Shown here: in pieces, positions 1-30,417 of the stretch
Layout: every line of letters begins with the position of its first letter
How positions within the stretch are numbered: position 1 is the stretch's first letter
IMG/VR virus record: IMGVR_UViG_3300023242_000392
Coordinates: 1 to 30,417 of that record
Source: a virus
Reading direction: 5' to 3' (one strand)
Length of the DNA: 30,417 bases
Notes under the pieces: model-generated
The model's input: the letters and a program-made list of their open reading frames with translations, nothing else
Databases searched by the model: none
What the model was told of the DNA's origin: nothing
Program-made: the position numbers and the translations under genes

Positions 1-2
1 AT

Positions 3-410
3 AACCTACCGTTTCGTGTGTACGGTGACACCGAATTTCGCAGTAAATGCGCAACGGAAAGCGTTGAACAGGTGACGTTCTTCAATCGCTTGCGCACGCA
101 ATACCCCGATAGCTGGGGGCTGCTTGCCGTTCACCCGCGCAACGAACAGCAATTACGCGGGGGGCAGTTTGGCAGCATGTCAAAACAGAAAGCCGAGGGA
201 ATGTCCCCCGGCGCGTCTGATATTATTTTGCCCGGACGTGTGACGTTTGTGTGTGAGCTGAAGCGCCGTGACCGCACTAAAAGCACATGGCAGGCGGGGC
301 AGGTCGCATATCTAACAGCAGCGCATCAGGCGGGCGCGTTTGCCTGTGTGGCGCTGGGCTGCGATGCCGCGTGGCAAGCGTTTAACGACTGGCTTGCCAC
401 GCGGGGTTAG
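3..410 (+). CDS. VRR-NUC-type nuclease, 5' end outside window
   Basis: This is a PD-(D/E)XK-type nuclease of the VRR-NUC family, which in phages acts on branched or recombination DNA. Visible motifs, counted from the GTG at 18: a glutamate-glutamine pair near residues 16-17, HPRNE near residue 39, KAEGMSPGASDIILPG near residues 58-73 and CELKR at about 79-83. The D of GASD and the E and K of ELK form the expected catalytic core. The frame is open to the window edge. A GTG at 18 could start it, but no ribosome binding site is seen there, so the gene probably begins upstream. It stops at 410, overlapping the end of the convergent gene on the other strand by four bases. As the only plus-strand gene at this edge, it is probably the last gene of an early recombination operon that may include the ATPase at the right edge. 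The family call is fairly sure; the substrate is not known. Confidence 0.8.
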   Translation, partial: NLPFRVYGDTEFRSKCATESVEQVTFFNRLRTQYPDSWGLLAVHPRNEQQLRGGQFGSMSKQKAEGMSPGASDIILPGRVTFVCELKRRDRTKSTWQAGQVAYLTAAHQAGAFACVALGCDAAWQAFNDWLATRG

Positions 411-580
411 GCAGCCGCCTTGCGTGCAAAGCTGGCCGCACCGCACGCTCGACAGTAATGACCGCCAAAGATTGACGGCTCCCATTCATGGCCCATTGCA
501 GCGCAGTGCCTTTCAAATCCTGCGATTAACTTTCGGATGCGGTTGCTTGTTTCTTCCGGTGTGAGTTCATGTTTCGTCAT
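407..580 (-). CDS. 57-residue protein with CxxC motif
   Basis: Small hypothetical protein beginning MTKHELTPEE. I chose the ATG at 580 because a GGGAG ribosome binding site lies eight bases upstream; the open frame continues further upstream without a comparable site. The C-terminal part has a histidine in GHEW and a YCRACG segment, so a single metal site is possible, but with only one CxxC pair this is not a full zinc finger. It is the last gene of a three-gene minus-strand set (930 to 407) and follows the previous stop by 13 bases. It shares its start MTK and its ribosome binding site with the upstream gene. No function can be assigned. Confidence 0.6.
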   Translation of the reverse strand: MTKHELTPEETSNRIRKLIAGFERHCAAMGHEWEPSIFGGHYCRACGAASFARKAAA

Positions 581-593
581 TGTATTTCTCCCT

Positions 594-770
594 TTACAAA
601 ATAAAATAGGATGTTGGCAATTCGCCAAAGCTGCGAACAATCGACGTATTATAGTAATGTTCGCCGCTAGCTGTTTCAAAAGTTAGCGCGCTCAATACGT
701 CGCCGTTGCTTTGGATCAGGTCTTGGACCGCGTGGGCCAATTCGTCCGGTGTCATTTTAGGTTTTGTCAT
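594..770 (-). CDS. 58-residue hypothetical protein
   Basis: An open frame of 58 codons begins MTKPKMTPDELAHAVQDL and ends SYFIL. The ATG at 770 is preceded by GGGAGAAAGCGACA, a strong ribosome binding site almost identical to that of the next gene. It overlaps the end of the upstream ribbon-helix-helix gene by 14 bases and is followed 13 bases later by the next start, so the three form one transcription unit. The N-terminal half looks helical and the C-terminal half looks like short beta strands. I recognise no family. Its reality rests on the ribosome binding site and the tight packing. Confidence 0.6.
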   Translation of the reverse strand: MTKPKMTPDELAHAVQDLIQSNGDVLSALTFETASGEHYYNTSIVRSFGELPTSYFIL

Positions 771-930
771 TGTCGCTTTCTCCCTTTGAATAATCTTTGA
801 TGATTAACATACGCGTGTATGTTGACGCGCCAACGCCCATAGCTGCAGCGGCGCGTTCCAGTTTTTCGCGATCGTCGTCCGTCATAAGAACGTGCAACCG
901 GTTTGTGAGTTTTTGTTTTGTGTTTTTCAT
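757..930 (-). CDS. Ribbon-helix-helix DNA-binding protein
   Basis: A 57-residue protein from the ATG at 930; a TTG at 954 would add eight residues. The segment NRLHVLMTDDDREKLERAAA, followed by a small helix and STYTRMLIIKDY, has the strand-helix-helix pattern of Arc/MetJ/CopG-type repressors and resembles the N-terminal part of MobC-like proteins. Such proteins bind palindromic operators as dimers and often repress their own promoter. Here a 20-base palindrome (959-978) lies just upstream over the predicted -10 box, so autoregulation, and control of the divergent operon, is a reasonable inference. The start lacks a clear ribosome binding site. The fold assignment is fairly secure; the regulatory role is inferred from position. 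Confidence 0.65.
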   Translation of the reverse strand: MKNTKQKLTNRLHVLMTDDDREKLERAAAAMGVGASTYTRMLIIKDYSKGESDNDKT

Positions 931-958
931 ATGCCATATATACAGCAATGCCAATTAC

Positions 959-978
959 GCGCAACATATATTATGCGC
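959..978. promoter_or_regulatory. Palindromic candidate operator
   Basis: A 20-base inverted repeat with GCGCA and TGCGC ends and an AT centre; 8 of 10 base pairs match. It covers the predicted -10 box of the leftward promoter and lies 11 bases left of the rightward -35 box. Its position suits a site for the ribbon-helix-helix protein encoded immediately downstream on the minus strand. Binding is inferred. Confidence 0.45.
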
Positions 979-995
979 AGAAAAGGTGTTGACAA
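968..995 (-). promoter_or_regulatory. Candidate leftward sigma70-type promoter
   Basis: On the minus strand, TTGTCA (995-990) is separated by 16 bases from TAATAT (973-968). It would give a short leader before the ATG at 930. Its -35 box overlaps that of the rightward promoter, so the two are arranged back to back. Confidence 0.4.
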
Positions 996-1017
996 CGCGG
1001 GGTGGTTGCTAGATAAA
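989..1017 (+). promoter_or_regulatory. Candidate rightward sigma70-type promoter
   Basis: A perfect TTGACA (989-994) is followed after 17 bases by GATAAA (1012-1017). It lies upstream of the plus-strand operon 1221-2822 and is the best promoter match seen in this intergenic stretch. The transcript would have a leader of about 200 bases before the first sizeable gene, which contains the minimal reading frame at 1077. Confidence 0.5.
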
Positions 1018-1076
1018 GGGGATACAAGCAACAGCCTGCACAGATCAGGCTGCCAAACTAAAATAGGGAGAAAGTC

Positions 1077-1179
1077 ATGCGCCTGTAAGTCGGTGCGGTT
1101 GTGCCGGAAAAAAAGGCTGCTAAATCATCTCAACAAACCGCCTCTGTGTGCGGATTACAAAGCCCCCGTTCGATCCTAA
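1077..1179 (+). pseudogene. Possible frameshifted short gene (MRL-stop)
   Basis: A strong ribosome binding site (TAGGGAGAAA, the same consensus used by the phage genes at 580 and 770) precedes ATG CGC CTG TAA, a reading frame of three codons. If one base of the TAA region is skipped, the frame runs on to a stop at 1179 and gives about 33 residues containing KSVRLCRKKRLLNHLNKPP and CADYKAPVRS. This could be a broken small gene, a sequencing error, or a real minimal leader peptide. The rest of 931-1220 holds only the promoters and operator described separately. Confidence 0.3.
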
Positions 1180-1220
1180 AAAGACGGGCGGGGCAACAGT
1201 TAAACAAGGAAACCAAAACA

Positions 1221-1505
1221 ATGACACACCAAGCCTATTTAGAACGTGCAAAGGCAATGCAGCCCGCGCTGCCAGCCGATGACATCGCGCACATTGAACA
1301 GCACGGCAACAACCCGGACGTGACCATGCAACAATATGGCCGCGTTGCAAATATCTACGCCGCGATTGACCGTGCGCGCCCAAAACCACCCGCGGCAGCT
1401 TATGACCATGAGGCCGAACTGCGCAAGGATATGGAATTTCGCCGCGATATGGTCGAAACCGGAAACGGCCTTTATGAACCGTTAAGCTGGGGGGTGTTGG
1501 TATGA
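1221..1505 (+). CDS. 94-residue hypothetical phage protein
   Basis: I chose the ATG at 1221 because an AAGGA lies about ten bases upstream; the frame continues upstream to other starts without such a site. The protein (MTHQAYLERAKAMQPALPAD...) is mostly helical and charged, with a proline-alanine linker near residues 53-60 (RPKPPAAAY) and a hydrophobic end. No family is recognised. It is the first sizeable gene of the rightward operon, and its stop overlaps the next start by four bases (ATGA), which implies coupled translation. The operon also carries nucleotide-metabolism-like genes, so an early-phase role is possible, but nothing in the sequence shows it. Confidence 0.6.
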   Translation: MTHQAYLERAKAMQPALPADDIAHIEQHGNNPDVTMQQYGRVANIYAAIDRARPKPPAAAYDHEAELRKDMEFRRDMVETGNGLYEPLSWGVLV

Positions 1506-1690
1506 CTATCTTCGTTTCAATTCACAACATCAAAAAGGCTGTGGGAAGGACTCACGCGCAACTCGATTTTGATTCTGTTGACGTGTTTGCTAAAGACGAT
1601 ACAAGATTTCAAATGTATTTGCCCCATGGCACAGGCCCAGCCGTAGCCGATGCAATCAACGCCGCAATCAAGCCAAAGGAAGCCGAATGA
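1502..1690 (+). CDS. 62-residue hypothetical protein
   Basis: Begins MTIFVSIHNIKKAVGRTHAQLDF. It overlaps both the gene before and the gene after by ATGA, so it is almost certainly translated as part of the operon. The predicted structure is beta-strand rich: the segments FVSIHNI, AQLDFDSVDVF and RFQMYLP alternate hydrophobic and polar residues. A short C-terminal helix follows (VADAINAAI). It could be a small beta-barrel or sheet protein. I recognise no family and see no catalytic motif. Confidence 0.6.
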   Translation: MTIFVSIHNIKKAVGRTHAQLDFDSVDVFAKDDTRFQMYLPHGTGPAVADAINAAIKPKEAE

Positions 1691-1791
1691 CCCTATATCA
1701 CGCAACCATAGCCGCCGCTGTGTTCCTCGCAGCATACCTTGCCGTTGTTATGCCTTATGTGGCCTACCTATACGCAACGGGGGCCGTGTGA
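1687..1791 (+). CDS. 34-residue membrane peptide
   Basis: A short frame that starts by ATGA overlap with the previous stop and ends in TGATG, sharing a base with the next start. The peptide is almost wholly hydrophobic (IAAAVFLAAYLAVVMPYVAYL), enough for one membrane-spanning helix, with a short N-terminal MTLYH and the C-terminal tail YATGAV. The double overlap is the main reason to call it a gene. Single-helix peptides of this size occur in phage early operons and can target host membrane proteins, but no specific role is visible. Confidence 0.55.
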   Translation: MTLYHATIAAAVFLAAYLAVVMPYVAYLYATGAV

Positions 1792-2117
1792 TGGATATGC
1801 AAGAAATCGCATCGATTATACTTAAATCAATGCTTGGAAGAACTTTGACAAAGGGGTCAATGGTTGCCGCAGACGCCATACTCGCCGCCCTGCCCGACAT
1901 GATTGCGCCGCTGGTGTGGGAGTACAACGAATTGCGGGCGGAGTTGACGTCTGGCGCATACTGCATCGCACTGGATGGACCAGACCCTACACTTTTCATT
2001 GCTTGGGTAGAAGATGGCTTACCTTTCATGTTCATTTGTGACGCCAAAGCCGCAGCCGACGCCCTCAACCTCGCCGCTATTATGGCAGCGTTTAACCAAC
2101 CAAAGGAACCAACATGA
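1791..2117 (+). CDS. 108-residue hypothetical phage protein
   Basis: The ATG at 1791 overlaps the TGA of the membrane peptide; the open frame extends upstream but this coupled start is preferred. The protein MDMQEIASIILKSMLGR... has an N-terminal helix pair (about residues 1-45), then alternating strands around AYCIALDGPDPTLFIAWVED and FMFICDAKAAADALNLAAI. The ADALNLAAI helix resembles the C-terminal helix of small phage proteins of unknown function. Its stop overlaps the next start (ATGA). No catalytic residues stand out. Confidence 0.6.
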   Translation: MDMQEIASIILKSMLGRTLTKGSMVAADAILAALPDMIAPLVWEYNELRAELTSGAYCIALDGPDPTLFIAWVEDGLPFMFICDAKAAADALNLAAIMAAFNQPKEPT

Positions 2118-2548
2118 AAGACGCTTGGAATGCCAGCGCCAATGACGTTAAAACTGCGTCAATACTGGCAAGCGCATCACAACCTGACAGCAACCCAAAA
2201 ACCGCGCTTGGTCAGGCAAAGCCAAGGTTAAGCGACACCCCTACTGAAAGCATAAAACAGCTTGGCCTTGTTCATTCAATGGGCGCGGCCAAGTATGGCG
2301 CATTTAACTGGCGCGAACACAACGTCTCTGCGACAGTTTACTATGATGCGGCAATGCGTCACCTTATGGCATATTTTGACGGGCAAGACTTAGACCCAGA
2401 AAGCGGATTTCCCCACCTTGCGCACGTCATGGCTTGTGCCAGCATTTTAATTGACGCAAAGAAAAATGAAACCCTTAACGATAATAGGCCAAAAAATGAA
2501 ACTGGTAGTATTAGAAAGCCCTTATGCGGGCAACGTCGCGGACAATGA
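2114..2548 (+). CDS. dATP/dGTP diphosphohydrolase-type protein (DUF5664)
   Basis: A 144-residue protein whose centre matches the DUF5664 family, named for an N-terminal domain of dATP/dGTP diphosphohydrolases. The key stretch is SMGAAKYGAFNWREH (about residues 55-69), then a YDAAMRHL helix, DGQDLDPESG and HLAHVMACASIL. The Asn-Trp-Arg, the His of RHL, the Asp/Glu pair of DPESG and the two His of HLAH are the conserved positions I recognise. Family members probably hydrolyse purine deoxynucleotides. Some phages with related enzymes (MazZ, DatZ) use them to make 2-aminoadenine DNA, but no PurZ-like gene is present in this window. The first 45 residues are a low-complexity leader. Its end overlaps the next gene by 53 bases. 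Confidence 0.7.
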   Translation: MKDAWNASANDVKTASILASASQPDSNPKTALGQAKPRLSDTPTESIKQLGLVHSMGAAKYGAFNWREHNVSATVYYDAAMRHLMAYFDGQDLDPESGFPHLAHVMACASILIDAKKNETLNDNRPKNETGSIRKPLCGQRRGQ

Positions 2549-2822
2549 AACCTATGCGCGGGCGTGCGTGCGTGACAGCCTGGAACGTGGCGAAGCGCCT
2601 ATTGCGTCGCACTTGCTTTACACGCAGCCCGGCGTTCTTGACGACACCGACCCGGTCGAAAGAGCGAAAGGCATCGCGTCTGGGCTGGCATGGTTAAAGA
2701 AAGCCGATGCGTCCGTGTTCTACGTTGATCGCGGCATCAGCGACGGAATGCTGCAAGGCATGTTAGACGCGCAAGAATGGGGCGTGCCGATCAAGCTGCG
2801 CAGACTTAAAACCAAACCGTAA
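2496..2822 (+). CDS. DUF7768-like protein, deoxyribosyltransferase-like fold
   Basis: From the ATG at 2496 the protein is 108 residues, starting MKLVVLESPYAGNVADNETYAR. I chose this start because the family core begins directly with a strand of type VVLESPYAG; starts at 2451 or 2466 would add 10-15 residues. The pattern SPYAG, NxxYARACxRDS, GEAPIASHLLYT, GVLDD, ERxKGIxxGLAWLKKAD, FYVDRGISDGM and A-x6-PIKLRRL is typical of a small family with a Rossmann-like fold akin to nucleoside 2-deoxyribosyltransferases. Together with the preceding diphosphohydrolase-like gene it suggests nucleotide handling early in infection. The exact reaction is unknown. It is the last gene of the rightward operon and stops 17 bases before the convergent gene. 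Confidence 0.65.
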   Translation: MKLVVLESPYAGNVADNETYARACVRDSLERGEAPIASHLLYTQPGVLDDTDPVERAKGIASGLAWLKKADASVFYVDRGISDGMLQGMLDAQEWGVPIKLRRLKTKP

Positions 2823-2839
2823 ATCGACCGTCTTGCAAC

Positions 2840-3991
2840 TTAAAGACGTAGGTTTATTTCCTTGAACCTACCTCTGGTTTTTGTGTCAAAAGACGCGCCA
2901 TAAATTCCACTTGTATCAACAAATTGCATTTCCTCCTCGAATTGCGTTGTTGATACAATTGAAGGTAACTGCGTCCAGTGCATACCGCCAAAAGTGTCAG
3001 ATTTTGAAGAATGCAAGTGACCCGTATACATAAAATGAAAATCACTTAATCCGTAAAGTTCCCTAAACGTGTGCTGTATGCTTGCAGCCAGCGCCATAGG
3101 CTTTTGCCCGTGACCGTGGTGTGACGATATAAATACCCGACCACGCTGAAAGATGCTAACGTGGCTTTCTTGAGTTTCAATTTTCACGCGCGAATTGTTG
3201 TCGTATCGCATCTGCAACGCCATTAAAATAGGCTGTGGAATGTTTGGGTCGTGATTGCCTGGGTTTGACTGATATATGACTTCGTTGTGCGTGGTAAGTG
3301 CCATTTCAATTTGCCAAACTGCGGTTTCCAGTGACAAAAGCAAATTGCTGCCGTGCGTGCCTTCAACTTTTAGCTTGTGACCGCTTTTAACGGTCACGTC
3401 CCTGTCGTCGTTGGCGTGCAATCTGTCTCCATTATCAAGGATAATTGCGGTATCCGCCGGGGACAAGCTGCCGTGCAGTTCGCTAAACCCTGATTTGACA
3501 CGATCAACCGCTATTTCTCGGTTGTAGGCTCTGTGGCCCTGACCGGCGGGCATGGTCGCGCCTAGATGCCAGTCAGAATTGGCAAACAAATTAACCACAT
3601 CTTCACGCGGTCTTGATCCCATAATAATTTTGGGAATTGCAATTACGCCGCTAAGTGTATCCGCAATCTTAGCCGCTACGCTTTCCGGCGATGCCGTTTC
3701 ATCTGCCGGCGCAGCCCAACGCGTGGTGCCTGTCTTGTTGCCGGTGGCCGGGTCATAGTTGTGTATCCATCCGCCCTTTGCCTCGACGCCGTTAAGCCCC
3801 GCGCCCTGCATGGCGGATCGCGCGCCGTCTGACAGGTGAAACCCCCGCGACTTAGCAACGCTTAGACGGTTTGTAAACGTGTTAGGATGGATGCCTAGCT
3901 CTTTCGCGGCAAGGTTTCCTTTGCCGTTATTGCGGGCATATGCGTCAACGGCTTCAATTGCGAGCTTGTCGCTTAGTGGGGGTGTGGGCAT
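2840..3991 (-). CDS. Metallophosphoesterase with N-terminal helix-turn-helix
   Basis: A 383-residue protein. Residues 10-50 (AVDAYARNNGKGNLAAKELG, then HPNTFTNRLSVAKSRG) look like a Fis- or resolvase-type helix-turn-helix. The rest is a calcineurin-like metallophosphoesterase with all the expected metal ligands: D140 and H142 (SDWHLG), D186 and D189 (DNGD), N246, H247 and D248 (PGNHD), H291-H294 (SHHGHG) and H325-H327 (TGHLH). Related phage enzymes hydrolyse phosphodiester or phosphomonoester bonds in nucleic acids or nucleotides. The helix-turn-helix suggests that it acts on DNA. It is the last gene of the late leftward operon, after the lysis cassette, and has an AAAGG ribosome binding site. 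Substrate unknown. Confidence 0.85.
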   Translation of the reverse strand: MPTPPLSDKLAIEAVDAYARNNGKGNLAAKELGIHPNTFTNRLSVAKSRGFHLSDGARSAMQGAGLNGVEAKGGWIHNYDPATGNKTGTTRWAAPADETASPESVAAKIADTLSGVIAIPKIIMGSRPREDVVNLFANSDWHLGATMPAGQGHRAYNREIAVDRVKSGFSELHGSLSPADTAIILDNGDRLHANDDRDVTVKSGHKLKVEGTHGSNLLLSLETAVWQIEMALTTHNEVIYQSNPGNHDPNIPQPILMALQMRYDNNSRVKIETQESHVSIFQRGRVFISSHHGHGQKPMALAASIQHTFRELYGLSDFHFMYTGHLHSSKSDTFGGMHWTQLPSIVSTTQFEEEMQFVDTSGIYGASFDTKTRGRFKEINLRL

Positions 3992-4029
3992 GGTTCAACC
4001 TTTTATTTATTGCGTGTGCAGATTAAACC

Positions 4030-4257
4030 CTATTTACACCACGCTTGCAACTGATCCAACAATACGTTAAGCGCCCGCCTTGATTGTGGGCCGCCGTCAA
4101 CCAGTGCGCCTTGGGCTGCATCAACGCGACTTTGCGCTGTTGCTTCGCATCCAGCCCTATCGTTTGGCGTGGTCGCGCAGGCTGTCATTAACATCAGCGC
4201 AAGACAGATCGCGGCGTGTCGCATCCTCAATGCGCTTTTTTGTTGCAATATATTCAT
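4030..4257 (-). CDS. Outer-membrane spanin lipoprotein (Rz1-like)
   Basis: The frame contains a lipoprotein signal: hydrophobic AAICLALMLMTAC with the modified cysteine following MTA. Translation could begin at 4257 (GGA eight bases upstream; 26-residue signal) or at 4224 (MRHAAI, GAGG directly adjacent). The mature part is about 49 residues, with further cysteines that could form disulfides. It overlaps the end of the inner-membrane spanin gene in another frame, the classic Rz/Rz1 arrangement. O-spanins sit in the outer membrane and, joined to the i-spanin across the periplasm, disrupt the outer membrane in the last step of lysis. Unlike lambda Rz1 it is not proline-rich. Confidence 0.75.
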   Translation of the reverse strand: MNILQQKSALRMRHAAICLALMLMTACATTPNDRAGCEATAQSRVDAAQGALVDGGPQSRRALNVLLDQLQAWCK

Positions 4258-4363
4258 TGAGTTCGTCCACTTCCGTTTCGTTTCGTTGATTGCTTTTGCC
4301 CTTGAAAAACGCAAAAGCCACGCCCGCGATAAAAACCGCAATTCCAATAAGTGCCTCGATCAT
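4157..4363 (-). CDS. Inner-membrane spanin (Rz-like)
   Basis: From the ATG at 4363 (AAAGG seven bases upstream) the protein is 68 residues. Residues 2-20 (IEALIGIAVFIAGVAFAFF) form one membrane helix, followed by a charged, probably coiled-coil periplasmic part (NQRNETEVDELNEYIATKKRIEDATRRD) and a tail with one cysteine. This is the form of an i-spanin, though short. It overlaps the holin-like gene upstream by four bases and the Rz1-like gene downstream by about 100. The topology and the embedded lipoprotein gene support the call; sequence similarity to lambda Rz is not evident. Confidence 0.7.
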   Translation of the reverse strand: MIEALIGIAVFIAGVAFAFFKGKSNQRNETEVDELNEYIATKKRIEDATRRDLSCADVNDSLRDHAKR

Positions 4364-4551
4364 GTCTTTGCCTTTCTGTTGCGCCATTTATCAAACGCGA
4401 AATAACCTTCCGAGATAGCAAGCGCGGTGACTGCTACAATATCCGCGTTCTCGTAGAACACGGCGGCTGTGCCCTCGGTGGCAATCCCTGCCGACACGGC
4501 GGCAAGAGCGCCAAGCCGCAAGACTGTGCGGGCGATGAGTGCGTAATTCAT
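4360..4551 (-). CDS. Putative holin, two membrane helices
   Basis: A 63-residue protein from the ATG at 4551 (MNYALIARTVLRLG). Two hydrophobic segments, about residues 5-25 and 38-56, are joined by a short loop TEGTAAVFYENAD, and the C-terminus is strongly basic (KWRNRKAKT), as is common in class II holins. The start overlaps the endolysin stop by four bases and the stop overlaps the spanin start by four. Holins form inner-membrane holes or pinholes that time lysis. The call rests on topology and position, because holins share little sequence. Confidence 0.55.
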   Translation of the reverse strand: MNYALIARTVLRLGALAAVSAGIATEGTAAVFYENADIVAVTALAISEGYFAFDKWRNRKAKT

Positions 4552-5102
4552 TTGAAACCTTTCCATGCGGCAAAGAACGCCGCGATTGCAGCCCAGAACC
4601 CGCCAACGGGGGCTGCTGTGGGCTTTGGTGTGGCCTTTGCGGTAGCGGGTCGCAAAAACAGTTTGCGTTCATCAGCGCGGCGATTTTTAAGCCCTTGAGA
4701 CACAACCTTACGCCCGCCCTTGGTTTCTTTGTTCCATAGCAGGATGGATGCCGCAGACCGCGCCTTGTCGCCATTGTTAAAGTGACGCAGCGCAGACGAA
4801 TTTGCAAACCCGGTTGGGCCTATGTTGTAAGCAAGTGACAGGAACGCCGCACGCTCGTTGTCATTTATTGTTGCCGTAATTAGCGGATCCACTTTTGCCG
4901 CGAATTTAACCAGCGCCTTTTCTAGATACCATTCGGCTTCGGGCTGTGTGATCGTCATACCCATGCGCGGGACAATCCCCACGCCAGCCCGTGCAGTTGT
5001 GCCATAACCAATCGTCAACACCCCCGCGCTGCAAAGGTATGTGGAAAGGCAAAGCCCCTCCCATCGCTTGATAATTTCTGTCGCTTGCTGTGGAATGCCC
5101 AT
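4548..5102 (-). CDS. Endolysin, GH24 lysozyme with catalytic Cys variant
   Basis: A 184-residue muramidase from the ATG at 5102, which has GAGGGA just upstream; an in-frame TTG four codons earlier overlaps that site and is not used. The N-terminus matches phage T4/P22-type lysozymes: E15 in WEG, then C24, then T30 in VLTIGYGTT. This gives the E-8-(D/C)-5-T catalytic spacing with Cys in place of Asp. NERAAFLSLAYNIGPTGF and GLKNRRADERKLF are further conserved parts. The last 30 residues are a proline-alanine linker and a hydrophobic, aromatic helix (GGFWAAIAAFFAAW), which may hold the enzyme at the membrane. No N-terminal signal-anchor is seen, so release should depend on a holin. Confidence 0.88.
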   Translation of the reverse strand: MGIPQQATEIIKRWEGLCLSTYLCSAGVLTIGYGTTARAGVGIVPRMGMTITQPEAEWYLEKALVKFAAKVDPLITATINDNERAAFLSLAYNIGPTGFANSSALRHFNNGDKARSAASILLWNKETKGGRKVVSQGLKNRRADERKLFLRPATAKATPKPTAAPVGGFWAAIAAFFAAWKGFK

Positions 5103-5110
5103 CGGTTCCC

Positions 5111-5341
5111 TCAATTCTTAATACTGCGCAGGATCGCCTTGATGTCCGCGCTGATTTCATCAAGCCGCGTATCCATGCGGTCGCGGCTGTCTTTGGCGGA
5201 TTGCAAATCTTCTTTGCGCTGTGTCCAAAGTCGCTTGATGTCCGCCGCGTTTGCAATGCCGCGCGCCTCAAGCCTTACAAACCAAACAACAACACCGACG
5301 CAAGCCGCGATTACTGCCCAAAATTCACGAATAACGTCCAT
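5111..5341 (-). CDS. Membrane-anchored coiled-coil protein of the lysis region
   Basis: A 76-residue protein from the ATG at 5341, whose first base overlaps the preceding stop (TAATG). Residues 4-22 (IREFWAVIAACVGVVVWFV) are a membrane helix. The remaining 50 residues are charged with a heptad-like pattern (DIKRLWTQRKEDLQSAKDSR, then DRLDEISADIKAILRSI), so they probably form a coiled coil. The form resembles holin-associated or spanin-like proteins, and the position just before the endolysin supports a lysis role. It could instead be a second holin or an antiholin; the sequence does not decide. Confidence 0.5.
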   Translation of the reverse strand: MDVIREFWAVIAACVGVVVWFVRLEARGIANAADIKRLWTQRKEDLQSAKDSRDRMDTRLDEISADIKAILRSIKN

Positions 5342-5622
5342 TAGATGCCTGCTTTCAAGAGTGTTTTTTTCGCGGCTTCGACCTCCGCAGCCCATGCACT
5401 TGCGCAATGATTTGGCGTAAACCAAAACACGCGGTCAATCATGTTGCGGCGCTTGGCCCATTTTGCGTTTGTCTTGCCGTCGATGTAGGCCCGTGCGCTT
5501 GTCGTCTGGTGCGTTGACCCGCCAAACACAGCCGCGTTGATAACCCGACTGCCCGACGAAATAAGCATTTCAGCAAATCGGGCTAGGATATATAACGGGC
5601 GTGATAGGCGGGCGTTAATCAT
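5341..5622 (-). CDS. 93-residue phage protein of the lysis region
   Basis: Starts by ATGA overlap with the fibre-region gene upstream and ends overlapping the next gene. The segment VINAAVFGGSTHQTTSARAY, then an aromatic stretch (RVFWFTPNHCASAW) and a final helix (EVEAAKKTLL), is a pattern I know from small conserved proteins beside phage lysis genes, including the TSARAY and HC elements. Its biochemical role is unknown. The N-terminal third is amphipathic rather than clearly membrane-spanning. Confidence 0.55.
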   Translation of the reverse strand: MINARLSRPLYILARFAEMLISSGSRVINAAVFGGSTHQTTSARAYIDGKTNAKWAKRRNMIDRVFWFTPNHCASAWAAEVEAAKKTLLKAGI

Positions 5623-6104
5623 ACGTTGACCTGCGCCGCTTGCAAAAACAGCGTGTCCATATGCTCGTCGGTGTAATTCAGCAAGTGGCCAAAAAACGCT
5701 ATGTCTTGACTTGTGCGAACCCAGTCCGCCGTGTTGTCAATCACGACTTTTTCAGCCCATGACGCAGTTTCCCGGTATGCTAGAACCTTGCCCCATTCGG
5801 TTTCGCCTAGCGTCAGTATGCCTTGCAGCTTGCTAATGGGCGCAATTGTTGCGCGGGCCTCCGCTTCGCTCATTTCGATAACCTCCCAGCCAGCAGTCCA
5901 GAATCCATTAACTAAACGTGGAAACCCCCACGCTACGGCCCTAAAGCCAAAATCTGTCTTAGGTTTAGGCAGATTGTCAACGCGATAAACACCGCGCGGG
6001 TTTAGGTGCTTGTCAGAGCGGCCCGTGGTGTTGAAGTCACCGCGAAACCTTTCAAAAGAATACGCAGACGCAACGCCGTCAGTTACTTTAATAAGTTCGG
6101 TCAT
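5619..6104 (-). CDS. Hypothetical protein downstream of tail fibre
   Basis: A 161-residue protein, starting with one base of overlap after the propeller-repeat fibre gene. The first half has mixed strands and aromatic residues (SFERFRGDFNTTGRSDKHLN, FGFRAVAWGFPRLVNGFWTAGW), the second half is helical (SEAEARATIAPISKLQGIL, then WAEKVVIDNTADWVRTS). Its place directly after a tail fibre gene is where many phages encode fibre assembly chaperones, so that is the main candidate. No family is recognised. Confidence 0.45.
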   Translation of the reverse strand: MTELIKVTDGVASAYSFERFRGDFNTTGRSDKHLNPRGVYRVDNLPKPKTDFGFRAVAWGFPRLVNGFWTAGWEVIEMSEAEARATIAPISKLQGILTLGETEWGKVLAYRETASWAEKVVIDNTADWVRTSQDIAFFGHLLNYTDEHMDTLFLQAAQVNV

Positions 6105-7489
6105 TAGATGATGTCCTCTGCGATCAAGTTGACAGTTGTGCCGCTGTCTTTTGTGACGAAGGTGTAAGTTACACGGTCGCCTATAGCTGTGGCGCTTGGT
6201 GTTCCTACGATTGTGGGCAGTGTTAGGGAAAAGGCGGATGCTAGCGTGTACTGAAACACTGTGTCGCTAGAAGAACCCACAATAAACATAGACGTTCCGT
6301 CAGTGTTAAATGCTAACGCCTGTGGGTTGATTTCCTGCGAAGCAATGCTAAAGCTTTTGCTGGCGTATGATGCAGTAGATACATCAAACCCAGTTGATAG
6401 CGTGTATTGATACACAGAGTCGTTTGCGAACCCTACAATAAGCATAGACGTTCCGTCAGTGTTAAATGCTAGACCCGTTGGGCCTGTATCCTGTGAAGAA
6501 ACACTAAAGCTCTTGCTTGCGTATGATGCAGTAGATACATCAAACCCAGTTGATAGCGTGTACTGAAACACTGTGTCGCTAGAAGAACCCACAATAAACA
6601 TAGACGTTCCGTCAGTGTTAAATGCTAAACCTGCTGGTATAGTATCTTGCGAAGAAACACTAAAGCTCTTGCTTGCGTATGATGCAGTAGATACATCAAA
6701 CCCAGTTGATAGCGTGTATTGATACACCCTGTCGTTTGCAGACCCTACAATAAACATAGAAGTGCCATCAGTGTTAAATGCTAACGCCTGTGGGCTGTCC
6801 TCCTGCGAAGCAACACTAAAACTCTTACTAGCGTATGAAGCTGTAGATACATCAAAACCTGTGCTTAGGGTGTACTGAAACACAGAGTCGTTTGCTGTCC
6901 CCACAATAAACATAGACGTTCCGTCAGTGCTAAATGCTAACGCTTGCGGGATTGTATCCTGTGAAGAAACACTAAAGCTCTTGCTTGCGTAACTTGCAGC
7001 CGCCAGATCAAAAGTCGTGGTTGCATCGACCGCAGTTACATAAGAATACTGCCACTTAGCATCTGCAGGAACACTTGAAAAACTTACTGTCGTGTCAGCG
7101 GTCAGTGCGCCTTGGTCAAAAAAGTTGTATGTTGCAACATCTAGCGAAGGGGTTGTACCAGACACGTTGACAGGTTTGTGTGATGCTAAAAACGCAGAAA
7201 GATCGCCTGCAAGCTCTTGAGGCGTGCGAAACTCCCCGCCGTCCTCTGCCGCATTGGCGCGAATGTAGTCGCCAGCCTTGCCCGTCAACGGGGGCAGATC
7301 GCCAGCAAGCGCGGTGGCAAGCACATTTTCAACAACGTCCTGCGCATAAGTAATAAACGTAACAAGCTCCGGCCCGTTTGTGTCGGTAAGCCACGTCAGA
7401 AAATTATCGACATTTGTGTCAAGAACCGGGTTTGACTGCTCTTTTGCAGGCAAATCGCCGGGATAAGGTGTAATTGTTGGTGTTGTCAT
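6104..7489 (-). CDS. Tail fibre with five propeller-like repeats
   Basis: A 461-residue protein. Residues 1-110 include an N-terminal region with LAGDLPPLTGKAGDYIRAN, of a type common in phage fibres that attach to the tail. Residues 165-424 are five tandem repeats of exactly 52 residues: ASYASKSFSV, a variable loop, an ALAFNTDGTSMFIVG core, a variable loop, and (V/Y)xQYTLSTGFDVST. The pattern resembles blades of YVTN/NHL-type beta-propellers. The segment just before (KWQYSYVTAVDATTTFDLA) looks like the last strand of a blade and could close the ring with the final repeat. Such domains bind receptors. The C-terminus (VGTPSATAIGDRVTYTFVTK) is beta-rich, similar to fibre caps. Receptor unknown. 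Confidence 0.7.
   Translation of the reverse strand: MTTPTITPYPGDLPAKEQSNPVLDTNVDNFLTWLTDTNGPELVTFITYAQDVVENVLATALAGDLPPLTGKAGDYIRANAAEDGGEFRTPQELAGDLSAFLASHKPVNVSGTTPSLDVATYNFFDQGALTADTTVSFSSVPADAKWQYSYVTAVDATTTFDLAAASYASKSFSVSSQDTIPQALAFSTDGTSMFIVGTANDSVFQYTLSTGFDVSTASYASKSFSVASQEDSPQALAFNTDGTSMFIVGSANDRVYQYTLSTGFDVSTASYASKSFSVSSQDTIPAGLAFNTDGTSMFIVGSSSDTVFQYTLSTGFDVSTASYASKSFSVSSQDTGPTGLAFNTDGTSMLIVGFANDSVYQYTLSTGFDVSTASYASKSFSIASQEINPQALAFNTDGTSMFIVGSSSDTVFQYTLASAFSLTLPTIVGTPSATAIGDRVTYTFVTKDSGTTVNLIAEDII
6218..6997 (-). repeat. Five 156-bp tandem repeats in fibre gene
   Basis: The landmark GCGTATGATG-type sequence recurs at 6363, 6519, 6675 and 6831, with a diverged copy at 6987, so the period is exactly 156 bases (52 codons). 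Copies differ mainly at two short loops (before PxxLAF and after FIVG), while the core is nearly identical at the DNA level. This points to recent amplification or gene conversion between units. Confidence 0.9.
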
Positions 7490-8394
7490 AATTCTTCCGC
7501 CTCTACTGTGGCCTTAGATGTGCCGACACCTTGCGCCGTTGGGTTTGCCGACGATAAAGTGCCGTAAATTGAAAATTCTGGATATTGGTCGTCAGCAACA
7601 AACACCGCGCCGATGCCGTCAATGTCATTAACCATGCGCCAAAATGCGTTGGCTTCATAATTTAACAGCGTGATATTGTATGAAACAATCGACGACGTGG
7701 TGCGCTGCAAAAGCGATGTCAACGCGCCGTCTGTCTTTTTGAACGACCGGCTCTTTAGCGTCTTGCCAGTGCCAACGCCAACAATGCCAAACTGTGAGAC
7801 AATGCCCGCCGCAATTGTGGCAACCTTTGCAACGTCGCCCGCGTTCGTGATTGTAATATCAATTGACGCATTTTGCGGAATGTTTAACGCAAAGTTGATG
7901 TGCTTGCGTTCAAACGATTTTGGTACAAAACACCACTTCCAAAATGAGCCACCGTAAAGTGCCTCATCCTTGAGGTCATAGCTTACGTTGGCCGCATCGC
8001 CTGTGGTTGTGACCGTGGCGACGATTGTGATGTTGGTTGCCTGCACGCCAAAGAACGCGATGCCGCTGATGCGTGACAATGCCTCAAGCGTGTAAGTAAT
8101 TGTGTCCGCATTGCTGGTGACCGTTTCAATAACGCGATATTTATCAATTCCAACCTGTTGATCAAAAGCCGCGTAACGGTTGCCCGGCCCCGCATCAAAC
8201 CAATCTGTGGCCGTCGCGCTTGGTTCTTGCGATGTTGACGCCGCGCTAACCTCGAAAATACGTTCCCCGACACGTTTTTGCGTGCCGAGCGAATACGTGC
8301 CAGCCGTCCACGCAGTTTCAAGCGCCACATTCGACGCCGTGATGTTGGCGTCAGCAATCAAAAGAGGCACAACAATTTGCAGTGGCGTTGTCAT
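7486..8394 (-). CDS. Minor tail protein, probable fibre/baseplate component
   Basis: A 302-residue protein between the tape measure and the fibre gene, overlapping both by four bases (ATGA). It is threonine-, serine- and alanine-rich with many predicted strands. The segment near residues 60-80 (ATDWFDAGPGNRYAAFDQQVG) matches a motif I know from tail proteins of many phages, of the general form WxDxGPxNRxAxFD. The middle (FWKWCFVPKSFERKHINFALN) and the C-terminal part suggest beta-sandwich domains. Downstream of the tape measure one expects distal tail and baseplate proteins, so a tail-tip role is likely. A carbohydrate-binding function is possible but not shown. Confidence 0.55.
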   Translation of the reverse strand: MTTPLQIVVPLLIADANITASNVALETAWTAGTYSLGTQKRVGERIFEVSAASTSQEPSATATDWFDAGPGNRYAAFDQQVGIDKYRVIETVTSNADTITYTLEALSRISGIAFFGVQATNITIVATVTTTGDAANVSYDLKDEALYGGSFWKWCFVPKSFERKHINFALNIPQNASIDITITNAGDVAKVATIAAGIVSQFGIVGVGTGKTLKSRSFKKTDGALTSLLQRTTSSIVSYNITLLNYEANAFWRMVNDIDGIGAVFVADDQYPEFSIYGTLSSANPTAQGVGTSKATVEAEEL

Positions 8395-11393
8395 GTTGCG
8401 GCCTCCAATGTTAGGGCGTTGGTGTAGTCGGTGTTTTCTGCTGTCTGCGACGATGAATTGGCGGTAATCTCTGATGTTGATTGTAGCACATCTATACGCG
8501 CATTCAACGACTTTAATTCCGCAAGCATTTCCGCCTGCGACTTTTCAGGGCTATAAGCGATATTATTTGCAGCCCGCGACAAGCCCCGCCGAAAGTCAAC
8601 GCCAGTCGCAAAGGCGTTTTCGTTTGTGTTCATCGCGTCGGATAGTTTATTTACCGCAGCCGCCGCATCCTCCGCTACAAAAATCTGCGCAAGCAACGCT
8701 TTGTTGTGTTCGTTTGTGGCGTCCATTTCACGGCCTCGCATAATGGCCGTCAACTCTTCGGTTTTGCCCTGCGCCTGCAATAAACGATCGGTCAAGGCGA
8801 CGCGATTTTGCGCCACCGCAAAGAGTTGGTTAACGCTGTCAATATGTGGCACAAGATTTGCAAGGCTTTCACCCATGCGTGCAAACTCTTTTGAAATTGC
8901 CGCAGACTTTGCAGCCTCGTCTAGCCCTTTTAGCGACAGGGAAAAGCTGTGCGTAAACCCGTCAAATATAGAACTGGAAACGCCAAGCGACTCTGCCGCG
9001 CCCACTACGCTTTCGCGCACAAGGAAGGCCGCTTGGTCCATTGCACCCGCGCTTAGTGTCTTGGTGATGGTTGACCGCTTTTTAGACAAGCCAAAGAACC
9101 GCGACTTTTCAATCTTTTGGAACGATTGGAATGCCGCGTCCTCCATTGAAATGACACCCTTGATGCCCTCGTCAATGGTTTTTGTCTTTGACTTAAAGAA
9201 CGAAACAACCGCAAAGACCGCAGCCAATGGCAAGACAGCCGCACCCGCAGCCGCCATTAAACCACCCGACCCAGAAAGCGCAGTCGTCAAAGCCCCTGCG
9301 CCGCCAGACAGGCCGCCAGACATCAACCCGCTGCCTACGCTGCCCAAGCCGCCGAGAAAGCCTGTGCCAGCAACCGCAGCGCTTCCAGCCGTTGCCGCTG
9401 TTCCAAAGCCACCAAGCAGGCCGGACATTACTCCACCGCCAGCCGCTCCAGCCGCCGCGCCAGCACCCGCGCCGCCCATGCCAAGGCTAATCATAATCTT
9501 GTTTTTGACAGCCATTGCAATCATCTGCGATAGCATACGCTTGAACGTGTCAACAATAGACAGTGCAAAGCCCTTAAAGTCTTTCAGCCCGCCGCTTACA
9601 AAATCGCCAAAAGCGCCAGCCATGCTGTCGATCCCGCTAACTAGGATTTGCGCTTTTGCTTTGCCCAGATCCTCGGTGGTCATAGCGGCTTCTTTCATTG
9701 CCGCATCAAACGCTTCGGTTTCTGTTTTCAATTCCTCTATTTCAGGAACGGTATTGCCCGCAGATTTTCCAGTAGAAGTAAGCGATTTATCAAGCAGGTC
9801 ACTTGCTATCTTTGCTGCGTTTACTTCTTCGGCTGTTTCCGCGATTTTTGTTGTGAAAGCTTCAAAGGCTGTCGATGTTGCGGTTGTTGAGCTAAACAAT
9901 TGCCTTGCGGTTGCCGATGCCGCCTGCGCTGTCGCTGTGTATTCCAGAGACATCTTACGCAAGCCGTCGGAAACCTTGCGCCGCAATGGCGTTTGCAGGT
10001 CAAGGCCAAGCGCACGTTCTAAGCTGTTCAACGGTCCAGTGATAAAGCTATCAACAAAGTTAAAACCGCTGTCCAGAACTGACGCAAAGGCTTGCAGGAA
10101 TGTCGCTGAAAACCCAGCCGCGACCGATTGAGATACAGCAAGCAAAGCAGCTAAAAACGTTCCGATGTCAGTCACAACAGCGCGTGACAAAACGGCAACG
10201 GCCTTGAACGCTTCGCCAAAACCGCCTGTGCCTTTGACTAACTCCAAAAATTTGCCAATTAGCAATCCGGCAACGACGACAACCGCGCCAATGCCGGTGG
10301 CAAGCAACGCGCCTTTTAATGTAATCAAACTAACAACAAACGTGGCCGCTGCGACTGTCGCGCCTATAATCGCAGGCGTAAAGCCAATAACAAGCGCACC
10401 TGTGGCCGCGATAACAATTCCAGAAACGGCGTCGATGTTTTCTCCTACAAAGGAAAACACGCCAGCAAGGCCGGATAAAGCATTTATTCCAATTTCTGCT
10501 ATTCCAAATAATGCCGCGCCAATGCCCTGGATTGCTGCAACAAATCGCGGATCGGTTATTGACACAATCAACCTGTCAATTGACGAACGCAGCGTTTCTG
10601 TTGCGGGGCCAGACAATTCAAACAGATCGCCAAACGAGTTGCCAAGCGCAGCCAATGCACCGCCCAGCGTGTCACGCGCTGCCGCTGCCGATCCACCAAA
10701 TTGCTTTTCCAGTTCGCCCAGAATAATGCCCTGCGCGCCCGCAATGTCGTTTGTGGCAACCATTGCTTTAACAACGTCTTTTTGCGCTTCGGTAAATTGG
10801 ATGCCCGACCGGGATAGCGCTGTCATACCCAAAACCGGATCGTTCAATGCCTTGCCGACTTGCAGCGCCGCCGCCTTCAGGTCCGTACCCATTGCGGTCG
10901 CAAGGTCCATTGTGGCGACTGTGGCCTTGTCAAAGGTTTCCCCTTGAATTGCAGTAAATGTTAGCAAGACGCCTTGCATCGCGTTGGTTGCTTCGTCGCC
11001 AAACTTTGTAACGCTTTGCAATGCTAATGCGTGTGCGTTTAGCTGGTCAATCGTTTTACCAGCCGCGCCGCCTGTTGATAGCAGAGCAGCCGCAAGCTGT
11101 GCCTGCGCCGCATCGGCCGTAACGGTGGCGTCCACAAACTTGTTTAGACTAGCGCCAGCCGCGACAACAGACACAAGCGCCCCAACCGCGGCCGTGGCGG
11201 CAACGGCAAACTTTCGCATACCAGCTGCAGCAACGCCGCCAGATGTCGCCCCAAGCCGCCCCATACCAGCCGCAGCGCCGTCGGCGGCCCGTTCGGTCTT
11301 GCGCCCGGCGCGTGTTGTGTCGTCCAGCGCGCGTTCGCCCTTTTTCAAGCCGCGCGTATCAACGCCTAGAACAAGGTTTGCAAAATCAGCCAT
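8391..11393 (-). CDS. Tail tape measure protein
   Basis: At 1000 residues this is the largest gene in the window. The N-terminus (NLVLGVDTRGLKKGERALDD) and the following alanine-rich helices match lambda-type tape measure proteins. Hydrophobic stretches typical of the family lie around residues 280-390 (GIVIAATGALVIGFTPAIIG and later segments). A glycine-alanine rich region lies roughly at residues 640-790, followed by helical C-terminal domains. The protein sets tail length, is packed inside the tail tube and is expelled during DNA entry. By the usual 0.15 nm per residue the tail would be about 150 nm. It follows the tail assembly chaperone with its frameshift site, as expected in siphoviruses. 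Confidence 0.92.
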   Translation of the reverse strand: MADFANLVLGVDTRGLKKGERALDDTTRAGRKTERAADGAAAGMGRLGATSGGVAAAGMRKFAVAATAAVGALVSVVAAGASLNKFVDATVTADAAQAQLAAALLSTGGAAGKTIDQLNAHALALQSVTKFGDEATNAMQGVLLTFTAIQGETFDKATVATMDLATAMGTDLKAAALQVGKALNDPVLGMTALSRSGIQFTEAQKDVVKAMVATNDIAGAQGIILGELEKQFGGSAAAARDTLGGALAALGNSFGDLFELSGPATETLRSSIDRLIVSITDPRFVAAIQGIGAALFGIAEIGINALSGLAGVFSFVGENIDAVSGIVIAATGALVIGFTPAIIGATVAAATFVVSLITLKGALLATGIGAVVVVAGLLIGKFLELVKGTGGFGEAFKAVAVLSRAVVTDIGTFLAALLAVSQSVAAGFSATFLQAFASVLDSGFNFVDSFITGPLNSLERALGLDLQTPLRRKVSDGLRKMSLEYTATAQAASATARQLFSSTTATSTAFEAFTTKIAETAEEVNAAKIASDLLDKSLTSTGKSAGNTVPEIEELKTETEAFDAAMKEAAMTTEDLGKAKAQILVSGIDSMAGAFGDFVSGGLKDFKGFALSIVDTFKRMLSQMIAMAVKNKIMISLGMGGAGAGAAAGAAGGGVMSGLLGGFGTAATAGSAAVAGTGFLGGLGSVGSGLMSGGLSGGAGALTTALSGSGGLMAAAGAAVLPLAAVFAVVSFFKSKTKTIDEGIKGVISMEDAAFQSFQKIEKSRFFGLSKKRSTITKTLSAGAMDQAAFLVRESVVGAAESLGVSSSIFDGFTHSFSLSLKGLDEAAKSAAISKEFARMGESLANLVPHIDSVNQLFAVAQNRVALTDRLLQAQGKTEELTAIMRGREMDATNEHNKALLAQIFVAEDAAAAVNKLSDAMNTNENAFATGVDFRRGLSRAANNIAYSPEKSQAEMLAELKSLNARIDVLQSTSEITANSSSQTAENTDYTNALTLEAAT

Positions 11394-11440
11394 GTGTTAT
11401 TCATCCTTGAACGGTTGCGACCCGCCACAACAGCGGGCCG

Positions 11441-11830
11441 TCATTTGGTTTTCTTGCGTTGGTCTGGCGGTATGGAAAACGGGCTTGTGCCTTCATTCAT
11501 GCCAGTAACAAAAGCGTCTGACATTTTCTTTATTAGGCTGGCTTCCCAAGGCTCAATCGTGTCCATGGTCAGGGACGCATAGGCCGCGATGTCAACCCAA
11601 TCAAGCGACTGAAAGCCGCCCATCGGTCCAGACTTTATAGGCCCGGCTTCGATTAGGATATTTAGCAAGTATTCCCCCGCATCCAATTCTACAAAAGGCG
11701 CGGGAGTGTTGTTTGCGGTGTGACGCATCAAACGGCTTTCTTTCGGCCGTTCACTTTTGTCGTTCTTAAACTCGATTAAGGCGTTCAACCATCCGGCTTG
11801 GTGTGCGGCAAGTATTAGTTGCCTTTGCCG
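11441..11830 (-). CDS. Tail assembly chaperone extension, made by -1 frameshift
   Basis: This frame has no usable start near its beginning: the first ATG is at the MRHTAN segment, well inside, and a TTG at 11788 lacks a ribosome binding site. It connects in the -1 frame to the preceding gene through a slippery sequence at 11830-11836. Read through, it adds 129 residues to the first 165 of the upstream protein, giving a product of 294 residues. This is the lambda gpG/gpGT arrangement. The extended form binds the tape measure and loads tail tube subunits during assembly. The frame includes DWVDIAAYASLTMDTIEPWE, a helical segment of the kind seen in such T domains. Confidence 0.8.
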   Translation of the reverse strand, partial: RQRQLILAAHQAGWLNALIEFKNDKSERPKESRLMRHTANNTPAPFVELDAGEYLLNILIEAGPIKSGPMGGFQSLDWVDIAAYASLTMDTIEPWEASLIKKMSDAFVTGMNEGTSPFSIPPDQRKKTK

Positions 11831-12324
11831 TTTCCCAAGCGATTCGCCTGCTTAGATGCAAAGTCGCTGCACTGCTTTGCAAACGGGTTGTTTGACATTT
11901 CAAACACAGGGTCGCCGTCTTTATTCAAGACAGGCTCACCGTCCGCATCCTCTTTCACGCCCATATGCACAAAAGTCAGGTTCAGGAACCACATCGCATC
12001 GTCCGCGGTTGCAGGCTTGCCGTCTTTGTCTACGTTTTCAAAACCAATAATGAATGGCGCCCACGTTTCGCAAAGTTGATTATGCACGTCCTCCATCACG
12101 CGGTCTTCGCCGTCGCTGCCCTTGGCCTTTGCAGCCTTAGACATCATAGCGGCCTTTTGTGCTGCCCGCATTTTGGCCTGCATGGATGCCGAAGCTGTAC
12201 CGCGCAAGATAACACGGCAAGGCTTGTCGCCGTCCATCAGCGCCTCGCCTGTCCATTCGTCAACGATCTGCATTGATGAGCCGATTTCCGCTTTTGCGCG
12301 GCTGTCAAATTTAGAAAAATCCAT
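11815..12324 (-). CDS. Tail assembly chaperone, short form (gpG-like)
   Basis: A 169-residue protein beginning MDFSKFDSRAKAEIGSSMQIVDEWTGEALMDGDKP. It resembles phage tail assembly chaperones that start with a short description of a substrate-like domain (a TGE/DGDKP turn) followed by helices. The middle is an alanine- and lysine-rich helix (MQAKMRAAQKAAMMSKAAKA), then WAPFIIGFENVD and the acidic KEDADGEPVLNKDGDPVFEM. It ends NRLGNGKGN at 11815, just past the slippery site. The short form and the frameshifted long form are expected in a fixed ratio. It lies between the tail tube gene and the tape measure gene. Confidence 0.75.
   Translation of the reverse strand: MDFSKFDSRAKAEIGSSMQIVDEWTGEALMDGDKPCRVILRGTASASMQAKMRAAQKAAMMSKAAKAKGSDGEDRVMEDVHNQLCETWAPFIIGFENVDKDGKPATADDAMWFLNLTFVHMGVKEDADGEPVLNKDGDPVFEMSNNPFAKQCSDFASKQANRLGNGKGN
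11830..11836 (-). promoter_or_regulatory. Slippery heptamer G GGA AAC for -1 frameshift
   Basis: On the minus strand the sequence GGGAAAC lies in the zero frame as G GGA AAC, the X XXY YYZ form; lambda uses GGGAAAG at the same place. The zero frame ends at 11815, fifteen bases past the site, while the -1 frame stays open to 11441. Gene order (before the tape measure) fits exactly. Confidence 0.85.
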
Positions 12325-12354
12325 TTGGTAAATCCTTGGGGTTCTGGTTCAAGT

Positions 12355-12386
12355 GGGGCGACGGGCGAACCAAACCGCGCCGCCCC
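12355..12386 (-). other. Hairpin between tail tube and chaperone genes
   Basis: A six-pair stem (GGGGCG and CGCCCC on either strand), extended by two pairs after a mismatch, encloses a loop of about 16 bases in the gap between the tail tube stop (12403) and the next start (12324). No T-run follows, so it is not a standard terminator. It could reduce read-through or protect the upstream message that encodes the abundant tail tube protein. Confidence 0.3.
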
Positions 12387-12402
12387 TACCGCCGAGGCGG
12401 AT

Positions 12403-12894
12403 TTAGGAAGGCTCTACGTCGTCAACTGTAACAGCGTTTTGCTTAAAGTTGATCGACCCGCCTTGAAAGGACGTGTCGTCTTTTGGGTTTTCTTCATACA
12501 TGTGCAAATATCCGTGCGCGTATTGCACAACGTCACCAGCAACAGGTGCAGGGCCGTCGCCTGTGTCTGTTCCAGATCCGTGGACAATCTTTAGCGAATA
12601 TAGGCCAGATGTGCTGCCCGCTGCGACAATGGCTGTGGCGATGCCTGTATCCGTGCCGTCGCCATGGTAGGTAAACGATACGTCCTTGCCCGTGGCCGCG
12701 CCTTTGATGCCTGTTGTAAAGCCTGTTCCGAGGTCTGAAACTTCAATGTTGTTGTGCGTCACGCCAAAAACGGGCAATTGAATTGTGCCTTTTAGCTGCA
12801 CCATTGTCAGTGCTTCAAATCCTGCTTTGTTGTTGGTGGCCGGTGAGCCTGCGACGCCGTAAAGCGTCAGGCCAATGTTACTTTTGTCAGTCAT
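12403..12894 (-). CDS. Major tail tube protein
   Basis: A 163-residue protein starting MTDKSNIGLTLYGVAGSPATNNKAGFEALTMV. It is rich in short strands and glycine-threonine turns, with VSFTYHGDGTDTG, LYSLKIVHGSGTDTG and QYAHGYLHMYEENPKDDTSFQGGSINFKQNA, in keeping with a beta-sandwich tube subunit. Size and place, after the tail terminator and just before the frameshifted chaperone and tape measure genes, are those of the siphovirus major tail protein. Family similarity is weaker than the positional argument. Confidence 0.75.
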   Translation of the reverse strand: MTDKSNIGLTLYGVAGSPATNNKAGFEALTMVQLKGTIQLPVFGVTHNNIEVSDLGTGFTTGIKGAATGKDVSFTYHGDGTDTGIATAIVAAGSTSGLYSLKIVHGSGTDTGDGPAPVAGDVVQYAHGYLHMYEENPKDDTSFQGGSINFKQNAVTVDDVEPS

Positions 12895-12937
12895 GTGCTT
12901 GGTATCCTTTTCAAGCGATTAAGCCCAACGCGGGCAT

Positions 12938-13111
12938 TTATTTATTGACGCGAAACCAGCCGATTTTCAGCCATGCATCAATATCTTTTTCAAGGGGTGT
13001 AGCGAATCCGCCCGCCTTGTTTGTGAGGTTTACCTTGACCGGCTTTTCGGCAACGCTTGTGGGGCTTGCCAATGGCGCATCAATGCGGGCCGGGGTGTTT
13101 TGCTTTTTCAT
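12938..13111 (-). CDS. 57-residue hypothetical protein
   Basis: From the ATG at 13111, which overlaps the preceding stop by four bases (ATGA); upstream starts in this frame lie inside the previous gene. It begins MKKQNTPARIDAPLASP and ends AWLKIGWFRVNK. The proline-rich, basic N-terminal half looks unstructured, and the C-terminal half has a DIDAWLKIGW helix with tryptophans. It lies between the tail terminator and tail tube genes, so a small tail role is possible. I do not recognise the family. Confidence 0.55.
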   Translation of the reverse strand: MKKQNTPARIDAPLASPTSVAEKPVKVNLTNKAGGFATPLEKDIDAWLKIGWFRVNK

Positions 13112-13515
13112 GTCATACTTTCGTAGCTGATATAAATCGGGGTTTCCCACCGCACGCCTTCTTCGCGGCCTTGTCGCACGCTGTGGCCTGTTATCGTAAC
13201 CCGCGTGTCGTTTGCAGTGACGCGCAACCCGCGCTTGAAATAAGCGACGATCTCGCCCGCCTTGCGCTTGGTGACGACTTCGTAAACGTCAAGAGGCGAA
13301 ACTAGCGTAATGACCAGAAACCCTTGGCGCATGTAAACTTGATCCGACAGCCCGGCTGCGACGTTATCGTTAGGCAACAAAAACAGCGTAACGTGTTCGT
13401 CAGCTGGTTGATCGCCACCCTTCTGTGACCACAACGCGGGATAGCCCAGCGCGGTTGCCATAACGTCCGCTTGCGCGTTAAGGGCTTGCAAGATGTCGCT
13501 CTCTACATTGCTCAT
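13108..13515 (-). CDS. Tail terminator (DUF4128/gpU-like)
   Basis: A 135-residue protein: an N-terminal helix (SDILQALNAQADVMATALG), strands including EHVTLFLLPNDN, then QVYMRQGFLVITLVSPLDVYE and a helix AGEIVAYFKRG, and a final strand RWETPIYISYES. This layout of helix, central sheet with the RQGFLxITLV strand, and helix is that of DUF4128 proteins, structural relatives of lambda gpU, which form a ring that caps the finished tail and joins it to the head. The gene order of head completion, terminator and tail tube agrees. Confidence 0.75.
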   Translation of the reverse strand: MSNVESDILQALNAQADVMATALGYPALWSQKGGDQPADEHVTLFLLPNDNVAAGLSDQVYMRQGFLVITLVSPLDVYEVVTKRKAGEIVAYFKRGLRVTANDTRVTITGHSVRQGREEGVRWETPIYISYESMT

Positions 13516-13964
13516 TGTCTGCCAATCTCTATGTTAAGCTGTCGGACAATGCTTTGGAATTTCTGCACAGTCAGCGCGACCATTCCAGCTGGCGCCTTGC
13601 GTGAAAAGCCGCCGATAGTCTTTGGCCCGTCAGGATATCCGCCCTCTTCCAACTTTAAGATGTAGGGCAGGTTGTTTGTCAGGTAGATAATGTCGCCCGC
13701 GTTCATCGTCGCAATCTTTGCTTGCACTTTTGCCATAGTTGCCGCGCCGCTAGGGTCTGTTGCGTTTACGGTTCCGGTCGCTGGTGAGCCGATGGACGGT
13801 TGCCAGTTTGCCCGCGCGCCGCCCTTATCAACGGGGGTTTCAAATATCACATTGCGGAAAACGTCCTTTGCAACACGCCGGGCCAAGGTGTCCATCTTGC
13901 GTTCAGTCTTTGTTTGCGCTGCCCGCAATTGATCCGCGAAACTACCCACGGCACACCATGTCAT
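13512..13964 (-). CDS. HK97 gp10-like head-tail joining protein
   Basis: From the ATG at 13964 the protein is 150 residues (MTWCAVGSFADQLRAAQTKTERKMDTLARRVAKDVFRNVIFETPVDKGGARANWQPS). The helix followed by TPVDKGxARxNW and later IIYLTNNLPYILKLEEGGYP is the HK97 gp10/lambda gpZ-type tail completion signature: NxxPYxxxLExG. These proteins form the tail side of the neck. The start overlaps the end of the connector gene by 23 bases and lacks a good ribosome binding site, so the exact start is less sure. The downstream ATGA overlap with the tail terminator fits. Confidence 0.75.
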   Translation of the reverse strand: MTWCAVGSFADQLRAAQTKTERKMDTLARRVAKDVFRNVIFETPVDKGGARANWQPSIGSPATGTVNATDPSGAATMAKVQAKIATMNAGDIIYLTNNLPYILKLEEGGYPDGPKTIGGFSRKAPAGMVALTVQKFQSIVRQLNIEIGRQ

Positions 13965-14334
13965 AAAGCGCAGTCTGTCCACCCGATGCCACACGGCCGG
14001 TGTCAACAATCGTGCGCGTCTTTGTGACGCCAGCAAAAGAAAATGTGACAAGATCCGCAGACGTGATTTCAATCCCGATCGGCTCGACAATCACTTGGAA
14101 GTCGCCAGCCTTAATGTTTGTTCCGTCAACCCTGCTGCCGTCAATCAGAAATACCGCCATGCGGGCTGTGACCGCCGTTGGCGTTGTGCCAGCCGTGCCG
14201 CCCGTTGGGTCGCTTGGTCCGCCGCCGGTGGCCTGTGGTGTCGGCTGTTTAATTGTGCCTGCCTGGATCGCGTCCGGCTGCTTTGCGGCGATCTTGTTAA
14301 AAGCCGCTGTTACCTGTGCTGCAATTGTAGCCAT
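13942..14334 (-). CDS. Head closure/connector protein
   Basis: A 130-residue protein: an N-terminal helix (ATIAAQVTAAFNKIAAKQPDAIQ), a disordered proline-glycine-threonine linker, then a beta-rich part (ARMAVFLIDGSRVDGTNIKAGDFQVIVEPIG, SADLVTFSFAGVTKTRTIVDTG) ending in LYDMVCRG. This matches the small-barrel head closure proteins of siphoviruses in size, order and strand pattern. Its start shares a base with the preceding stop (TAATG). The family call is from context as much as sequence. Confidence 0.6.
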   Translation of the reverse strand: MATIAAQVTAAFNKIAAKQPDAIQAGTIKQPTPQATGGGPSDPTGGTAGTTPTAVTARMAVFLIDGSRVDGTNIKAGDFQVIVEPIGIEITSADLVTFSFAGVTKTRTIVDTGRVASGGQTALYDMVCRG

Positions 14335-14825
14335 TAGCCACGCACCATGTTAGCCATGCCCACGCCACCCCGAATGTAACCGCGCAACAGCCCTTCAACC
14401 GCGACAATGCGTGGCGTTGATGTTGGCAGGGTATCGCCCGCGATTGTGATCGGCCCGACCGTGATGCTTTCGCTTGTCGTGCTGGTTTCAATCGTTGCGA
14501 ACGGATCAAGCCCGCCTTGCAGGATAAACGCCATTTCAAATTGCGCGTGCTTGATGTCAAGAGGGATTGTGTCAGGATCGACAGGCCAACTATCCACAAG
14601 GTCATTGACTAAGCGCGGCCACGACATGGCTTGAAATTGAAATTGCTTCATTCCGATGAAAGAGTATTTACGGTCAAGGTAGTTTGCCGCTTTGCGCATG
14701 TTGATTTCGTTCGCCGCATCGGTGGCAGCAAGCGTGTAACCCATGCCCAGCGCGTAGCCCTCGTAATCCGCAAGCGTGCCGTAGCTGTCAGCGTTTACGC
14801 CGCCAATTGTGGTATCAAGTGCCAT
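14334..14825 (-). CDS. Head-tail adaptor (DnaT-like domain annotation)
   Basis: A 163-residue protein starting MALDTTIGGVNADSYGTLADYEGYA. The GGxNADSYxTLADxExYA opening followed by RKAANYLDRKYSFIGMK and MSWPR marks the phage family often labelled putative DnaT-like ssDNA-binding protein. In structural gene clusters this is better read as the connector adaptor protein that binds the portal ring (gp6/gp15 type). It follows the coat gene and precedes the head closure gene, which agrees. An AAGGG ribosome binding site lies eight bases before the ATG. Confidence 0.7.
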   Translation of the reverse strand: MALDTTIGGVNADSYGTLADYEGYALGMGYTLAATDAANEINMRKAANYLDRKYSFIGMKQFQFQAMSWPRLVNDLVDSWPVDPDTIPLDIKHAQFEMAFILQGGLDPFATIETSTTSESITVGPITIAGDTLPTSTPRIVAVEGLLRGYIRGGVGMANMVRG

Positions 14826-14851
14826 GTGCGGTCCCTTCTAAACTTAGTGAA

Positions 14852-14873
14852 GGGGCAAGCCGAAGCCCGCCCC
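14852..14873 (-). terminator. UUCG-tetraloop hairpin after the coat gene
   Basis: On the minus-strand RNA, nine pairs (GGGGCGGGC with GCUUGCCCC, two of them G-U) close a UUCG tetraloop with C-G closing pair. It starts 11 bases after the coat gene stop at 14884. The two wobble pairs only work on this strand, which supports function there. The T-run that follows is poor, so it is a partial terminator or a 3' stabiliser of the coat message. Confidence 0.5.
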
Positions 14874-14883
14874 TCTGCTAAAC

Positions 14884-16050
14884 TTAGCCTAACAGTGTTG
14901 CGACGAAATTCGGCTTCCAAACCTTCGCGGCGTAGAAAGTCGTAATGTCAAACATCGACTTTCCGTAGCCCTTGTAAACGCCGATGTCGTAAACAAGACC
15001 GGAGAGCGGATCCTGTACGGTCAGGCGGTCGACGGCGGCGTCACCACCCAATGGCTGCGCAGGCGGCCGCACAACCAACTCACAGGCCGCGCGGTGGAAT
15101 GCCACGTTGGCTGTGTGGTTGTTCAGGATTGTGATGTTGTCGTTGTCAAGCAACGCAACACGGACACCCGGTGCAGCAATTGTGATGTTGCCAGTCGCGC
15201 CAGACGCAAGGCCCACTTCAACAACATACTTGTTTGCGGTGTCGGATGCGAAAGTAACAACGTCACCGGCCTTGTAACCTGTGCCGCCTGCGGTGATGTT
15301 TTCCAACGGGATAACAGTTGTGCCAACAGCAACGCCGGATGCGTCGTTTGTGCGCCCGCCTGTTGCCGAACCTTTGACGTGCGATGCAATGCCGTTGCTT
15401 TCCTTGAGCATCAAGCCCTGAAGGTTAAGCAATTCGCCGCGACGCAACAGCTCCTCGCCGCCAGCTTCATTGACACGCTGCAATTGTGCAAGGTTGCGCA
15501 ACTTTGTACCTGCGCGGCTGTTCATCGCAATTGTGGCTTGTCCGTCAAGTGGCATTCCGTTGTCAACCAAGATTTCACGGATTTCTGCAACTTCATCAAA
15601 GTTGGAACCGAAAGGCGTGGTGCCAGCTGTGCCGATTGCGCGCGACGCACCAAGTGCAAGCGTAGACGCCGTGTGGCTTTCGATTGCGTTGGTGATTTTG
15701 CGCATGGCTTGTGCGATTTGGTCGCCATAGACGGTTTCGTATCCGGCGCCGTTGTTCAGGTGCTTAATGTCCTCGCCGGTGTAAGGGATTTGAATGTTGG
15801 CAACCTTGTCGATGGTCATTTCCTTGTTGTCAACAGTCTGGTCATCACCTTCTGGGATGGTCATCGCAGGCGCGTAGCTGTCGTTCAGCGTTGGCGTGCG
15901 GGTGTAGGCAGCGCGAACCGTGTCACCAAACGCAGCACCTTCGGAGCCGGCGTTGATTGTAACGGATGGAATGACGCCAACCAATTCACGGCCAACAATG
16001 TCGGCTGCGCGGTAGATGTCTGCTGCGAGGTCTGTGAGTACGTTTGCCAT
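14884..16050 (-). CDS. Major capsid protein, P22 coat-like
   Basis: A 388-residue protein. The opening MANVLTDLAADIYRAADIVGRELVGVIPSVTINAGSEGAAFGDTV is the typical start of P22-like coat proteins (gp5 family). Further typical parts are DNKEMTIDKVANIQIPYTGEDI, an E-loop/spine helix region with GDQIAQAMRKITNAIE, and a C-terminal LVYDIGVYKGYGKSMFDI. Residues 240-300 (TAGGTGYKAGDVVTFASDTANKYV...) look like an inserted beta domain, the place where P22 carries its I-domain. An AAAAGGAG ribosome binding site supports high expression. It follows the scaffold gene, as expected. Confidence 0.88.
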   Translation of the reverse strand: MANVLTDLAADIYRAADIVGRELVGVIPSVTINAGSEGAAFGDTVRAAYTRTPTLNDSYAPAMTIPEGDDQTVDNKEMTIDKVANIQIPYTGEDIKHLNNGAGYETVYGDQIAQAMRKITNAIESHTASTLALGASRAIGTAGTTPFGSNFDEVAEIREILVDNGMPLDGQATIAMNSRAGTKLRNLAQLQRVNEAGGEELLRRGELLNLQGLMLKESNGIASHVKGSATGGRTNDASGVAVGTTVIPLENITAGGTGYKAGDVVTFASDTANKYVVEVGLASGATGNITIAAPGVRVALLDNDNITILNNHTANVAFHRAACELVVRPPAQPLGGDAAVDRLTVQDPLSGLVYDIGVYKGYGKSMFDITTFYAAKVWKPNFVATLLG

Positions 16051-16073
16051 TTGTTAGGCTCCTTTTGCGGGGG

Positions 16074-16778
16074 CTAGTCTTTGACTGTGCCGCCTGATTT
16101 TGCATGTGTTGCGCGCTCGTATTGTGACATTGCGTCAAAAGCCGCGCGCGTGACTGTCGGTTTGTCAGGCGTCCCGCCTTGTGATCCGGCTGGCTTCCCG
16201 CCGCCGCCCTTGCCTGCATCCCGAACCGCGTATGATTTGGATGTCGCAAGTTCCTTCGCCAGATCGGCTAGGGTCGCGCCGTGGTCAGATCCTGATCCAA
16301 TCATCGGCTTTCCGTCGGATGTCATCACCTTTACAGTGCCGTCATCGTGAAACTGTAGGCGGCCCATTGCGCTTGATGCGATGTCGTCAATGGCGTCTGG
16401 AATAAATCCGGCCTTTGCCAACTCTGCTTTCATGTCGCTGGATGCGCCGCGTTGCATCATTTTGCTGATCTTGTCATTTGCGCCGGTCAGCTTGCCTTCG
16501 TAATCGTTCTTCATCGCGTCTAGCTTGGCCTGCGCATCGTCTGCGCCCTTGCCGTTGCCTTTGGCCTTTTCGGTCAGGTCTGCGAATTTGGCGTCGATTT
16601 CATCCGGGCTTCCATACCTTGAATAAGCAGACACATTTTCACGCTCTTTAGATAAAGCGGACCGCAGCCCCGATACGTCCTCTGGTGCAGCAAGCGCGCC
16701 TAGATCAAGGTTGCCGTCTGTTACGTGGGTTTGCAGCCATGTTGGCAGTGTTGTCGCGTCTGATATTTCGATTTTCAT
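16074..16778 (-). CDS. Capsid scaffolding protein
   Basis: A 234-residue, highly charged, mostly helical protein. It has a helical N-terminal part (LRSALSKERENVSAYSRYGSPDEIDAKFADLTEKAKG), a likely coiled coil (DAQAKLDAMKNDYEGKLTGANDKISKMM), a middle AELAKAGFIPDAIDDIASSA, and a glycine-rich linker before a basic C-terminal helix (AFDAMSQYERATHAK). This composition and the position directly before the coat gene are typical of scaffolds, which fill the procapsid and leave or are cleaved before packaging. No protease domain is seen. Confidence 0.82.
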   Translation of the reverse strand: MKIEISDATTLPTWLQTHVTDGNLDLGALAAPEDVSGLRSALSKERENVSAYSRYGSPDEIDAKFADLTEKAKGNGKGADDAQAKLDAMKNDYEGKLTGANDKISKMMQRGASSDMKAELAKAGFIPDAIDDIASSAMGRLQFHDDGTVKVMTSDGKPMIGSGSDHGATLADLAKELATSKSYAVRDAGKGGGGKPAGSQGGTPDKPTVTRAAFDAMSQYERATHAKSGGTVKD

Positions 16779-16822
16779 TGGTTCAGCTTCCCGCTGTTAA
16801 ACGCGTTAGCATCCCGCCAACG

Positions 16823-16846
16823 CAAAAAGCCCCGCCTAAGCAGGGT
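16823..16846 (-). terminator. Terminator-like hairpin upstream of the scaffold gene
   Basis: On the minus strand, CCCTGC TTAG GCGGGG forms six pairs (one T-G) and is followed by CTTTTTG. This is a modest intrinsic terminator 44 bases before the scaffold start. Its place inside the late operon implies attenuation rather than a full stop. In the remaining 217 bases (16847-17063) I see no gene and only a weak TTGACT-containing promoter candidate near 17010. Confidence 0.5.
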
Positions 16847-17063
16847 TGTTTGGTTCGTGTTGTGGTTAGTGTCGCGCCTTGTAAGTGTGTCCCGTCTTGG
16901 GTTGGCATTTACGGGTTAATTATGCCCGATCAGTTGCAACTAAGCCAAAGGAGGAATTGCGCCTCACATCACACACAAAAGGCGCGAAATTACACACTAA
17001 TTAAAGCGCGTAGGTAGTCAAGGCAAGTAATACACCACTTTTACGCAGGGCGCAAGGGGGTTG

Positions 17064-17351
17064 TTACGGTGCGGAAAACTCACAAACCGTGCAAGCCTCG
17101 TCTTTGTAGGTTCCCACCACAAGATACTGGCCGGACAAACGGTCACGCCTCATGTGAAAGAAAACCGACTCGACTTCGGGGTAATCATAAATCGGGCGCA
17201 CAATAGTGTCGCGCGAATACGAATCAACCATTGGCAGCGGCAACATGGCGCGGAACGTGTCGCCACGCTTCATTGCTTCAATGTCAAAAGTCGAGTGAGA
17301 GTCAGCCCAAGCGTCTAAAATTATTTGTTGATTTGTCATGTCATTTTCCAT
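17064..17351 (-). CDS. 95-residue hypothetical protein
   Basis: Protein MENDMTNQQIILDAWADSHSTFDIEAMKRGDTFRAMLPLP... The true start may be the fifth residue (17339), which has GGAAA at a good distance. The rest holds several strands (DTIVRPIYDYPEVESVFFHMRRD, GQYLVVGTYKDEACTVCEF) and may be a small beta protein. Two cysteines close to the C-terminus (CTVC) could bind a metal. It lies between the MuF-type gene and the scaffold gene and is followed by a terminator-like hairpin. No family recognised. Confidence 0.55.
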   Translation of the reverse strand: MENDMTNQQIILDAWADSHSTFDIEAMKRGDTFRAMLPLPMVDSYSRDTIVRPIYDYPEVESVFFHMRRDRLSGQYLVVGTYKDEACTVCEFSAP

Positions 17352-17361
17352 TTGTTGCTGG

Positions 17362-18444
17362 TTAAACCCTAGCCTGCAATTCCATCAACGTCAACGGCCT
17401 ACCGTTTGCATCCATCAGATCCCGAAACGATATTTTCCCGTCACGCCATAGCTTTGCGCGGCCAACGCCTAAGTTCTCGTCTTGCTCTGCAACAGTGCGC
17501 TTTGACAGCCAGCCCTCGAACGAGGTGTCTTGCGCTATCTGCCCGTCAAGGCTCGACCGCGTTGTGTCCGTCATTTCGTCAATGTCAAAACCCAATTCGC
17601 GGAAAGACTTCAGCACAGGCGCAGACGTTGACCGACAGCCCCAATGCAGGTTTCCCGGCCCGCCTCCCCAAGGCAACGTGTGGTCAATCGGTTCATGCGT
17701 GCCGACGGTATATGTCAGCCCGTCGCGCGCACCGCATTCGGTCGTTGTGCGCAGATCAATTGTGCTTACCCACTGTTCGGCTTTTACAATGTCGTCATTT
17801 TCGGCGTAGACCGCTTGCCGCGATGCCTGCGAAACTGCTTGCGTTGCAGATCGCACAAGGCTGTCGGCATGTTGGCGCGTGATGTCCATAAAGCCATTGA
17901 CTACCTCGCCGTTTTGCTTTCCGCCCCGAATGCGCCGAATTAACTGCGCGTTTGTTTCGCCTTGCGCGATGCCAAGCCGCATGTTGTCTGTGAACCGCTT
18001 AAGCGTGTCGCCAGCTTGCCGTGATAGGGTTTCGGCCACTGGTGCGCCCTGAACCAAAAGATCGCCCGTAATGGCCACCAATTGCCCGCGTGTCAGTTCG
18101 GACGTGATAAGCTGCACGCCTGCACCGTTGTTGATCGCAGCGACAGCAAACCGCGCTTCCATGTCCGCAATCTCGCGCAGTTCATTGGCCAGCCGCTTGC
18201 CTTCGCTGCGATAGGATGCAACGATTGTGGCCTTGACCTGATCGAGCAGCTTTTCCAGCCGGGCCGCGCGGCGCGATATGCTGCCAATACCAGTCGGATC
18301 AATCCGCGCAAGCTGTGCAACAATGTCGCCTTGCAGCGTTGCCAGAAACTTGTTCACATCACGCGCTTGCCCCGCGGCTAGCCTTTGCAGGTCCAGCGCA
18401 CGGGTTTGCATGGCGTCTAAGATTTTATCGTTTGCAGATGCCAT
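17362..18444 (-). CDS. Minor head protein, MuF/SPP1 gp7-like
   Basis: From the ATG at 18444 (AAGGGGAAG upstream) the protein is 360 residues. The first 140 are long helices. The MuF-type domain follows: GETNAQLIRRIRGG, a helical part (RQHADSLVRSATQAVSQASRQAVYAEN), then EQWVSTIDLRTTTECGARDG, PWGGGPGNLHWGCRST. The C237, D241 and C270 positions, with NLHWGCRS, are the family hallmark. The C-terminal 80 residues (SFEGWLSKRTVAEQDENLG) are also usual. MuF proteins are minor head components that enter the capsid with scaffold and may leave with DNA. The gene partly overlaps the small gene upstream (18425-18444). Confidence 0.88.
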   Translation of the reverse strand: MASANDKILDAMQTRALDLQRLAAGQARDVNKFLATLQGDIVAQLARIDPTGIGSISRRAARLEKLLDQVKATIVASYRSEGKRLANELREIADMEARFAVAAINNGAGVQLITSELTRGQLVAITGDLLVQGAPVAETLSRQAGDTLKRFTDNMRLGIAQGETNAQLIRRIRGGKQNGEVVNGFMDITRQHADSLVRSATQAVSQASRQAVYAENDDIVKAEQWVSTIDLRTTTECGARDGLTYTVGTHEPIDHTLPWGGGPGNLHWGCRSTSAPVLKSFRELGFDIDEMTDTTRSSLDGQIAQDTSFEGWLSKRTVAEQDENLGVGRAKLWRDGKISFRDLMDANGRPLTLMELQARV

Positions 18445-18610
18445 TCTTCCCCTTGTCCCCAGCAACAACTGGAATATGCTGCATTGCTGCGTCTTGGCGA
18501 TCTATTTCGGCGCATCTTTTAACTTGCTTTGTCCCCCTACCCAGCCTGCCGACATTTCTATTAAAAAGTTTAATAATGGCATCTCTTTTTTCGTCAGTTC
18601 TTATAGACAT
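18425..18610 (-). CDS. 61-residue basic hypothetical protein
   Basis: Starts at 18610 with AAGGGG six bases upstream and overlaps the preceding gene by ten bases and the MuF-type gene by twenty. The protein (MSIRTDEKRDAIIKLFNRNVGRLGRGTKQVKRCAEID...) is strongly basic and helical in its first half. The overlaps and the ribosome binding site are the main evidence. It may act in head assembly or bind DNA, but no domain is recognised. Confidence 0.5.
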   Translation of the reverse strand: MSIRTDEKRDAIIKLFNRNVGRLGRGTKQVKRCAEIDRQDAAMQHIPVVAGDKGKNGICKR

Positions 18611-18804
18611 TTGGCCCCCTTATTTATCTGGCTCGCGCTCTTTGTTAAACGAAACCCAACGGTTTGCGGATTGGAATACGGCAGTCGATTTCCATCTGGT
18701 CCCAAGAGCCTTGAATGTGTTCGGTGTTTTGTCACGTGTACTTCGTCAGCGTAGATGCCTGACTCCCCACTCCCCGGTTCGTAAACTTCTCTTGATCCCG
18801 CCAT
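18601..18804 (-). CDS. 67-residue hypothetical head-region protein
   Basis: From the ATG at 18804, which has an AAAGGAG ribosome binding site; the frame continues eight codons upstream to a weaker start. The protein MAGSREVYEPGSGESGIYAD... contains RLLGPDGNRLPYSNPQTVGFRL. The LGPDGxxLPY segment recurs in small phage proteins next to portal and MuF genes, as I recall, but their function is unknown. Mostly polar with no membrane segment. Confidence 0.6.
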   Translation of the reverse strand: MAGSREVYEPGSGESGIYADEVHVTKHRTHSRLLGPDGNRLPYSNPQTVGFRLTKSASQINKGAKCL

Positions 18805-18868
18805 GTCATTCTCCTTTGTTACCCTCACACCATACCCCGCCCCGCGCGCGAAATCAACGCTTAGGCTT

Positions 18869-19744
18869 TTACGTAAATATTGAAGTTAGCACAAAATCAA
18901 CAGTAGATGTGCCTGTCACGTTATCGTTCGCAGCCCCCAGCGTCATTGTCATAGCAATACCGTTAGAAAACGAAAGGCCCTCGCTTGGGATAGGGTAGGC
19001 TAGGGTAGCAGCAACCGGTAAGGCTATAACAATGACAGGGGTTCCAGCACCCGCAACAGGTGTTGTCGCTGAATCGTAAATCTTAACGTAACGCGGTGTT
19101 GCCGTAAGATTTGTCATAACGATCGCCCGCAGATTAGACGCTTGCCCACGCAAAACCCTAGAATTTACGTTTACAGGGCCAGCCGCGCCCACATAATAAT
19201 CATTAAGAAGAGTCTCTGCGTCGGTGACAATGCCTACGTTACCGATCTTTTTAGTCGTCTCAGGGTTTAGCGTAACAGGGCCAATAGCAGCAATAAGGCC
19301 AGATGAGTTTTCGTCCCTATGTCCAAACGCGACGCCCTCAATAATGCCTGAACTGTAGGCTGTAGCGCGGATACGCACGAACCTATAAATTGTTGGAACC
19401 TTTATCAACCTATTTTCTGTGGTTGATGTTTCGCCGTTTGCCAGCCCGCCGCTTGGATTTGAGGTGACAATAGGGTAAAACGTGCCGCCATCATTGGAGC
19501 CTTGAAAAGATATAGTCGCCACCCAATTACCAGTTAGCTGCAGGCTGATAAACTTGTACTGAGACACGTCAAGGGACGCAATTAGATCGTCGTTTAATGC
19601 CTGCACGTCAGTCACCGCAATCGGTATCGGAAGGGATTGAAAACCCACAACTCCTTGATCGTCCATCACTGTTACTTTGAGCGATTTTGAAACTGGAAAC
19701 ACACCTGCGATGTCGGTGCCTTCCCCTCTAATCTGTGTTGACAT
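18869..19744 (-). CDS. Structural protein with jellyroll-like domain, possible head fibre
   Basis: A 291-residue protein rich in strands. Residues 60-150 have the pattern SLDVSQYKFISLQLTGNWVATISFQGSNDGGTFYPI ... TIYRFVRIRATAYSSG, which resembles discoidin or jellyroll modules found in phage structural proteins: a TGxWxATxxFQGSNDGG strand-turn pattern and an RFVRIRATAYSSG strand. The C-terminal half (RAIVMTNLTATPRYVKIYDSATTPV ... VDFVLTSIF) is a second beta domain. It sits with the collagen-like gene between portal and MuF genes, so both may be surface or head-decoration proteins. A role in adhesion is an inference. Confidence 0.55.
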   Translation of the reverse strand: MSTQIRGEGTDIAGVFPVSKSLKVTVMDDQGVVGFQSLPIPIAVTDVQALNDDLIASLDVSQYKFISLQLTGNWVATISFQGSNDGGTFYPIVTSNPSGGLANGETSTTENRLIKVPTIYRFVRIRATAYSSGIIEGVAFGHRDENSSGLIAAIGPVTLNPETTKKIGNVGIVTDAETLLNDYYVGAAGPVNVNSRVLRGQASNLRAIVMTNLTATPRYVKIYDSATTPVAGAGTPVIVIALPVAATLAYPIPSEGLSFSNGIAMTMTLGAANDNVTGTSTVDFVLTSIFT

Positions 19745-19763
19745 ATTTTATTCCAATCGTGTG

Positions 19764-20561
19764 TTAAGCTAAGGTCCAATTGACCAGATAAAGCCCTTGC
19801 GCGGGGCCGTGTTCCATTGTGCCGTGAATTGTAAAGCCTACGCCCACCGTGTAAGCGCTAACCGCGACGCGAATAGGGTCAATCAGCAGGTCATTCAATG
19901 AGTTATCCGCCGTGGCTTCAATCCGCATTTGCAACATGACAACAGACGTTGACGTAATGCCCGAAAGCCCCGTGATGTCTACGGTTGCGATGTTGCTGTC
20001 GTCTGCAAAGTCTAGCGTTGCAATGCCGCTTGGCCTAGCCGTGGACGGCCCGCCTGCAATCATTCCGTGAAACTGTGACCCGTCTTTGCCTTTGGGCAGC
20101 TTGCCCGCGTCGATCGTGCGCCCGTCTGTCAGTGTGACAATAAGATGCCCGCGCTTGTCTACGCTTGTGTTGTCAACGCCCACGCCGTCAGCGCCGTCGG
20201 TTGCTGTGGCGTCTTTGCCGTCGAGACCGTCTTGGCCGTTTATTCCGTTTGTGCCGTCCGTGCCGTCTTGGCCGTCAATTCCATCTTGACCGTCTTTGCC
20301 GTCTGCGCCGTCATCGCCGTCCGCGCCATTGGAACCGTCTCGCCCGTCAGTGCCGTTGTCGCCGTCCAATCCATTCCCGCCGTCAAGGCCGTTGATGCCA
20401 TTTTTCCCGTCCGATCCATCTGCACCTTCCGTGCCGTCAGCCCCATTCGTGCCGTCTTGCCCATCAATGCCATTGATCGCCTTGCGCGCCTCGACAGCCT
20501 TTAGCCGGTCACGCAACAGCGCAAAGCCCTTGCCGACAAACTCGCCTAGATCATCATGCAT
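19764..20561 (-). CDS. Collagen-like protein, proline-free Gly-X-Asp/Asn repeat
   Basis: A 265-residue protein. Residues 1-30 form a helix (DLGEFVGKGFALLRDRLKAVEARKA). Residues 31-117 are 29 uninterrupted Gly-X-Y triplets. Residues 150-265 form a beta-rich C-terminal domain (GHLIVTLTDGRTIDAGKLPKG ... TSVVMLQMRIEATADNSLND ... GLYLVNWTLA) that probably trimerises and nucleates the triple helix. In every triplet the Y position is Asp, Asn or Glu (20, 8 and 1 times) and no proline occurs, unlike animal collagens. Phage collagen-like proteins form trimeric fibres or head decorations. The gene lies between portal and MuF genes, which suggests a head-associated fibre. Confidence 0.75.
   Translation of the reverse strand: MHDDLGEFVGKGFALLRDRLKAVEARKAINGIDGQDGTNGADGTEGADGSDGKNGINGLDGGNGLDGDNGTDGRDGSNGADGDDGADGKDGQDGIDGQDGTDGTNGINGQDGLDGKDATATDGADGVGVDNTSVDKRGHLIVTLTDGRTIDAGKLPKGKDGSQFHGMIAGGPSTARPSGIATLDFADDSNIATVDITGLSGITSTSVVMLQMRIEATADNSLNDLLIDPIRVAVSAYTVGVGFTIHGTMEHGPAQGLYLVNWTLA
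20211..20471 (-). repeat. 29 Gly-X-Y triplets (9-bp periodic DNA)
   Basis: The stretch encodes 29 triplets GXD, GXN or GXE. On the plus strand it appears as recurring GCCGTC/GCCGTT blocks with nine-base spacing. Low sequence complexity makes it liable to copy-number change. Confidence 0.9.
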
Positions 20562-20569
20562 TCGCGGCC

Positions 20570-20623
20570 CTACTTCTTTGGCTTTGGCTTGCGTTTGGTT
20601 GTTGGCTTTTTAGGGTATCTCAT
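20570..20623 (-). CDS. 17-residue Lys/Pro-rich basic peptide
   Basis: An ATG at 20623 with AGGAG six bases upstream opens MRYPKKPTTKRKPKPKK and stops at 20570, eight bases before the collagen-like start. Ten of 17 residues are Lys or Arg-type basic or proline-adjacent, with no hydrophobic core. The ribosome binding site and the close fit between neighbours make it a plausible gene. It could bind nucleic acid or act as a leader coupled to the fibre gene. No family is known to me. Confidence 0.4.
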   Translation of the reverse strand: MRYPKKPTTKRKPKPKK

Positions 20624-20650
20624 GGGGCGCTCCTATTTGCGATGTAATTT

Positions 20651-20764
20651 TTACAAAGAAATTCTAAAAAAGTGTGGGGCAATACTTCCAAAAAGAAAGC
20701 AAAAGGCAAAGAACGCCCAAACATGCCAGTTTTTCCGTGGTTTACTTTTTAGCCAGTCAATCAT
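20651..20764 (-). CDS. 37-residue single-pass membrane protein
   Basis: An ATG at 20764 with AGGGG six bases upstream opens a frame of 37 codons ending at 20651. The first 12 residues are basic (IDWLKSKPRKN) and the rest is hydrophobic and aromatic (WHVWAFFAFCFLFGSIAPHFF). This suggests an inner-membrane protein with the N-terminus in the cytoplasm. It lies eight bases beyond the portal stop. Its membrane nature is odd for a head operon; superinfection exclusion or injection functions are possible. Neither is shown. Confidence 0.5.
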   Translation of the reverse strand: MIDWLKSKPRKNWHVWAFFAFCFLFGSIAPHFFRISL

Positions 20765-20772
20765 TTTTGCCC

Positions 20773-22203
20773 CTATCCATTCAATGCGGCAAGCGCGTTA
20801 TCAACAGCGCTTGGCCCGGTAAGATCCAGCGCCTCGCCCGTCAGGTCCGGCGCTTCTTCGCTGATTGCGTCCATGTCGGTTTCCGTATCCAGATCAGGAC
20901 GCAGGAACCCGCGCCGCTTGCGTTCCTCATAATACGCTTCTTTTGACAACAAGCCAAGCGACACGTCGGATTGCATAACCTGCACTTCCTGCGCGGTAAG
21001 CGGCGTGATGCCAAATTCCTTGTTGACCTGCACCGTGATATTCTCCTCGGGCAGCCCAGCATAAAACGACATCCAGAACAAAGCCTGCTCAAGCGCGTCT
21101 TTCAGGTTGTCGGCCATCATCGCAAGCGTGGATGTTTCTTTAATGGCATCCAGCGCCGCCCCTGTCGCCGTCTCATTGCTTTGAACCAATAGCTGCAAGC
21201 CAAGCGCCTGCATTTGGAACTCTAAATCTTTCAGATCAGTACGGCCAGCGCCAATCGCCTGCCCCGAGTGTTCAACCCACGACAATTTGGCATCGGCATC
21301 GCGCGACGTGACAGCTTGGCTTGCGCTGATAACAAGCGGTTCATCGTCACCGCGACCAGACGCAAACAGGATCGGCACGCGGGCAAAATGCAAAATGTTG
21401 CGCTGGTCTGATTGCGATTGCCAGTGCGCAATGTTGACATCGGCCAAATCCTCAAGCACCGGTTCGCCAGTGAAAAAGCCTGTGCGCTGTGCGTAGAACG
21501 GAATAACTGTGATTTCTTCCGCGTTGGTCAAGTATTCGTCGTGCAGGACAAACTTGTCTTTTGCGTTCTTGCGGTAGACGCGCACAAAGACAACGCCGTC
21601 GCGGCGCGTAATGACCCGCACTTGGTCAACCGTTACCTGCGAAAATTCGTCTTGCGGGTCGTCAACGCTTATGCTTTCCGAGATACGCAGCATGGACAAC
21701 GCCAGCACGTTGTTAAACATTTCCGTTTTGAAGCCCAAGATATTCTCAACGGTTAGATGGACCATATAAGGCCGCAGTCCCAATGCGCTGGCCTGTGCGC
21801 GCGTTGTGTCACCATCGCGGCGCGGGGCATCGACCATGATATACGAAACACCCGGCACAAACGCATCCTTAAACACGTCAGACGCGAAGGCGCTTAGATC
21901 CTGCCCTTGCATGTTGATGTCGGTGGCAAACTCTTTTAGACGCTCCGGCCCTTCGCTAATTTCAATCGGCTTGGAAAACACGCGGCCTGTCATGTCTTTG
22001 ACTGTCTTGCGCATCCCGTTGAACAGCCAAGATGATGCGAGCCGCGCTTGATAATCTTCGTCGGCTTCGGCCTTGAACTTTGGCAGGTAGGTTTTGCCTT
22101 CCTTGCGCATGGCATCGGATCCGCCCATCAAGGCCCGCCCCTTTGCGGCCGCTTCGATCATTTCGGCCATAACAGCCGTGCGTTTGTTGACTGTGTCAGA
22201 CAT
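20773..22203 (-). CDS. Portal protein (DUF4055 family)
   Basis: A 476-residue protein. The parts DEDYQARLASSWLFNGMRKTVKDMTGRVFSKPI near the N-terminus, FVPGVSYIMVDAPRRDGDTTRAQASALGLRPYMVHLTVENILGF in the middle, then HWQSQSDQRNILHFARVPILFASG and ATGAALDAIKETSTLAMMADNLKDALEQALFWMSFYAGL are features of the DUF4055 phage portals. The portal ring of 12 subunits sits at the capsid vertex and passes DNA. The C-terminus (DLTGEALDLTGPSAVDNALAALNG) is acidic and flexible. Gene order after the terminase genes agrees. An AGGAA precedes the ATG. Confidence 0.88.
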   Translation of the reverse strand: MSDTVNKRTAVMAEMIEAAAKGRALMGGSDAMRKEGKTYLPKFKAEADEDYQARLASSWLFNGMRKTVKDMTGRVFSKPIEISEGPERLKEFATDINMQGQDLSAFASDVFKDAFVPGVSYIMVDAPRRDGDTTRAQASALGLRPYMVHLTVENILGFKTEMFNNVLALSMLRISESISVDDPQDEFSQVTVDQVRVITRRDGVVFVRVYRKNAKDKFVLHDEYLTNAEEITVIPFYAQRTGFFTGEPVLEDLADVNIAHWQSQSDQRNILHFARVPILFASGRGDDEPLVISASQAVTSRDADAKLSWVEHSGQAIGAGRTDLKDLEFQMQALGLQLLVQSNETATGAALDAIKETSTLAMMADNLKDALEQALFWMSFYAGLPEENITVQVNKEFGITPLTAQEVQVMQSDVSLGLLSKEAYYEERKRRGFLRPDLDTETDMDAISEEAPDLTGEALDLTGPSAVDNALAALNG

Positions 22204-22204
22204 G

Positions 22205-22429
22205 TTATCTTGTTCCTGTGATTAGATCGTGTTTAATTACTTCAAGAATGCCGACTGCATTGGCAAGCGTGACGCGGCCCGCGTAGAAGTAGATCAGGCT
22301 TTCAATTTCTTCGTGCAGGTCGTGCGCGTCGTTTCTGATTTTCGCTTCTGATTGCAATGACGCTGCGAGAAAGTCCCAATCGCGGCCAAGTGCTGCACGT
22401 TCTTGCTCTTGCTTTTCAGTCCTTGGCAT
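22205..22429 (-). CDS. 74-residue hypothetical protein between terminase and portal
   Basis: I take the ATG at 22429 (MPRTEKQEQERAALGRDW): GAGG lies about nine bases upstream. A start at 22438 would have no spacing from that site. The protein is helical and charged, with DFLAASLQSEAKIRNDAHDLHEEIESLIYFYAGRVTLANAVGILEVIKHDLIT. A helical bundle is likely. It fills the gap between large terminase (stop 22442) and portal (start 22203). No family recognised. Confidence 0.6.
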   Translation of the reverse strand: MPRTEKQEQERAALGRDWDFLAASLQSEAKIRNDAHDLHEEIESLIYFYAGRVTLANAVGILEVIKHDLITGTR

Positions 22430-22441
22430 TGGGTTCATCCT

Positions 22442-23746
22442 CTAAAATGGCAGTGCGGTTGATGTCATTGTGCTTCGATCAATAGGCCAGACGCGGTGTA
22501 CCATGTAACCAATTGCGGTCGTAATGTGTTGTGTGTCGTTTTTCTGGTCTTCTTGGAAGGTGCTGCCCTTTTGAAGCTGCACGGTCGCCAAGCCTTTGTT
22601 GCAATACGGCGCCTTAACGGGGTTAACGAAAAGACGCCTTTCGCCCGTCGCGTTGCATATCCTTGCCCGCACCGCGTTTTGTCGATCTTTAATTGCTGGC
22701 GCGGCCCTTGCGACCTTGCGCGAGTAGGTCCAGCCGTTTGTTTTTAGCACGTCCTCTATCTCGGTGTAGTCAGATGCGTGTCCGTGCTTTTCGCCAGCGC
22801 GCCCGGCTGGATCGCCGTAAACATCAACGTGCTTATTCTTGTGGTCCTTGTATCGCTCCACAAATTCCGTAGCGGATTGCCGCGACACCGCGCTGGTCAG
22901 CACGATCTCATCAAGCAGGTAAAGCGCGTCATTGCGCACAACACCGATTGCAGATGATAGCGGCGTGTAGTTCTGATCGTGCATCCATGCTATGCGCTCA
23001 TGCGGTTGGATTGTCTCGCTTGTTTTGTTGCCCTGCCCGTAATCCTCATAAATCCGGCCCGTTGCTGTCTCAAAACTTGCTTCGAACTCTTGCTTGAATT
23101 GCATTGGCGACATTACGCGCCGTGCAGACTCAATCACGTCCTCCGGCAGAATGTCCGACGATTTCCAGTGATACGCCGCCCAGTCTGGATCGCCAGAGTT
23201 TAGGGCATATTGATACATGTCGTAGTAATGATTTAGGCCATCCGGCACGCCAATTAACCAGCACCATGCGCGATAGTCAGGGCGCAAAGGTGACACGGTA
23301 TTCAATGCGGGCAGAATGTTAGACTGCCACGCGCTTTCCTTCACGTCCGCGATTTCATCAATCACGCCGCCCGTCCAAGGTATGCCCTCGATACGCTGCG
23401 GCTTGTCCAGGCCGATCATGTGGATTTCGGACCCGTTGGGCATAAATATCTTTAGATCGCTCTCACTAGGCCGCTTTGTGTGCGCTGCGCTAAACGTCAT
23501 CGCCTTCATGTCGTCCCAGAAGATCTTCTTGACCTGATCGCGCGTAGGGGCTGCACAGAAATACAGCTCGCCCGCGTTCTTCATCGCCTGCTTGGCAACG
23601 TACCGCTTGGCCCGTTCAGTCTTGCCTGATCGTCGCCCAGCAGGCACAACCTTAAACCGCACAACCTCGTCGCGCAGTCTTACTTGCTCGGGAATGTCGA
23701 TCAGATCATACCAGCGTGATGCTTGCCGATCAATTTGCAACGTCAT
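22442..23746 (-). CDS. terL: Terminase large subunit
   Basis: From the ATG at 23746, which overlaps the small subunit stop (ATGA), the protein is 434 residues. The frame is open upstream, but that part repeats the small subunit region and is discarded. The ATPase has AGRRSGKT (Walker A, residues 36-43), VIDE (Walker B, 128-131) and an APTRDQVKKIFWDD segment. The nuclease half has D257 in MHDQNYTP and D312 in VYGDPAGR. The last acidic position, normally in HxxDAxxY, reads HITTAIGY here, with Thr410 in place of Asp. TerL cuts the concatemer and pumps DNA into the prohead through the portal. High confidence on role; the third nuclease ligand needs checking. Confidence 0.93.
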   Translation of the reverse strand: MTLQIDRQASRWYDLIDIPEQVRLRDEVVRFKVVPAGRRSGKTERAKRYVAKQAMKNAGELYFCAAPTRDQVKKIFWDDMKAMTFSAAHTKRPSESDLKIFMPNGSEIHMIGLDKPQRIEGIPWTGGVIDEIADVKESAWQSNILPALNTVSPLRPDYRAWCWLIGVPDGLNHYYDMYQYALNSGDPDWAAYHWKSSDILPEDVIESARRVMSPMQFKQEFEASFETATGRIYEDYGQGNKTSETIQPHERIAWMHDQNYTPLSSAIGVVRNDALYLLDEIVLTSAVSRQSATEFVERYKDHKNKHVDVYGDPAGRAGEKHGHASDYTEIEDVLKTNGWTYSRKVARAAPAIKDRQNAVRARICNATGERRLFVNPVKAPYCNKGLATVQLQKGSTFQEDQKNDTQHITTAIGYMVHRVWPIDRSTMTSTALPF

Positions 23747-24102
23747 CCGTTCAGCTTGTCTGCTAAGTTTGTCAGCGCATCTGATAGCGCGGCGCTTGCG
23801 TCGGCCTCTGGTGCAGGGTTTTCGCTCCACCTTGCCCGCGTTTTTAGCCAAAACATTGCAGCCTTTAGGCAGTCGCTATAAGAAGCCCCCTCCGAAATAG
23901 TTGACCCGTTCGCGGATCGAAAGACAAAAGCGGCAACCTCTGCGTTTCGATCAATGCTGGCCTTGTCCAATTCCTCTCGGTAGAATTTTCGCAAAGTATC
24001 GTCGCTAAGTCCTACGAATGAACCGATATGTTCTTGTGTGATCCCAAAAGACGAAAGCGCAAAAACCTGCGCCCTTGTTTCTTCTGTTGGTTTGTGTGTC
24101 AT
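23743..24102 (-). CDS. terS: Terminase small subunit
   Basis: A 119-residue protein. Residues 1-40 (MTHKPTEETRAQVFALSSFGITQEHIGSFVGLSDDTLRKFYREEL) form a helix-turn-helix of the type seen in small terminase and other DNA-recognition proteins. Residues 48-95 (RNAEVAAFVFRSANGSTISEGASYSDCLKAAMFWLKTRARW) match the central part of alphaproteobacterial small terminases. The gene ends overlapping the large subunit start by four bases. Small terminases bind the packaging site and stimulate the ATPase; the cos/pac site is probably near this gene but is not identified. Confidence 0.75.
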   Translation of the reverse strand: MTHKPTEETRAQVFALSSFGITQEHIGSFVGLSDDTLRKFYREELDKASIDRNAEVAAFVFRSANGSTISEGASYSDCLKAAMFWLKTRARWSENPAPEADASAALSDALTNLADKLNG

Positions 24103-24111
24103 TGATAAACC

Positions 24112-24759
24112 CTAACTATCGGACCAATGTTTATTCTGATATGTGGCCTTTGGCTTTGCACCACCAGATAATTGTTTTTCAAAGAACCCTTTAACGCATT
24201 CCCGCACAACCGAAGAAGATTTCTCCCATCCGTCTTTCATGTTTTCAAAGTGGTGGTGTAAAAAATCAAGGTAAAACTGTGTAATTTCTGCGTCCTCATA
24301 GATTGCAAAGGTTTCGCATGTTCGGTTGGCATTTAGGTTCATGCTTGAAATGATCGTCACTGAGTATTCAGCGTTTTTAATCACAACAAATTTTGCGTGC
24401 ATTTCGCTCGTGCGGATATTTTCCGCCCCGAATAGGTCTTCGATGGCCATTGCATATTTAGATTGTCGGTTGATGTAGCTGTGATCAGTTAGCAATCTGA
24501 TACCTGTTATCAGGTTTGTCTCGCGCATCCACTGGACTTGGTGCGCGTCTTTGATCCCGGCGCTCCATGTAGCAATATATAAATCGGCCGGCCCAGTCTT
24601 TTTCAGGATTGAGTGGATCATGTCGATCAAACTGAATTGGCCCATCGTTAGGCCCATCACATGACACCCTTTAATAAATCCTTCGGTCGCGGCGTCGGCA
24701 CCTTCCTGCTGGAAGCACCCAATTTCGGCTTTTTTGAAACGAAAGTTTGAAACGGTCAT
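24112..24759 (-). CDS. PLD-like nuclease-fold protein with altered HKD motif
   Basis: A 215-residue protein with one phospholipase D-like motif: H121 and K123 in MHAKFVVI, then SSMNLNANRTCE at 138-149, where the usual form is HxK...D followed by GSxNxN...E. The position expected to be Asp (HxKx4D) is Lys128, so the HKD motif is altered. A central strand-helix pattern (PADLYIATWSAGIKDAHQVQWMRE) fits the fold. Single-motif members act as dimers, often as nucleases. It starts by ATGA overlap with a small gene upstream and lies just before the small terminase. It may assist packaging, act on host DNA or be an accessory cargo gene. Confidence 0.75.
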   Translation of the reverse strand: MTVSNFRFKKAEIGCFQQEGADAATEGFIKGCHVMGLTMGQFSLIDMIHSILKKTGPADLYIATWSAGIKDAHQVQWMRETNLITGIRLLTDHSYINRQSKYAMAIEDLFGAENIRTSEMHAKFVVIKNAEYSVTIISSMNLNANRTCETFAIYEDAEITQFYLDFLHHHFENMKDGWEKSSSVVRECVKGFFEKQLSGGAKPKATYQNKHWSDS

Positions 24760-24920
24760 TTTTTTTGGTCCAATTTGGAAAGCAATTCAGTAACGGTTTT
24801 TTCTGTTGCTGCAATTTTAGGCTGTAACATATCCACTATATCAACGGGAAGCCAAGCCGCGACGTATCGCAGGCCAGCCTTTTCCAATGCGCGCCGCTTG
24901 CGGGGGCGGGTTAGGTTCAT
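24756..24920 (-). CDS. 54-residue small protein upstream of PLD-like gene
   Basis: Begins MNLTRPRKRRALEKAGLRYVAAWLP at 24920 and overlaps both neighbours by ATGA, so it is very probably real. The N-terminus is basic. The middle strand RYVAAWLP is followed by two helices (VDIVDMLQPKIAATEKTVTELLSKL), giving a layout like a ribbon-helix-helix or a short antitoxin-like protein. Its tight link to the PLD-like gene could mean a regulator or partner. No family is recognised with confidence. Confidence 0.6.
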   Translation of the reverse strand: MNLTRPRKRRALEKAGLRYVAAWLPVDIVDMLQPKIAATEKTVTELLSKLDQKK

Positions 24921-25129
24921 GCAAACCACTCCACATCACCGCGGCGAATGAAGATCCCCTTAATTGTGTCGCCGTCCATGTCGGACAATTCATAAAGTTC
25001 TGGCTCAATGTCCATAATGTGACGGGCGTGCAAATCCGCTTGCGCGTCACAGTCGCATGATTGGGTGTCGATAACGCGGAAGGTTTTTCCATCAGATGTT
25101 TCGTCGTATGTTCCAAAAGTGTAGGTCAT
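24917..25129 (-). CDS. 70-residue first gene of the packaging operon
   Basis: From the ATG at 25129, which has CAGGAGAGACACA upstream (GGAG, eight bases); the frame extends upstream through the promoter region, which makes longer forms unlikely. The protein MTYTFGTYDETSDGKTFRVIDTQSCD... is acidic, with two cysteines in SCDCD and an ELYELSDMDGDTIKGIFIRRGDVEWF end. It may be a small regulatory or structural protein. It is directly downstream of the operator-promoter block. Unknown family. Confidence 0.6.
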   Translation of the reverse strand: MTYTFGTYDETSDGKTFRVIDTQSCDCDAQADLHARHIMDIEPELYELSDMDGDTIKGIFIRRGDVEWFA

Positions 25130-25172
25130 TGTGTCTCTCCTGCGGGCTGCGACCATCGCCGCCCTTAGAAAT

Positions 25173-25201
25173 ACATTACCGTAACGCGTAACGGCTCGCA
25201 A
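25173..25201 (-). promoter_or_regulatory. Candidate leftward promoter of the late/packaging operon
   Basis: On the minus strand TTGCGA (25201-25196) is followed after 17 bases by TAATGT (25178-25173). The spacer holds the first operator repeat. It is the best-placed promoter for the genes from 25129 leftwards. The -10 match is only moderate, as expected for a regulated promoter. Confidence 0.4.
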
Positions 25202-25222
25202 GGTAAATCGTTACGCGTAACG
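25180..25222. promoter_or_regulatory. Two operator-like repeats (CGTAACG/CGTTACG)
   Basis: CGTTACGCGTAACG at 25209-25222 is a perfect 14-base palindrome. At 25180-25193 CGTAACGCGTAACG repeats the same half twice in direct order. The two sites start 29 bases apart. One lies in the spacer of the candidate promoter and the other just upstream of its -35 box, the usual place for a repressor pair. Confidence 0.6.
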
Positions 25223-25230
25223 TAATTAGT

Positions 25231-25245
25231 TTAACCTTTGTTTAA
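25231..25245. promoter_or_regulatory. CtrA-like box TTAA-N7-TTAA
   Basis: TTAA (25231-25234), seven bases, TTAA (25242-25245): a perfect match to the CtrA consensus known from Caulobacter and relatives, starting with the TTAACC form. A further TTAA is at 25249-25252. It lies about 30 bases upstream of the candidate -35 box of the late operon. The match is direct; binding by host CtrA is inferred. Confidence 0.5.
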
Positions 25246-25268
25246 TCGTTAAGGCATCCCGCCTATAG

Positions 25269-25297
25269 AAAAAGCCCGCCCTGTTTATGGGGCAGGC
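25269..25297 (-). terminator. Intrinsic terminator after the tRNA gene
   Basis: On the minus strand GCCTGCCC and GGGCGGGC form an eight-pair stem (one T-G) with an eight-base loop, followed by TTTTT. It lies 14 bases after the tRNA 3' end and separates the upstream operon from the packaging promoter. Confidence 0.8.
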
Positions 25298-25310
25298 TCT
25301 TGGTCGTGTT

Positions 25311-25394
25311 TGGTAGGAGCGGATGGATTCGAACCAACTCACTTTACGAACTGGTTTACAGCCAGCCGCGCCTCGCCATCTGCGCCGCGCTCCC
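25311..25394 (-). tRNA. tRNA-Tyr (GTA anticodon)
   Basis: An 84-base cloverleaf with encoded CCA. Acceptor GGGAGCG pairs with CGCTCCT (one G-T), followed by discriminator A and CCA. The D stem is GCGC/GCGC with GG in the loop. The anticodon stem GCTGG/CCAGT encloses CTGTAAA, so the anticodon is GTA (Tyr). An 11-base variable region suits a type II tRNA. The T arm GTTGG TTCGAAT CCATC has one T-T mismatch, and position 8 is C instead of T. These oddities suggest a diverged or partly decayed gene, although all arms fold. Confidence 0.8.
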
Positions 25395-25684
25395 ATTATT
25401 TGATCCCGTTAGTATTGCGGGCTGTGTCTCTTTGCATACGCGCCCGCAGACATACTTCATAACGCTTGTGACACTTAGCTTCCCATTACTTACGGGACAA
25501 GTTGAAGCGCGGTTCATGCCTTGGGTTTTAGCGACAGGCAACACTCCGCTTTCGTGCCGCGCCTCATGATGTGTGAAGCTAACCATTCATCGGCGCTTCA
25601 AGGAGTCCAAGCCTCACTTGTATCGCATCACACAACATCAAACGCAATTAGTCACCACAATAAATAGCACGTTTTAGCGGTTAG
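25395..25684. other. 290-bp stretch without a convincing gene
   Basis: Between the tRNA and the next gene (stop at 25685) I see no ribosome binding site with a credible frame and no second tRNA. A 76-codon minus-strand frame (25586-25356) runs into the tRNA and has no upstream site. The stretch may be leader or processing sequence for the tRNA transcript, or a remnant of lost genes. Confidence 0.5.
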
Positions 25685-26197
25685 TCAACCCGCCAAACGA
25701 TCGAGCCCATCGCGCAGGGCTAGAATGCTGTTCGGCATGTGGTCTGTCATTTTGAAACATTCGTCCTGAAGCATTGCTGTGCGAACGCGCCCGATCTTGT
25801 CACGCATTGCGTAATAGCGTTTGTAAACGTCTGGATCACCATCGCCGCTGTCAAACCCGCCCGACGATACTGCCAAGCACGACTTGCTTTCCGCAATACC
25901 GATTTCGCCCTTATAGGCTGCATAAACCTGCGAGAAGTCGCGGGCTGTCTGCTCTTGCTGTGGTGTAATGATGCCTTGAACCATTAAGCGCCCGATCATA
26001 TCGCACGATCTGTCAACGTATGGCCCAACTGTGTCTTTACCTGGTGTCGCCCAATTACCTCGCGCCAGACGCTCGTTTGTTGGCGTTGCGGTATGGTTGT
26101 GACCCAACGATGCGACAACGCCCTGTGACGGCTGCTTTGCGGCCTGTGGCGTTGACTGCGCCCGCTTGTTGCGTAGTTGCTGCGCTTTGGTGGTCAA
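25685..26197 (-). CDS. 170-residue hypothetical regulator-like protein
   Basis: Starts with TTG at 26197, supported by TAAGG seven bases upstream; no ATG fits. The N-terminal 45 residues are basic and low in complexity (MTTKAQQLRNKRAQSTPQAAKQPS...). After that a helical part (RSCDMIGRLMVQGIITPQQEQTARDFSQVYAAYKGEIG) resembles the layout of alphaproteobacterial phage regulatory proteins that start a helix pair with ITPxQxxxxxxFxxxY. I am not sure of the family. It precedes the tRNA on the same strand and may be in the transcript that ends at 25269. Confidence 0.55.
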   Translation of the reverse strand: MTTKAQQLRNKRAQSTPQAAKQPSQGVVASLGHNHTATPTNERLARGNWATPGKDTVGPYVDRSCDMIGRLMVQGIITPQQEQTARDFSQVYAAYKGEIGIAESKSCLAVSSGGFDSGDGDPDVYKRYYAMRDKIGRVRTAMLQDECFKMTDHMPNSILALRDGLDRLAG

Positions 26198-26233
26198 GTG
26201 CTGGCCTTACCTGATTTAGGGAGGTTTTGTCGC

Positions 26234-26264
26234 GGCCCGCCCAAACTGGGAGGAAAAGCGGGCC
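26234..26264. repeat. Inverted repeat, possible attenuator
   Basis: GGCCCGC (26234-26240) and GCGGGCC (26258-26264) form a seven-pair stem with a 17-base loop that itself contains CCC and GGG. No T-run follows on either strand. It lies in the 132-base gap between the genes ending at 26330 and starting at 26197, so it may attenuate. A TTGACA on the minus strand at 26333-26328 could be a -35 box, but its -10 partner is weak. Confidence 0.35.
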
Positions 26265-26329
26265 ACTAGCAACAAAGAAAGGAACAATGACGATCCATGC
26301 ACCTAATTTGCATCATTCCTGCGATAGTG

Positions 26330-26860
26330 TCAAGGCTTATCAATTTTCATCATCTTAACCGAAGCGCAATCAATCACACCGTCAATCGTGTTGTAGGTCA
26401 TCTTGTGTGTGTCTACGTCGTGTGCGATGACACTCCAGAAAAAACCATGCCTGCCAAAGAGTTCATGCGTCACAACAACAGGGTCCGCAGGCTTTACGCG
26501 GTATTTTACGTGTTCAAACCAGCTTAACTTGTGATCCATATCAATCCACGTACCCCTGCTTGCACTAGCCATTTGAATGACTGCCCCATTGTGTTCAGCC
26601 AAAAGCAAAGCCCCCTGCGCCTCTGGTGTCATGTCACCCCAGATCGGGTATTCGTCATCTGCGGTGACTGTTGATCCGGCGCGCGATACCAGTTCCCATG
26701 TTGCGCTACGGCCGTTGTAACCGCCTTTGACCGTTAGCTCCTCGTTAGCGTGTCCAAGCAAATATTTTCCGCCAGTCACATAAAGACTAGAGTCTAGATC
26801 ATCAACACATCGCACCGTGTCGCCCACGTTGTACCCTAGTTCTGCAAATGTCTTATTCAT
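26330..26860 (-). CDS. 176-residue hypothetical protein
   Basis: Starts at 26860 with AAAGGG eight bases upstream; overlaps the preceding gene by eight bases. It begins MNKTFAELGYNVGDTVRCVDD, with a beta-rich part that looks like an SH3-like or barrel domain (VGDTVRCVDDLDSSLYVTGGKYLLGHANEELTVKGGYNGRSATWELVSRAG). The centre has GDMTPEAQGALLLAEHNGAVIQMAS ... WFEHVKYRVKP, a pattern I know from phage proteins of unknown function, and the end is a second beta unit (FFWSVIAHDVDTHKMTYNTIDGV). No enzyme motif is visible. Confidence 0.6.
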   Translation of the reverse strand: MNKTFAELGYNVGDTVRCVDDLDSSLYVTGGKYLLGHANEELTVKGGYNGRSATWELVSRAGSTVTADDEYPIWGDMTPEAQGALLLAEHNGAVIQMASASRGTWIDMDHKLSWFEHVKYRVKPADPVVVTHELFGRHGFFWSVIAHDVDTHKMTYNTIDGVIDCASVKMMKIDKP

Positions 26861-27425
26861 TGTTTTCGCCCTTTGCTTGCTTGCGTGCGTTTTGCTTCAA
26901 CATGGCATATGATCTTGCGCCGAATACGCATGTTGGATTTGCTGCGGACCAGATGGACACCGACGAAGGCGACACCCCGGCTGCGATTGCTGTTTCTTTC
27001 TTCGTCATGCCCTTGGCCGCGCACTCGCGATAAAACACGCCGATGTTTGGATCGATCTGCGGCATTCTTTCGTCCGGCTCAATGCCGAGGGCAATGCAGT
27101 CAGTGCGGATCGTGCTTTTAGATGCGCCAAGAACCTTTACAATTTCTGTTGTTGTCGCACCTGCCGCGACCAGCTTGGCAACGGCGCGGCGGCGTGCTTC
27201 AATTTTCTGCACTACGTCTGCGATTGTGTTGACTTTCTTTTGAGCCTTTGGGCGTTTGCAGGCAATAGGCGCGCTTAGACGCACAACAGGAACCGCTTGC
27301 GACCTAGCGTATGCCTTGCGCGCCTCAAGGCTTGCTACGGTCGCCTCATGGCTTGTGTAATCAATTGGCGGCAGCGTGCTAAATGGGAATATGTTCTGCA
27401 CGGTGCGGGTTAGGAAAGTTTGCAT
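26853..27425 (-). CDS. Regulator with two helix-turn-helix motifs
   Basis: A 190-residue protein with AAGGA about nine bases before the ATG at 27425. Residues 72-113 (IEARRRAVAKLVAAGATTTEIVKVLGASKSTIRTDCIALGI) form a helix-turn-helix, and residues 134-162 (ECAAKGMTKKETAIAAGVSPSSVSIWSAAN) form a second. The region before (residues 40-68) is basic. This is a likely sequence-specific DNA-binding protein, maybe a regulator of the operon or of the late promoter. The first 30 residues contain aromatic and proline residues and no clear fold. Confidence 0.7.
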   Translation of the reverse strand: MQTFLTRTVQNIFPFSTLPPIDYTSHEATVASLEARKAYARSQAVPVVRLSAPIACKRPKAQKKVNTIADVVQKIEARRRAVAKLVAAGATTTEIVKVLGASKSTIRTDCIALGIEPDERMPQIDPNIGVFYRECAAKGMTKKETAIAAGVSPSSVSIWSAANPTCVFGARSYAMLKQNARKQAKGENNE

Positions 27426-27472
27426 TGCTTGGGTTCCTTTGCTTCGATTGCTATTTGTGCGGCTTCGGTCAT
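27410..27472 (-). CDS. Possible 20-residue coupling peptide
   Basis: A short frame MTEAAQIAIEAKEPKQCKLS overlaps the start of the helix-turn-helix gene. It has only a weak purine-rich stretch upstream. It may be a leader that couples translation, but it could also be chance. Confidence 0.2.
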   Translation of the reverse strand: MTEAAQIAIEAKEPKQCKLS

Positions 27473-27488
27473 TTTTTCAAACGTGCTT

Positions 27489-27713
27489 TTATTCTGTTCG
27501 CCAGATCCGGACGCCGCTGCCTTCTTTGCGTGCTGCAAACTTGATGTTGTTCTTGTGTCCCCAAACATATGCGCCTGTTGACGGCCTTGACTTAGCGCCC
27601 TTTGGCTCGTTATCAAAAAATACGCTGTCACCAATTTCCATATCTCGCCATTGATACTTGTTGGGACCGCCTGCGGCTGAAGGAGGCACAGGGATGTTTT
27701 TATCAATCTTCAT
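27489..27713 (-). CDS. 74-residue hypothetical phage protein
   Basis: From the ATG at 27713, with AAAAGGAA ten bases upstream; earlier starts in the frame are not supported. The protein MKIDKNIPVPPSAAGGPNKYQWRDMEIGDSVFFDNEP... contains the general form MKIxKNIPxPP...KYxWxxMexGDSxFF and ends VRIWRTE, a pattern common in small phage proteins beside regulators and of unknown function. It is the first gene after the AT-rich inverted repeat region, whose leftward promoter probably drives it. Confidence 0.7.
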   Translation of the reverse strand: MKIDKNIPVPPSAAGGPNKYQWRDMEIGDSVFFDNEPKGAKSRPSTGAYVWGHKNNIKFAARKEGSGVRIWRTE

Positions 27714-27786
27714 TTGTTTTGTTCCTTTTTTGTTTAGCATTACCAATGTCTAATCTATTAAACTAGCCATAGCAACCCCAAAACTC

Positions 27787-28050
27787 AATGTTAAGAAAGA
27801 TTTGCAAATTCTAACTTTGGGATAACTTTTAAGCTCTTGAAAACTATAGGAAATACTTGATCTTGATATTCTAGAAGTTAAGAGAGAGTAGTAGTAGTAG
27901 TAGTAGTAGTAGTCTATGGGTCATTTTTTATGGCTATTTATGAGTTATTAGGATTCTAACTCGTAACTTAGCAAGATAGCGTTTTTCCTATACATATCAA
28001 AGGCTTAAAGTTATTTTCAAAGTTAGAATGAAAAAATCTTTCTTAACATT
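27787..28050. repeat. Long imperfect inverted repeat around an AGT tract
   Basis: The left arm starts AATGTTAAGAAAGATTT (27787-27803), ATTCTAACTTTG (27808-27819), ATAACTTT (27822-27829), then AAGC, TATAGGAAA and ATCTTG. The right arm, read on the other strand from 28050 back to about 27960, has the same blocks in the same order with short gaps: AATGTTAAGAAAGATTT, ATTCTAACTTTG, ATAACTTT, AAGC, TATAGGAAAA, ATCTTG. The arms are about 90 bases each, with a centre of about 70 that includes the AGT microsatellite. The region is much richer in A+T than the rest and holds no gene. A replication origin or a large regulatory region is likely. Confidence 0.8.
27887..27913. repeat. (AGT)9 microsatellite
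   Basis: Nine perfect AGT units follow an AG-repeat at 27881-27888. It lies between the inverted repeat arms and does not encode protein on either strand in context. Copy number may vary by slippage. Confidence 0.95.
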
Positions 28051-28063
28051 GCAGCCTATAAAC

Positions 28064-28092
28064 AAAAAAAGCGAGGCAACAGCCCCGCTTTA
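28064..28092 (-). terminator. Intrinsic terminator of the replication operon
   Basis: On the minus strand a ten-base stem (AAAGCGGGGC with GCCTCGCTTT, one mismatch) with loop TGTT is followed by a run of T. It lies 40 bases after the stop at 28132 and closes the leftward transcript. Confidence 0.8.
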
Positions 28093-28131
28093 TCGCATTT
28101 TGCAAGATAATGATTTATGGCCGACGCGGAC

Positions 28132-29673
28132 CTAAATCGTGCGCCAGACAAACACCTTTTCCTTTTTGTACGTCCGCCCAGTCGCCACTTTCTTGACAAC
28201 TCCGCGCGCTTGCAGGTCCAACATCATGGTTTCAATTGTCAGCTTGTCCACCTTTGACCGGCTCGACAAGACGTTTGTTGACGCCCCTGTGTCCGCATCA
28301 ATGTAGCCCATCAGCCGCGCCGCCAATGCCTCTTGCGGCTTGTCTTTTTGGTTGTCGTTCGCAAAGACCAGCGCGACCTTGAAGTCCATTTCGTCCTTCA
28401 CATAGGCCAGCGCCCAGCGCACATGCTCAATCGTCCTGCGCCCGTCTGGAATTGCAAGAATAAAACTGACCTTGGCGATCAACTCGTAACCGCGCCGGAT
28501 CATTGCAACAGACGCTTCGCCCGTTTTCTCGCCCATGTGGTCCGCATAGTCGATCAGCCATTCGTTGATGTTGACCAGCGCAGCGGCTGCATCGTCGTCC
28601 GTCTTGACCAAAAACCGCTTGCCCGCGTGTTCAACGCGTTCGCCCTCGTTACCGTATAGCACGCCCAAACGGCCTGCCATCATCATCGGCATTTCTTTGC
28701 GCTTGAACCCCTTGCGCGCGCGCGGGTTGATGTCGCGCTCGTTTACAATAATTGCACGCCCGACAAAACCTTGGGTGGCGGTTTCGCCGTCCATAATGCC
28801 GTCAAACGTGCTTGGCGTTGTGAACCCGATCAGCGACAAAAACGGACGCTCAAGCCCGCTGTCAATCATGCTTAACATGCGTTCGGCCTCCCTGATCCGA
28901 TCCGTGTCGTCATTGTCCTGCGCCTTGGATAGCTGGCCCACGTATATTTTGCGCAATTCCCGCTTTGTGTCACCGCTTAAAAGAAAGCGACTGTTTGCTT
29001 TTGAATATGCGTTCATAATAATCGCAAACACGCCCTCCAAATAAGACGCCCCCCCGCGCTTTTGTGCGTTGCGAACCTTGCCGAGAAAGATACCGATTTC
29101 GTCAATGTTGTAAAACGCGGCTTGGTGTTCGATCAGATTGCGCGTGATTTCTTGTTCCGACTTGATGCCGCCCTGCAATGCGCCTTGAATGCCAGCCGCG
29201 ATGTGCAGTTCTGTAAAAGCCTGCATAACCGCTTCCTTGCCAGTAGATGATGCCGCGACACAAAAGGCCAGCATATTTGCTGTGACCGCGTTTAATTCAT
29301 CCTCGTGCGACATTCCGCCGATGTTAGCGATTGCGCATAGACCAGACGCAACGGCCAAGCGGCGGCGCGGATAACGGCACTGACTGTCAATCCAATCAAC
29401 CACTTGCCCGACAAAGCCCGGCGGCGTTAGCAGATCCACCGCCGACACGTCCAGCGGCATGTTTAGCCCGTCGTCAACTTCGACGTGTTCGGGCGGGCTG
29501 CGAAATTCATCCTGCACCAGCCCGAAATCCTGATCGGTTTTTAGCGTAATTGCGTCATATTCTGCAATTGCCGCGATCCGCTTTTCTGCGTCGCTGTCGT
29601 ATTTCCTTTCGTCAAACTCTTTTTCACCCGTTGGCGCATAGTCCGCCATGTTCCATATGTTGCTGTCTGTCAT
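28132..29673 (-). CDS. DUF3987-like replication ATPase
   Basis: From the ATG at 29673, which overlaps the preceding stop (ATGA), the protein is 513 residues. The core resembles DUF3987 proteins, a P-loop family common in phages and linked to primase-helicase functions: a Walker A-like AASSTGKE at about 140-147 and a Walker B-like YNIDEIG with D191-E192. Later parts GFTTPSTFDGIMDGETATQGFVGRAIIVNERD, AMIRRGYELIAKVSFILAIPDG and a C-terminal winged-helix-like region are also typical. No primase catalytic domain is seen; it may lie in another gene. It probably acts in DNA replication near the AT-rich repeat. Confidence 0.72.
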   Translation of the reverse strand: MTDSNIWNMADYAPTGEKEFDERKYDSDAEKRIAAIAEYDAITLKTDQDFGLVQDEFRSPPEHVEVDDGLNMPLDVSAVDLLTPPGFVGQVVDWIDSQCRYPRRRLAVASGLCAIANIGGMSHEDELNAVTANMLAFCVAASSTGKEAVMQAFTELHIAAGIQGALQGGIKSEQEITRNLIEHQAAFYNIDEIGIFLGKVRNAQKRGGASYLEGVFAIIMNAYSKANSRFLLSGDTKRELRKIYVGQLSKAQDNDDTDRIREAERMLSMIDSGLERPFLSLIGFTTPSTFDGIMDGETATQGFVGRAIIVNERDINPRARKGFKRKEMPMMMAGRLGVLYGNEGERVEHAGKRFLVKTDDDAAAALVNINEWLIDYADHMGEKTGEASVAMIRRGYELIAKVSFILAIPDGRRTIEHVRWALAYVKDEMDFKVALVFANDNQKDKPQEALAARLMGYIDADTGASTNVLSSRSKVDKLTIETMMLDLQARGVVKKVATGRTYKKEKVFVWRTI

Positions 29674-30020
29674 ACCTGCGCACCTGCCCAATTTATAAAT
29701 GCGGCCTTGTCGTCGTCGCTTAGACGCCGAAAACATTCCGCCATTGTGATTTTTGTTTGCTTTGTTGTCATTTCAGTTTCTTTCAATTTCAGCGCCGACG
29801 CAAGAAAGTATGCGGCCAGTTCGTCCGGGCTTGCAAGATCCGCCCAGAACATTGCGTCGCGCCGGACCTGTTCGGGAAACATAGAAACGTCTGGAAAGCT
29901 GGACCCGTGATGTTGCAACCATTCCGAAACCGTCAGCACGGCTGTTTTTTTGTCAATCGTTGCGCAATCACTTAGGCCAAGCCATAGCAATTCCGCGCGC
30001 CTTTCCTTTGTTATTGTCAT
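29670..30020 (-). CDS. 116-residue hypothetical protein
   Basis: Starts by ATGA overlap with the Cro-like gene and ends by ATGA overlap with the ATPase gene. It is helical and charged: MTITKERRAELLWLGLSDCATIDKK, then EWLQHHGSSFPDVSMFPEQVRRDAMFWADLASPDELAAYFLASAL, and a C-terminal MAECFRRLSDDDKAAFINWAG. An internal ATG near residue 84 with a small helical unit might be a separate start, but no ribosome binding site supports it. It may be a loading or accessory protein for the ATPase; this is a guess from position. Confidence 0.6.
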   Translation of the reverse strand: MTITKERRAELLWLGLSDCATIDKKTAVLTVSEWLQHHGSSFPDVSMFPEQVRRDAMFWADLASPDELAAYFLASALKLKETEMTTKQTKITMAECFRRLSDDDKAAFINWAGAQV

Positions 30021-30193
30021 CCACGCACCCCCAACAAATAATCGGACAAGGCTGATATAGTGGCGTAGCGCGGGCTGGCCTGCTTGCCGTCGCGTATGTC
30101 TGCGATTGTTTTAACTGACAGGCCCGTGGCCGCCGCGACCTTTACAAGCACACGATCTTGTAGCTTTGCTTTTATTTCATCTAGATATAGCAT
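30017..30193 (-). CDS. Cro/CI-type helix-turn-helix regulator
   Basis: A 58-residue protein from the ATG at 30193 with AAAGGTG about six bases upstream. The helix-turn-helix reads VLVKVAAATGLSVKTIADIRDG, then KQASPRYATISALSDYLLG, in the way of small XRE/Cro family regulators. It heads the leftward operon and faces the divergent ATPase gene. The 46-base inverted repeat at 30221-30266 is a plausible binding site. It probably sets the balance between the two transcripts. Confidence 0.8.
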   Translation of the reverse strand: MLYLDEIKAKLQDRVLVKVAAATGLSVKTIADIRDGKQASPRYATISALSDYLLGVRG

Positions 30194-30220
30194 ATGTCAC
30201 CTTTGTTTGCTGTATTCCTT

Positions 30221-30266
30221 AAATTAGGTATTGCACATCACCAGCATAAAGTGCAATACCTGATTT
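30221..30266. promoter_or_regulatory. 16-base inverted repeat, candidate operator pair
   Basis: Arms 30221-30236 and 30251-30266 match at 15 of 16 positions, including AGGTATTGCAC and GTGCAATACCT without error, with a 14-base spacer. It lies between the divergent Cro-like and ATPase genes. TTGCAC inside each arm could act as a -35 box, but the -10 boxes are weak, so I do not place promoters exactly. Repressor binding is inferred. Confidence 0.6.
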
Positions 30267-30325
30267 GCGGGATAAAAGAGCGAACCCGCCGCTCGGGCCA
30301 ATGCGCCAAACAAAGGAAAAACAAA

Positions 30326-30417
30326 GTGAGTATCTTAGATCAGGCAACAGTGCCGACATCGGGACCGCAAGTCATATCAATCTGCGGTGATGCGGGTACA
30401 GGCAAAAGCAGCCTTGC
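30326..30417 (+). CDS. AAA ATPase, Sak4-like, cut at window end
   Basis: A GTG at 30326 follows AAAGGAAAAACAAA (AAGGA about nine bases away). The first 30 residues are visible: a short N-terminus (SILDQATVPTSGPQ), strand VISICGDAGTGKSS. The Walker A motif is GDAGTGKS. This beginning is typical of phage RecA-like AAA ATPases (AAA_24; Sak4-type single-strand annealing partners). The rest lies outside the window, so the type is an inference from a short piece. It is probably the first gene of a rightward early operon that could end with the nuclease at the left edge. Confidence 0.65.
   Translation, partial: MSILDQATVPTSGPQVISICGDAGTGKSSL

Follow-up and report, generated by a model that had tools for sequence, protein, structure and literature searches.

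A widely shared promoter-operator element, probably an exchangeable cassette, precedes packaging genes in phages with unrelated terminases

Do the packaging genes of this phage take their timing from the host cell cycle? The question arises at positions 25,173-25,252 of the window (the whole stretch of viral DNA analysed here, 30,417 nucleotides long), where an original prediction had seen a CtrA-like box and repressor-type operators stacked at the packaging promoter. It proposed that the phage reads the host cell cycle through CtrA and combines this signal with a repressor of its own. We asked which parts of this arrangement recur in related phages, and what might bind there.

The promoter, its operators and the packaging operon

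The promoter, P2 (25173-25201, minus strand), runs leftward, with a -35 box TTGCGA at 25201-25196, a 17-bp spacer and a -10 box TAATGT at 25178-25173. It matches the consensus weakly (7 of 12 bases) and is absent from the promoter listing; what makes it credible is its conservation, not its consensus match. Operator O1 (25209-25222), which adjoins the -35 box upstream, is a heptad pair CGTTACG-CGTAACG and forms the perfect 14-bp palindrome CGTTACGCGTAACG, as had been noted from the sequence. Operator O2 (25180-25193) lies inside the P2 spacer; the CGTAACG-type repeat reported there is present, but as two tandem heptads, CGTAACG-CGTAACG, not one. Near the putative transcript start (about 25166), the leader can fold into a hairpin, GGGC-G-GCGA-UGG-UCGC-A-GCCC (25144-25164, minus strand; z -2.2), and a Shine-Dalgarno sequence, AGGAG, stands at 25137-25141 (minus strand).

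Five genes, all on the minus strand, lie downstream: ORF1 (24917-25129; 70 aa), a variable first gene with no family match; ORF2 (24756-24920; 54 aa), a conserved protein and candidate repressor; a PLD-family endonuclease (phrog_16945; 24112-24759) with relatives in most element-bearing loci; the small terminase subunit TerS (phrog_309; 23743-24102); and the large subunit TerL (22442-23746; start inferred from L003). The name "packaging promoter" is therefore right as to place. Among the loci compared, only L253 holds an ORF1 relative (54%), and ORF1 as a search query gave no match; the PLD protein found no match in plasmids. PLD-family endonucleases lie within the packaging operons of phages with unrelated terminases.

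An intrinsic terminator (25270-25301, minus strand; -20.7 kcal/mol, z -4.7) separates P2 from a tRNA-Tyr gene (gta; 25311-25394, minus strand). Because the upstream tRNA unit ends at this terminator, the packaging operon would depend on P2. Farther upstream, a promoter candidate P1, TTGACTAACCGCTAAAACGTGCTATTTAT (25660-25688, minus strand), reads TTGACTAAC...TATTTAT at 25688-25660 and is common to the close TerL relatives L002-L004, L006 and L007. A variable tRNA region stands behind this conserved candidate (window 25400-25690; L006; L007:457-531), and the tRNA gene before terS varies across the phage group, being Tyr in the window and Met in L007 (L007:457-531).

To follow the promoter region across viral contigs, we used an element model of about 105 bp, a profile built from 15 seeds. 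Besides the window, the element was matched in 28 contigs at 41-97 bits, with the next matches below 15 bits; the 15 seeds match their own profile by construction, and the remaining matches do not. In every aligned element the -35 starts with TTG (TTA in L242) and a 17-bp spacer leads to a -10 of the TA type; the TTG-N20-TA spacing is kept. O2 occupies the same place in the spacer in 22 of 22 aligned elements, in 16 variants (degenerate in L213), and covariation links its symmetric positions, of whose 112 cells 91 are complementary (shuffles 83.7; p about 0.003). O1 is kept in most elements, exactly 29 bp from O2, centre to centre, wherever both are present; several elements have lost it (L239, L241, L245 group), and it is absent where other DNA has taken the place of the sequence upstream of the -35. 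The leader hairpin has the same fold in nearly all elements and is absent in L205. In L212 and L232 its stem is altered on both sides in a compensatory manner (GGGAA-UGG-UUCC, with a UGG loop). The element thereby has what marks a phage repressor-operator promoter: a symmetric operator that overlaps the -35/-10 region, at a conserved, fixed position. Judged from sequence, the promoter and its operators are genuine and widely shared, and some site-specific repressor very probably acts at the heptads.

Heptad pairs occur essentially once per record. Most of the 20 records have no near-perfect pair outside the locus, and only 3 of the 20 hold one extra match with 2 mismatches; this frequency is more in keeping with a regulator of one operon than with a global repressor. 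Our literature search found no paper on a CGTWACG heptad-pair operator. In a blind scan, most matches to CGTTACGCGTAACG lay in other phages and in unrelated contexts, and many of these phages were Pseudomonas-type by sequence, so the 14-mer alone is not diagnostic. In L082-L201 it is found next to terminators as well as within reading frames (GCG TTA CGC GTA ACG), which hints at a function at the DNA level unconnected with the window. One viral contig carries an iteron-like array of seven copies, six spaced 52 bp (L104:8378-8756).

The TTAA-N7-TTAA box and the recombination junction

The TTAA-N7-TTAA box TTAACCTTTGTTTAA (25231-25245) is perfect, as originally described, and it adjoins P2. Because P2 runs leftward with its -35 at 25201-25196, the distance from box to -35 is 29 bp. 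This is the only perfect box in the 30,417 bases, where 0.45 are expected and at least one appears in 35 of 100 shuffles. At local AT content, the expectation in the 66-181 bp round the promoter is 0.003-0.004, so the box would be striking had it been predicted beforehand; as the lone perfect box of a 30-kb scan for many motifs it is unremarkable.

The original prediction had also named what would speak against it, namely related phages that keep the promoter without the box, and this is what we found. The box stands beside none of the 28 other copies of the element, only beside that of the window, and nowhere in the loci of the 14 nearest TerL relatives. Among 20 records scanned whole, one other contains a TTAA-N7-TTAA anywhere. 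Of the 80 viral loci found to encode TerL relatives, three have a box (L035, L067, L077); these are distant relatives, and the box lies elsewhere in the locus. Thus, of the proposed stack, the repressor-type operators stand, recurring with the promoter, but the CtrA box is not conserved.

The DNA around the box shows how it may have formed. The nearest TerL relatives (95% identity) differ in TerS and carry no part of the cassette, and in L006 and L007 the leader AGGCGGGACGCCTTAACGATCAACGAAAGGCGGGACGCCT directly precedes terS. A remnant of this leader persists in the window at 25235-25267 (minus strand; 28 of 33 bases as in L006) and holds one box half. The cassette begins at 25235, where the remnant ends. 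The box straddles this junction: one TTAA lies in the leader remnant, reading TCAA in L006 and L007, and the other lies across the junction on the side of the incoming cassette. Short hairpins of the form NNN-GGGAN-N'N'N' (GGC-GGGAA-GCC, AGC-GGGAA-GCT, GAC-GGGAA-GTC) occur just before start codons in L003-L014, and in the window at 16785-16795 and 25250-25263 (minus strand). In the TerL relatives, 15 are on the coding strand and 0 on the other, with about 3 expected in shuffles; they are possibly a translational control element.

Could host CtrA nevertheless bind 25231-25245 and, with a phage repressor, couple the packaging promoter to the cell cycle? The perfect box at 29 bp from the -35 speaks for it, as does the reach of the element family. 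One member, L256, proved identical to a prophage carried by plasmid pRA01 in Roseicitreum antarcticum, an Antarctic marine bacterium of the Rhodobacterales (Alphaproteobacteria) whose relatives use CtrA; this prophage encodes an integrase, its operon genes follow the same order, and it keeps the promoter and operators. Host CtrA is established as controlling some alphaproteobacterial phages, in which its sites are concentrated and intergenic (PMC9437464). Against this stand the missing boxes in other elements and nearest TerL relatives, as well as the TCAA in the L006 and L007 leaders. The single site in 30.4 kb, with neither clustering nor intergenic enrichment, also differs from the dense clusters of published CtrA phages (PMC9437464). 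The box falls short of the TTAA-N7-TTAAC consensus, whose fifth base is missing, and the Rhodobacter-type KTAAC-N6-KTAAC (TTAAC-N6-GTAAC) has no occurrence in the window. Its centre falls near -72 of the putative start, whereas in most CtrA-activated promoters the site lies at -35 (PMC11264516). The 35 kb read of the pRA01 prophage contains no TTAA-N7-TTAA. As to the window's own host, for which the tRNA-Tyr gave no assignment, the relatives point two ways: TerL relatives in cultured genomes are gamma- and betaproteobacterial, whereas the element family reaches the Rhodobacterales. We rejected the CtrA reading as the likely function on conservation, chance expectation, extended consensus and junction analysis; from sequence, the box is probably adventitious and CtrA control of P2 highly unlikely. 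A lone perfect TTAA-N7-TTAA near a phage promoter does not warrant a CtrA reading without conservation.

ORF2 and the candidate binders of the heptads

ORF2 follows the element in every element-bearing contig. A search with ORF2 recovered 34 loci, 27 of which have the element; of the other seven, three do not extend far enough upstream, and L244, L257, L258 and L261 have ORF2 but no element. Two DNA-pattern scans blind to ORF2 matched 11 contigs, and ORF2 was present in 11 of 11. The downstream terminases differ between element-bearing contigs. L228 and L229 resemble the window in promoter (about 91%) and ORF2 (about 80%), with unrelated TerS and TerL. By contrast, L212 and L213 resemble it in PLD endonuclease (about 80%) and TerS (70-79%), with a diverged promoter (53-56%) and ORF2 (37-52%). 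Distances between elements rise with those between ORF2 proteins (rho 0.52, Mantel p 0.004). Simple co-inheritance may account for both this parallel divergence and the linkage.

The ORF2 protein carries a near-invariant basic stretch, TRPRKxRxLEKAGLRYVAxWLP. Its match to the Pfam MazE-like antitoxin family (PF11455; E 0.0016, 18.8 bits) lies below the curated cut-off of 22, and 6 of 19 ORF2 members match this family at E 0.1. An AF2 monomer model (pLDDT 76) predicts helices at 7-14 and 26-53 with no strand, and no clear ribbon-helix-helix or helix-turn-helix. None of the known DNA-binding folds matched ORF2 significantly, and fold and PDB sequence searches gave no usable match. A profile search of 398 genomes of the phylum found no match, a result that carries no weight either way. 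ORF2 is our best, though tentative, candidate for the protein that binds the heptads, in our judgement at slightly less than even odds.

Other binders can be weighed on the same evidence. A host regulator might bind the heptads in place of ORF2, which would let the phage take its timing from the host; in favour, the operator hardly varies among contigs with otherwise different genes, and the fold of ORF2 is only predicted. However, every contig in which the element was seen also bears ORF2, and the operator diverges together with ORF2 (L213, L205), which makes a host protein unlikely. Another phage protein, such as ORF1 or an early repressor encoded elsewhere, seems to us quite improbable. A distant repressor gene could escape notice because most records are fragments, but ORF1 is variable, and the sites lie at a single promoter, unlike those of CI/Cro-type regulators, which have several operators. 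The helix-turn-helix protein at 26853-27425, which the original prediction had put forward as a possible operator-binding repressor, is not kept in phages that keep the operators. It gave one weak 32% match in 19 records, many of them fragments, and we rejected it; the second such candidate (29670-30020) has no phrog or Pfam match.

Alternatively, the small terminase might recognise the palindromes as a packaging (pac/cos) site. Inverted repeats in the neighbourhood of terS commonly serve as packaging sites, and these lie about 1.1 kb upstream of terS. Yet the element is almost unchanged in L228 and L229, beside a TerS and TerL unrelated to those of the window, which led us to reject a site read by TerS. 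It also recurs in L256 beside a third terminase type, and O2 is fixed relative to the -35 and -10; a packaging site is accordingly very doubtful.

The explanation that we favour, with some reserve, is that this DNA forms a promoter-operator cassette, conserved and exchangeable, which drives ORF1, ORF2, the PLD nuclease, terS and terL. A dimeric DNA-binding protein would fill O2, between the -35 and -10, and O1, just upstream, and would block RNA polymerase until late infection or prophage induction. The likeliest repressor would be ORF2, a small basic protein of the same operon that may act as an autorepressor in the manner of antitoxins or omega/Arc-type repressors. The box, probably no CtrA site, would be an accidental product of the fusion between the cassette and an older terS leader. 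Overall, the cassette of the packaging operon is probably exchangeable and autoregulated. A bolder reading, which we would sooner doubt than assert, is that ORF2 is the first member of a family of tiny phage repressors, so far undescribed, whose target is the CGTWACG heptad pair. They would control a mobile promoter-hairpin-ORF2 cassette that moves between phages with unrelated terminases and places packaging and the PLD nuclease under one switch. If the favoured explanation is true, the element is where packaging genes are controlled in phages and prophages that reach the Rhodobacterales, by way of a defined operator and, as candidate repressor, a protein of 54 residues.

Comparison with known regulatory systems

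Like the CtrA-controlled alphaproteobacterial phages described for lytic deferment (PMC9437464), the window has a perfect TTAA-N7-TTAA near a promoter; unlike theirs, its site is single, unclustered and not conserved, and its relatives have no box. The gene transfer agent of Rhodobacter capsulatus, under CtrA/GafA control, belongs to the same host order as one member of the element family (PMC6363796). There, CtrA acts on gafA via TTAAC-N6-GTAAC and the GTA promoter itself is not bound (PMC6363796); the window differs in having no such site. With lambda-type cI/cro operators the element shares paired operators that overlap a promoter, whereas it has a single promoter, no adjoining divergent repressor gene, and 14-bp heptad pairs set 29 bp apart. 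Autoregulated type II antitoxin operons (MazE and relatives) differ in that the operon of the window has no toxin gene and encodes packaging genes. The omega repressor is a ribbon-helix-helix protein that recognises heptad repeats, and the fold of ORF2 is here predicted only; the omega heptad is WATCACW, against CGTWACG in the window. The arrangement resembles MazE-type antitoxin and omega repressor operons in having a small basic protein encoded within the operon and palindromic or heptad operators that overlap the operon's own promoter.
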